DNA of 43,470 nucleotides from an uncultured Eubacterium sp. (GTDB taxonomy: Bacteria > Bacillota_A > Clostridia > Lachnospirales > Lachnospiraceae): contig CAOKJJ010000019.1 of the NCBI GenBank assembly GCA_948468465.1, forward strand, positions 1 to 43,470, in the 5' to 3' direction. The notes beneath the pieces are model-generated. The model made no database searches. It saw nothing but the letters and a program-made list of their open reading frames with translations, and was not told where the DNA came from. Positions 1 through 43,470 of the stretch are shown one piece after another. Every line of letters starts with the position of its first letter. Positions within the stretch are counted from its first letter, which is position 1. A program made the position numbers and the translations under genes.

Positions 1-1067
1 CACCAGCCATCTGCCTCCTGCATCATTGCAAGCGCCCCCTGTATGCAGGCAGCACGGCTTTGTACCAGACATGCTCCTGCATGTTCTTTCTCCCAGTCCC
101 TAAGATAATCCCGCAGCGGAGGAAAGTTCAAATAGCATCCATTTATAATCACCGCTGCTTTTGCAGCCGATTTTTCTGCCATGTCCAGCCCCTCTTCCCA
201 AAGACGCTGTACTTTTTCAAAAGCTTCTGCACCAAACATCCCTATCTGGCCTGCCGACAATGACAGCATATTCGCATATCCATTTGAAATTATCTTTACA
301 GGCACTCCTGCTTTTCCCGAAGACGATGCCGTCAAATTCCCACTATTTAAATCTCCGATATTCAGATTTATATGAGAGCCGCTCTTCATAAAAAGCCTGC
401 CGTCAATCCAATTCTCCAAAAGCGTACCAAAAGCTCTGCGGTTCATCTTCATTTTTTGAAACTTGTTATCAAAAATTTTTTTCAGCCAGCGCAGTAATGT
501 GCTGTCCAAAGCCATTGCCCCGCATTCCTCATGTGAAATATAATGCAAAATTTCAGTCTTTTTATCCTGTACCTGTACAATGGAAACTGTCGCCTGCCGC
601 TCTCCGGCATCAAGTAAAAGATAGATACCGTCCGCATGCCCCGCAATGCCCTGTACCTTGTGCATATACATCAAAGCAGCTATTTCTTTCGTGATAAACC
701 GTATCTGCCCCACTTCCATATCTTTTAAAATATCTCTGATCATATTCCGGCAGGCTGCACCGGTACGGCACGATACCACACATACCATACCCAGGCAGGC
801 AGTTACCTCGTCTTTGTCTGCTCCACAATATTCATAAATATGTTCCGTTATCCCTTTCACTAAAAAGTCCAGAAAATTTGTCCATTTTTCCCGGATTCCG
901 TCTGGTTCTTCTCCGGAAAAAATCCCGTTAAAGCGCAGAAACTCTATATTTTTTCCGCACCGCTCCTGTACAGTAACAATCTTTTCAGGACACGCCGTCC
1001 TGTTCCAGCAATATCCATCCACCGGATTTTCCAGATCCACTGCCCCATAATATTTTATTTTTTCCAT
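1..1067 (-). CDS. Hsp70-like (actin-fold) protein, degenerate, 3' end outside the window
   Basis: The reading frame is open from the ATG at 1067 to the window edge (355 codons, C-terminus missing). A purine-rich site (AAGGAAAGGG) precedes the start. Around residues 155-185 the stretch LLLDAGERQATVSIVQV followed by CGAMALDSTLLRWLKK resembles the second phosphate loop of Hsp70/HSPA12 proteins (normally DxGGGTxDxS) and the segment after it. Two of the usual glycines and the threonine are replaced (DAGERQ), and the N-terminal phosphate-1 motif (DLGTTxS) is not recognisable (VDLENPVD). Fold similarity is therefore likely but ATP hydrolysis is doubtful. It follows a coiled-coil gene by 79 bp on the same strand, so the two are probably co-transcribed. 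Function unknown; the Hsp70-like call is moderate. Confidence 0.6.
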   Translation of the reverse strand, partial: MEKIKYYGAVDLENPVDGYCWNRTACPEKIVTVQERCGKNIEFLRFNGIFSGEEPDGIREKWTNFLDFLVKGITEHIYEYCGADKDEVTACLGMVCVVSCRTGAACRNMIRDILKDMEVGQIRFITKEIAALMYMHKVQGIAGHADGIYLLLDAGERQATVSIVQVQDKKTEILHYISHEECGAMALDSTLLRWLKKIFDNKFQKMKMNRRAFGTLLENWIDGRLFMKSGSHINLNIGDLNSGNLTASSSGKAGVPVKIISNGYANMLSLSAGQIGMFGAEAFEKVQRLWEEGLDMAEKSAAKAAVIINGCYLNFPPLRDYLRDWEKEHAGACLVQSRAACIQGALAMMQEADGW

Positions 1068-1146
1068 GCCGCATTTTCCCTTTCCTTCTGTATCTAAGGA
1101 ATTGTAAATAAATAACTGCCCACACTTTCTGCCTGTTCACAACCAA

Positions 1147-2766
1147 TCACAGATATAGATGCGGATTGTTGCTCCAATCATCATCATATAATTCCATGAG
1201 CCTGTTAATCATATGCTTATATTCTGCAGCGCACTGCTGGCCTGCGCATTGATGAAATCTCAGCAGTACCAGATCTATATCCGAATCATTACGAAATTCA
1301 TCCAAAAGCGCTTCCTTCACATTTGGTTCCTTCATCAGATCCTCTATCCCGTTATCCGGCAGCCCAAGCAGACGGCACCAGCCCTTCCACGCACTTTCAA
1401 AATACCTTCTGCCTCCATCTGTGTCTCCACTACCCTCTAAAATTTCCGCCAGAATCAGACGGCAAAGAATCATTGCCGTAGAGGGCTGGTCGTATGCTGG
1501 CCGCAACAGTTCCTCTGATGCAGATTCCAAAGCCTCCTGCATGTATTCATCTTCCCGCAGAGAACCTTCCCTATCCGGATCTGCAAATTTAAGATACTGC
1601 TTTACCGCCATCTGCTCTACCCTGTCCCGCAGCCCATCTTTCTCTGGCAGCAGGGCCGCTGTTTCCTTCAAAGAATCCAAAAAGCACGGAACATGAAGAT
1701 TCCCCGTTGACATCTGATATAAATCTACAATTGCCCCGATGAAAATCTCCGCCAGTAAAGCCACCACATCTATGACTGCATCATAATCTGATGCCACGTA
1801 CTGATAATGAAAAGCAGGCGCTTTCCCTCCGCCGCCTGCAATCTCCCGTTCCTTTTGCAGAAGCATTCTATTGTAAAACTCTTCAGGATTTAATTCCTTA
1901 ACAGCTTCTTCTGTCATCCCTGCAGCCATCATCCCTGAAAAACAAGTGCTTTCCCACTCCTCAACCCTTTTGCGCATCGCTTCATAAAGAATCCCCTCCA
2001 TAGGAAAACCTTCCATCACCTGCAGCACCTTATATTCCGAAAAACCAGGCATCCAGTAACACAGCTGAAACGTCAGGTATCCTCTTACCGCTTCACAATC
2101 CACGATTATAAACGGTTCGCTGGAAAATTCATTAAATATGTAGCGGTATGCTGACTGCCCCCGAAACCTCTTGTCCCTCCAGGCATTGCCCAGATACTCA
2201 TACAATGCAACATTTCTGCTGTCATTGTCAAACGTTTTGTGCAGAAACCTGGTCAGCCGTGCAGTCATAAGGACATCAATCCCCTCCAATACATGGCCGG
2301 ATCTGTTTTCATGATCAATGACTGGCGGTGAAAATACGATCTTAACTGCCGGTGCGTGGTCGGGGGTAATAAAATCATAGTAATTCTCTTTCCGAATATA
2401 TAGCGGAAACTGTTCCGCCTGAAACCGCCTCCCTATTTCCCAAAGTGCATGTTTTCTTCGGGAATATTCCGCAAAAACAGCCAAATCCCACTGAAGCTGG
2501 CGATTCTCACGGGACAGCTGGATTTGAAGCTTCCGGTTGTCTGCATCCATTGCTTTTTTCTGCTTCAGATTCATTTTCTGCATGCGTACCTGCAGCTTAG
2601 CTTTGTGTTCCTCCAATTCCTTCTGCAGCCGTTCATTTCTTTCCGCAAGCTCCAGTTTCAGCTCCCTGTCCTTGGATGCAATATTTTGATTGGATAGCAG
2701 TGATAATAAATCACCTGCAAAAGGCATGCCCTCCAAAACCCATGATGCAATCTGTTCTTTCTCCAT
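1147..2766 (-). CDS. Uncharacterised protein with long N-terminal coiled coil
   Basis: The predicted protein has 539 residues. The start at 2766 is chosen because GGGAGG lies about 5 bases upstream; an ATG four codons earlier overlaps that site. A short hydrophobic N-terminus (SWVLEGMPFAGDLLSLL) is followed at about residues 30-105 by a highly charged heptad-rich coiled coil, then about 430 residues with no motif I recognise. The rest is rich in aromatic and acidic residues and looks globular. No signal peptide or membrane segment is evident. It sits directly upstream of the Hsp70-like gene with 79 bp between them, so I infer a two-gene operon in which this protein may be the partner or substrate of the actin-fold protein. 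I do not recognise the family. Confidence 0.75.
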   Translation of the reverse strand: MEKEQIASWVLEGMPFAGDLLSLLSNQNIASKDRELKLELAERNERLQKELEEHKAKLQVRMQKMNLKQKKAMDADNRKLQIQLSRENRQLQWDLAVFAEYSRRKHALWEIGRRFQAEQFPLYIRKENYYDFITPDHAPAVKIVFSPPVIDHENRSGHVLEGIDVLMTARLTRFLHKTFDNDSRNVALYEYLGNAWRDKRFRGQSAYRYIFNEFSSEPFIIVDCEAVRGYLTFQLCYWMPGFSEYKVLQVMEGFPMEGILYEAMRKRVEEWESTCFSGMMAAGMTEEAVKELNPEEFYNRMLLQKEREIAGGGGKAPAFHYQYVASDYDAVIDVVALLAEIFIGAIVDLYQMSTGNLHVPCFLDSLKETAALLPEKDGLRDRVEQMAVKQYLKFADPDREGSLREDEYMQEALESASEELLRPAYDQPSTAMILCRLILAEILEGSGDTDGGRRYFESAWKGWCRLLGLPDNGIEDLMKEPNVKEALLDEFRNDSDIDLVLLRFHQCAGQQCAAEYKHMINRLMELYDDDWSNNPHLYL

Positions 2767-3251
2767 ACTTCCTCCCATTCTTTCAGGCCCCTAAAACGTG
2801 TCTTAAACATCATATATTACAGTATAACACAGGCAGCTGCACTTTTCACCTATAAAATTCATTTAGTTGTATAAGATTGCAGTTAGTTATAACCTTTGGG
2901 TATCAATTGATGAACAAATCGAGACTTCCGGCGAAGCCTCAATTTCTTTATAATATGGACATGACAATTGAAAGTTCTATTAATGAAGTTTTGATTGTAT
3001 AAAAATAAAAAGTAAAAAAGGAAAGAAGGAAAGAAGGAAATCAGAATGAATCAGTCAGAAAAAGAAGATGCATTGCCGTACCGGCTAATGCATCTAAGAT
3101 CATAAAAAGCCTGGTTTTATGAGGGTTCCTGCGCATCCAAAAATATATTTCTGTATTTAAGGCAACTTGTTATCTTCATAATTTTTTGTAACATTTTTTG
3201 TAACGATTTTCAAATCGGGTATGCTCAATGTAAAAATAAAATATCATCCTG
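2767..3251. other. Intergenic region with a possible truncated gene start
   Basis: No full gene is visible. Leftward, TGTTATACT near 2830-2840 is an extended -10 candidate for the coiled-coil gene. On the + strand, a repeated AAGGAAAG run ends in a good ribosome site before an ATG at about 3046 that opens only a 19-codon frame (MNQSEKEDALPYRLMHLRS). It looks like the 5' stub of a lost gene. The remainder is A+T-rich. Confidence 0.4.
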
Positions 3252-4106
3252 TCACCAATATTCTTTTATCATTTCATCAGCTTCATTTTGCGGTATATTA
3301 AATTTTTCTCTAAGCCTTAACACTGTATCCTGTTTGGTAGCTCCAAAATACTTGCTATCCTCTATTGTTGTCTTAATTGCAGCTTCCTTCCTTTCGCTTC
3401 TTACACGCATATCCCAAACCTCTTCCTGACTGAATAATGTAAGCATAATATTAACTACCTCACTTTCCCTGCCCTCCAGATACTTTTTCAATACATTCCT
3501 ATCCCTGCAGATACGAATAGTTTCCCTGACTGCCTTTTCCACAAGCCCATGCTTCTTTACCTGTTCATCAAAGATCTTTGTGAACGTAATGTACTGATTG
3601 ATGATATCCCCTTTTTTTCCGTCATAAATCATCCTGATCTTTACATCCAGACAACATTCTTCTCCTGGGAAAAACTCTTCTGCAAACGATATACTTTCCG
3701 GTCTTTTTTTCCTGCTTCCTGTAAATATTACATAAATCTCTGGTTTTGGCAATGTCACCTTTTTACTTCCATATATATTCTGTGCAGTTTTATATATATA
3801 ATCCTGATATGATTTCACAAGATACATAAAAGCTCTCACAAGTATATTCATCGTCCATGTGGACTGCGCTTCTATCAGAAAAATTAATTTCTCTTTTAAC
3901 TGAAATCCCAAGTCATTATATATACCACCTGACATGATATTCTCTAACGTGACAATGGTCAGGTCTTCCTGTTTCGTCTTTCTATCTTCCGGGTGCAGTG
4001 CCTGGTACAACTGCAGCAGATTTTCCTTGTCCCTGAATAAACTGGTAAATACCGTATCTTTTGCAGTCCGTTTTGGTCTTTGCATTCCCTCCTGCCCATA
4101 TTTCAT
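3252..4106 (-). CDS. Rpn-like PD-(D/E)XK nuclease / transposase-family protein
   Basis: The predicted protein has 284 residues, starting at the ATG preceded by AAGGAG. Residues 65-83 (NDLGFQLKEKLIFLIEAQS) give the D...ExQ signature of the Rpn/YhgA-like branch of PD-(D/E)XK nucleases, with D65, E79 and Q81. Family members in E. coli (RpnA) promote RecA-independent recombination; many clostridial paralogs are called putative transposases without proof of mobility. The last 40 residues (from about KTTIEDSKYFGATKQDT) closely match the C-terminus of the gene at 6423-7427 inside the element, although the bodies differ. Flanks are gene-poor and I see no inverted repeats or target duplication. Confidence 0.75.
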   Translation of the reverse strand: MKYGQEGMQRPKRTAKDTVFTSLFRDKENLLQLYQALHPEDRKTKQEDLTIVTLENIMSGGIYNDLGFQLKEKLIFLIEAQSTWTMNILVRAFMYLVKSYQDYIYKTAQNIYGSKKVTLPKPEIYVIFTGSRKKRPESISFAEEFFPGEECCLDVKIRMIYDGKKGDIINQYITFTKIFDEQVKKHGLVEKAVRETIRICRDRNVLKKYLEGRESEVVNIMLTLFSQEEVWDMRVRSERKEAAIKTTIEDSKYFGATKQDTVLRLREKFNIPQNEADEMIKEYW

Positions 4107-4309
4107 AATATTCTCCTTAATATTTATTTTGTTTATTCACGATTATATAATCATCCTTCCTTTCATCTCCCGAGAGAGCTTTACGAAAAATCCTTTTCTT
4201 TTATTAATCCCAGTATATAATGATTTTGACAAAAAAACAAGTCATAACACTTATAATATTCCAGTATCCAGATTTATCTGCCAGTCCATAATCACCTCCC
4301 TGTCCAATA

Positions 4310-4501
4310 TAATGTACCCATAGGCGTGGACACGGAAAGTTTTTAGTACCCCTCAATTTTAGGGCTGAAAAGGAAATTTATGTTTACGCTGCAAAACAAG
4401 AAATGTCGACACAACAAAGTATCCATAGAGATGAACAAAAACGTTGGAAGCGTATTGCTGAAAACGAAAGAAATCGCAATATTTATGATTCCAGAACCTG
4501 A
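4310..4501 (+). pseudogene. Fragment of an unidentified gene in a decayed element end
   Basis: A + strand frame without a start reads about 60 codons rich in basic and polar residues (including MSTQQSIHRDEQKRWKRIAE) and stops at 4499-4501. It runs directly into the integrase remnant in a different frame, so the junction looks like a deletion fusion of two formerly separate genes. I do not recognise the family; a mobilisation or DNA-binding protein would fit the charge but is only a guess. Confidence 0.35.
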
Positions 4502-4641
4502 AACAGCTCCAGTATTGGATAGGACATGAGGATGCACAGACGACACTCAATATCTATTCCCACTACAATAAGCAGCGATTAAACTCTTTTGAAAATAACC
4601 TGAGCGAAATATCCATGATGGCAACGGATTTATTCACTTAA
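4498..4641 (+). pseudogene. C-terminal remnant of a tyrosine recombinase (older integrase)
   Basis: Forty-seven codons and a stop read LKQLQYWIGHEDAQTTLNIY and onward to TDLFT. This matches the last 50 residues of the intact integrase at 21215-22441 (KKLQYWMGHSDASTTLNIY to SDLF). The terminal catalytic His and Tyr are present; the rest of the gene is gone. It lies at the same distance and orientation to the 157-bp attachment repeat as the intact integrase does to its own copy. It therefore represents the right end of an older, related but not identical element inserted at the same tRNA gene. Confidence 0.85.
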
Positions 4642-4647
4642 ATAGAC

Positions 4648-4670
4648 ATTGGGTAACGAATTGGGTAACG
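4648..4670 (+). repeat. Paired direct repeats next to the integrase remnant (probable old arm-type sites)
   Basis: ATTGGGTAACG occurs twice with a 12-bp period, 6 bp after the stop of the integrase remnant. The intact element has a different repeat (TGTTAGAAC) twice in the equivalent place (22447-22467). The position suggests arm-type binding sites of the old integrase. Confidence 0.6.
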
Positions 4671-4698
4671 CCTTGAAATCGCGCCGCTTTTCCGCCGC

Positions 4699-4855
4699 CT
4701 GCAAAAAATAAAAAGAACCGGAAACCCTTTATCCAAGCGGTTTCCGGTTCTGCACTCCGCTCCGGTCGGCGCTTAACAGGCGTCCACCGGACGCCTAGCG
4801 CCCCTGCCAAGAGTCGATGCGACAGGATTTGAACCTGCGGCCTCTGCGTCCCGAA
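4699..4855. repeat. attL: left copy of the 157-bp direct repeat bounding the element
   Basis: Identical base for base to 22497-22653 at a constant offset of 17,798. It contains the 3' portion of tRNA-Pro from the anticodon loop to the end (about 4814-4855), a hairpin block and the tRNA terminator. Identity breaks at 4856, just past the anticodon loop, where the tRNA 5' half is replaced by element sequence, and at 4698 on the other side. This leaves a truncated, non-functional tRNA piece on the left and an intact tRNA on the right. Confidence 0.95.
4701..4750 (-). terminator. Displaced copy of the tRNA-Pro terminator
   Basis: GAACCGGAAACC and GGTTTCCGGTTC form a 12-bp stem (4715-4750). Read leftward, it is followed by a T-rich tract. 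This is the duplicate of the terminator at 22513-22548 and probably the original chromosomal one. Confidence 0.8.
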
Positions 4856-5154
4856 AATAATTGAGACGGATTCGCCTGTGGTTCCCGAAGGGAATGGAAA
4901 ATCATCTGAATGCCTTGATTTTACTGGCGTTCAGAGCCATAAGAACAACAATTCCTGTATCATCCTGTGATCGGTATCTTTGACAATTTGTTAGAACAAT
5001 GTTAGAACAAAAGGCATGCTGCTACATCATATTCTGCTATAAATAGTACAATAATTACTATAAAAAATTAATAAATTAGTTCTATTCCTAGGAAATCTTA
5101 TAGCCTGAAAGCGCTATTTAAAAAACAAAAATGCGACTGAAAGGATACACCATT
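4856..5154. other. Left end of the element: non-coding, with recombination-type repeats
   Basis: No gene is visible. The stretch holds two short hairpins (around 4882-4900, and CTGAATGCC with GGCGTTCAG near 4910-4935), the paired TGTTAGAAC repeats, and a 15-mer that recurs inverted in front of the integrase. It probably contains the left arm for Int/Xis binding and the promoter of the Rep-like gene. Confidence 0.6.
4989..5008 (+). repeat. Left arm-type repeats TGTTAGAAC x2
   Basis: TGTTAGAAC occurs at 4989-4997 and 5000-5008. The same 9-mer pair, in the same orientation, lies at the other element end at 22447-22467. Paired direct repeats near both ends of an integrase-driven element are typical of arm-type integrase sites. 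Confidence 0.65.
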
Positions 5155-6267
5155 ATGTTAAAACAAGACATTTTATATAAATATTCCATCCATACATTTG
5201 AGCTGTATGCAAATCTTACTCTTAATGATTATGATAATTTTTATTCCACGCTGTCCAAGATGCATTTGTCTGTCAAACCTTCGGAGTACTTCACAAAAAA
5301 ATTAAATATTCCAACTAAAAATATGTGTTATGAATACCGGCATTTTAAAAATCATCCGGGGATAAACAGAATCCGATTATCTATCTGTGAGAATGAATTT
5401 TTCACAAGCTATGGTATTCAGATTTGTATCAATCCATATAATGCCTTATATCAGTGCCGGCATTCTGGTGCAGATATTATTACAGATGGAGAAATCGGAT
5501 CCGCTATGGATATTGTACGGACATATCTTGAAAGCCTGTTCCCATGTTTTCCTTTCCATGCATACAGCCTCAAACGGCTGGATTTCTGCCTGGATATAAA
5601 ATACTCTACGCAAAAACAGGCTGATGAATATATAAAGCTTTTAAAAAAGAGCATCCCGCGCAAAATTTTAAAAGAAAAAAAGTATTTTAATAAAACCCAG
5701 CATAGATTTACACCTTACGCAGATTCCATGCTGTTAGAATGCAAATCTTATTCATTCGAAGTTTATCCAAAATATCACCAAATGAAAAAGCATAAAAGAA
5801 AAAATGCGAATACTGCACTCGGCATCTGCCGTCTGGAACTCCGCACATCAAAATCCAAGATCATGCAGCTGGCAAGCAAATACAGCCTCCCATCTCCAGT
5901 AGATGATCTGGCTGCTTTTATGATCCGTTCTCCAGAAATCACAAGGAAAGAGATCCCTGAAATGATTTCCAAAATGGCAGGCTGTGGGACTTTTCAAACC
6001 TACAATTATATCATCACCCAGATTAATAACTCGGCTTACACTCCACATGCAAAAGACTGCATGGCATACATCGTTGATTATTTCTCCAGCCACAAAAACT
6101 GCAAAGACCTACTCAATAATCCGGAGTTAAAAAGGCAGGATTGGAATGAATTCCTAAAAAAATTTAATAAACTGGGATGCAGCCCCATTCCTATTCCGCG
6201 CACCTATGAATTTTCTTCCTATCCAGGAGTTAGTGACTGGGATGCTATGCAAAATCTATTAGAATAA
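5155..6267 (+). CDS. Rep_trans-like replication initiation protein
   Basis: The predicted protein has 370 residues. The ATG at 5155 is preferred over one eight codons upstream because GAAAGG lies 8-12 bases before it. Residues 141-147 (RLDFCLD) and 225-230 (CRLELR) match the spacing and chemistry of the conserved R-hD-hxhD and hxRhEh blocks of the Rep_trans/rolling-circle initiator family. Such proteins nick a double-strand origin and start rolling-circle replication, and related ones act as relaxases. An unambiguous catalytic Tyr motif is not obvious to me. It is the only gene at the left end and points inward, away from attL. It is followed by a hairpin at 6286-6313. The assignment rests on motif resemblance only. 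Confidence 0.55.
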   Translation: MLKQDILYKYSIHTFELYANLTLNDYDNFYSTLSKMHLSVKPSEYFTKKLNIPTKNMCYEYRHFKNHPGINRIRLSICENEFFTSYGIQICINPYNALYQCRHSGADIITDGEIGSAMDIVRTYLESLFPCFPFHAYSLKRLDFCLDIKYSTQKQADEYIKLLKKSIPRKILKEKKYFNKTQHRFTPYADSMLLECKSYSFEVYPKYHQMKKHKRKNANTALGICRLELRTSKSKIMQLASKYSLPSPVDDLAAFMIRSPEITRKEIPEMISKMAGCGTFQTYNYIITQINNSAYTPHAKDCMAYIVDYFSSHKNCKDLLNNPELKRQDWNEFLKKFNKLGCSPIPIPRTYEFSSYPGVSDWDAMQNLLE

Positions 6268-6285
6268 AATATCCTAAAATAGCCG

Positions 6286-6313
6286 GGGACATGAAACATA
6301 AGCTTCATGTCCC
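6286..6313 (+). terminator. Hairpin downstream of the Rep-like gene
   Basis: GGGACATGAA and TTCATGTCCC form a perfect 10-bp stem with an 8-base loop, 19 bp after the stop codon. No strong T-tract follows on either strand, so it may be a weak terminator or an RNA-stabilising hairpin between two convergent genes. Confidence 0.5.
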
Positions 6314-6422
6314 TGTGATTCATCTTATACTATCAGATACAATTATCACTTGTCAAAATTATCTTCTATATTTTCTGACGGCATTTTAGATGAAATATAT
6401 GCATCTTGGTACAGATAGCAAA

Positions 6423-7427
6423 TTACCAGTATATTTCCATTAATTTATCCACCTTACTTTTTGATATATTAAATTTTTCCTCAACTCTCTCTGCTGTATC
6501 CTGCCTGGATACCCCAAAATGCTTTCCTTCTTCTATCGTTGTCTTAATAGCAGCTTCATTTATTGCTTCTTGTTTTTCCTCCGCAAACCGCGTTGCCGCC
6601 TGTGTCAATGCCTGCTGTTTTTCCTCCGCAAACCGCGTTGCCGCCTGTGTCAATGCCTGCTGTTTTTCCTCTTCAAATATTCTTGCTACCTGCGTCAATG
6701 CCTGCTGCTTTTCTTCTTCAAATATCATCGCTACCTGTGTCATTTCGATCGCCCTCCTAATTTTATTTGCCGTTTCCCGATCAATCACCTTATCTGTGAA
6801 TGCCAGGATTCCGGCCAGGGTAAACACCTGCTGGCTCCTGTCCTGGATTTTCACTGCCATTTCTACGGTTTCCCGGATTCGTTTTTCCTTTTCTTCTTTT
6901 TTTCGGTAAGACAGCGGGAGAATGATAAGTTCCATCAGCTCTTCATCCGTCAGCATCTCATTTCTTTCTACCTTGTCTTTCAGCCGTCTCTGAATGCTAT
7001 CTGCATCCAATTCGGCAAGGAATGCCGGCTCTGTCCTTATTCTGACTGCCCCGATCTGATATTCACTGGATACCTTTTCTCTTTGGATATCGCCCGTATA
7101 AATGACTATCATCCGCAGTATCGGACAATCTTTCTTTTCTTTCTGATACCTGTTTGCTACTCCCGCCAGATAATTCAGATATTTCACTTTATCTGCTTTA
7201 TCATAGACACTTTCGTAATCTACGATAGCCACCGTATCATCCTCCAGCTCGAAAAGGTTATCCAGCCGAAGCTCGTTTACCTTTACAGCCGGGATATTGG
7301 TCGGCTTTACTTCCCGGATTCCAGGCAAATCCAGCCCATATACCCGGAAAGTCTTTCCCTTAAAATTTTCAGCAAGCACTTTGCTTGTAATGTCTTTGTT
7401 CTGATATGCAATCTCCTCACTGCCCAT
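6423..7427 (-). CDS. Rpn-like PD-(D/E)XK family protein with internal 15-residue repeats
   Basis: The predicted protein has 334 residues. The start at 7427 follows GGGAGG; an upstream in-frame ATG has no ribosome site. Residues 56-72 (D...VDYES) align with the D...ExQ nuclease signature, but as D-x13-D-x-E, so the active site may be altered. Residues about 225-285 are four consecutive 15-residue repeats of the type (A)xxFxEEKQQALTQ, predicted as a long amphipathic helix. The last 40 residues match the C-terminus of the gene at 3252-4106 outside the element. It is a conserved clostridial family often called putative transposase. It lies past the terminator of the main leftward operon and so is probably transcribed separately. 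Confidence 0.7.
   Translation of the reverse strand: MGSEEIAYQNKDITSKVLAENFKGKTFRVYGLDLPGIREVKPTNIPAVKVNELRLDNLFELEDDTVAIVDYESVYDKADKVKYLNYLAGVANRYQKEKKDCPILRMIVIYTGDIQREKVSSEYQIGAVRIRTEPAFLAELDADSIQRRLKDKVERNEMLTDEELMELIILPLSYRKKEEKEKRIRETVEMAVKIQDRSQQVFTLAGILAFTDKVIDRETANKIRRAIEMTQVAMIFEEEKQQALTQVARIFEEEKQQALTQAATRFAEEKQQALTQAATRFAEEKQEAINEAAIKTTIEEGKHFGVSRQDTAERVEEKFNISKSKVDKLMEIYW
6571..6750 (-). repeat. Four tandem 45-bp coding repeats
   Basis: The decamer TGTTTTTCCT (or close variant TGCTTTTCTT) begins units at 6571, 6616, 6661 and 6706, an exact 45-bp period. The first two units are nearly identical in DNA; the others have diverged at third positions. The reading frame is kept, giving copies of a 15-residue helix, so copy number could vary by slippage without frameshift. 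Confidence 0.9.
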
Positions 7428-7734
7428 GCTCAGTTTATCCTCCCTGTGACAAAAATTCATGTCTGATGATATTATTATATTTTCTTTTCATAGAAAAATC
7501 AATGCCCAACCCGAAAGAAGAATCCTGCCTTTGTCCCATCTGTGTGTACTTTATCTGTTATTCCGATCCTTCTTTCCAGCAGCTGTGCCACCGTTACGCA
7601 GGCTATTCTCTTTCCAGCAGAATTCCCCTTCCATCCCTTTCCAAGCTTCCTCCACTTCTTTTGGAATCACAGCCATAAGTGTACTGCCCTGATCCTCCAG
7701 GACTTCCTGATCCCCTGCCACATGAATCCATCTG
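7428..7734. other. Gap between the main operon terminator and the Rpn-like gene
   Basis: A leftward open frame (7551-7787) starts inside the terminator hairpin region and has no clear ribosome site, so I do not call it. The A+T-rich part at 7460-7500 probably holds the promoter of the gene at 6423-7427. Nothing else is visible. Confidence 0.4.
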
Positions 7735-7769
7735 AAAAAATAAGCGGACGTCCAATGTACCGGACGTCC
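7735..7769 (-). terminator. Intrinsic terminator of the DUF5688-ending operon
   Basis: GGACGTCC, an 8-base loop, then GGACGTCC form a strong stem. Read leftward it is followed by GCTTATTTTTTC. It lies 25 bp beyond the stop of the DUF5688 gene. Confidence 0.85.
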
Positions 7770-7794
7770 TGCCTGTTTTTTGTCCACCCGGCAC

Positions 7795-8703
7795 TTACTC
7801 TGCAGTCAGAAGTACCTTCTTTTCCCTGTCGTAATAGTAGACTTCATCGGAAAGTACCTCTTCCTCCAACAGTTCGGACGCATTGATCTCCCGCACCATG
7901 TTCCTCATGTCTTCCACGCTGCCCTGTATCTTTCCAGGTACCGGGTGCAGGAGTACTTCATGTACCGAGCTTGGAAAAATATAAAGGTCAGCGCCGAGCT
8001 GTTCCGCTGTCCGCTCCAACAGTCCTTCATAAAGCATGCATGCCGCCCCGTATACCTGCTGCTCATTTGTAAGCACGTACAAAGGCAGCTGTTCAAATAC
8101 CTGCGGGTCCGGCCCTTCCCCGCATCCGGATACGCTGCCAAGCACTTCCGGCATACTGCGTATCCATGCATGATTCTGCTCAGGCGTATTCTTAAGCGCC
8201 TGTTCCATAACCTCATCTTCTGTAACATTCCACAGCCTCATATGGTTTCTCTCCAAAGATACAATCTCAGTGCCCTCCCGCAGTGCAATATGGCAGACCA
8301 TGGATAGTCCTAGTTCAGGCACATCCAGATGCGGCAAGCCTTCCAGCGCTTTCACATTGCGTTCTGTATTTACCAACCGGAACAAGATATGCCCACGAAT
8401 CCGTTCCCAGTCCGTAAACCAGTCTGTGTCCGCTGTCTGCGTCCCATGCCCCTGCACACGATAGAACTTTACAATGTCAGACGCAATCACGCGCACATCT
8501 TCCAGCCCACGGTAAAGCTCATAATATGTATCCGTGCGGTAGCATGGGGATACTGCATGCCCATGTTTTGAAATACATATGCATCTGCAGATGACACCGT
8601 TATTTTTAACCGTATCCTGTCTGAAAACCGTGTAATCCTTCCCAAGCTGTTTCCCCACCTCTGCAATCAGCGCCTTTATAAATTTTTCATAGCCCTTATC
8701 CAT
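7795..8703 (-). CDS. DUF5688 family protein
   Basis: The predicted protein has 302 residues. The ATG at 8703 is preferred because GGAGG lies 8 bases upstream; an in-frame ATG 24 codons earlier has no such site. The sequence (N-terminal FIKALIAEVGKQLGKDYTVF, a central YYELYRGLEDV, and a C-terminal half rich in ELGADLYIFPSSVHEVLLHP-type segments) is typical of DUF5688 proteins, which are abundant in Lachnospiraceae genomes and mobile elements. Molecular function is unknown. No membrane segment is evident. It is the last gene before a strong terminator, downstream of DUF932. Confidence 0.8.
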   Translation of the reverse strand: MDKGYEKFIKALIAEVGKQLGKDYTVFRQDTVKNNGVICRCICISKHGHAVSPCYRTDTYYELYRGLEDVRVIASDIVKFYRVQGHGTQTADTDWFTDWERIRGHILFRLVNTERNVKALEGLPHLDVPELGLSMVCHIALREGTEIVSLERNHMRLWNVTEDEVMEQALKNTPEQNHAWIRSMPEVLGSVSGCGEGPDPQVFEQLPLYVLTNEQQVYGAACMLYEGLLERTAEQLGADLYIFPSSVHEVLLHPVPGKIQGSVEDMRNMVREINASELLEEEVLSDEVYYYDREKKVLLTAE

Positions 8704-8890
8704 CTTTCTTTTCCTCCAAATCCTGAAACACCCGGCAGTTTTCATTTTCCGCCGGGTGTCTCCATATTTATCCACATCATTTTACCTGTCTGCTGTTTTT
8801 ATCCACAAATGTACAATGGTTATGCCCGCAGGATCATAGTTTCTATCTTCCTGCATTTCCCTGTGCCCTGACGGCAGCCGCATACCATTT

Positions 8891-9823
8891 TTATGCTGAT
8901 ATTGCCATCTGATACGCCTTGTCAATCATCGGGTTCCCTTCCGCTGTTTTCAAAAACAGGTTTTCCCTGTAATTTTTCGTTTTCCGCACCGGCTCCGCAT
9001 GTGTAGCAAAATCTGATACTGCATTGACAAAACGGTATCCGTTCTTCCCCGTATCCTGCAGATCAGGAGCGTCAAAATACCTGGCCTTCATATCATTTAA
9101 CAGAATGATATTATTTTTCTTCTGCGCTGCGCTCATATCTTCCGTAACCGGAAAGAACTCAGACATATACTCCATCACTTTCTTATCACTCAGCTTCTTA
9201 TGTACCAGGACATCCACGCCCCTGCCCATCTCCGCCATATATTTTTCTGCAAACTGCAGCGTCATTTTTGCATCATCAATCCTGCCCATGATATTTGATG
9301 TATGTTTTGTCATCCAGACGCGCTTTGCCGTACGCAGTGCCAGGTTTAATGTATTCTGGCATACAACCCGTACCGGTGTCATCGCTGCCTTGATGGAACA
9401 GCTCCCATCGTGGGAGTTCATAATGACAAAATATGGTGCGATCTCATCCCCGGCAATGATAAATCTCTCCGGCAGCCTTGCCAGGATAAACGTACGCCTG
9501 CCATCCTGCAGGGAGCCGGCCGTTTCATAGCGGACTCCTTCGCCGAGCAGTTCATCCGTAAATGCAAAGGCTTCCTCATTCTGCACAACCTGGTAACGGT
9601 CACTGACGACCCCCAGTACCCGCTGGTCACAATCCCTTACATTCGCCTTGTATCCAAATACCGGAATCCCGCTATCTGTCAGCATCTCCTGCTGTCCCAC
9701 TTTCCAATCAAGCCCTGCCAGGCGCACAGCCTCCCTGGAATTTGGGGCATCCTCCACAACTGTGCCAATCCCATGCCAAGGCTTTACTCTTACCGAAAAC
9801 ATCGTTTCTACTGCTGCTGCCAT
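8891..9823 (-). CDS. DUF932 family (phage/plasmid-like, TIGR03299-type) protein
   Basis: The predicted protein has 310 residues. The N-terminal block VETMFSVRVKPWHGIGTVVE and the central NSHDGSCSIKAAMTPVRVVC are characteristic of the DUF932/TIGR03299 family, found in phages, plasmids and integrative elements. Its biochemical role is unknown. A GGGGG ribosome site precedes the ATG and lies inside the end of a 43-codon gene that stops one base upstream. Translation is therefore likely coupled. Its place after the recombination genes is usual for such elements. Confidence 0.85.
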   Translation of the reverse strand: MAAAVETMFSVRVKPWHGIGTVVEDAPNSREAVRLAGLDWKVGQQEMLTDSGIPVFGYKANVRDCDQRVLGVVSDRYQVVQNEEAFAFTDELLGEGVRYETAGSLQDGRRTFILARLPERFIIAGDEIAPYFVIMNSHDGSCSIKAAMTPVRVVCQNTLNLALRTAKRVWMTKHTSNIMGRIDDAKMTLQFAEKYMAEMGRGVDVLVHKKLSDKKVMEYMSEFFPVTEDMSAAQKKNNIILLNDMKARYFDAPDLQDTGKNGYRFVNAVSDFATHAEPVRKTKNYRENLFLKTAEGNPMIDKAYQMAISA

Positions 9824-9824
9824 A

Positions 9825-9956
9825 TTATTTTCCCCCTTTTCTTCCTTCCCTGCCTGCTGCTTCCATAAGTGACAGTACGGCTGCGCATACTGCTGCCAGT
9901 ACTTTTACCAGTACCCTGACCATGTTCCTGCCTGTTTTCGTTAACAAATCCTGCAT
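9825..9956 (-). CDS. 43-residue hydrophobic, cationic-tailed peptide
   Basis: An ATG at 9956 follows a near-perfect AGGAGG site and opens a 43-codon frame ending one base before the DUF932 start. The peptide has a hydrophobic helix (VRVLVKVLAAVCAAVLSLM) and a basic tail (REGRKGGK). The layout and composition resemble the 30-residue peptide at 11843-11935, which ends one base before the YqaJ gene. It could be a small membrane peptide, a leader coupling translation, or both. I do not recognise a family. Confidence 0.65.
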   Translation of the reverse strand: MQDLLTKTGRNMVRVLVKVLAAVCAAVLSLMEAAGREGRKGGK

Positions 9957-9986
9957 ATAGAACCTCCTCTGTCCCTGAATTTTTTC

Positions 9987-10790
9987 TTATGCTACATCAT
10001 TCACCGATTTTGTTTTCGCAAGTGCTTTCATAACCCGACTGTACATTTCCTTAGACATATCCTGTGCCTGATCAAACCCATATCTGCCCCTCACTGCATC
10101 CATGCCGACACCTGTACGCTGCAATTCTGTCTCCAAAATATGCAGCTGCTGGTCACTGATTCCTCTTTCCTGCTTTCCTGCCCGCTGTTTTTCCTCAGTC
10201 CCGCCGGATTTACGCGGCTCCAAAGAATTTTGTTCCTGTACCCTGCCGGATTTACAAGGTTCAAGCACTCCTGTTTTCGAATGCAGTTCAAAAACAACCT
10301 TTCCATTTTTCGAATCATTCACGATCCGCAGAGAAATAATCTCTCTGTCCTCATTATAACTAATGGACGCCACACAAAAGCGGTCACTGCAGTAAAATTT
10401 TCCATCCTTCCGCCGGATATCTGCATCTTTGGAAGGCACCCATATAAATGGTGCAGAATATAATTCCCTTCCAATCCCCCAGTTAAAGCAGGCCCTTTTG
10501 AAGCTGTCAGATGCCTGTGATTTTTCTTTTTCATAGTTTCCAATGGTTCCTACATCCTGTTTTGCCACCCACCGCCCGGATTCCTGGTCATACACTTCCA
10601 CTATACAGTACAGGCTCCCGTTGATACACTGATGGGTGCGCTGCCATCCGAACATCCCAAATGTCTCATCCAGAATGCGCTGATCTACCCGCGCATCTTT
10701 ATATAACAGAATGCTCAGTCCTTTTTCACTTACGGATGCCGTCCGGCATTCAATCTCGTCTGCACGCAGCAAACGTATCTGTTTTTCCAT
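9987..10790 (-). CDS. Rad52-like single-strand annealing protein
   Basis: The predicted protein has 267 residues. The ATG at 10790 is preferred because AAAGGG lies about 9 bases upstream. The first 150 residues carry a pattern seen in Rad52/22-family and related single-strand annealing proteins of mobile elements: ECRxAxVxEKGLSILLYKDARVD, then WQRTHQCINGSLYCIVEVYD, then SQASDSFKRACFNWGIGREL. The C-terminal 80 residues are charged, low in complexity and probably a flexible tether. Together with the upstream YqaJ-type exonuclease it would form a two-component recombination system like Red-beta/Exo. It would anneal the single-stranded DNA that the nuclease makes during replication or integration of the element. 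Confidence 0.7.
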   Translation of the reverse strand: MEKQIRLLRADEIECRTASVSEKGLSILLYKDARVDQRILDETFGMFGWQRTHQCINGSLYCIVEVYDQESGRWVAKQDVGTIGNYEKEKSQASDSFKRACFNWGIGRELYSAPFIWVPSKDADIRRKDGKFYCSDRFCVASISYNEDREIISLRIVNDSKNGKVVFELHSKTGVLEPCKSGRVQEQNSLEPRKSGGTEEKQRAGKQERGISDQQLHILETELQRTGVGMDAVRGRYGFDQAQDMSKEMYSRVMKALAKTKSVNDVA

Positions 10791-10837
10791 AAGACTTTTC
10801 CCTTTCGTATTCATATTTGGCAATGCATTATAAAATA

Positions 10838-10868
10838 AGCAGGAAACGCTTTTCTATGCGTTCCTGCT
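10838..10868 (-). terminator. Hairpin between the exonuclease and annealing-protein genes
   Basis: AGCAGGAA(A)CGC pairs with GCGTTCCTGCT; read leftward it is followed by TATTTTATAA. It lies 44 bp beyond the YqaJ stop. It could be a partial terminator or processing site that sets the ratio of the two proteins. Confidence 0.55.
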
Positions 10869-10911
10869 CATAGCCTGCAACTGCCTTACCTATTGGAATC
10901 AGATTCTGCTT

Positions 10912-11841
10912 TCATGCCGCCCGGATCTGGAACCGTCTGGAACTGACTTCCTGTGTATAATTCTGGTAAACTTCTGGAAGTTCTTCTTTGAGACGTCCAG
11001 TATCCAACCTTGCAGAAGATACATGGTTCCATGTGATACGGTATTTTTCACTGGCGGCACGCTCATGATCTTTCATGAACAGCTTCACTTCCTGCTCAAT
11101 CCGCTTTTGTTCTTCCTGCAGTTTCTTTACTTCTGCGGCGATCTTTGCACGACGTTCCAGTTTCTCATCAAATCCAGTCATCTTCAATAGGCCCTTCTTC
11201 CCTGCCGTATGGAAATACTGATTCAGGACTTCATCACAGATTTCGGAACCGTCTGGATCAGGGATAGCTCCCGGCACAACATGCCTGCACCAGAAATTTT
11301 CTTCTGTTTCTACAAGCGCCATGATCAGGTCATCATCCCAGACCAGTTTCCGATAGGTAAATTCCCGTCCCAGAATCACCACCGCCAGATACCAGACCTT
11401 CTTATTTAAGACGGCCATATAATGATAACACTGCATCATATAATGCAGAGGGATGTTCCCATCCTTCCATTTATCCGCCTGATATGCGTTGGCCGTCTTG
11501 CATTCTAACCCTGCATCTTCCCCGATCACAAGCCGATCCACGTCTGCGATCATAAACGGATGTTCCACACTGCGGTACATATAATTGGAACGCCTCACCT
11601 TAAACCCGGTCGCTTCCATAAACCGTTTTGCCACATAATCCTCCAGGTCATGGCCAATGCGCACCGCTTCGCTGCTGATCTCTTCCACTTCCTCCGATGT
11701 CTTGTCATAAAACACTTTCATCGGACTGCTGTACGGGTGCAAGCCGCACACTGCCCCTGCATCCGAGCCGCCAATTCCTGCCTTTCTTAAGCGCAGCCAT
11801 TCTTCACGGCTCATACCTGCTGTTGGAATCCTCTCATACAT
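10912..11841 (-). CDS. YqaJ-type viral recombinase / lambda-Exo-like exonuclease
   Basis: The predicted protein has 309 residues. The N-terminus RLRKAGIGGSDAGAVCGLHP is the YqaJ family hallmark. Residues around 100-120 (MIADVDRLV...AGLECKTAN) supply the PD-(D/E)XK core, with D, E and K in place. The C-terminal third (ERRAKIAAEVKKLQEEQKRI) is a coiled coil. Members degrade one strand of duplex ends 5' to 3' and feed an annealing protein. It is the first large gene after promoter-like DNA at about 12008-12025, preceded by a 30-codon gene that ends one base before its ATG. Confidence 0.88.
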   Translation of the reverse strand: MYERIPTAGMSREEWLRLRKAGIGGSDAGAVCGLHPYSSPMKVFYDKTSEEVEEISSEAVRIGHDLEDYVAKRFMEATGFKVRRSNYMYRSVEHPFMIADVDRLVIGEDAGLECKTANAYQADKWKDGNIPLHYMMQCYHYMAVLNKKVWYLAVVILGREFTYRKLVWDDDLIMALVETEENFWCRHVVPGAIPDPDGSEICDEVLNQYFHTAGKKGLLKMTGFDEKLERRAKIAAEVKKLQEEQKRIEQEVKLFMKDHERAASEKYRITWNHVSSARLDTGRLKEELPEVYQNYTQEVSSRRFQIRAA

Positions 11842-11842
11842 C

Positions 11843-11935
11843 TTACTTCCCTCCTTCCAGTTTTTTTGCCGCCCAGATGATCAGGCTGGCCGCTGCTTTT
11901 CCCGCAAGTTTCAAAATCTTCATTCCTGTCTGCAT
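11843..11935 (-). CDS. 30-residue amphipathic/hydrophobic peptide
   Basis: An AGGAGG site precedes the ATG at 11935, and the 30-codon frame stops one base before the YqaJ start. The peptide (MQTGMKILKLAGKAAASLII, then WAAKKLEGGK) starts with MQ, has a hydrophobic helix and ends in a basic GGK tail, like the 43-residue peptide at 9825-9956. The ribosome site of the exonuclease gene lies inside its last codons. A membrane-active or leader role is possible but unproven. Confidence 0.65.
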   Translation of the reverse strand: MQTGMKILKLAGKAAASLIIWAAKKLEGGK

Positions 11936-12007
11936 AAATAAAATTCCTCCTTCTTTTTCAGTCATATGCTGAAAAAACATTCCTGCATATGCTGTATCCT
12001 ATTTTTA

Positions 12008-12025
12008 CACTGAGATAATATATCA
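12008..12025 (-). promoter_or_regulatory. Shared promoter-like motif, copy 1
   Basis: Read leftward, TGATATATTATCTC(A)GTG lies about 75 bp upstream of the 30-codon gene and YqaJ. It contains TATTAT, usable as a -10 hexamer, with TTCATT 16 bp upstream. The same 18-mer, with one difference, recurs at 15746-15763 in front of another leftward gene. Confidence 0.55.
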
Positions 12026-12082
12026 TTGAAAAAACGAATGAAGCGATTTTATCCTGCTACAGAATCCCTCCCATTGAACGCA

Positions 12083-12118
12083 TAAAAAAATAAGCGGTGC
12101 CGCATCCCGGCATCCGCT
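12083..12118 (-). terminator. Intrinsic terminator of the upstream leftward genes
   Basis: AGCGG(T)GCCG pairs with CGGC(AT)CCGCT. Read leftward it is followed by TATTTTTTTATG. It lies about 35 bp past the stop of the gene at 12153-12635 and ends that transcription unit before the YqaJ promoter. Confidence 0.8.
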
Positions 12119-12152
12119 ACCTACATAAAATAAATATAAAAAAATTAACAGA

Positions 12153-12635
12153 TCATGCATGATATTCCGACAGTTCTTTCAAAATATCTTCCGCACTGCA
12201 TTTCTGGTCGCTGACCGCAATAATTTCTTTCAAATCTTCCATAAATTTACCGACTTCCCATAAAGCAAATGCATGTGCATATTCTTCCCTACTGCAAAAT
12301 AACCGCTCACCTGCAGTTTCATTTAAGACAATCTTGTGCAGTATTTCCTCAAGCTTCTTCTCTTTTTTGTCTAATAGATATTCTACAAGATTGTAAATAC
12401 CAGACAACCTGTTTCTTATTTCTATAAAAATATATTCCTCAACTTCCGACCCGCTTTCTACATATTCATTTTCATCCATAAAGTTATCTATACTTTCGAT
12501 CTGCTGCTCCATATCCCTGGAGATACACATAAGATCCAGCCATCTCTCCAATCTGATATACACACGTTCACACCAGTCCCCGTCATTCATACAGCAATGA
12601 TCCTGACAGTTCCTGTTTTCCCTGTCATACTCCAT
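12153..12635 (-). CDS. Uncharacterised acidic helical protein
   Basis: The predicted protein has 160 residues. The ATG at 12635 follows GAGAGG; an in-frame ATG 13 codons upstream lacks a site. The N-terminus has a Cys-rich patch (CQDHCCMNDGDWC). The rest is acidic and predicted mostly helical (ERWLDLMCISRDMEQQIESI, EYLLDKKEKKLEEILHKIV). There is no membrane segment or known motif. It is the last gene of the unit that begins with the gene at 14908 and is followed by a strong terminator. Function unknown. Confidence 0.65.
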   Translation of the reverse strand: MEYDRENRNCQDHCCMNDGDWCERVYIRLERWLDLMCISRDMEQQIESIDNFMDENEYVESGSEVEEYIFIEIRNRLSGIYNLVEYLLDKKEKKLEEILHKIVLNETAGERLFCSREEYAHAFALWEVGKFMEDLKEIIAVSDQKCSAEDILKELSEYHA

Positions 12636-12686
12636 TTTATTTTTCCTCTCTCTGCATCCATACACTGCCATCACTGTATCCTTCCA

Positions 12687-12857
12687 TTACCAGATGATAT
12701 GTCTCTCATTTATATTTCTTCCGCATTTTCTGCATCTGCAATTTTTCAGCAGTCTACGTTTTACATTTTCTTTCATACCGAGCCTTTCCATACAATATGG
12801 GCATCTGGCCCGCATCCACAGCGGCCAGGATGCTACTCCCCTTGCATCCACATGCAT
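12687..12857 (-). CDS. 56-residue zinc-ribbon protein
   Basis: The ATG at 12857 lies 6 bases after GGAGGG. Two CxxC-type knuckles (CPYC near residue 19 and CRCRKCG near residue 40) suggest one zinc-ribbon fold, and the spacer is very basic (ENVKRRLLKN). Small zinc-ribbon proteins of this type are common accessory genes in phage-like elements and may bind nucleic acid or a protein partner. It sits in a leftward string of tiny genes. Confidence 0.65.
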   Translation of the reverse strand: MHVDARGVASWPLWMRARCPYCMERLGMKENVKRRLLKNCRCRKCGRNINERHIIW

Positions 12858-12904
12858 CTTCATCCCTCCATTTTTTGTGATACTGCTGCAGGCCATCCAC
12901 AGCC

Positions 12905-13153
12905 TTATCTTTTTACAAGCCGTATATATTTATCCCCCGCCCCGGCCTCGACATTATAATTTTTTAAAACCGCAAGAAGTACAGATGCTGACAGCATACA
13001 AAGACTGATATCCGCTGTCGCAATACCAGCAGCTGCCACAGCCGCCGGCAGCACTGCAGGAGCTGCAAACAATGACGCTGGTGTAGCCGATGCAGCAAGC
13101 ACTGGCAGCAACGCCGCCACTGCAGCAGGTTTCAGCTTACACATCCATTTCAT
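12905..13153 (-). CDS. 82-residue Ala-rich hydrophobic protein, translationally coupled
   Basis: The ATG at 13153 overlaps the TGA of the preceding gene (ATGA). The protein opens with a basic MKWMCKLKPAAV, then has about 50 residues of Ala-, Leu- and Val-rich sequence that could form two membrane helices, and ends in a charged tail (DKYIRLVKR). Together with the upstream 38-residue product it reads like one protein split in two frames. Membrane location is likely; function unknown. Confidence 0.6.
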   Translation of the reverse strand: MKWMCKLKPAAVAALLPVLAASATPASLFAAPAVLPAAVAAAGIATADISLCMLSASVLLAVLKNYNVEAGAGDKYIRLVKR

Positions 13154-13266
13154 TTTTTTGCCAGACCTCCCTTTACTTCGATACATGGCGCCTTATCTTT
13201 CATTGCTTTTTCTAATTCATTTTTTGTAGTAACTACAATAACACTACCTGTTTTTTTTCCAAACAT
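13150..13266 (-). CDS. 38-residue protein upstream of and overlapping the hydrophobic protein
   Basis: GGAAGGG lies 9 bases before the ATG at 13266. The product (MFGKKTGSVIVVTTKNELEK and AMKDKAPCIEVKGGLAKK) has a beta-alpha-beta look and ends in the 4-base ATGA overlap with the next start. A sequence running IEVKGGLAKK straight into MKWMCKLKP makes sense as one polypeptide, so this may be a natural split or a frameshifted ancestral gene. Confidence 0.6.
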   Translation of the reverse strand: MFGKKTGSVIVVTTKNELEKAMKDKAPCIEVKGGLAKK

Positions 13267-13346
13267 ACCTGTAATCCCTTCCAAATCTGTTCATTCTGCA
13301 CTTTCAACAGTTCTTTGATACTGCAGCCTGATTCCTTGTCTCTGCT

Positions 13347-13511
13347 TTATTTTCCCTTTTCCAGTTCCCTGCGGATTGTCCCAATTTTTTTATCTGACCG
13401 GGTATCCCTCCCATCTGCATTACGTATAGTTCCCGCAGGCAGTCCGTGCTTCTTTTCAAAACTGCTTACTGTACAATCACTTCTTGTTTTTCTGGTTTTC
13501 TTTACTCCCAT
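13347..13511 (-). CDS. 54-residue basic protein
   Basis: GGGAGAAGG precedes the ATG at 13511. The product is strongly basic (MGVKKTRKTRSDCTVSSFEK, KHGLPAGTIRNADGRDTRSD, then KKIGTIRRELEKGK). KHGLPAGTIRN looks like part of a helix-turn-helix recognition region, so DNA binding is plausible. I see no close named family. Confidence 0.55.
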   Translation of the reverse strand: MGVKKTRKTRSDCTVSSFEKKHGLPAGTIRNADGRDTRSDKKIGTIRRELEKGK

Positions 13512-13545
13512 AGCCTTCTCCCTTCTGTGTTCTTAAATACTGACA

Positions 13546-13968
13546 TTAATAGTTATTTTTCCTAAATAATCTGCTGATTAAAGAATGTTTCCTCCTTCCC
13601 GAAAGCTCCATACGCAAATTTCCCCTTAGTGTTGCCACTACATCGTTAAAATTTTTTACTGTTTCAGAATCCTTTAAATCTATCTGCAACATAGCTTTTT
13701 CAACTTGATCATTAAATTTTTTTATCACCATTGCATCTATGGCCATGCTTTTTTCCTGAATCCGTTCCTCACTAATAATTGCCTGTGTATATATTTGAGA
13801 CACAGTCTGATATATATCTGCAGATACTTTTCCTGCAATATCCATAAGACTTGTAATAAGTTCAGAAACAGCTGCATCGGATAATTCTGCCTGAATATCC
13901 CCATATTGATTCTTTTGAATCCGCATCATCACTCGGTCTGTCACCGAAACTAATTCATTTTCACCCAT
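13546..13968 (-). CDS. Uncharacterised helical protein paired with a membrane protein
   Basis: The predicted protein has 140 residues, starting 4 bp after the stop of the membrane protein gene 13973-14908. It is predicted as long amphipathic helices (LITSLMDIAGKVSADIYQTV, MVIKKFNDQVEKAMLQIDLK) with a basic C-terminus (SRLFRKNNY). There is no membrane segment and no known motif. Near-adjacent genes imply a complex of the two products. Function unknown; both could be a cargo system. Confidence 0.65.
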   Translation of the reverse strand: MGENELVSVTDRVMMRIQKNQYGDIQAELSDAAVSELITSLMDIAGKVSADIYQTVSQIYTQAIISEERIQEKSMAIDAMVIKKFNDQVEKAMLQIDLKDSETVKNFNDVVATLRGNLRMELSGRRKHSLISRLFRKNNY

Positions 13969-13972
13969 TTTT

Positions 13973-14908
13973 TCATCCTTTCTTTATATTCTTTATCTTT
14001 TTCTCCAACCGGCTCCGTTTCGCAAGCCCTTTATAAGAACTCTTCACATCAGACAACATGTTTTTTCTGTTTTTTTCAGAAAATACCACCCTATTCTGCG
14101 TCATGTCTGCTGTTCGGCCTGCCTGAATCACTAAATCCTCTTTCTTCGCAACCTGTGCATCCATATAAAACATCTGTTGTTGTAATTCAGTCATTTTTCT
14201 TTCTATATATATACATAACTCATTCACATCGTGCATATATTCCTGTATTTGATCTCTGGAACCGAATATTCTTACTGCCGAAATCTCAAGTAATGGTACA
14301 TCTATATTTTCATTGAATCCCTCAATGTACTTTTGTTTTCCCTGCCTTTTCCCAATGACAGATGCAATATGATTGATCTTCTGATTCATTCCATTATATA
14401 AACTGGCACTTTGATTGTATTGCGATACACCTTCACCATATATTTTAAGATGTTCATCAAGCTTTTTGCTGCACCTGTATAAATCGCCCATCACATCCAC
14501 CCTGCAATACACAATAAAAGCCAGCAGTAAAGTTACGCCAGAAAGCAGCATGCTAAGAAAAATACCCAGAATGATATCTGTATTCTTTTGTGGCCTGATT
14601 CCTTTAAATATGCATATAATCACATATAAGCACCATAATAAAGCTATAGCAGTACATGCGTGAAATGGGAAAAAATAATGGCGTGCCCCTTTCTTCATTG
14701 CTTGCAATAATCCAATCAATGACTCTAAAATAACCGCCCCTATTAACATAAAAATTATAAACTGCTTTAATGAAATATAATCTGACGCCAAACAGCGGTA
14801 CAAGTCATTCCAGCCGATACAAGCTGCACAAATTATTACAGCATACAGCAATACAGCATGACATAATCTTCTTTTGACTTTTTTACGAATATCGGAACTA
14901 TTTTCCAT
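13973..14908 (-). CDS. Four-helix membrane protein with cytoplasmic coiled-coil tail
   Basis: The predicted protein has 311 residues, with GGGGAGGAG before the ATG at 14908. Residues 1-16 are basic. Four hydrophobic segments follow at about 17-35, 48-68, 80-100 and 115-140. The last 165 residues are soluble and helical (MTELQQQMFYMDAQVAKKED) with a basic end (RLEKKIKNIKKG). It is the first gene behind the strong promoter at 15001-15029 and is followed at 4 bp by the gene 13546-13968. The topology, a membrane anchor with a coiled-coil sensor-like tail, is reminiscent of effector halves of defence or abortive-infection pairs, but no family is recognised. Confidence 0.65.
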   Translation of the reverse strand: MENSSDIRKKVKRRLCHAVLLYAVIICAACIGWNDLYRCLASDYISLKQFIIFMLIGAVILESLIGLLQAMKKGARHYFFPFHACTAIALLWCLYVIICIFKGIRPQKNTDIILGIFLSMLLSGVTLLLAFIVYCRVDVMGDLYRCSKKLDEHLKIYGEGVSQYNQSASLYNGMNQKINHIASVIGKRQGKQKYIEGFNENIDVPLLEISAVRIFGSRDQIQEYMHDVNELCIYIERKMTELQQQMFYMDAQVAKKEDLVIQAGRTADMTQNRVVFSEKNRKNMLSDVKSSYKGLAKRSRLEKKIKNIKKG

Positions 14909-15000
14909 TTCTCCTCCCCATAATTTTAATCAGCCATATTTAACATACACAAACCTTATTATCGCCTCTATTTATAGTATCTTTCAAAAAATCTATAATC

Positions 15001-15041
15001 ATATTATCACCTAATGTATTTTGTGTCAACTCTTTAAGAGT
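15001..15041 (-). promoter_or_regulatory. Strong leftward promoter with inverted-repeat operator
   Basis: Read leftward, TTGACA (15029-15024), a 17-bp spacer and TAATAT (15006-15001) form a near-consensus housekeeping promoter for the operon starting at 14908. An inverted repeat ACTCTT-T-AAGAGT (15029-15041) touches the -35 box. It lies between this promoter and the divergent XRE gene, so it is the likely repressor operator. Confidence 0.8.
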
Positions 15042-15107
15042 ATATACGATCCTCCTATTGTGTTGTTCATAACAGCAGAATATTAATATCGCAGGAGGTG
15101 ATCGCAT

Positions 15108-15404
15108 ATGATAAATGGCTTGCCAGAAAAACTGAAAACACTTCGCATCCAATACGGCCTTTCCCAAAAAGAAGCGGCTTCCCGGCTTGGCATATCCCCT
15201 TCCATTGTTTCAAGCTATGAAACCGGAGAGCGGACGCCAAGTACGGAAAACCTGCTTGCCCTGTCCTACCTCTACAAATGCTCCACAGATTACCTGCTTG
15301 GACGTATACAGGACGAACCACGGATGATCCTGAACACAGATGGATTAAACAGCCGCCAGATACAAGTACTTTCTGAACTTATAGAAACAATGAAGCATGA
15401 GTAA
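15108..15404 (+). CDS. XRE/Cro-CI family repressor
   Basis: The predicted protein has 98 residues, with AGGAGGTGATCG before the ATG. Residues 7-60 form a classic HTH_3 domain (LKTLRIQYGLSQKEAASRLG, then ISPSIVSSYETGERTPS) with the usual YLLG end (CSTDYLLGR). A short C-terminal tail may serve dimerisation. There is no peptidase or sensor domain. It faces away from the promoter/operator at 15001-15041 and is the evident regulator of the leftward accessory operon, like ImmR-type regulators of integrative elements. Confidence 0.88.
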   Translation: MINGLPEKLKTLRIQYGLSQKEAASRLGISPSIVSSYETGERTPSTENLLALSYLYKCSTDYLLGRIQDEPRMILNTDGLNSRQIQVLSELIETMKHE

Positions 15405-15418
15405 TCCACCCATGCTTC

Positions 15419-15649
15419 TCATTCCGTTTCTGTTTCTTCCCTCATTTCCTGCAGCATCTTTTCTGTATTTGCCTGGATCTGCTTTACTGCATATCCTATG
15501 CATGTAATACAGTCCAAAGTCTGCTTCTCCATCTTCTCGCACGCTAATCCAAGACAGATCGTATCAACCGTATGCACCAGGACAGACAATCGGTTACACA
15601 CATCTTCCAAACAGGATACCGCACAGGAAAAGCCTTCATGTACATTCAT
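15419..15649 (-). CDS. 76-residue Cys-rich helical protein
   Basis: AGGGGG lies before the ATG at 15649. The product contains several Cys residues (FSCAVSCLEDVCNRL, LDCITCIGYA) and ends in an acidic helix (TEKMLQEMREETETE). It converges on the XRE gene with 14 bp between stops. The motif shared with the YqaJ promoter (15746-15763) lies about 100 bp upstream. Function unknown. Confidence 0.55.
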   Translation of the reverse strand: MNVHEGFSCAVSCLEDVCNRLSVLVHTVDTICLGLACEKMEKQTLDCITCIGYAVKQIQANTEKMLQEMREETETE

Positions 15650-15745
15650 CTATTATCCCCCTTTCTGATCAAGTCCGCAAGCCCCGCTGTATGCAGGACC
15701 CTGATTGCGGTGCATCCATAAATACCTATAATATTTACGATACTG

Positions 15746-15763
15746 CACAGAGATAATATATCA
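15746..15763 (-). promoter_or_regulatory. Shared promoter-like motif, copy 2
   Basis: Read leftward it is TGATATATTATCTC(T)GTG, 17 of 18 bases identical to 12008-12025, and it lies upstream of the gene at 15419-15649. A common -10 plus downstream activator or repressor contact is suggested. Confidence 0.5.
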
Positions 15764-15876
15764 ATATATTTTATTTTTCTTTATTTTTGAAACCTCGTAC
15801 TTCTACAAAAAAATCATCATTCATACAGATTTTCTTTGGATACCATACATCCGACAAACGCAAGCATTACTATATT

Positions 15877-15913
15877 AGGTGGGAATTCTGGAAATATCCC
15901 ACAATTCCCACCT
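15877..15913 (-). terminator. Hairpin just past the 503-residue gene
   Basis: AGGTGGGAATT and AATTCCCACCT form a perfect 11-bp stem with a 15-base loop, starting 4 bp after the stop of the gene at 15917-17428. The T-tract that follows leftward is weak, so termination is likely but not certain. Confidence 0.6.
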
Positions 15914-15916
15914 CTA

Positions 15917-17428
15917 TTACATCCCTCTGCTTAGTGGATAATATTTATGATTGCTAATTATGGCAGTTTTTAGTATTTCTTTATATTTTCTGCCACGTTT
16001 ATCATTCTTAACCTTATTTATTGCATGTTGGTCAAAAAGTTCATAAAATTTTTCAAATACTGTTTCATAATCATTTTTTTCTGGTGTCTTATACAGGATA
16101 TGTATTTTGGATTCCCATTCATATATATCATTACAATAAGAACAAAGATTTGAAATCCATTCAATTGGATTTTTCTTTCCTGCTTTAAAAGCATGTCCTT
16201 TATAAACATAATCATTATTATATGATGGAAATACAACCTCATCCAAAATCCCGCATTTAATAAACGGATTTCTAATCCTGTTCATTTCGCTGAACAACTT
16301 TTCCAACTGACACATATAACTTTTCTCTACTTCCGCCTCTTCTATAATTTTAACCCATTTGCTTGTTGCATTTTCTGAAAAAAAATTGACAAACGCAAAA
16401 AGAAAAGAACCATTTAATTGTGTTTCTAAGTAAAAAATATTCAGCACTTTTATATTTATATCCATACCTTCCAAATTTTCTAAAACATCATGATAGGTTT
16501 TTGCATAAAACTGTCTACTTTTATTAATATCTTCAATATTCTCATTATTATAAGTTATATCAAATTGTCGTTCAAAAAACTCTACCGTAAATGGACCACC
16601 TAATTCAAGTAAAACACTAAGCAATTTATCTTTAAATATTTTAAGAATTCTTGAAGAAGAGGAATTTCTTACCTCTTGTATAGACACACTACAGTTTCCA
16701 TCTCCCTTCTCGAATTTTTTAAAATCTTTTCTATGTGATTTTTTGCATCTTAGATCAATTTCGCCATTTTTTTTCAAATTTTTGTTTGGTGGCTCAAATA
16801 TCCATGCATATGGACAATTTAAAATATTCTTTGCTATAGAATCTGCAAGCGGTTTTAATACCTTAGGTGCACTTATCTTATAACTTTTTTTGAATACACA
16901 ATTGAATGTATAGTTCTTTTCCACAATAACTTTTTCATCATCATCTTCTTCATCTTCTTTATCTTCTTCATCTTCATCTTCATCATCATCTTCTTCATCT
17001 TCATATTCTTCATCTTCTTCTTCATATTCTTCATTTTCTTCATTTCTTCCACCATCATATATAAATACCCGACCAATAAATGGAGAAAACAATACTGCTC
17101 GTTCAGACAAAGTATGATTCTTTTCCCAGGAAAGAATTACTGTATCATCTTTTTTATTATATATCTCATTAATGACACAACTTATTGCAAGCATAAATAC
17201 ATATACCTTTTCGACAAAAAAACATTTCTGATCATCTCTATCCTTTATATAATTTTTATTGTCTTTAATATAATAAACAGGAAGATTTTTTAATTCTTTT
17301 TCAATCATTTTTTTTGCTTCCTGCTCAGATGAAAAATTACGAAACATATTTTGGGTTTTATTTCTTTCATAATAATCTCGCAATATTTTCGTACAATCAT
17401 TCCTATAACGTTTTGAAACTTTATTCAT
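15917..17428 (-). CDS. Uncharacterised 503-residue protein with a long acidic tract
   Basis: The ATG at 17428 is preceded by AAAGGTGG. Residues about 129-166 are almost only Glu and Asp with a few Tyr, Lys and Asn. The flanks are Lys- and Asn-rich globular sequence with many aromatic residues. The gene is markedly more A+T-rich than the recombination genes, which suggests a separate origin. No catalytic motif, membrane helix or known domain is evident to me. It stands alone between the regulator block and the structured non-coding stretch, a typical place for defence or other cargo. Candidate roles (phage defence, DNA mimicry by the acidic tract) are only hypotheses. Confidence 0.7.
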   Translation of the reverse strand: MNKVSKRYRNDCTKILRDYYERNKTQNMFRNFSSEQEAKKMIEKELKNLPVYYIKDNKNYIKDRDDQKCFFVEKVYVFMLAISCVINEIYNKKDDTVILSWEKNHTLSERAVLFSPFIGRVFIYDGGRNEENEEYEEEDEEYEDEEDDDEDEDEEDKEDEEDDDEKVIVEKNYTFNCVFKKSYKISAPKVLKPLADSIAKNILNCPYAWIFEPPNKNLKKNGEIDLRCKKSHRKDFKKFEKGDGNCSVSIQEVRNSSSSRILKIFKDKLLSVLLELGGPFTVEFFERQFDITYNNENIEDINKSRQFYAKTYHDVLENLEGMDINIKVLNIFYLETQLNGSFLFAFVNFFSENATSKWVKIIEEAEVEKSYMCQLEKLFSEMNRIRNPFIKCGILDEVVFPSYNNDYVYKGHAFKAGKKNPIEWISNLCSYCNDIYEWESKIHILYKTPEKNDYETVFEKFYELFDQHAINKVKNDKRGRKYKEILKTAIISNHKYYPLSRGM

Positions 17429-17964
17429 TTTTTATTCCACCTTTCTGTGAAAGACACTAATGTGTCATGAAACATGTTGCTTGACTTTTGCTTTTCTATC
17501 TTTCTCGTGTTCATGCCAGGGTATGTCCGACACAAACGAATAAGTTATAGCCATCCCTTTCACAAAATACAATACCTAAAAAACTTATACTTTTGAAAGT
17601 CTATAATTTGCTGCCCTTGATAACGGCACGCAGATTGTCACATCTCCTGTTCCCGATATCAAACACCCGGCCTGCGCTAACATGATGTCCACATGTCCGT
17701 CTAAAACTATAATTTAGTGAGATCCGCTTTTCGCTACTCTTTTTTACATTCCATATCATCAAATATTTTCATACCTCCTTTCTAACGATTACAATTTTTC
17801 GCCTATTTTTTTATTACGAAAAGTAATATCATAAATGAAGCAATCACTTAAAATACTAAAGAAAATTTTAACACATAAAAAAGAAATAAAACGTATATTA
17901 TGTCGACAGAAATTGTACTTTTTCTTTTATATTTGTCAAAAAAATAAAAAGGAGCTTCCTGCAT
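17429..17964. other. Non-coding stretch upstream of the acidic-protein gene
   Basis: No gene is visible. GACAC-TAAT-GTGTC near 17452-17466 is a small palindrome close to the gene start and could be an operator. Between two copies of CTATAATTT (about 17600 and 17707) lies a roughly 100-bp block richer in G+C than its surroundings. The rest (17760-17960) is very A+T-rich. Confidence 0.5.
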
Positions 17965-18420
17965 AATTCAATATAGGGATTTCCAAGAAGGGTGGTTGAT
18001 AATGTGAAGAAATCCAAAGAGCTGGATGACAGCAATCCCAACAAGAATGACCGGAAGTATCCAAAGTGAGAAGCTGTTGGGCGACATCAGGAGACCGCAG
18101 GTACAGGCGGCATAACAGCGGGAATAAGAACAGGCAATACCCTGTCACGGCCGGACTGAGCCTCCGGCAGACACCGCCGGGAGTTGAATCCAGCCATGAC
18201 AGGAAAGGCTGGGAAGTATGTGGAACAGGCTGGGAAGACGTCCGCCGCAAGGTGCCGGCCTGAGAAGCGTGCAGGTCAGGAAGACTTATACAAAGAATGA
18301 GCTGTCAGGAATATTTACCATAGGGCATGACCATGTTTAGGAACTAAACCGACACCCTGGTTATGAACAGGCGGAACGAAGGAAGTTAAGACCCGCGAAA
18401 CAAAGAAATGTCCATCTCTC
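17965..18420 (+). ncRNA. Structured non-coding region, probable group II intron 5' fragment
   Basis: About 450 bp with no protein frame of coding character but dense in compensated stems: GGGATT with AATCCC, GCTGTT with AACAGC enclosing CCGC/GCGG, CTCCGGC with GCCGGGAG, and CCAGCC with GGCTGG. The run of purine-rich internal loops and segments such as GGAACTAAACCGACACCC and GAAGTTAAGACCCG resemble, from memory, domain I of clostridial group II introns. No domain V and no reverse-transcriptase gene are present before the next gene, so it would be a truncated, immobile remnant. An independent structured RNA of the element is the alternative. Confidence 0.45.
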
Positions 18421-18499
18421 TGGCTCAATCATCTGAAATATGAAACTTAAAATTCCTTGATTTTTTAAGGAAAATTACTTGACAATATAGGGAGGCATT

Positions 18500-18673
18500 A
18501 TGTTATCAGATTATCCAGATATTTTAACTATTAATGACATATGTAAAATTCTAAACTTTTCACAAAAAACAGTCTACAAATTAGTGCATTCAAAAGAAAT
18601 TAATGCAAAAAAAATTTGCCGCCAATTTAGGATTCAGAAGACAGAATTGTTACGTTATCTTAATGAAAACTAA
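18500..18673 (+). CDS. Excisionase-like HTH protein
   Basis: A GGGAGG site 4 bases upstream supports the ATG at 18500. The 57-residue product (DILTINDICKILNFSQKTVY, then KLVHSKEINAKKICRQFRIQ) is a textbook MerR-like winged HTH of the excisionase/DNA-binding family (helix_turn_helix_17 type). It precedes the coiled-coil, ATPase and integrase genes on the same strand. It probably acts as Xis or as a regulator of the element's replication/excision operon. Confidence 0.8.
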   Translation: MLSDYPDILTINDICKILNFSQKTVYKLVHSKEINAKKICRQFRIQKTELLRYLNEN

Positions 18674-18767
18674 TTCTTTCAAACGCAAAATTTAATATGA
18701 AACCTTCATGGAGGAAATCTGTAAAATTATTCTTAACTCATTTATATTAATAAAGAAAGGCTTTGCA

Positions 18768-19349
18768 ATGAAAAAGATAAAAAAAACAGCAAAATTATCT
18801 AACAAAATAAATACCCGCTACTTTGAACCACACATAAACAATCCTTTTGCAGAATCGACTTCGTCCTTTACTTTTCAAAAAGGAACTATAGACAACCATG
18901 AAAATGCAAATGCATCTGAGATACCATTTGATGAACGCGCTCAATTCATCTCGTCTAAACGAGAGGAAGGTGAAACATCAAAACGACAAAACAACCAGCA
19001 GGAGACATTAAAGCAGGGCATAATACATGCACTGTCTGATCAGCTTTTCACAATATCAAAACTCAAAAAGCAACAGCAAGATTTAAAAGAGCAGTGTAGA
19101 GCATACAAGAAGATCACTTTAAAACTTACTACTAATCTGGAAAAAGTAACCGCGAAAAATAAACAATTGGAAAAAGAAATCTTCAAATATAAGAAAGACA
19201 GCAAAAAACTACAAAAAGAAATCGACTCCATAAAACAAATAGTCTTATTACAAAGTACCTATGCAAATATCTGCAGTAAAAACACTCCGTTTGAGGAATT
19301 GGCTTCCGAATGGAAATATGCATGCAAGCATCCTCAAAAGATAAAATAG
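18768..19349 (+). CDS. Coiled-coil protein of the element
   Basis: The predicted protein has 193 residues. The ATG at 18768 follows AAAGG by 7 bases; an in-frame ATG 20 codons upstream lacks a site. The first 70 residues are basic and disordered. Residues about 75-165 form an uninterrupted coiled coil (KLKKQQQDLKEQCRAYKKIT and NKQLEKEIFKYKKDSKKLQK), then a short globular end. It lies between the excisionase-like gene and the replication ATPase. A role as a replication accessory or partition-like factor is possible but not shown. Confidence 0.65.
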   Translation: MKKIKKTAKLSNKINTRYFEPHINNPFAESTSSFTFQKGTIDNHENANASEIPFDERAQFISSKREEGETSKRQNNQQETLKQGIIHALSDQLFTISKLKKQQQDLKEQCRAYKKITLKLTTNLEKVTAKNKQLEKEIFKYKKDSKKLQKEIDSIKQIVLLQSTYANICSKNTPFEELASEWKYACKHPQKIK

Positions 19350-19365
19350 ATATAGAGTTCTATCT

Positions 19366-19390
19366 GATCTGCACATTTACTGTGCAGATC
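19366..19390 (+). terminator. Hairpin after the coiled-coil gene
   Basis: GATCTGCACA and TGTGCAGATC make a perfect 10-bp stem with a 5-base loop, 16 bp after the stop. No T-run follows, so it may stabilise mRNA or act as a weak terminator. TTGAAA and TGTAAT with an 18-bp spacer downstream (about 19405-19435) could be a promoter for the ATPase gene. Confidence 0.5.
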
Positions 19391-19472
19391 ATTAAAGACG
19401 CTTTTGAAATTGTTTATATAGTTTTAGTGTAATTGAGTACTCGTAAATTTAATTTATTCGGAGGATTTTATT

Positions 19473-21131
19473 ATGGAATTTATTTTTAAACCTGGGAAGG
19501 GACTTTATGTAACATATCCTAACACAGATTTTGATACAGACAATCTTATCTCAGAATTTGAACCATTCGTTGTTAAAATAGTCCGTTATTGCAACATGCG
19601 GACTATGATCGAATCTGATGAATATATTGTTGCTGTCAAAGACATAAACGCAGAAACTAAAAAAGAAGCCTCTTTACACTCGCTTCACAATATTTCATAT
19701 TTTAAAACATTCAACTTTCCCGACAGCCTGCTCACCGTCAAGCAACGCCAGATATTGGAATACAAGCTACAGCAGGAAGCTTCTAAAACGGAACCGGAAA
19801 TAAAATACGTTTATCCACCGGGACTTTACTATACACCTGACAAAACTCCTGTATTTTCTCTAGGCAGCCAACTTTATTTTGAAGATACTGATAAGAATGA
19901 AAAACAAACCTGCAAACAAAGTCCTTTCCGCCTAAAACTACCTGTACAAAATCTGAAATTAGACAATTTGATTCCTGACACTGCAAAGAACTTTATCAAC
20001 TTTTTTCCTGGTGTTTCTGAGATCTTATTTTATGGAGCACTGCTTGGCATTGTAAAACCGTTTCTTGCAGCAGTTAATATTCCGCCTGACTTTATTCTAA
20101 CTGTCATCGGAAAATCTGGAAGCATGAAAACCTCGCTGGTCCGCAGATATGCTCTCTGGCTGGATACACCAGAAATTCAGGAAGAAACATTTCAAAGCTG
20201 CCGTCAGATGCCTGATATTCTGTCACGGATCGACAATATGCAGGGATTAAATTTTCTTATGGATGATCTGCACAACGTTTATGGTTCGCAAGCAAAAAAC
20301 AGGCAAAGCGACAGGCTTGACAAACTTGCAAGACATATCTGCACAAACCCAAGATGTGCAAATGTGATAATTACAGGTGAAAATATAAATAACATGGCTA
20401 TATTCAGTGCTCATGACCGTATGTTTCAAGTAACGGTACCGCAGATACCATCCCACATATTACAGAGTATGAAAAAAAAGATAAACAACATGCTCCCTGA
20501 TACCTTTATGGCCGAACTGGCAGCAAAGTTTGCAGAAACGCTCATGTCCAATTACAGTAAAGTATTGACAGACATAAAAACATTTATCAACCAGTATAGC
20601 ACCTTTGGATTTGAACAGCCAACCACACGCATTAGCAGACATATTCAAATACTGCGACTAGTGGAATTTTTATACCGCACTTATATGTGCCATAACTCTG
20701 AAAGCCTCAGCTGCAAAAATGAATTTGAAGAATCTCTGCAAAAAAATGCCAAACAGCAGCAGGCATTATTGATCTATCACCAAGAAAATGAAGAAGATAT
20801 AAATTATATTAAAGCCGTTTTCGAATGCCTGACTGCAAAGGATAAATATGTCCATGTTTGTACATCAACGGATGAGTATTTACCCTCCAGCAATACCTGC
20901 CTTATGGAAAATGACTACTTTTTTATTACATCTACAGCACTGGCCTCAGCACTGACCAAATATTTAAACAAAACTGTTAGTATGAAAAAAGTTGCGATAT
21001 CCTTAAGAGACGCTGGATTGTTAGACACTGATACCGATGCACTAACGAAAAAAAAATTGGGCCATCGGCACTATAAAATTAACTATACCCTTCTGGAAAA
21101 CTCGTATAAAATGATTCCTGATATCTATTAA
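19473..21131 (+). CDS. DUF927-like replication ATPase/helicase
   Basis: The predicted protein has 552 residues, with CGGAGG before the ATG. The Walker A motif is at 213-220 (GKSGSMKT) and a Walker B-type LNFLMDDLHNVYG at 259-271, with a following sensor-like VIITGEN. The arrangement, an N-terminal domain of about 170 residues and then a single RecA/AAA-like core and a winged-helix-like C-terminus, fits DUF927/superfamily 3-type helicases encoded by plasmids and integrative elements. It would unwind element DNA at its origin, in concert with the initiator at 5155-6267. It lies 83 bp before the integrase gene on the same strand. Confidence 0.65.
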   Translation: MEFIFKPGKGLYVTYPNTDFDTDNLISEFEPFVVKIVRYCNMRTMIESDEYIVAVKDINAETKKEASLHSLHNISYFKTFNFPDSLLTVKQRQILEYKLQQEASKTEPEIKYVYPPGLYYTPDKTPVFSLGSQLYFEDTDKNEKQTCKQSPFRLKLPVQNLKLDNLIPDTAKNFINFFPGVSEILFYGALLGIVKPFLAAVNIPPDFILTVIGKSGSMKTSLVRRYALWLDTPEIQEETFQSCRQMPDILSRIDNMQGLNFLMDDLHNVYGSQAKNRQSDRLDKLARHICTNPRCANVIITGENINNMAIFSAHDRMFQVTVPQIPSHILQSMKKKINNMLPDTFMAELAAKFAETLMSNYSKVLTDIKTFINQYSTFGFEQPTTRISRHIQILRLVEFLYRTYMCHNSESLSCKNEFEESLQKNAKQQQALLIYHQENEEDINYIKAVFECLTAKDKYVHVCTSTDEYLPSSNTCLMENDYFFITSTALASALTKYLNKTVSMKKVAISLRDAGLLDTDTDALTKKKLGHRHYKINYTLLENSYKMIPDIY

Positions 21132-21152
21132 AATACGCTAATGACATTTCTG

Positions 21153-21193
21153 AAAAGGTATGCTACACTATATTGCATAGCAGCATGCCTTTT
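21153..21193 (+). promoter_or_regulatory. Long hairpin in the integrase leader
   Basis: AAAAGGTATGCTACA (21153-21167) can pair, allowing G-U, with the complementary arm at 21179-21193 (AGCAGCATGCCTTTT), leaving an 11-base loop. It lies between the ATPase stop and the integrase ribosome site. The second arm also matches 5009-5023 at the left element end in inverted orientation. It could be an attenuator or terminator, or an Int/Xis binding site. Confidence 0.55.
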
Positions 21194-21214
21194 CCATTGA
21201 AAAGGAGTATTACA

Positions 21215-22441
21215 ATGAAAGGCACTATACAAACCAAAACTACAAAAAAAGGCATTGATTATATTTATATTTATTTAAGCTACGCAGATCCTGTTACCCA
21301 GAAGCGGAAGCAAAAAGTAGTTTCAACCGGACTCCCGGCCAAAGGCAACAAACGGAAAGCCGAGGCCATGATCAAAGATTACATTGAGAAATACCAGTAT
21401 CTGGAAATCCCTAAAACAGACACACTTATTGATAACCATATCAGCCTGTGCGACTTCCTCGACTATTGGCTGTCCGGCAAAAAACTGGAACTTCGCCAGT
21501 CTACCTATGAAGGGTATGCCTGCCGCATCCATTCCATCAAAAAGTATTTTGAAAAAAAGAATCCTGAACTGATCGCATTGACGCCAAAGGATTTCAACGA
21601 TTTCTTCAAATACTCCCTGGAATACGGCAAAATAAACCAAAAAACACGCAAACGGGAACCGCTGGCCGTCCGATCTGTCAGAAGCTACCGCAGTATTCTC
21701 CATGCGGCTTATAACGAAGCTATCATCAACGGGATTATAAACACAAATCCGCTGGATACAGTCGTCGTGCATGGCAAAAAGAACCGTGAGTATAATGAGG
21801 AATATTATTTTCTGACAGAAGAAGAAATATCAGATGTACTTCATTTTATGAACCGAAGCTATCCTCGTCTGGTCGGAATTGCCTTTATGGGTGCTTATTA
21901 TGGATTACGACGCTCGGAAATTCTGGGCTTGAAATGGGATGCTATAGACTGGGAAAGAAAAACCATCTCCATACAGCATACCGTTGTCCGCGTAACTTCT
22001 GTCATGACAGAAGATGCTACCAAGACACAGGCAGGAGCCAGGGTGCTGAACCTTTTTGATACAGCGAGAAGCTGCCTGCAGCGGATTAAGCAGGAACAGG
22101 ATGCAAATAAGGCTTTCTTCGGAAATACCTATGCAAACCACGACGGCTATATTTTCACATGGGAAGACGGACACCCATATGACCCGAATTATGTTTCACG
22201 CATGTTCACAAAAGCCATGACATACTATGGCCGTCCAGAGATCACACTGCACAATCTGCGGCATACATGCTGTTCCATGCTGATCAACCGCGGATGGGAC
22301 TTAAAAAAACTGCAGTACTGGATGGGACACAGTGATGCCTCCACAACGCTAAATATTTATTCCCACTTCAACCGGAAACGATTAAATGAAAGTGAGAATG
22401 ACCTGAACAGCATTTCGGCGGCGGCATCAGACCTGTTCTAA
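21215..22441 (+). CDS. int: Tyrosine recombinase (integrase)
   Basis: The predicted protein has 408 residues. The ATG at 21215 follows AAAGGAG; an in-frame ATG 14 codons upstream lacks a site. An arm-binding domain (about 1-60) and a SAM-like core-binding domain (about 75-180) precede the catalytic domain. The catalytic residues are R232 (GLRRSE), H346-x-x-R349 (HNLRHT), H372 (WMGHSD) and Y382 (NIYSH). It is Tn916/phage-type in layout, catalysing site-specific integration and excision. It ends 55 bp from the attR repeat, which it presumably recognises at the tRNA-Pro anticodon region. The older remnant at 4498-4641 is a homolog. Confidence 0.95.
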   Translation: MKGTIQTKTTKKGIDYIYIYLSYADPVTQKRKQKVVSTGLPAKGNKRKAEAMIKDYIEKYQYLEIPKTDTLIDNHISLCDFLDYWLSGKKLELRQSTYEGYACRIHSIKKYFEKKNPELIALTPKDFNDFFKYSLEYGKINQKTRKREPLAVRSVRSYRSILHAAYNEAIINGIINTNPLDTVVVHGKKNREYNEEYYFLTEEEISDVLHFMNRSYPRLVGIAFMGAYYGLRRSEILGLKWDAIDWERKTISIQHTVVRVTSVMTEDATKTQAGARVLNLFDTARSCLQRIKQEQDANKAFFGNTYANHDGYIFTWEDGHPYDPNYVSRMFTKAMTYYGRPEITLHNLRHTCCSMLINRGWDLKKLQYWMGHSDASTTLNIYSHFNRKRLNESENDLNSISAAASDLF

Positions 22442-22446
22442 ATTTT

Positions 22447-22467
22447 TGTTAGAACAAATGTTAGAAC
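22447..22467 (+). repeat. Right arm-type repeats TGTTAGAAC x2
   Basis: TGTTAGAAC lies at 22447-22455 and 22459-22467, starting 5 bp after the integrase stop. It is the same 9-mer pair as at 4989-5008, in the same orientation, with a 12-bp rather than 11-bp period. Confidence 0.65.
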
Positions 22468-22496
22468 GAGCCGGTTTTCTGCTGTTCCTCTAAAAA

Positions 22497-22653
22497 CTGC
22501 AAAAAATAAAAAGAACCGGAAACCCTTTATCCAAGCGGTTTCCGGTTCTGCACTCCGCTCCGGTCGGCGCTTAACAGGCGTCCACCGGACGCCTAGCGCC
22601 CCTGCCAAGAGTCGATGCGACAGGATTTGAACCTGCGGCCTCTGCGTCCCGAA
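22497..22653. repeat. attR: right copy of the 157-bp direct repeat
   Basis: Identical to 4699-4855. It restores the 3' part of the tRNA gene and brings its own copy of the terminator and hairpin block. Identity ends one base past the anticodon loop of tRNA-Pro, so the core crossover site may lie there. Confidence 0.95.
22499..22548 (-). terminator. Terminator of tRNA-Pro
   Basis: The 12-bp stem GAACCGGAAACC / GGTTTCCGGTTC lies at 22513-22548. Read leftward it is followed by TTTTTATTTTTTGC, a standard intrinsic terminator. It also faces the end of the integrase gene. Confidence 0.88.
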
Positions 22654-22685
22654 CGCAGCGCTCTACCAAACTGAGCCACGCATCG
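22612..22685 (-). tRNA. tRNA-Pro (anticodon CGG), target of integration
   Basis: The cloverleaf closes fully: acceptor CGATGCG/CGCATCG, D-stem GCTC/GAGC, anticodon stem CTGCG/CGCAG around loop TTCGGGA (anticodon CGG), and T-arm GCAGG-TTCAAAT-CCTGT. The discriminator is A, and CCA is not encoded. The 5' half is original chromosome and the 3' half was supplied by the element, so the gene stays functional after insertion. Confidence 0.95.
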
Positions 22686-22785
22686 TCACATAATTCAAAG
22701 CAATTGAACTTATCACCTGAATTATGTTATCATAAATTATTCCATTTGTCCAGTTATTTTTTCAATATTTTTCTTTTTTCTATTT

Positions 22786-24834
22786 TTATTCGTCAAAGTC
22801 CCTATCCACCTGCTTTTGCTCAATATACGGCACAAAGCTCATCGGTGTCATTTTTTCATGAACGGCCATCATATAATTATGCCATATATTCCCCGGATAC
22901 GTAGAGCCCATAAGCCCTGGCAGTTCTGCCGGCTGGTCATAGCCTACCCAGATACTGGTTGTAAAGTAACGGGTATAGCCTGCGAACCATCCGTCTTTAT
23001 TGTCGTTCGTCGTTCCGGTTTTGCCTGCTGACGGCATATCTCCAAGCCCCAGCCCTCTGGCTGTTCCTTCGTTCATAACGGTCTGGAGCATATCTGTCAT
23101 TGTTCGTGCTGCATTGGATTTGTATATGCGCTCCCCTCCTGCTTCTTCTTTTTTGCTTCGTACTTTCTCTTCTTCTGTTTCTGAAGTATAGATCAGGTTT
23201 CCTTGTGTATCTTCGATTTTTATAATGCATGTCGGTTCCCGGTAACAGCCGTCATTCGCAAGTGCGGCAAAGCCGGCTGCCATCTCCAAAGGCGATACAC
23301 CGATCGTGAAGCCGCCCAGAGCGGCTGGCAGCCTTTCATCTTCCGGATCAATTTTTGTAAAATTCATTTTCTTTAAATAAGAAAGGCCCGTCACTGGTGT
23401 TAACTCATCAAATAATTTCCATGCAATCGTATTTTTCGATTTTTTCACAGCATGGCGAATCGTAATCGCTCCTTCATATACCCCATTGGAATTCGATGGG
23501 CCGTCTTCGATCGGCTCATCCATAACGACAGTGTCTGGCGTATAGCCGCGCTCTAACATGGGTGTATAGACAAGCAGGGGTTTGATGGCGCTTCCTGGCT
23601 GGCGGAAGCTCTGATAGGCGCGATTCAGCGTATAGCCTTCAAAATGCTGTGTGCGGCCTCCTACAACTGCTGTTACATATCCGGTTGTATTGTCGATCGT
23701 TACGCCAGCGCCCTGCAGTTTGTAAACGCCTTCCTCATTGACATCTGAAAATCCGCTCAGGCCGGTGTCAATTGCGTTCTGCAGTGTTTGCTGCTGGTCC
23801 ATTTGGATCGAGGTGTAAATGCGGTAGCCGGATGTATACAGGCTGCTTTCGCATTCCCGGTACAGTTTTTTATATTGTTTGTTATATTGTTTTTCTTCTT
23901 TTTTGTTATCAAAATAATACTGGAATTCAAATCCCTGCTGCTTCATTAAGGCACGGATTGCACAGTAATTGACATAGGTTTCTACGTAGTCGTTTTTTTC
24001 GATGCCTTTTTTTCTTTTTAATTTAATTTTCTCTTCTTTTGCTTCTTTAGAAGCAGCCAGTGAGATGACTCCTTGTTCATACATGCTTGTCAGCATTCGG
24101 TTGCGGCGGCTCAGCGTATTTTTTTTATGATGCACCGGATCATATAAGGATGGGTTATTGGGAATGGCGCATAAGAATACGACTTGTGATAAGTCCAGCT
24201 TATCTATGCTTTTGCTGAAGTAGCCCTGTGCCGCGGCCTGAATGCCGTAGTAGCCATTGCCAAAATATATATTATTTAAGTAGAATTCCATAATCTGGCT
24301 TTTTGTGTATTTATCTTCCAGATTCTGCGCTATGAAAATCTCCTCCATTTTCCGCTCCCATGTCCGGTCCATGCTTAAATAGACGGTACGGGCAAGCTGC
24401 TGGGTGATCGTGCTTCCGCCCTGCGTTACTTCTCCATTGCGCAGCATGGCGATCACTGCGCGTAAAATCGCAAGATAATCTACGCCTTTGTGTTTGTAGA
24501 ATTTCTGATCTTCGACGGCTACAAATGTCTTTTCTACAATTTCCGGTATTTTTGAATATTCGATATAATAAGCATCTTTTTCCCCTTTATATGCTTTTAA
24601 CAGTTTGCCGTCAGCGTCGTATACGAGTCCTGTTTCTCCTTTGCGAAATGTATCTTTGCTTGATTTTGCTACCAATAAGTCTGCGTCGGCTTTCAGTTCT
24701 GTAATTGTCTGGGCATACCCGCCTCCAAAATAATAGGCTGCTGCACCGACGAGCAGCAACAGCAATAAAAGCTGCAATTTAAAAAAAATCCAGAAACCAC
24801 GATATTTTTTTCTTACTTTTTTCTGTTTGGCCAT
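22786..24834 (-). CDS. Class A penicillin-binding protein (PBP1A-like)
   Basis: The predicted protein has 682 residues. The ATG at 24834 follows GGAG by 9 bases; a TTG five codons upstream is the alternative start. A basic N-terminus and one membrane anchor (about residues 15-38) precede a GT51 glycosyltransferase domain (VEDQKFYKHKGVD, catalytic Glu near 108; GGSTITQQLARTVYLS). The transpeptidase domain has SxxK in QPGSAIKP, SxN in KKSKN and KTGT in AGKTGTTND. It polymerises and crosslinks peptidoglycan outside the membrane. It is a host gene directly upstream of the tRNA, reading toward it. Confidence 0.93.
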   Translation of the reverse strand: MAKQKKVRKKYRGFWIFFKLQLLLLLLLVGAAAYYFGGGYAQTITELKADADLLVAKSSKDTFRKGETGLVYDADGKLLKAYKGEKDAYYIEYSKIPEIVEKTFVAVEDQKFYKHKGVDYLAILRAVIAMLRNGEVTQGGSTITQQLARTVYLSMDRTWERKMEEIFIAQNLEDKYTKSQIMEFYLNNIYFGNGYYGIQAAAQGYFSKSIDKLDLSQVVFLCAIPNNPSLYDPVHHKKNTLSRRNRMLTSMYEQGVISLAASKEAKEEKIKLKRKKGIEKNDYVETYVNYCAIRALMKQQGFEFQYYFDNKKEEKQYNKQYKKLYRECESSLYTSGYRIYTSIQMDQQQTLQNAIDTGLSGFSDVNEEGVYKLQGAGVTIDNTTGYVTAVVGGRTQHFEGYTLNRAYQSFRQPGSAIKPLLVYTPMLERGYTPDTVVMDEPIEDGPSNSNGVYEGAITIRHAVKKSKNTIAWKLFDELTPVTGLSYLKKMNFTKIDPEDERLPAALGGFTIGVSPLEMAAGFAALANDGCYREPTCIIKIEDTQGNLIYTSETEEEKVRSKKEEAGGERIYKSNAARTMTDMLQTVMNEGTARGLGLGDMPSAGKTGTTNDNKDGWFAGYTRYFTTSIWVGYDQPAELPGLMGSTYPGNIWHNYMMAVHEKMTPMSFVPYIEQKQVDRDFDE

Positions 24835-24966
24835 TTCATTTTTCTCCAATGTCTGTTTCGTAATAATCTTATTTTACACATAATGCACTTATTTCACAAT
24901 AGTTCAATCTATCATAAATAAGTTTTGCAATTGTTCAGATTTTAGTCACAATTTGCTGTTAGTATA

Positions 24967-24975
24967 TGATATAAT
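24967..24975 (+). promoter_or_regulatory. Extended -10 promoter of the lipoprotein gene
   Basis: TGATATAAT gives an extended -10 (TGnTATAAT) 80 bp before the start codon at 25056. No good -35 box is at the standard distance. Confidence 0.5.
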
Positions 24976-25055
24976 AGTTGCTGCAGTTTTATTTTTTGGC
25001 GGAAATTTGCCTGCTGCAGATGATACTTTAAAATAACAGTACAGGAGGAACCGAT

Positions 25056-26123
25056 TTGAAAAAGAGATTAGCGGTCTTATTGTTAAGTGCGTGTCTGATT
25101 GCCGGGTGCGGGAGCAAGTCATTCATCACTACGAAAAATGAACCGATTGCAGATGCTGTCTATACGAATGATTATGTATCGCTTGCTTCCTACACAGGAT
25201 TAAAGGCGGAAAAGAAAAATTATATCGTAACGGAACAAGATGTGGAAGATAAAATACATGAGGTGCTCGTAGAATTTGCTGAATATGAATCTGTTACACG
25301 CCCTTCCAAATCCGGCGATTTTGTTCAGACAGACTATAAAGCTTCCATTGACGGTTCTGTCGTCGCTCAGGAGAATCAGTATGATTTTGTACTGGGCGCT
25401 GAGGAATACGGAAAACAATTTGACGAAAAGTTAACAGGTGTTTCCATTGGTGATGAACTCAAGTTTTCCCTCGACTTTGATTCTGATTTTATAGATGTGG
25501 AATGGGCTGGTAAAACGGTTGACTTTGAGATACGCGTTACAGACATCCAGGAGGAACTTTTACCGGAACCTACGGATGCATTTATCAGTGAAAATACGGA
25601 ATATGATTCGTATCAGCAGTTTTCTGATGCTATGCGAAAAGAAGTGACTGACGCTTATGAATCTGAAAGTTCACAGGAGCTTCAGGAAAACCTGATTCAG
25701 CAGGTCATAGATGCTTCCAGTATTTTGCAATATGAAAAAAAAGATTATGAGGAAGCGAGGGATACCATTAATAATGCTTATCTTGGTTACCTTGAACTCT
25801 TTGGCTTGGAAAACCTGGAGGATGTCTATGAATTCCTGGACATGACGGAGGAAGACGTGGAGGAAGAAATACAGTCGATGCTTTACCGTACGCTCGTTAT
25901 CAATGCTATTATAGACAATGAGAAACTTACTGTAACAGATGACGATTATGAAGACGGCATTCAGCATTATATGAAACAGACAGAAATAGAATCCAGAGAG
26001 GAATTTCTAAATACGTATTCTGAAGAAGAAATCCGTACGCAGGTGTTAGAGGATAAAGCCTTAAACTTTTTGGTCAGCCATGCTGATATTACAGAAACAG
26101 ACACCGAACATGAGGATGCCTAA
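25056..26123 (+). CDS. Trigger-factor-like lipoprotein (FKBP-type peptidyl-prolyl isomerase)
   Basis: The predicted protein has 355 residues and starts at TTG, 7 bases after AGGAGGAA; no ATG fits. The signal peptide ends in a lipobox (LIAGC), so the protein is lipid-anchored outside the cell membrane. Residues about 50-165 resemble the trigger-factor FKBP domain (GDFVQTDYKASIDG, DFVLGAEEYGKQFDEKLTGV, then FEIRVTDIQEE). The rest is a helical chaperone-like arm. It lacks the N-terminal ribosome-binding domain of cytosolic trigger factor. It probably helps fold secreted proteins. It is divergent from the PBP gene. Confidence 0.8.
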   Translation: MKKRLAVLLLSACLIAGCGSKSFITTKNEPIADAVYTNDYVSLASYTGLKAEKKNYIVTEQDVEDKIHEVLVEFAEYESVTRPSKSGDFVQTDYKASIDGSVVAQENQYDFVLGAEEYGKQFDEKLTGVSIGDELKFSLDFDSDFIDVEWAGKTVDFEIRVTDIQEELLPEPTDAFISENTEYDSYQQFSDAMRKEVTDAYESESSQELQENLIQQVIDASSILQYEKKDYEEARDTINNAYLGYLELFGLENLEDVYEFLDMTEEDVEEEIQSMLYRTLVINAIIDNEKLTVTDDDYEDGIQHYMKQTEIESREEFLNTYSEEEIRTQVLEDKALNFLVSHADITETDTEHEDA

Positions 26124-26126
26124 AAA

Positions 26127-26198
26127 ACAGCCAGCTGGAAGCATTTCAGTATTCTCACTTACAGAATTCTAAAGTTCCAGCTGGCTGTAGTTGTTTTG
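26127..26198 (+). terminator. Terminator of the lipoprotein gene
   Basis: A perfect 14-bp stem (ACAGCCAGCTGGAA at 26127-26140 with its complement at 26175-26188) encloses a 34-base loop and is followed by TTGTTTTGTTTT. It lies directly after the stop, and read leftward it could also serve the region beyond spoVT. Confidence 0.8.
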
Positions 26199-26260
26199 TT
26201 TTAATAAATCCTCAATTTAACTATCTCTCCCTTGTTTTCAGTTCTTCTATCTTTTCAGGA

Positions 26261-26809
26261 TTATTGTTCCATCTGCCTTCCCAAAAATCCGGCTGCAGTC
26301 ATTGCAAGCTTGCTTTCCGTCTCTCCCATCTTGGTTTTTTCATCTTTATTATATAATATAACAGAACCAATCGCATCACCTTCACAAATAATCGTGCTGA
26401 TCGCCTGAGATGCAAACTCTCCGCTGTCATCCAACGTTACCTTTACAAATTCACTTTCCTCTTTGCTGGCTACCATACTGTTGCGGTCTTCTATCACGCA
26501 TTCCAGCTGATGACTGATTGGTTTTCCTTCAAAATCCTTCTTACCGTTTCCCGAAGCGGCAATTACGTGGTCACGGTCCGTAATGCATACGAGCATTCCT
26601 GTCGTCTGTGCCAATGACTCGGCATATTGTCCGGCGAATTCGCTTAATTCGCCAATCGGAGAGTACTTTTTAAGGATAATCTCACCCTCACGGTCCGTGA
26701 ATATTTCCAGAGGATCTCCCTCCCGAATCCGTAAAGTCCTTCTGATCTCTTTGGGAATGACGACTCTCCCCAAATCATCTATCCGTCTGACTATTCCTGT
26801 TGCTTTCAT
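26261..26809 (-). CDS. spoVT: Stage V sporulation protein T
   Basis: The predicted protein has 182 residues. The N-terminal AbrB/MazE-type swapped-hairpin DNA-binding domain (MKATGIVRRIDDLGRVVIPK, EIRRTLRIREGDPLEIF) is followed by a GAF-like domain to the end, the exact SpoVT layout and length. SpoVT tunes sigma-G-dependent forespore genes. Its presence argues that the host forms spores. It lies downstream of the SpoVB-like gene on the same strand with about 100 bp between, as in many Clostridia. Confidence 0.95.
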   Translation of the reverse strand: MKATGIVRRIDDLGRVVIPKEIRRTLRIREGDPLEIFTDREGEIILKKYSPIGELSEFAGQYAESLAQTTGMLVCITDRDHVIAASGNGKKDFEGKPISHQLECVIEDRNSMVASKEESEFVKVTLDDSGEFASQAISTIICEGDAIGSVILYNKDEKTKMGETESKLAMTAAGFLGRQMEQ

Positions 26810-26910
26810 ATGAAAAATTCCTCCATTTACAGATTTTACTTGATGCTGTTGTAGTATCTGTAAAAACCAGACTTTTATACATCAGAAGCAATCAACAGAA
26901 TTCAAAAACA

Positions 26911-28518
26911 TTATCTCATCAGGCGAATCAATATCCTGCCGCCTGGTATGGAGCGCAGCTCTTCTTCATTAAAACAGCGAATCTGCAAAATCATAACCGC
27001 ATAGACGATAATTGCCGCTCCTATAGCCATTACGGAGACAATATATACATTTTTAAACGCTTCATAAAACACCTGATAAACAGCAAATGCTACCATGCCC
27101 ATCGCTGCAGAGGCTGTCAGCGGTTTGATAAAAGTGTTGAAAAACTCCCACCGATAACCAATCTTCTTTGTAATCGCACGACAGTTCAGCAGGCATACGA
27201 TAAATGGAAAAAGTACATTGCATATAACCAATGCGTACACATTTAAATCTGTAAATGCAAGCAGGACGCCAAGCAAAACTACATGTATGCCAAGGGAAAT
27301 GGCTGAATGTATGACCGGAAGCTTCATAAAATTATATCCCTGCAAGATAGATGTTGTCAGTGTAGACAGCGCATAAAATACTACTGCACCGGAACCTGTT
27401 GTCAGCAGTAAAATGGCTTGCGTCTGATATGTAACAAGGCTGGGAAACAACATTTTCATAATAGGTTCCGCCAGGACAGCCAGCCCTACCGCTGAAGGAA
27501 ACGCGATCACCATATTTACTTTAATCACCTGCGTAATCTTCTGGTTCACGCCCTCAATATCATTCTGCATTCTGGACAGTACGATACTCGGAAGCGTAGA
27601 CGCTGCCATTGCCGTTGCAACCGCTACCGGCAGATTCACGAGCTGGTTATACTGTGCATTATAGACCCCTTGCAAAGAAGATACTACCTCATCCTTGTAA
27701 CCATGCAGCGCCATCAGATTTCCAAACATCAAATCGTCTATCGTATAACCGATCTGATATACCGTCTGACTCAAAATAACCGGAATAATCGTTAAAAACA
27801 GCCCTTTATATATAGATCTGCTGGATTCCAGCCGTTCTGCCGGATTCACTTTATTCATATAACGATTTCGAGTCGTTCCGAACAAATACATCACAAACAG
27901 CAGCGCCGTCGCCGCACCTGCCAGCGTTCCGAATGTACCGCCTGCAGCCGCATAAGATGCCGCATTCCCTGACGTACCATACATTTTCATAAACTGCCAG
28001 GTTGCAAACACGCTGATGCATGCATTTACGATCTGTTCCAGAATCTGAGACACGGAGGTCGGAACCATATCTCCATGCCCCTGAAAATAACCTCGGAATA
28101 CACCAAGCAGCGCTACAATAAAAGTCGTAGGCGCCAAAACCCGCAACGGCCTTGCAATTCCAGGCCTGTGATATAATTTTTCCATAGCTCCCGCGCCAAA
28201 ATAAAGCACATTCATCGCCAGCAGCCCTGCTATCAAAGCATACACGAGCGCGCTTACAAGCACTCTTCGCATATTTTGGTACTCCGCTTTTGCAACTCTT
28301 GCCGATACCATTTTGGACACTGCCAAAGGCAGACTGTAAGAAGATATGGTCAATGCAATTCCATAAATGCCAAATGCTACAGAATACAGGCCATTCCCTT
28401 CGCCGCCCATCATATTGCTCATTGGAATGCGGTACGCAAACCCAATCACTTTTGTAATTATACCTGCTCCCGCCAGGATTCCTCCCTGGAGCAGTACGTT
28501 CTTCTTTTTTTCTGCCAT
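26911..28518 (-). CDS. SpoVB-like flippase (MOP superfamily)
   Basis: The predicted protein has 535 residues with 14 hydrophobic segments. The start MAEKKKNVLLQGGILAGAGI and following ITKVIGFAYRIPMSNMMGGEG are typical of the SpoVB/YtgP branch of the multidrug/oligosaccharidyl-lipid/polysaccharide exporters. AGGAG precedes the ATG. Such proteins flip lipid-linked cell-wall or cortex precursors across the membrane. Adjacency to spoVT supports a sporulation or envelope role. The exact paralog (SpoVB, YtgP or YkvU type) cannot be decided here. Confidence 0.85.
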   Translation of the reverse strand: MAEKKKNVLLQGGILAGAGIITKVIGFAYRIPMSNMMGGEGNGLYSVAFGIYGIALTISSYSLPLAVSKMVSARVAKAEYQNMRRVLVSALVYALIAGLLAMNVLYFGAGAMEKLYHRPGIARPLRVLAPTTFIVALLGVFRGYFQGHGDMVPTSVSQILEQIVNACISVFATWQFMKMYGTSGNAASYAAAGGTFGTLAGAATALLFVMYLFGTTRNRYMNKVNPAERLESSRSIYKGLFLTIIPVILSQTVYQIGYTIDDLMFGNLMALHGYKDEVVSSLQGVYNAQYNQLVNLPVAVATAMAASTLPSIVLSRMQNDIEGVNQKITQVIKVNMVIAFPSAVGLAVLAEPIMKMLFPSLVTYQTQAILLLTTGSGAVVFYALSTLTTSILQGYNFMKLPVIHSAISLGIHVVLLGVLLAFTDLNVYALVICNVLFPFIVCLLNCRAITKKIGYRWEFFNTFIKPLTASAAMGMVAFAVYQVFYEAFKNVYIVSVMAIGAAIIVYAVMILQIRCFNEEELRSIPGGRILIRLMR

Positions 28519-28791
28519 GTGGTCATATCTCCTGCTTCGTAACTGCCCGGCACAGGCTGCAGCAGTTACGGACTCCGGCTTTTAAAATTTTGTAGCGGTC
28601 CAAGGGTTATCTGAACTGTTACGAACTTTTCCGTGCCGGATGACTGATGGTATAATAAAACTAGTATAACATAACTTTCTTGTAATTTTAACTGTTTTTC
28701 ATGAATTAATTGCAGTATAATAAATGTAAACGCAGCGGTATGAATCATATGGTACATATTAAATATTTGCACAAGGAAGGAGCATTTAATT
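28519..28791. other. Divergent intergenic region with a dispersed repeat copy
   Basis: It separates the SpoVB-like gene from the dehydrogenase gene. It holds a 23-base sequence (28601-28623) that recurs at 30802-30824, and TATAAT-like boxes near 28650 and 28717 that could drive the dehydrogenase gene. Confidence 0.5.
28601..28623. repeat. Dispersed 23-bp repeat, copy 1
   Basis: CAAGGGTTATCTGAACTGTT plus ACG is identical to 30802-30824. Here the left arm (GTAGCGGTCCA) is a degraded version of GTAACAGTTCA, so the inverted repeat seen at copy 2 is imperfect. Confidence 0.7.
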
Positions 28792-29760
28792 ATGAACATC
28801 GTATTATTGGATGCAGACACCATTGGACAGGATATCGACCTGACCGTGTTTGAAAAGCTTGGAAACGTCACCGTATATGGATTCTCTTCAAAGGAAGAAA
28901 TGCGTGAACGTACTGCGGATGCAGATGTACTCATTATAAATAAAATGCTGGCAAATGCATATACATTGGAAAAAGCTTCTCATTTAAAGCTGATCTGCGT
29001 AGCAGCTACCGGAACGAATAATCTGGATAAAGATTATCTGGCACAAAGAGGGATTGCCTGGAGAAATGTCGCTGGATATTCTACGGAATGCGTCACGCAG
29101 CATACTTTTGCAATGCTTTTTTATCTTCTGGAAAAACTGCCTTACTATGATCAGTATGTGAAAAGCGAAGCTTATGTGGACAATACTACTTTTACGCATT
29201 TTTCAAATGTATTCCATGAACTATGCGGCATGACATGGGGAATTATCGGGCTCGGAGCTATCGGCCAGCGGGTTGCACAGGTTGCTTCAGCGTTTGGATG
29301 CCATGTTATTTATTATTCTGCTTCCGGACAGCATGATCACTCGGATTATGAACGCGTATCTTTTGATGAGCTTTTATCCAGATCAGATATTGTCTCTGTA
29401 CATGCTCCGCTGACAGACCGTACAGAAGGTCTGATGAACCGCAAGGCATTCCGGAAAATGAAAAAAAGCGCGATTTTCTTAAATCTTGGACGCGGGCCGA
29501 TTATCGTAGAACAGGATCTTGCCGATGCGCTGCAGGCCGGTGAGCTGGCTGCTGCCGGACTGGATGTATTGTCCGCGGAGCCGATGAAGGCTGACAATCC
29601 GCTAAAATGTATCAAAAACAGCGGACGGCTGATCATCACCCCGCATATCGCATGGGCGGGCGCTGAAACCCGCCGCCGGCTGATGGATATCATATGGCAT
29701 CAGATACAGACCTTTTTTGATACGGAACAGGCTTCCAGCCAGAACGTGTCTGAATCATAG
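28792..29760 (+). CDS. D-2-hydroxyacid dehydrogenase (NAD-dependent)
   Basis: The predicted protein has 322 residues, with AAGGAAGGAG before the ATG. The Rossmann motif GLGAIG is near residue 153. The catalytic Arg lies in NLGRGPIIVE, the Glu in the GLDVLSAEPM region and the His in TPHIAWAG. The segment GYSTECVTQHTFAMLF is seen in glycerate/hydroxypyruvate-type members. It reduces a 2-keto acid to the D-hydroxy acid, substrate uncertain. The stop lies 7 bp from the converging phospholipase-like gene. Confidence 0.88.
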   Translation: MNIVLLDADTIGQDIDLTVFEKLGNVTVYGFSSKEEMRERTADADVLIINKMLANAYTLEKASHLKLICVAATGTNNLDKDYLAQRGIAWRNVAGYSTECVTQHTFAMLFYLLEKLPYYDQYVKSEAYVDNTTFTHFSNVFHELCGMTWGIIGLGAIGQRVAQVASAFGCHVIYYSASGQHDHSDYERVSFDELLSRSDIVSVHAPLTDRTEGLMNRKAFRKMKKSAIFLNLGRGPIIVEQDLADALQAGELAAAGLDVLSAEPMKADNPLKCIKNSGRLIITPHIAWAGAETRRRLMDIIWHQIQTFFDTEQASSQNVSES

Positions 29761-29767
29761 ATCCTTT

Positions 29768-30748
29768 TTATTCTCCGAGTATCCAGTCCAGGCCGCTGTG
29801 AAAAGACTGCTGCCCTAAAAATAAACGCAGCTGTTCCAGTACTTTATCATAGCGGTCCTCTTCATAAGCATCTGTACGGTAAAGGCTGTCAAGCTGTTTT
29901 AAAGCCTCCTGATAACGCACGGAGGCTTTTTTTATCAGTTCAGGCACGCTGCTGTAAAATTTGAGCTGCGTATCCCACGGATTCTTCCATTGTCTGTGTT
30001 CCAGATTCAGAGGATCTTTCGTACACTGTATAAAATCGCTTGGAATGACTGGCGCTATCTGCAGATGGCCAAACAGGATCTTCTCAGCCTTTTCCACAAT
30101 CTGGCGTTTGTAATTATGCGGATTATAAGTAAGCCTGGTCCCAATCTGCATCGAACGGATCGCTCTGGAGAAAAACCCTTTCCTTAGCGCCAGTTCTTCA
30201 AATACCGAATCATAAGCGTAAAACAGTATCTCTGCAACGACTTCCCTTGTCTTTTTGTCAAATGCGATTGTCTTATAATATGGAAAAGCGGAAGGCAGGC
30301 AGTTTGCATACCGCATCAGCAGCACCGCGTCTATATCAGACTCCAGCGCAATATGGTCTGCATAGCCTTTTTTCTTTAGCTCATCGCCAACACCGGTCCT
30401 GTCATATACATAAGGATGCATCTGCGTATCCAGCACATAATGCCCGATGAACCCTGCTGCATATGCCTGCGCTGCCTGCCGTTCCTCCGCCTTTGTAAAA
30501 AGCTGCTCTGCTTTGATCAGACATGTTAAAAATTCTCCGGTCCACCTTTTATGTGCAATAGAACCTGGGCGGACTTTTTTTAGCTGAGAGGCCAGATGAT
30601 AGAAAAAAATGTCCGGCCCCTGCAGCCCCAGTTGAAAGACTGCCTTATAATTGTCAATGCTTTCCAGCAATGTCTGACAGCATTGTTCCTTTTTCAGCCG
30701 CCTGCAATTATTTACTCCGAATAAATAATGTGTTGTAAATCCCGGCAT
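29768..30748 (-). CDS. Zinc-dependent phospholipase C-like protein
   Basis: The predicted protein has 326 residues. The ATG at 30748 (MPGFTTHYLFG) follows GGAGGAG; an in-frame ATG 10 codons upstream is less likely. The family's early His (THYLFG), then GLQGPDIFFYH and AAGFIGHYVLDTQMHPYVY with several His and Asp residues match the zinc-dependent PLC/S1-P1 nuclease-like fold (pfam00882). No signal peptide is present, so the protein is probably cytosolic. The substrate is unknown. Confidence 0.75.
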   Translation of the reverse strand: MPGFTTHYLFGVNNCRRLKKEQCCQTLLESIDNYKAVFQLGLQGPDIFFYHLASQLKKVRPGSIAHKRWTGEFLTCLIKAEQLFTKAEERQAAQAYAAGFIGHYVLDTQMHPYVYDRTGVGDELKKKGYADHIALESDIDAVLLMRYANCLPSAFPYYKTIAFDKKTREVVAEILFYAYDSVFEELALRKGFFSRAIRSMQIGTRLTYNPHNYKRQIVEKAEKILFGHLQIAPVIPSDFIQCTKDPLNLEHRQWKNPWDTQLKFYSSVPELIKKASVRYQEALKQLDSLYRTDAYEEDRYDKVLEQLRLFLGQQSFHSGLDWILGE

Positions 30749-30792
30749 TTCTGCTCCTCCTATATGATTCCATAACAATTGCGTGTTTATTT

Positions 30793-30823
30793 GTAACAGT
30801 TCAAGGGTTATCTGAACTGTTAC
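30793..30823. repeat. Dispersed repeat, copy 2, perfect inverted repeat
   Basis: GTAACAGTTCA (30793-30803), a 9-base loop AGGGTTATC, then TGAACTGTTAC (30813-30823). The right part plus loop is identical to 28601-28623. It lies just past the NfeD stop, but no T-tract follows in either direction, so it is not a standard terminator. Confidence 0.75.
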
Positions 30824-30825
30824 GT

Positions 30826-31272
30826 TTATTTACACTTTACGTAAAGCTTTACTCCTTTTATCTCAACTACCTGCGCCATTTCTCCGGCTTCCATCACTGA
30901 CCGCTCCTCTGTGCTTCTTGCTGTCCATTCCATACCGTTAAAAACTGCCTTTCCGGTTTCCTCTTTATTGTCTATTCGTTCTGTCACAAGTACCTCTTTG
31001 CCTATAATCTCTTCATAATTGGTCTTCACATTATGTGGTTTTACATATTTTAAGGCAAATGGCCTTGTGTAAAACAGCAGTACAAACGATACTCCAAAAA
31101 AGATAACGATCTGCACAACAATTCCCAATCCCGTTAATGCAGCCAGCAGCGCAGCAAGCGCGCCTCCTGCAAACCAGATACTTGTCAGCCCGACCGTAAT
31201 GATTTCGACTACAATAAACACGACCATTAATGCCAGCCAGATAAAAACCGGTGATGTAAAAAATTCCTGCAT
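30826..31272 (-). CDS. NfeD-like membrane protein
   Basis: The predicted protein has 148 residues, with AGGAGG before the ATG. Membrane helices lie at about 8-28 and 33-72 (SIWFAGGALAALLAAL), followed by an OB-fold C-terminal domain (IGKEVLVTERIDNKEETGKA, NGMEWTARSTEE) typical of NfeD short forms. The usual partner is a membrane stomatin-like protein, but no such gene is next to it here. Confidence 0.85.
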   Translation of the reverse strand: MQEFFTSPVFIWLALMVVFIVVEIITVGLTSIWFAGGALAALLAALTGLGIVVQIVIFFGVSFVLLFYTRPFALKYVKPHNVKTNYEEIIGKEVLVTERIDNKEETGKAVFNGMEWTARSTEERSVMEAGEMAQVVEIKGVKLYVKCK

Positions 31273-31350
31273 AATCTTAACCTCCTCCGCCTGCCTGATG
31301 TTTATGATATTATTATTGTATCAGGAATATGCCGAAAATACAATGCAAAG

Positions 31351-31426
31351 AAAAAACTGTCATATAAAAGATGCTATACAAAATAAATTCATTTTGTACT
31401 GCAGCCTTCTATCTGACAGTTTTTTT
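31351..31426. terminator. Possible bidirectional terminator
   Basis: AAAAAACTGTCA and TGACAGTTTTTT form a 12-bp stem around a long loop, with A- and T-runs on the outside, 30 bp past the stop of the CAP-protein gene. The long loop makes it less certain. Confidence 0.55.
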
Positions 31427-31455
31427 GTACAAGCGCTTATTTTAAGCGAATTTCG

Positions 31456-33480
31456 TTATGAAATCTTTACCCCTCGAATCGCACTGTATTTTCCATAAAT
31501 TTTTCGTTCCATGGAATCTACTTTGTAAGCGCGGACTCTTATATAATAAATTTTGCCTCTTTGAAGGTTTTTCAATGTTTTTGACGTATAATACGTAGAT
31601 ATTTTTTTAACATTGGATGAAAAGTCTTTGCTTGTGGAATAGCAAATCTCATATCCTTCCGCACCAGTCACAGCATCTATTTTTACTTTTAACTGTCCGT
31701 TCTCATTGGACGCAAATGACGGTGTCGACGTTTTCTGCGGCTTTGTGATTCTTACCCACTGTGCATACAGCACGCACTCTGCATTTGGAATGGTTGATTT
31801 GCTTACTTTTCTGCCTCCGGACGCTTTTGTATACCATCCCTTGAATCTGTAGTTTGCCCGCTCTACCGTTGGCAATGCGTCTATTTCATCCCCGGCAGCC
31901 AGCGATATTTTCTGATAATTCAAATTTGTTCCGCCGTTCGGATGGAAGAAAATCTCGTAAAATACCTGGTCACTGTTTCCAGGTACTGGCGTTGTTGGAT
32001 TTTGTACATCATTGGATGATGAGCCTCCCACGACAATTTCAATGGTTTGGGATACTCCACTATAAGATACAACAATCCGGTTTGTCCCTGTCGTCAGTGT
32101 ACGCTGTGATACGGAATAACTGTATACTCTTTCGGAAGTGCCGTTTGAATAATTTGCCTGTACAACAAGTCCGTCCGAAACATTTGCCCCCGCATATTTC
32201 AGACCGTTATAAGCAACGGAAAGTCCTGTCAGAGCTTTTGTATCACTCCAATGTGCATAATAGGTCGTATTTTTGTTAATCACCGTTGTTTCTGTCAGTT
32301 TCGTTCCCTGCCCGTTTTGCGCTGTATACCAGCCAAGGAACTGTGCATTTGCTTTTGTCGTTGACGGCAGCGGATTAATCGTTCCCAGCTCGCTGACTAC
32401 AACAGGCGAAACCGGACTGCCTCCCTGACTGTTAAAAGAAACCGTATATGTAATTTTTGGCAGGCCTAAGTTGAAAAACTCCACATTATAAGAAATCGGT
32501 GTGCCTGCTCCCGTAATAGATACCTGGAACGTATCTCCGCTTCTGTATTCGCCAATGCTCTGCAGTGATGGGCGGAAAATAATGCATCCGGTCTGGCCGT
32601 AAGCGTTATTGTTGACATAAAAATCTCCGTCCGCTGAAGAATTAGAAAAACGCCATGTCTTATAATCTCTGTATCTCGTAAGAATTACCTGAATATCATT
32701 TGCGTTTATTGTGTGGCCAAGGCTAAAGCTCCATGGATAGTTCGCGGAGAAATATTCTACCGGCATCGTACGTGCCGGCCATGCCACACCTGTTTCGTAT
32801 GCAAGCGTATTGGTTGTATCTGTGACATAAGCGCTGCTGAATGTCCCTTTTAATCCGCTCACTACGCCGAACCCGGTCTGACGCATCTGCGGATTCAGCA
32901 AATATCTGCGCTCTTCCAGCGTAGCGATATCCGTACTTTCAGCACCGCCCATCCAGTCTGCAACAATCGTTTCATTTAAGCCGCGGCTTCCCCATGACGC
33001 CCATGAATTATTCGAACTGGTTGCTCCCAGCAGAGCTGTCTGGTACATTGTATTCGTCATAGAATACGGACGGCTTGGATTATGTGATACCTGTCCGTTT
33101 AAATAGTTAATGAGCGCCGCTGCCTGCGCATACTCGCAATATGTGCTGTTGATTGATACATTATCTGAAATTCCTGCAATATAACGAACCTGATTCAGCA
33201 TATTTAACGCAGACTGCTGCGTCGCATCTGATAATTTGCCCGGATCATACGGCAGTTCTACATATGGATTTGTCGTAAAACTGAAATTATCATTCATACC
33301 TGCACGGTTGGCTGCCACATAACTGCGGATTTCCTGCTGTGTGCGGTATCTCACATTCATTCCCTGCGATGCGGCATGTGCCTGTGTATGACTGCAGCTG
33401 AAAAATACCGCTGTCATCATTACAAAAAACATAGAAAATGCAATCATTAAATAGTGCTTTTTTTTGTACAAAAGATTCAT
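31456..33480 (-). CDS. Secreted CAP-domain protein with Listeria-Bacteroides repeats and Fn3 domain
   Basis: The predicted protein has 674 residues. The ATG at 33480 follows AGAAAGGAG; a longer frame overlaps the sortase gene. The signal peptide covers about residues 5-35. A CAP/SCP domain (LNMLNQVRYIAGISDNVSIN to NPQMRQTGFGVV) follows at about 85-225. Then come a long middle region, two InlB-type B repeats (NSQGG...LGWYTAQNGQG...YYAHW and HPNGG...GWYTKASGG...LYAQW) with an immunoglobulin-like segment between, and a C-terminal Fn3-like domain. I see no LPXTG or NPQTN-like sorting signal and no membrane anchor at the end. The gene starts 1 bp after the sortase stop, so the two are one operon. 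Confidence 0.85.
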   Translation of the reverse strand: MNLLYKKKHYLMIAFSMFFVMMTAVFFSCSHTQAHAASQGMNVRYRTQQEIRSYVAANRAGMNDNFSFTTNPYVELPYDPGKLSDATQQSALNMLNQVRYIAGISDNVSINSTYCEYAQAAALINYLNGQVSHNPSRPYSMTNTMYQTALLGATSSNNSWASWGSRGLNETIVADWMGGAESTDIATLEERRYLLNPQMRQTGFGVVSGLKGTFSSAYVTDTTNTLAYETGVAWPARTMPVEYFSANYPWSFSLGHTINANDIQVILTRYRDYKTWRFSNSSADGDFYVNNNAYGQTGCIIFRPSLQSIGEYRSGDTFQVSITGAGTPISYNVEFFNLGLPKITYTVSFNSQGGSPVSPVVVSELGTINPLPSTTKANAQFLGWYTAQNGQGTKLTETTVINKNTTYYAHWSDTKALTGLSVAYNGLKYAGANVSDGLVVQANYSNGTSERVYSYSVSQRTLTTGTNRIVVSYSGVSQTIEIVVGGSSSNDVQNPTTPVPGNSDQVFYEIFFHPNGGTNLNYQKISLAAGDEIDALPTVERANYRFKGWYTKASGGRKVSKSTIPNAECVLYAQWVRITKPQKTSTPSFASNENGQLKVKIDAVTGAEGYEICYSTSKDFSSNVKKISTYYTSKTLKNLQRGKIYYIRVRAYKVDSMERKIYGKYSAIRGVKIS

Positions 33481-33481
33481 A

Positions 33482-35143
33482 TTATCTCCTTTCTGCGTTT
33501 TCATCCACTCTTCTGGCAACAATAACCAGACGTCCATTTGGCTTTGAATATTCACACGTTGACAGCATTAAAAGCTGATCTCCGTACTGCAGCTGTATTC
33601 CTGTATCATACAGCTGGTTTTCTTTTACAAAATCAACACAATCCTGAAACTCGCGTTCTGAACGATAGTTGTAGAACCGATAGTATCGAAATCCCTCTTC
33701 GTCCTGATACAGGACTCTCGTAAGCAAAACCGCAGCGATCTGGTACGTACCTGTTTCATAAATCGTATCATACTGCAGCTGTGCATGATCCCGGTAAAAC
33801 TCCGGATCTTTGTACTGCTCCAGCATGCCGAAGCCTCGTCCGCTGCTCATATTATGTCCGTAAATTACCGTATTGTTATCCTGCGGAAAGCAGCTGCTGG
33901 CATTTTCCACAAAAAGAGAGCCTTCTTCTGACTTTTTTCCTGTGTAATCACGATGCAGATAATAATATCGTTCTCCCCGCTTTTCATCATCTGACTGCAT
34001 CACCGGCTGATCAATTTGTACTCCCGGTATTTTCAGCCAGCCAAACAAGTCAGGATATTTTTGATAAAATGACTGATACTGCGGCAGTATTTCCATAACC
34101 TTTTGCTTTTGCTTTTTATTTTGATTGGATGCTGTTCCTGTATCCGCCGTATTTTCATCCGGAATATGCGCATTCTTTTGCTCTGCCACTGCCTCCGCAT
34201 CTGATACAGGTTCCTGGATATCTGCAGATACAGATGAATCCAAGTCCAAAACAGTTTCTTTTTCCTCTGCAGGCGCACGCATATTCAAAGCATCATATTC
34301 CTCTGTATTTATCTGCTGCTCCGAATCCCTGGCATTTCCGGCCCGTTCTTTCGTAATTTTTTCCCTGTCCATGTGTACAGCCGATATCATCCCTGAAAAT
34401 AAATTCTGCAGCTTTTCTTTTCCCCGGCCATCCTCTGACTGCATATAAATCAGAAATATAATCAGTCCGACAGAAATAACAACAAACAGCGTCCAGGCTA
34501 TTTTTGCCTTGAATGATGATTTTCTAACAGCTTCTTCCGGCTGTATAATGAACTTTGACTCCTCCTCTGCCTCCTTTTTTCCATATCGTTGTTGCAGCAC
34601 ATTAATAAAAGCATCCCCTAACCAGCTGGAAAAATAATATTTTTCATCCCTTGTCAAAAGAGAAAGCGCTTTTTTCGCTTTTTCTTCATCCTCCCAGTTA
34701 CAGGACGAACATATTTTTTGAATCTTACTGATATCATGCTGAAGCATCCGCTGTTCTTCGCTGATATTTAATTCCAGTTTTGCTGCAATCTGCTCTGTAA
34801 ATGCCCTGCCGAATTCGGTACTGAAATAAGCATCTGTATCTGCTGATAACTCCTGATACTGGCTCTTCCAGTACAAGTCATACTGTGCTTGTCCATCCAG
34901 TATCAGTTCCTGCATTAAATGAATATCCTTTTGAAGCTTCGCCCAGTCTATCGGCTTCTCCTCATCAACCGATTTCTGCAGCATCAGCAAAAACTTCACC
35001 CCAAGCTCTCCGGCAAAGATCAGTTCCTGCTGCTTTGACAGCTTCTGGACATACCTTTCCATTTGATAATCGCCCATACGCCAGCATTCCGCGACCATAC
35101 GCTCTATATTTTGCAGATCAACCCATTCTGTATTCCATTTCAT
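33482..35143 (-). CDS. srtB: Class B sortase with large N-terminal cytoplasmic domain
   Basis: The predicted protein has 553 residues. The ATG at 35143 follows AAAGG. Residues 1-230 are soluble, acidic and helical with no recognised family. A membrane helix (KIAWTLFVVISVGLIIFLIY) follows at about 232-252, then a low-complexity linker, then the class B sortase domain (about 345-553). The catalytic residues are His in IYGHNMSSGRGFGM, Cys in MLSTCEYS and Arg in GRLVIVARRV. Ordinary class B sortases have about 250 residues, so the N-terminal part is an unusual fusion. It should attach proteins to peptidoglycan; the neighbour CAP protein is the natural client but lacks a clear signal. Confidence 0.88.
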   Translation of the reverse strand: MKWNTEWVDLQNIERMVAECWRMGDYQMERYVQKLSKQQELIFAGELGVKFLLMLQKSVDEEKPIDWAKLQKDIHLMQELILDGQAQYDLYWKSQYQELSADTDAYFSTEFGRAFTEQIAAKLELNISEEQRMLQHDISKIQKICSSCNWEDEEKAKKALSLLTRDEKYYFSSWLGDAFINVLQQRYGKKEAEEESKFIIQPEEAVRKSSFKAKIAWTLFVVISVGLIIFLIYMQSEDGRGKEKLQNLFSGMISAVHMDREKITKERAGNARDSEQQINTEEYDALNMRAPAEEKETVLDLDSSVSADIQEPVSDAEAVAEQKNAHIPDENTADTGTASNQNKKQKQKVMEILPQYQSFYQKYPDLFGWLKIPGVQIDQPVMQSDDEKRGERYYYLHRDYTGKKSEEGSLFVENASSCFPQDNNTVIYGHNMSSGRGFGMLEQYKDPEFYRDHAQLQYDTIYETGTYQIAAVLLTRVLYQDEEGFRYYRFYNYRSEREFQDCVDFVKENQLYDTGIQLQYGDQLLMLSTCEYSKPNGRLVIVARRVDENAERR

Positions 35144-35218
35144 AAAACAATCCTTTGATTCTTTGTTTTTACTATGAATATCGACATCTTGCATATTAAT
35201 GTTTACTGCTTTTTTAAT

Positions 35219-35247
35219 TATAGCAATAATGTTCCCAGAACTCAAGT
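35219..35247 (-). promoter_or_regulatory. Promoter of the sortase/CAP operon
   Basis: Read leftward, TTGAGT (35247-35242), a 17-bp spacer and TATAAT (35224-35219) lie 75 bp upstream of the sortase ATG. Confidence 0.75.
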
Positions 35248-35286
35248 ATTTCACACACGAGATTTTGTAAAACACTCTCTGACACG

Positions 35287-35319
35287 AAAAAAGGATCTTG
35301 CTTTCGCAAAATCCTTTTT
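35287..35319 (-). terminator. Terminator of the ABC permease gene
   Basis: The stem AAAAGGAT(C)TTGC / GCAA(A)ATCCTTTT has a 4-base loop and a T-run read leftward. It lies 15 bp beyond the permease stop. Confidence 0.8.
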
Positions 35320-35334
35320 CATAGCAACGTCCTT

Positions 35335-37320
35335 TTATTTACTTACAATCCGATAATAAACCCGTGCCGTCAGCACGTAAATGACAATATACATCAAGGC
35401 AAATACCAAAAATGAAACACCGGTACACATAATATACAGCTTTGTATTTACAAAGTTCATCAGTGCCAGCAGCCTTGATATAAGCGGAAATGCCGCTGCC
35501 ACATGGATAAATGCCGCAAGCAAAGGCAGAAAGAATACCGTCAGTACCTGCGATCGAATGGCAGCTCTTACTTCCCGCCGTTCCATCCCGACTTTTTGCA
35601 TAATGGCAAATCGTTCCCTGTCGTCATAGCCTTCTGAAATCTGTTTGTAGTAAATGATCAGCACCGTAGCCATAACAAACAGCACAGCTAAAAATGTCCC
35701 GATAAAAAAGAATCCTCCGTATAGGCTTGCAAAATCCATTCTGGCCGCTGCCCGCGACTCTGTCCATGTATTCAGGTCACGTGCTTTCATCTCATGCTGG
35801 ATTGCGGCATAAAATTGCTTTTGTTCCTCCTGGCCGGCAGCACTGTCGAATCCGTAAAACTCACTGATATTAGTGGCAATGTCTCCATATGCCTCCTGCT
35901 GCTGTTCGTATATTTCATGTAGTTCCTGCTCATCTGGCACAATCATAATCAATGTATTTGACATATTTGCCATAAGAGTGCCACTAACCGTAAAATGATC
36001 CAGCTTTTCCCGTATCTGATACTCTTTCCCAAACAGCTTTACCACCGGTTCCTCATATTCCTCACGGACAGAATAGACCAAAATCTCCTTATCACCCAAT
36101 GTTTTTTGCTGTCCTTCCACGTAATTATAATCTTCCAGCATCATAAAAAATAAAACATAAGACGAATCTATCGCTGTCACAGGCGCGCTTCTGTCAACAA
36201 TAAAAGTGTCTCCGTCACGTAACGCTGAAAAATTCAGATAGCGATAGCGGACTTCGTTTTTCACATTAAAATGATGTTCTTTCTGCAGATCATATACCGT
36301 ATCAAATACTTCCTCATTACGCTCTTTTTCTTTTTCATGAGACAATACCATAAATTCAGACGTATAACGTGTTTTTAATATATCATCCATTCCAATGATC
36401 ATAGAGCTTGTAGATGATACCATAACAAGCACCATCGTAGAGAGAATACAAATATTTGCCAGGCCGACCGCATTTTGTTTCATCCGATAGATCATGCCGG
36501 ATATGCTGATAAAATGCCGTGACTGATAATAATATTTTTTATTTTTGCGCATGAGCTTTAAAAATGCGATGCTTCCTGCCGTAAACAGGAAATACGTTCC
36601 AAATATAACGAGCAGCACCGCGACAAAAAACGCGGGAATCGAAGTAATCGGATTTTTTGTTGCAGCCGCTATATAATAACCGCTTCCAATACATACTATT
36701 CCAAGCGCTGTCATCAGCCGTTTTGTTTTCGGCTCCTTTTCTCCGGCACGGCTGTCCTGCAGTAACTCCATCGGGTTCGAGATCTGAATCTGGCAAACAG
36801 CGTTTAAAAAAATCAGTACAAAAATGGCAGCTGCCAGCTTTACTGTGTATGCAACCACTTTTGATGAAACAAAAAATCCTAAGACAGTCTGTGCGCCTGC
36901 AAGTTTCCCAATCAGCAAAAACATCAGCTTATCCAGCGCTATGCCCAGCCCTATGCCTGCCGCAAGGCTGACTGCCATTACATACAGCGTTTCCCAGCCA
37001 AGCACAAGCGCCAGATGCCGTTTTTCCATGCCAAGAATATTAAATACACCAAATTCTTTTTTTCGGCGTTTTACAAGAAAGCTGTTTGTATAAAATAAAA
37101 AGATAAACGCAAAAATTGCTACAACAACGCTGCCCAGCCCTAATATATAAATAATGGTATCTCCGCCCAGCATTTGTTCAATGCCCGGATTCATAGACAG
37201 CGATTTAAAAATATAAAACATGGCTATCGTCACGATACATGTTAAAATAAATGGGAAGTATGTTTTTCTGTTTTTCTTTATATTATTTGCCGCCAGTTTG
37301 GGATAAAATGCTGTTTTCAT
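35335..37320 (-). CDS. BceB/FtsX-type ABC transporter permease
   Basis: The predicted protein has 661 residues. The layout is ten hydrophobic segments with a large extracytoplasmic domain of about 200 residues between helices 7 and 8, and FtsX-like cores at both ends (YTNSFLVKRRKKEFGVFNIL, GYDDRERFAIMQKVGMERRE). That is the BceB/VraG plan. With its ATPase it forms a peptide-antibiotic resistance and sensing transporter in the cell membrane. The start overlaps the ATPase stop by 4 bp. Confidence 0.9.
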   Translation of the reverse strand: MKTAFYPKLAANNIKKNRKTYFPFILTCIVTIAMFYIFKSLSMNPGIEQMLGGDTIIYILGLGSVVVAIFAFIFLFYTNSFLVKRRKKEFGVFNILGMEKRHLALVLGWETLYVMAVSLAAGIGLGIALDKLMFLLIGKLAGAQTVLGFFVSSKVVAYTVKLAAAIFVLIFLNAVCQIQISNPMELLQDSRAGEKEPKTKRLMTALGIVCIGSGYYIAAATKNPITSIPAFFVAVLLVIFGTYFLFTAGSIAFLKLMRKNKKYYYQSRHFISISGMIYRMKQNAVGLANICILSTMVLVMVSSTSSMIIGMDDILKTRYTSEFMVLSHEKEKERNEEVFDTVYDLQKEHHFNVKNEVRYRYLNFSALRDGDTFIVDRSAPVTAIDSSYVLFFMMLEDYNYVEGQQKTLGDKEILVYSVREEYEEPVVKLFGKEYQIREKLDHFTVSGTLMANMSNTLIMIVPDEQELHEIYEQQQEAYGDIATNISEFYGFDSAAGQEEQKQFYAAIQHEMKARDLNTWTESRAAARMDFASLYGGFFFIGTFLAVLFVMATVLIIYYKQISEGYDDRERFAIMQKVGMERREVRAAIRSQVLTVFFLPLLAAFIHVAAAFPLISRLLALMNFVNTKLYIMCTGVSFLVFALMYIVIYVLTARVYYRIVSK

Positions 37321-38081
37321 CTTCTCTCACCACCTGTCGCCAGCAGTGTCAGCGTATCGGATATTTTCTGATACATCTGCTCATTCGTACTGTTGCCTCG
37401 GTAAATCTGATGAAATACCTCGCCGTCCTTAATAAATAACACCCGTCCCGCATGGCTGGCTGCTTTGGCAGAATGTGTAACCATCAAAATTGTCTGACTA
37501 TCGGCATTGATCTCGCTGAAAATCCGCAGCAGTCCATCGGCAGAACGGGAATCCAGCGCTCCTGTCGGTTCATCGGCAAGCACCAGCTTTGGTTTCGTTA
37601 TAAGCGCACGCGCAACTGCCGCACGCTGTTTCTGTCCGCCGGACACTTCATACGGATATTTCGAAAGGATATCTGTTATTCCCAGCTTTGCGGCAATCGG
37701 CGTCAGCCATGCGCACATTTCCCTGTAAGCGCATCCGCCTAATACAAGCGGCAAAAAAATATTGTCCTGTAAAGAAAACGTATCCAACAGATTAAAGTCC
37801 TGAAATACAAACCCTAAATTATTTCTGCGAAACGCTGTCATTTCTTTTTCTTTCAGGCCCCACATACTTTTTCCTGCCAGCAGTACCTGCCCGCTCGTAG
37901 GCTTATCCAATGCCGCCAAAATATTCAGCAAAGTTGTCTTGCCGGAGCCTGACTCTCCCATAATCGCTACATATTCTCCTTCTTCTACAGAAAAAGATAC
38001 ATTTGCCAATGCCTGCACCTGATTTCCCCCATGACGGGTCGTATATATTTTTTTCAGGCATTTTGCTTCCAATATTGCCAT
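37317..38081 (-). CDS. BceA-type ABC transporter ATPase
   Basis: The predicted protein has 254 residues. Walker A is GESGSGKT, the Q-loop lies in FVFQDFNLLD, the signature is SGGQKQRAAVARAL, Walker B is LVLADEP and the H-loop is MVTHS. It is a MacB/LolD-type ATPase paired with the downstream FtsX-like permease. GGAGG lies before the ATG. Its own promoter lies in the gap behind the histidine kinase gene, as in Bce-type loci where the response regulator induces the transporter. Confidence 0.93.
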   Translation of the reverse strand: MAILEAKCLKKIYTTRHGGNQVQALANVSFSVEEGEYVAIMGESGSGKTTLLNILAALDKPTSGQVLLAGKSMWGLKEKEMTAFRRNNLGFVFQDFNLLDTFSLQDNIFLPLVLGGCAYREMCAWLTPIAAKLGITDILSKYPYEVSGGQKQRAAVARALITKPKLVLADEPTGALDSRSADGLLRIFSEINADSQTILMVTHSAKAASHAGRVLFIKDGEVFHQIYRGNSTNEQMYQKISDTLTLLATGGERR

Positions 38082-38120
38082 TGTTATGACCTCCTTGTTT
38101 CCTCTTGTATTTCTGTATGG

Positions 38121-38206
38121 TTATCATAACAGGGCCGGAGCTGTTTCAACATCGAATCAGGTGACATTTTAACCGGTTTATGTGACATTTTTGCAAGGTG
38201 TGTCAC
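38121..38206 (-). promoter_or_regulatory. Promoter and probable response-regulator operator of the ABC genes
   Basis: Read leftward, TTGAAA (38149-38144), a 17-bp spacer and TGATAA (38126-38121) form the promoter. Upstream of it GTGACATTTT occurs at 38161-38170 and 38182-38191, exactly 21 bp apart (two helical turns), and an inverted TGTCAC lies at 38201-38206. Such direct repeats just upstream of -35 are typical binding sites of OmpR-family regulators. Confidence 0.7.
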
Positions 38207-38227
38207 AGATGTCCGAAAAAGATAATA

Positions 38228-39238
38228 TCATATCATGGTCAGTTCTTCCGTATGAAAATCGATCAGAAATGCAGTCCCTTTTCCGACCTCCGATTCCACC
38301 CGAATCTGATGTGACAGCTTGTCCGCTGTCATACGGCATAAATACAGCCCAAGTCCGGTCGATTTTTTATCAGCTCTCCCATTATAGCCTGTAAAACCTT
38401 TCTCAAAAATACGCGGCAGGTCTTCGGGCGCTATTCCTATTCCTGTATCTGCAATCTGCAGTACTTTTTCCTCCGGCATTGTGATACGTACCTCACCTTC
38501 CTGCGTATATTTCACCGCATTGGATAAAATCTGCTCTATTAAAAACAGCAGCCATTTTTCATCTGTCAGTACTGTTTGTCCGGTCGGTTCATACGACAGC
38601 CGGATTCGTTTTCGCACAAACTGAAAAGCATATTTATGTACAGCCTGACGGATAATATCATCCAGTCTGTATTCCTGAAATACAAAATCAGAGCTCTCAC
38701 TGCCAAGCCGCAGATAACCGAGCGCCATCTCCACATACCGTTCAATCCGAAACAGCTGCGCCAGTAATTCCCGATTTTCTTTTGTATCTTCGGCCTGCAG
38801 CGTCATACGCATAACGGAAATCGGCGTTTTAATCTGATGTACCCATGTCGTATAATAATCGATACGCTCCTGTCGTTCCTGCTGCCATTCTGTCTGTTTT
38901 GTATCAAAAATATGTTTCAGCCTGTGTATTACCTCCTGTGCGTCTGCTTCTGGCAGCGTCTTTGATTTTGGCAGGGCATCATCCGTGATCTCTATATTTT
39001 CCATAATATCAAGCCACACAAGATGTCTTTTCCTGTAAAAATAAAAATGGACGGACAGTACGGAAACTGTCAGTATCGTACATAAAGCTGCGGCATACCA
39101 GACAGCTTCTGTCTCCAAATGATACAAATAAAATATCACAGCAAAAATACATACATTGACAGCCGACATACATGCCACGAGGCGATACTGCCATATATAA
39201 GCTAATAAAACCGTCTGCCTGCGTGTTTTCTCCATCAT
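38228..39238 (-). CDS. BceS-type sensor histidine kinase
   Basis: The predicted protein has 336 residues. Two N-terminal helices (about 12-40 and 48-68) have almost no outside loop, the intramembrane-sensing plan that needs a BceAB transporter as sensor. The phospho-accepting His is H134 (WVHQIKTP), the N-box lies in SNAVKYTQE, the G1 box in DTGIGIAPED and the G2 box in STGLGLYLC. It phosphorylates the regulator whose stop lies 2 bp upstream. Confidence 0.92.
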   Translation of the reverse strand: MMEKTRRQTVLLAYIWQYRLVACMSAVNVCIFAVIFYLYHLETEAVWYAAALCTILTVSVLSVHFYFYRKRHLVWLDIMENIEITDDALPKSKTLPEADAQEVIHRLKHIFDTKQTEWQQERQERIDYYTTWVHQIKTPISVMRMTLQAEDTKENRELLAQLFRIERYVEMALGYLRLGSESSDFVFQEYRLDDIIRQAVHKYAFQFVRKRIRLSYEPTGQTVLTDEKWLLFLIEQILSNAVKYTQEGEVRITMPEEKVLQIADTGIGIAPEDLPRIFEKGFTGYNGRADKKSTGLGLYLCRMTADKLSHQIRVESEVGKGTAFLIDFHTEELTMI

Positions 39239-39240
39239 TG

Positions 39241-39921
39241 CTATTCACCTGCCTCGATCATATATCCGCTGCCGACCTTTGTCATAATAAAATTTTTAAG
39301 CCCCGCCTTTTCCAGTTTTTTTCTCAATCTTGTTACGTTCACAGTCAGCGTGTTTTCTTCCACATAACAATCCATCTGCCACAATTTGGTCATCAGCGTA
39401 TCACGGCTGACGACCTTTCCTTTGTTCTCCAGCAGCTGCTGTAAAATCCGAAATTCATTTTTCGTCAGCTCTATTCTGTTGTTTTCATAAGTAAGCGACG
39501 CGTCATTGAGATTTAATACCGCTCCGCGATGCTCCAGTACAGGTATTTTTCCGTTCATATTGTAAGCACGCCGCAGAGCCGCCTGCAGCTTTGCGGTTAA
39601 AACATCCAAATCCACCGGCTTTGGGATAAAATCATCACCGCCCATATTCATGGCCATGACAATATTCATATTATCCGATGCTGACGACAGAAAAATGACC
39701 GGTATATTCGATATTTTGCGGATCTGCGTACACCAGTAATAACCGTTATAAAACGGCAGCATAATATCTACAATCACCATATGCGGGTCAAAGCTGATAA
39801 ACTCCGGCATAATATTTTGAAAATTCCTGACACACATGACCGTATTTCCCCATGTCTCTATCTGCTTTTTTACTGCATGTGCCATTTCCATATCATCTTC
39901 AATCACCATAATTTTGTACAT
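39241..39921 (-). CDS. OmpR-family response regulator
   Basis: The predicted protein has 226 residues. The ATG at 39921 follows GAGG; a TTG four codons earlier is the alternative. The receiver domain has Asp at 9-10 (IEDD), the phosphorylation site D52 (IVDIMLP) and Lys in FIPKPVD. A winged-helix DNA-binding domain follows (LTKNEFRILQQLLENKGKVV, NTLTVNVTRLRKKLEKAG). It should activate the ABC genes through the GTGACATTTT repeats. Confidence 0.93.
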   Translation of the reverse strand: MYKIMVIEDDMEMAHAVKKQIETWGNTVMCVRNFQNIMPEFISFDPHMVIVDIMLPFYNGYYWCTQIRKISNIPVIFLSSASDNMNIVMAMNMGGDDFIPKPVDLDVLTAKLQAALRRAYNMNGKIPVLEHRGAVLNLNDASLTYENNRIELTKNEFRILQQLLENKGKVVSRDTLMTKLWQMDCYVEENTLTVNVTRLRKKLEKAGLKNFIMTKVGSGYMIEAGE

Positions 39922-39966
39922 ACGACACCTCAACTGTTTTTGCTGTTTGATCTGTTATCTGATCTG

Positions 39967-40425
39967 TTATCTTCCTTCTGCAAATATTGTTATACCATTG
40001 ATCAGCCAAATGAACAATCCCCATACTGCCGCAAACAATACCGATTTCCATCCAAAGCTATGATTGAGATAAGAAACCAGCTGATGCAGCAAAAATGCAG
40101 GCACTGCCAGCCAGATGCAAATACGATTTAAATATTCCATGCGAACTTTCCTGAATCTATGCATATCCACCGGCATATACTGCAGTTTGTTCCTGATCGG
40201 CACCCATTTGCCATTTTCCTTAACGCTCAGATACAGCTGCATATAATGATGCACACCTGCCGCACAAAGTACGCATCCAAACCACATGTTCAGTTCTGCA
40301 GGCTTATAGGCGAGTATACATAGCATTCCGCACCCACACTCCACTCCCGCACAGATTTTTCCAAGCAAAAAATCATTCTCATGCACCTGCTTCCATTGCC
40401 GATCAAATTTTCGAATTTTATCCAT
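39967..40425 (-). CDS. Small membrane protein of the YtrA-type operon
   Basis: The predicted protein has 152 residues. The ATG at 40425 follows AAGGGAG. Four hydrophobic segments lie at about 25-42, 46-62, 105-120 and 128-148. There is no known domain. It is the last gene of the leftward ABC operon and lies 45 bp upstream of the response regulator, so read-through between the two loci is possible. It may be a permease partner or immunity factor. Confidence 0.65.
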   Translation of the reverse strand: MDKIRKFDRQWKQVHENDFLLGKICAGVECGCGMLCILAYKPAELNMWFGCVLCAAGVHHYMQLYLSVKENGKWVPIRNKLQYMPVDMHRFRKVRMEYLNRICIWLAVPAFLLHQLVSYLNHSFGWKSVLFAAVWGLFIWLINGITIFAEGR

Positions 40426-40458
40426 ACTTATGCTCCCTTCTGACACACTTTCCTGCCT

Positions 40459-40570
40459 ATGCCATTCTTATGCCATCACCTGTCTGTTCTCAGGCATTAT
40501 GACATCATCTACTTACTTTTGCCATCCTTACGCCATTACCTGTCCGTTCTCAAGCATTATGACATCATCC
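40459..40570 (-). repeat. 60-bp tandem duplication at the 3' end of an ATPase gene
   Basis: The segment about 40519-40570 (last codons of the ATPase gene) recurs at 40459-40510 with an exact 60-bp period and about seven substitutions. The second copy is outside the gene and reads as a decayed repeat of the C-terminus. Confidence 0.85.
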
Positions 40571-41154
40571 ATATGCTTTTTTATGTCTTCCTGTAAATGC
40601 GTGCTCATAAACACGGTACAATGCTCATCGATAAGCAGTTCATGCAGTATTTGGAAAAATTCTCTTTTAAAAACCGGATCCATACCAGCAGTCGCTTCAT
40701 CCAGCAAATACAGCTGTGTATTGTGCGCCATTGCAAATGCAAGCTGATATTTTACATATTCTCCTCTGGACAGTTCCAGCAGCTGTTTTTGCATGCACAC
40801 TCCCATCCGTTCCATGCTGGCCCGAAACTTCTCCAACGAAAAGTTATGATACAGCCACTGCAGCATTTCCGCGTTTTCCTGTGCTGTGCATTCCATAAAA
40901 AATTTCTGTTCCTCTGATACAAATCCAATCTGATTCATACGCTCTGTCTGATTTTGTTTCCAGTCTGTCCCGTCTGCCAATATCTGTCCTTTATATTTTG
41001 CGTTTTTATTCAGCAAAAGATGAAACAGTGTCGTCTTCCCAGCTCCATTTTTTCCAATCAAAGCGGTCATATAACCTTCCCTGATTGTAAAAGAAAGATT
41101 TTTCAGACTGAATTTTTTATTTTGATAAGTAACATTTTGAAACTCCACATTCAT
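40528..41154 (-). CDS. ABC transporter ATPase, second of the operon
   Basis: The predicted protein has 208 residues. Walker A is GKNGAGKTTLF, the signature is the atypical LSRGEYVKYQLAFAM, Walker B is LYLLDEATAG and the H-loop is MSTHL. The LSRGE signature is typical of YtrB/EcsA-like ATPases of GntR-controlled operons. The protein ends early compared with most ATPases (about 230). Its 3' end carries a 60-bp tandem duplication, so the present stop may be derived. Confidence 0.88.
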   Translation of the reverse strand: MNVEFQNVTYQNKKFSLKNLSFTIREGYMTALIGKNGAGKTTLFHLLLNKNAKYKGQILADGTDWKQNQTERMNQIGFVSEEQKFFMECTAQENAEMLQWLYHNFSLEKFRASMERMGVCMQKQLLELSRGEYVKYQLAFAMAHNTQLYLLDEATAGMDPVFKREFFQILHELLIDEHCTVFMSTHLQEDIKKHMDDVIMLENGQVMA

Positions 41155-41182
41155 CGCCGTCTTCCTCCTGGTATCACCTATT

Positions 41183-41554
41183 TTAATCTGACAGCAATTC
41201 TTCTGTCATAGACAAAATCTCTTCTTTTTTCAAACCTGCCTTTTTACATTCTTCTAAAATCTCTGTCATTTTCTGCTCCAGCATCCGGTACTGTTTTTCT
41301 TTCAAATAATCCGTATTCGCATCACATACATAAAATCCTTTCCCGGCTACCGAACGAATTAAATTTTCTTTTTCCAATTCCTCATATGCCCGTTTTGTTG
41401 TAATCACGCTCACCTCAAGATCACTCGCAAGCACTCGAATCGAAGGCAATGCTTCCCCAGCACATAACTCATGATTCAATATCGCATTTTTCAGCTGATT
41501 GACGATTTGTTCATAAATAGCCAGGGAACTGTTCGTACTTATTGCAATTTTCAT
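41183..41554 (-). CDS. GntR family regulator, YtrA subfamily
   Basis: The predicted protein has 123 residues. The winged HTH (IYEQIVNQLKNAILNHELCA, LPSIRVLASDLEVSVITTKR) is followed by a short dimerisation tail of about 50 residues, the minimal YtrA form. The start overlaps the stop of the upstream membrane gene by 4 bp (ATGA). YtrA-type proteins repress their own ABC operon, and the 44-bp palindrome at the operon promoter (43174-43217) is the obvious operator. Confidence 0.9.
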   Translation of the reverse strand: MKIAISTNSSLAIYEQIVNQLKNAILNHELCAGEALPSIRVLASDLEVSVITTKRAYEELEKENLIRSVAGKGFYVCDANTDYLKEKQYRMLEQKMTEILEECKKAGLKKEEILSMTEELLSD

Positions 41555-42255
41555 TGTTCCGTATCCCTTCTTTTAAGTACAGCTCTGCCTTCATAGTAGA
41601 TGCCATGCCTGATTACCGGCTTATAGCAGCATACACAGATAACCGCATTCATGATAACTACCAATCCTGTCAGCCAAGTTAATGCTCTATATTCTGTATC
41701 CTGCTGTAATCCATGCCGGCCTATACTTGCATAAAAAATCATTGTAAACCAGGCAATGACACATGACAGCAAATGAAGTACACCATATACAAAGGTTATT
41801 ACATAATCCTTATCGCCTTTTTGCCTTACAATCATAAGGCTCATAAAACTGTGATGCATATTGGCTCCCAGTATAAAAAACACGATCAAAAAACTAACCG
41901 CAGCACACTCATAAAGTGTAATCTGACAAAACTGCCTGCATAGAAATCCTAATACAATAAATAAACCAATCGAAATTCCTACCCTTACCAGATAAGCCGT
42001 TATCAAATATTTTTTTCTGTCTTTTTCTGTCATTGGGCATAAAAGCATAAGCTTACTCAGCTGATTTGGATATATTCTGGATAATAATAATCCAAGCAGC
42101 ATAGGCAGCATGCCCCAGAGATATTTTAAATAATCCGCTTGAAAAATTACCATATATGAAAATGCCAGCCAGACAAATATAAAGATTGGCGTGCTATATC
42201 CTTTGAGCACGGGAAAAAATCTACAGCGGCATTCTTGCAATATAACTTTTACCAT
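41551..42255 (-). CDS. Six-helix membrane protein, probable ABC permease
   Basis: The predicted protein has 234 residues with about six hydrophobic segments (IFIFVWLAFSYMVIF, LWGMLPMLLGLLLSRIYP, and others). It starts inside the 3' end of the upstream ATPase gene (35-bp overlap) with AAGGAG before the ATG, and ends in a 4-bp overlap with the GntR gene. Position and topology fit the membrane half of the transporter. Sequence family not recognised. Confidence 0.75.
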   Translation of the reverse strand: MVKVILQECRCRFFPVLKGYSTPIFIFVWLAFSYMVIFQADYLKYLWGMLPMLLGLLLSRIYPNQLSKLMLLCPMTEKDRKKYLITAYLVRVGISIGLFIVLGFLCRQFCQITLYECAAVSFLIVFFILGANMHHSFMSLMIVRQKGDKDYVITFVYGVLHLLSCVIAWFTMIFYASIGRHGLQQDTEYRALTWLTGLVVIMNAVICVCCYKPVIRHGIYYEGRAVLKRRDTEQ

Positions 42256-43123
42256 AGTGACACACTCCTTTCTGCTTTCCTTCCGCTTTTATAAAATAAT
42301 ACATGATCTCTTCCAACATAGGAGTACTAACTGTCAGCTTACTGTCATACGTATCATTTTTTGTATGTCTGACCAATGCTGACGCAGTATATTGTTTTAT
42401 TTCCTGATAGACAATTCGTTCTTTGTTCAATAAATTGATCTTATAAGCTTCCCCTTTCACCATTCGGTACATATCTGCCAATCGTTCCTTTTCCCCTGCA
42501 TATAACAGCCTGCCCTGATGTAAAAATGCAATATAATCCGCAATTCGGTCCGCCTCCTGAAGCTGGTGTGTAACCAAAATCACACTATGCTCTCCATCAC
42601 GAATAAACTCTGTAATAATATGCAAAAACTGTTCCCGAAACTCCGGGTCAAAATTTGCCGTAGGTTCGTCCAGCACAAGCAATTTAGGCTGATGCGATAA
42701 CGCAAATGCAAACTGGAATTTTAACTGTTCACCCTTGGACAGTCTTTTCCATTTCTTTCGTATATCTAATGAAAAATCAGTACAATATTTCTGCAAAACA
42801 GCTCTGTTATAGCCAGCATAATATTTTCCAATCAGATCGGCCTGATCCATCAGTTTACTGTTCGCCAAAAACAGATCTGTATCCAATAACACATAACCAA
42901 TTTGATTACAGATATAACGTTCATCCATTTTATATTCACAGTCAAATATCCTGACTGATCCGTTATCCGGTCGGTATAAGCCCAATATTAAGTTCAAAAG
43001 GCTGGTTTTACCAGCTCCATTTTCTCCTATCAGGCACATAATATAGCCCTTGGGAAGAACAAACGAAACATCTTGCAGTGAAAAATTTCCAATCTGTTTA
43101 CTCACTTTTTCAAAACGAATCAT
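42221..43123 (-). CDS. ABC transporter ATPase, first of the YtrA-type operon
   Basis: The predicted protein has 300 residues. The ATG at 43123 lies 9 bases after AGAGG. Walker A is GENGAGKTSLL, the signature is LSKGEQLKFQFAFAL, Walker B is LLVLDEPTANFD and the H-loop is LVTHQ. A C-terminal extension of about 80 residues follows the core. It is the first gene behind the palindromic operator-promoter. The system may export or sense cell-wall-active compounds, as YtrABCDEF does, but substrates are unknown. Confidence 0.9.
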   Translation of the reverse strand: MIRFEKVSKQIGNFSLQDVSFVLPKGYIMCLIGENGAGKTSLLNLILGLYRPDNGSVRIFDCEYKMDERYICNQIGYVLLDTDLFLANSKLMDQADLIGKYYAGYNRAVLQKYCTDFSLDIRKKWKRLSKGEQLKFQFAFALSHQPKLLVLDEPTANFDPEFREQFLHIITEFIRDGEHSVILVTHQLQEADRIADYIAFLHQGRLLYAGEKERLADMYRMVKGEAYKINLLNKERIVYQEIKQYTASALVRHTKNDTYDSKLTVSTPMLEEIMYYFIKAEGKQKGVCHYGKSYIARMPL

Positions 43124-43173
43124 AATTTTCATCCTCTCAAATTGTATGGGAAGTATATTTAACATATTTGCAA

Positions 43174-43226
43174 CCGTATATATACTGTATATATTAATAT
43201 ATACAGTATATATACGGATATGTCAA
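43174..43226 (-). promoter_or_regulatory. 44-bp perfect palindrome overlapping the operon promoter
   Basis: CCGTATATATACTGTATATA at 43174 begins a 21-base arm, followed by a TA centre and its exact complement up to 43217. Read leftward, TTGACA (43226-43221), a 17-bp spacer and TATATA (43203-43198) put the -10 inside the palindrome. Binding of a dimeric or tetrameric GntR repressor would block the promoter. Confidence 0.85.
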
Positions 43227-43310
43227 TACTTTTTCAGATATTTCTTGATGGAAATTTTATTCATTCTGATTTTATTCATTCTTATATAACAAAAAATGCT
43301 AAATTTACGC

Positions 43311-43350
43311 AAAAAAAATAACTGTCCTCAGCCTAAAAAACTGAACAGTT
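43311..43350 (-). terminator. Terminator downstream of tRNA-Lys
   Basis: AACTGT(CC)TCAG and CTGAACAGTT pair; read leftward they are followed by ATTTTTTTTG. It lies about 70 bp after the tRNA 3' end. Confidence 0.75.
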
Positions 43351-43417
43351 ACCTTCTTGTATAACAACTTATTGAATTTTAAAAAATATCCGTATAAATA
43401 GCATTCATAAGTTTTAA

Positions 43418-43470
43418 TGAGACACGGGGGAGTCGAACCCCCGACAACTTGATTAAAAGTCAAGTGCTCT
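43418..43470 (-). tRNA. tRNA-Lys (anticodon UUU), 5' part beyond the window
   Basis: Read leftward, the anticodon stem CTTGA/TCAAG encloses loop CTTTTAA (anticodon UUU). The T-arm is GGGGG-TTCGACT-CCCCC, the acceptor 3' strand GTGTCTC and the discriminator A. No CCA is encoded. The D-arm and acceptor 5' strand fall outside. Confidence 0.9.

What the first reader, a model, noticed from the sequence alone, without database searches (positions are those of the whole stretch)
9825..11935. Tiny hydrophobic, cationic-tailed peptides placed directly in front of YqaJ and DUF932 genes
Two short genes (30 and 43 codons), each with a strong AGGAGG site, end exactly one base before the next gene's ATG. 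Both start MQ, have one hydrophobic helix and end in a basic GGK tail. Independent repetition of the same design in one operon argues against chance. They may be membrane peptides tied to element replication, toxins of a new class, or coupling leaders.
Basis: partly seen in the sequence, partly recalled or inferred. Interest (0 to 1): 0.7.

Follow-up and report, generated by a model that had tools for sequence, protein, structure and literature searches.

The report
Tiny helix peptides heading recombination operons
Two very small genes in a gut-bacterial mobile element look real; one belongs to a conserved kind of tiny helical peptide encoded right behind the promoter of DNA-recombination genes, but their matching tail is just the ribosome-landing site of the next gene.

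Summary
On the minus strand, a 30-codon ORF (11935-11843) and a 43-codon ORF (9956-9825), each behind AGGAGG, stop one base before the ATG of YqaJ and DUF932.

The shared 'GGK' tail is not peptide design but the next gene's Shine-Dalgarno read as codons. Its G-rich core sits 8 nt before the ATG in 7 of 8 abutting cases, while its frame differs between relatives (GGK or RRK). The two peptides do not align.

Leader 1 is nevertheless a real gene: homologues share the consensus core GKAAAxxIIWxAxxLE, pN/pS 0.27. A promoter-like motif precedes it before YqaJ here and before DUF932 in relatives. More widely, 46 of 78 DUF932 loci (11 of 28 newly fetched) have a 23-56-residue hydrophobic ORF upstream, against 4 of 362 other genes under slightly stricter cuts. 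Four of five families tested show purifying selection. A terminator-like hairpin separates peptide and DUF932 in 18 of 29 longer gaps.

Leader 2 has no identified family.

Best reading: promoter-proximal single-helix peptides co-expressed with a DUF932-YqaJ-Rad52/Erf recombination cassette. Function is inferred; attenuation leader and type I-like toxin remain open.

The parts
12098..12112 (-). terminator-like hairpin of the preceding transcription unit
   Evidence: pattern scan, (consensus match only)
12014..12024 (-). promoter-like motif GATATATTATC shared with relatives, 89 nt before leader 1
   Evidence: alignment; best matrix score in the window, 32.8 (next best apart from its own reverse complement 17.7); spacing
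11843..11935 (-). leader 1: 30-codon ORF of family D (consensus core GKAAAxxIIWxAxxLE), predicted single helix
11850..11856 (-). AAGGAGG: SD of YqaJ inside the last codons of leader 1 (encodes part of the EGGK end)
10912..11841 (-). YqaJ / RecE-like recombination exonuclease (PF09588, TIGR03033, phrog_434)
9987..10823 (-). Rad52/Erf-like single-strand annealing protein (PF04098; phrog_1097)
9825..9956 (-). leader 2: 43-codon ORF, no identified family (closest by profile: family A, weak)
9832..9836 (-). GGGGG of the DUF932 SD inside the last codons of leader 2 (encodes part of the GGK end)
8891..9823 (-). DUF932 / TIGR03299 phage-plasmid-like protein, function unknown
   Evidence: AlphaFold model without a PDB match at E 0.001 or better

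Best explanation
Leader 1 is a real small-protein gene. It is one of a set of short (23-56 residue) single-helix hydrophobic or amphipathic peptides encoded promoter-proximally in the DUF932-YqaJ-Rad52/Erf recombination operon of integrated elements found mostly in Lachnospiraceae. It goes with a promoter-like motif, and in the window the gene that follows takes its Shine-Dalgarno from the peptide's last codons, so the two are probably translated together. Leader 2 abuts DUF932 in the same way inside the operon but has no proven family. Shown: ORF anatomy, embedded SD, recurrence before DUF932, purifying selection on several peptide families, a shared promoter-like motif, and terminator-like hairpins between peptide and DUF932 in many relatives. 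Inferred: that the motif is a promoter, that translation is coupled, that the peptide sits on or in the membrane, and that it is an accessory of the recombination programme (host-physiology or host-nuclease modulation, or tethering), with terminators letting the peptide outnumber DUF932 in many relatives.
For: Placement: 27 of 43 DUF932 genes tested have a small SD-led hydrophobic ORF upstream, versus 2 of 45 YqaJ, 0 of 17 Rad52 and 4 of 362 other genes; dinucleotide shuffles 0.2-0.6%. 46 of 78 distinct DUF932 loci with slightly looser cuts; 11 of the 28 that were fetched through DUF932 and are not in the first set. Protein-level selection: family D pooled pN/pS 0.27 (window versus L060: 8 synonymous, 2 nonsynonymous), C 0.33, A 0.49, B 0.62, each with 0 of 300 random placements as low. 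Distant member in L113, whose DUF932 is 64.5% identical: 26.7 bits, 0 of 5300 decoys. The motif GATATATTATC with at most 2 mismatches lies upstream of 41 of 73 DUF932 genes (about 10 expected from base shuffles). It is 42-90 nt before the peptide in 22 of 25 peptide loci that have it, and 35-59 nt before DUF932 in 9 of 16 peptide-less loci that have it. The family D peptide precedes YqaJ (window, L044/L060) or DUF932 (L017, L020, L057, L113). In 397 genomes of one family, family A gave three matches: two in one genome, both next to DUF932, and one marginal (E 0.0087) in a genome without a DUF932 match.
Against: 32 of 78 DUF932 loci have no such ORF by these criteria, and 17 of 28 in the new set, so the peptide is dispensable for the cassette. 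Sequence families are related to each other only weakly. B2 shows no significant constraint (49 of 300). Net charge varies from +8 to -5. Leader 1 itself just misses the hydrophobicity cut (1.48 versus 1.5), so the window is not counted at YqaJ. Criteria were set after a first look. Leader 2 has no relatives I could read. One D-type copy (L063) has no DUF932 or YqaJ in the 3 kb held, and one A-type copy (L131) precedes another gene. 32 of 73 loci lack the motif at 2 mismatches. No expression, localisation or phenotype data.
Confidence: 0.55

Rival explanations
1. Regulatory leader only: translating the short ORF controls the recombination operon, by coupling translation to the next SD (window, family D) or by ribosome-mediated transcription attenuation at the terminator that follows the ORF (families A and B). 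The peptide product itself has no job.
For: Embedded SD and 1-2 nt gap in family D. Terminator-like hairpins between peptide and DUF932 in 18 of 29 loci with a gap of 50 nt or more, 1 of 580 shuffles. In three peptide-less loci (L019, L029, L102) a terminator-like hairpin lies between the motif and DUF932 (positions), so termination control can exist without the peptide. The MsrDL leader works by attenuation (PMC10314930, passages).
Against: Conserved residues lie in the helix core; the last three residues vary. In 7 of 9 A-type loci the hairpin begins 81-111 nt after the stop, too far for a ribosome at the stop to cover it. The four C loci with a long gap have no terminator-like hairpin and the D gaps of 1-2 nt leave no room for one.
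Confidence: 0.25
2. Toxin: the peptides are membrane toxins of the type I kind, kept by the element for its own maintenance, with an antitoxin RNA not yet seen.
For: Size below 60 residues, one hydrophobic helix, charged end, mobile-element location and divergent sequences agree with the features given in PMC6563280 and PMC8309996 (passages). In family A and most of B the peptide lies between its own promoter-like motif and a terminator-like hairpin.
Against: No enrichment of antisense sigma-70-type promoters: 0 of 34 regions reach 10 of 12 matches, base shuffles 3.8%. In the window and family D the peptide abuts a recombination gene rather than having its own terminator. No peptide holds the APxxxG motif quoted for Fst/Lpt (no 'AP' in any of them). 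No family at E 0.001 in Pfam, NCBIfam or PHROGs (weak PHROGs hits include phrog_881 holin, E 0.025, for family A and phrog_4252, E 0.008, for L008).
Confidence: 0.15
3. Chance: short ORFs that look gene-like because they run into an SD.
For: The tail does arise from the SD. Leader 2 has no readable relatives.
Against: For leader 1, conserved homologues with excess synonymous change and a distant member exclude it. For leader 2, a strong own SD (-12.9), high hydrophobicity (2.49) and one-base spacing make it less likely but do not exclude it.
Confidence: 0.05

Closest known systems
Type I toxin peptides of Clostridia and Bacillus prophages (e.g. C. difficile CD2517.1, CD0956.2; Fst; BsrG)
   Same: Short, one hydrophobic helix, charged end, mobile-element location, little sequence similarity between families (PMC6563280, PMC8309996, passages)
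   Different: No antisense promoter signal; ahead of or abutting recombination genes; acidic and basic peptides both occur; no APxxxG motif
Leader peptides of ribosome-mediated transcription attenuation (MsrDL, MefAL; PMC10314930, passages)
   Same: Promoter-like motif, short ORF, terminator-like hairpin, then structural gene in family A and most of B
   Different: Conserved residues lie in a hydrophobic core; hairpin often about 100 nt beyond the stop; none in the window, in D, or in the C loci tested
NCBIfam 'smalltalk' (NF033879)
   Same: Very short peptide; one relative (L018) gives a weak hit, E 0.72
   Different: Below cut-off (9.7 versus 24.7 bits); not shown to be the same family
Gam-like gene next to DUF932 in crAss-like phages
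   Same: DUF932 lies just after a gene annotated as Gam-like host nuclease inhibitor
   Different: No SD-led hydrophobic ORF was found in the 330 nt before DUF932 there; crAss002 has a 35-codon annotated gene in between

Membership tests
Family D of promoter-proximal peptides (defined here) | leader 1 has the invariant residues of the core (GKAAx4IxxAxxLE) | tested here: met
   HMM 71.5 bits but leader 1 is in the model
Family D of promoter-proximal peptides (defined here) | shared promoter-like motif 80-90 nt upstream | tested here: met
   leader 1: (not visible in L044, whose contig ends 63 nt before the peptide)
Family D of promoter-proximal peptides (defined here) | leader 2 belongs to D | tested here: not met
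   -0.0 bits, 1408 of 5300 decoys as high; no BLASTP alignment
Family A (MGKLKLFENILKA...) | leader 2 scores above shuffles | tested here: inconclusive
   5.4 bits; 0 of 100 own shuffles but 71 of 5300 of all decoys
Type I toxin | small hydrophobic peptide with one helix | tested here: met
   hydrophobicity; helix predicted for leader 1 only
Type I toxin | antisense RNA antitoxin | tested here: inconclusive
   no promoter signal on the other strand of relatives; scan is weak and RNA-seq is needed
Type I toxin | toxicity on overexpression | not testable with these tools
   needs bench work
Attenuation leader | terminator between leader and structural gene | tested here: not met
   no room in the one-base gaps of the window; met in 18 of 29 relatives with gaps of 50 nt or more
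Attenuation leader | conserved arrest motif at the leader's end | tested here: not met
   last residues of family D vary GGK, RRK, RRR, VGK, KK
Translationally coupled gene pair | downstream SD inside the upstream ORF, stop close to start | tested here: met
Translationally coupled gene pair | downstream translation depends on the upstream ORF | not testable with these tools
   reporter assay needed

The most novel reading that the evidence does not exclude
A fast-diverging superfamily of single-helix peptides that is a dedicated membrane-acting partner of the DUF932-YqaJ-Rad52/Erf recombination programme (for example a host-nuclease or cell-cycle modulator made first and in excess when the operon is switched on), carried with its promoter as a module and placed ahead of whichever recombination gene comes first.
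Probability: 0.3. Interest if true: 0.75.

Novelty: new variant of a known kind. Interest (0 to 1): 0.55.

Why it matters
DUF932 is widespread in phages, plasmids and integrated elements and is still named a domain of unknown function. A recurrent, selected peptide at the head of its operon gives a handle on when the cassette is switched on and what host process it meets. No family in the three general libraries searched covers the peptides tried. It is also a caution: tails shared by ORFs that abut a gene may only be its Shine-Dalgarno.

Tried and rejected
Rejected: 'same design repeated' as evidence of kinship (SD effect; no alignment). Rejected as class features: MQ start, basic tail. Sought and not found: plasmid relatives of the DNA (phage matches weak), Rfam families (one sub-threshold hit elsewhere), antisense promoters, decayed copies in 29 peptide-less loci, a known fold for DUF932 (no match at E 0.001 or better), a solved relative of DUF932 (one hit at E 0.49), peptide patterns in viral contigs (none), hydrophobic peptides before distant DUF932 genes: none of 7 records of crAss-like phages, actinophages and plasmids passed the cuts (L119 had one hydrophobic ORF with too weak an SD, -7.4). 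Literature: searches showed no paper on small peptides before DUF932 in their listings (one search listed 20 of 3,859, 12 of 167 and 8 of 48); the ten DUF932 papers were seen as listing and abstract starts only. Read as passages: PMC6563280, PMC8309996, PMC10314930. Failed scripts: crash, redone in 39 and 87; crashed at the last, two-sequence family, after the other families were printed; wrong program options, redone in 69 and 107.

Dropped rows: L022, L048, L058, L040 as near-copies, and genes with short upstream gaps or at contig edges there (4+1 DUF932, 10 YqaJ, 25 Rad52, 136+19 other). One search left out gaps under 50 nt and still holds some near-copies (L004/L099, L025/L033). One search's later-id loci numbered 31 with 14 positive; three of these, all positive, repeat the first set, leaving 11 of 28.

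Full report
1. What is there. Both ORFs exist as described, on the minus strand. Leader 1 (11935-11843, 30 codons) stops one base before the YqaJ start at 11841; leader 2 (9956-9825, 43 codons) stops one base before the DUF932 start at 9823. Order in the direction of transcription: terminator-like hairpin (12112-12098), promoter-like motif (12024-12014), leader 1, YqaJ (RecE-like exonuclease), Rad52/Erf-like annealing protein, leader 2, DUF932/TIGR03299, DUF5688. The window holds a phage-type integrase gene (21173-22441) next to chromosomal genes such as spoVT, so I read it as an integrated element. Of 55 genome loci with a YqaJ relative, 36 record titles name Lachnospiraceae.

2. The shared tail is the next gene's SD. 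Before the next ATG the sequence reads GGAAGGAGGGAAG-TAA-g-ATG (leader 1; L044 the same with TAG), GAAAGGAGGAAG-TGA-tt-ATG (L017; similar in L020, L057) and AAAAGGGGGAAAA-TAA-t-ATG (leader 2). The GGAGG or GGGGG core is 8 nt before the ATG in 7 of the 8 abutting cases printed (also L018; L008 differs), while its reading frame moves, giving GGK, RRK or RRR in family D and other ends elsewhere. Across 133 YqaJ/DUF932 genes the four codons at that place are 71% G/K/R/E over two frames. In the distant L113 the peptide ends LEKK 29 nt before DUF932, so a basic end can exist without this cause. Leaders 1 and 2 do not align.

3. Leader 1 is a conserved peptide. Homologues were found in L044/L060, L017/L061, L020/L062, L057/L064, L063, proteins P0005 and P0006, and L113. 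Ten positions are invariant in the eight sequences. Window versus L060: 8 synonymous, 2 nonsynonymous changes; pooled pN/pS over ten pairs of five sequences 0.27; 0 of 300 random placements as low (pairs are not independent). AlphaFold gives one helix, residues 2-28, mean pLDDT 83.6. It precedes YqaJ in the window and L044 but DUF932 in L017, L020, L057 and L113. The motif stands 80-90 nt before it in the window, L017, L020 and L057 copies and, with one mismatch, about 88 nt before it in L113 (read from the alignment); the L044 contig ends too soon to tell. All 52 of 60 loci with both genes have DUF932 before YqaJ (48 of them followed by Rad52), the reverse of the window: here the first gene differs while motif and peptide are kept. 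Family D is rare: 2 of 397 genomes of one family, one of them the genome of locus L020 itself.

4. A wider class. Upstream of DUF932, a 20-50-residue ORF with a strong SD and a hydrophobic stretch occurs in 27 of 43 tested genes, against 2 of 45 YqaJ, 0 of 17 Rad52 and 4 of 362 other genes in the same loci; dinucleotide shuffles give 0.2-0.6%. The criteria followed a first look. With slightly looser cuts, 46 of 78 distinct DUF932 loci have one, and 3 of 70 YqaJ loci. Loci fetched through DUF932 and absent from the first set give 11 of 28, a lower rate than the YqaJ-selected loci. Families A, B and C have pN/pS 0.49, 0.62 and 0.33, each with 0 of 300 random placements as low; B2 is not significant, 49 of 300. 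By profile, A, B and a mixed set E recognise some of each other above shuffles; C's model recognises no other family, though E's recognises some C members; D's clearly recognises only L113. In 19 genomes or records family A gave 11 matches, 10 beside DUF932; nine of the genomes had been picked for carrying it, so the informative part is two further copies: one beside DUF932 (G358), and one (L131, in the Acetatifactor muris genome) that keeps a similar motif but precedes a gene with weak, below-cut-off SNF2/ResIII similarity. Among 397 genomes, family A hit one genome twice, both beside DUF932, and one genome marginally.

5. Promoter and terminator. The motif (at most 2 mismatches) is upstream of 41 of 73 DUF932 genes; about 10 are expected from base shuffles. 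Of these, in 25 peptide loci it is 42-90 nt before the peptide in 22; in 16 peptide-less loci it is 35-59 nt before DUF932 in 9. A matrix built without the window gives its site the highest score there (32.8). Between peptide and DUF932 a terminator-like hairpin occurs in 18 of 29 loci with a gap of 50 nt or more (1 of 580 shuffles): all ten A rows (one a near-copy), 4 of 6 B, none of 4 C, and 4 of 9 others. In A it begins 81-111 nt after the stop in 7 of 9 loci (19 and 22 nt in the others); in B 4-12 nt. In 29 peptide-less loci a hairpin occurs within 200 nt of DUF932 in 11, in three of them (L019, L029, L102) between motif and gene.

6. Leader 2. Only itself was returned (cluster of 2 sequences on 7 contigs). 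It has a strong SD and a hydrophobic helix-like stretch, sits inside the operon and not behind the motif (no site among the top matches), and is nearest to family A by a weak score. I call it probable, not proven.

7. How it works (inferred). The motif switches the operon on; the peptide is made first; in the window its translation brings ribosomes onto the YqaJ SD, and leader 2 does the same for DUF932. In many relatives the terminator would make peptide exceed DUF932. Constraint on the helix core but not on the last residues argues that the product matters; a membrane-surface or membrane helix helping the recombination programme is my choice. Attenuation and toxin remain possible (see rivals). 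Nothing here shows function.

8. Novelty. No Pfam, NCBIfam or PHROGs family reached E 0.001 for the nine peptides tried (the tenth protein there is another ORF), and the paper searches named under Tried and rejected gave no description in their listings. The parts (coupled leader ORF, small hydrophobic peptide, terminator after it) are known kinds; the recurrent link to this cassette is what appears new.

Noticed in passing
window 15752-15762 (-), before ORF 15419-15649 (-): A second copy of the GATATATTATC motif (score 17.6) about 113 nt before a 76-codon ORF with a strong SD and no Pfam match; possibly a second operon under the same control.
   Followed up: partly
L031:139 and L013:52: The same motif precedes an actin-like (ALP/MreB-like) gene in L031 and a 182-codon ORF in L013, suggesting an element-wide promoter class.
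   Followed up: partly
family A and B promoter regions (e.g. L043, L037, L021): Dyad sequences such as GTATATG-N5-CATATAC or CGTAT-N-ATACG where a -35 box would be; they look like operator sites (seen by eye).
   Followed up: no
L019, L029, L102: Terminator-like hairpin between the motif and DUF932 without a peptide ORF that passed the cuts: possibly a bare attenuator.
   Followed up: no
window 12905-13186 (-): 93-codon very hydrophobic Ala-rich ORF in the same element, no family above cut-off.
   Followed up: no
L063: Leader 1 homologue with a similar motif, near a transposase-associated gene and with no DUF932 or YqaJ in the 3 kb held.
   Followed up: partly
L114, L115 (crAss-like phages): DUF932 stands just after a gene annotated as Gam-like host nuclease inhibitor.
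   Followed up: no
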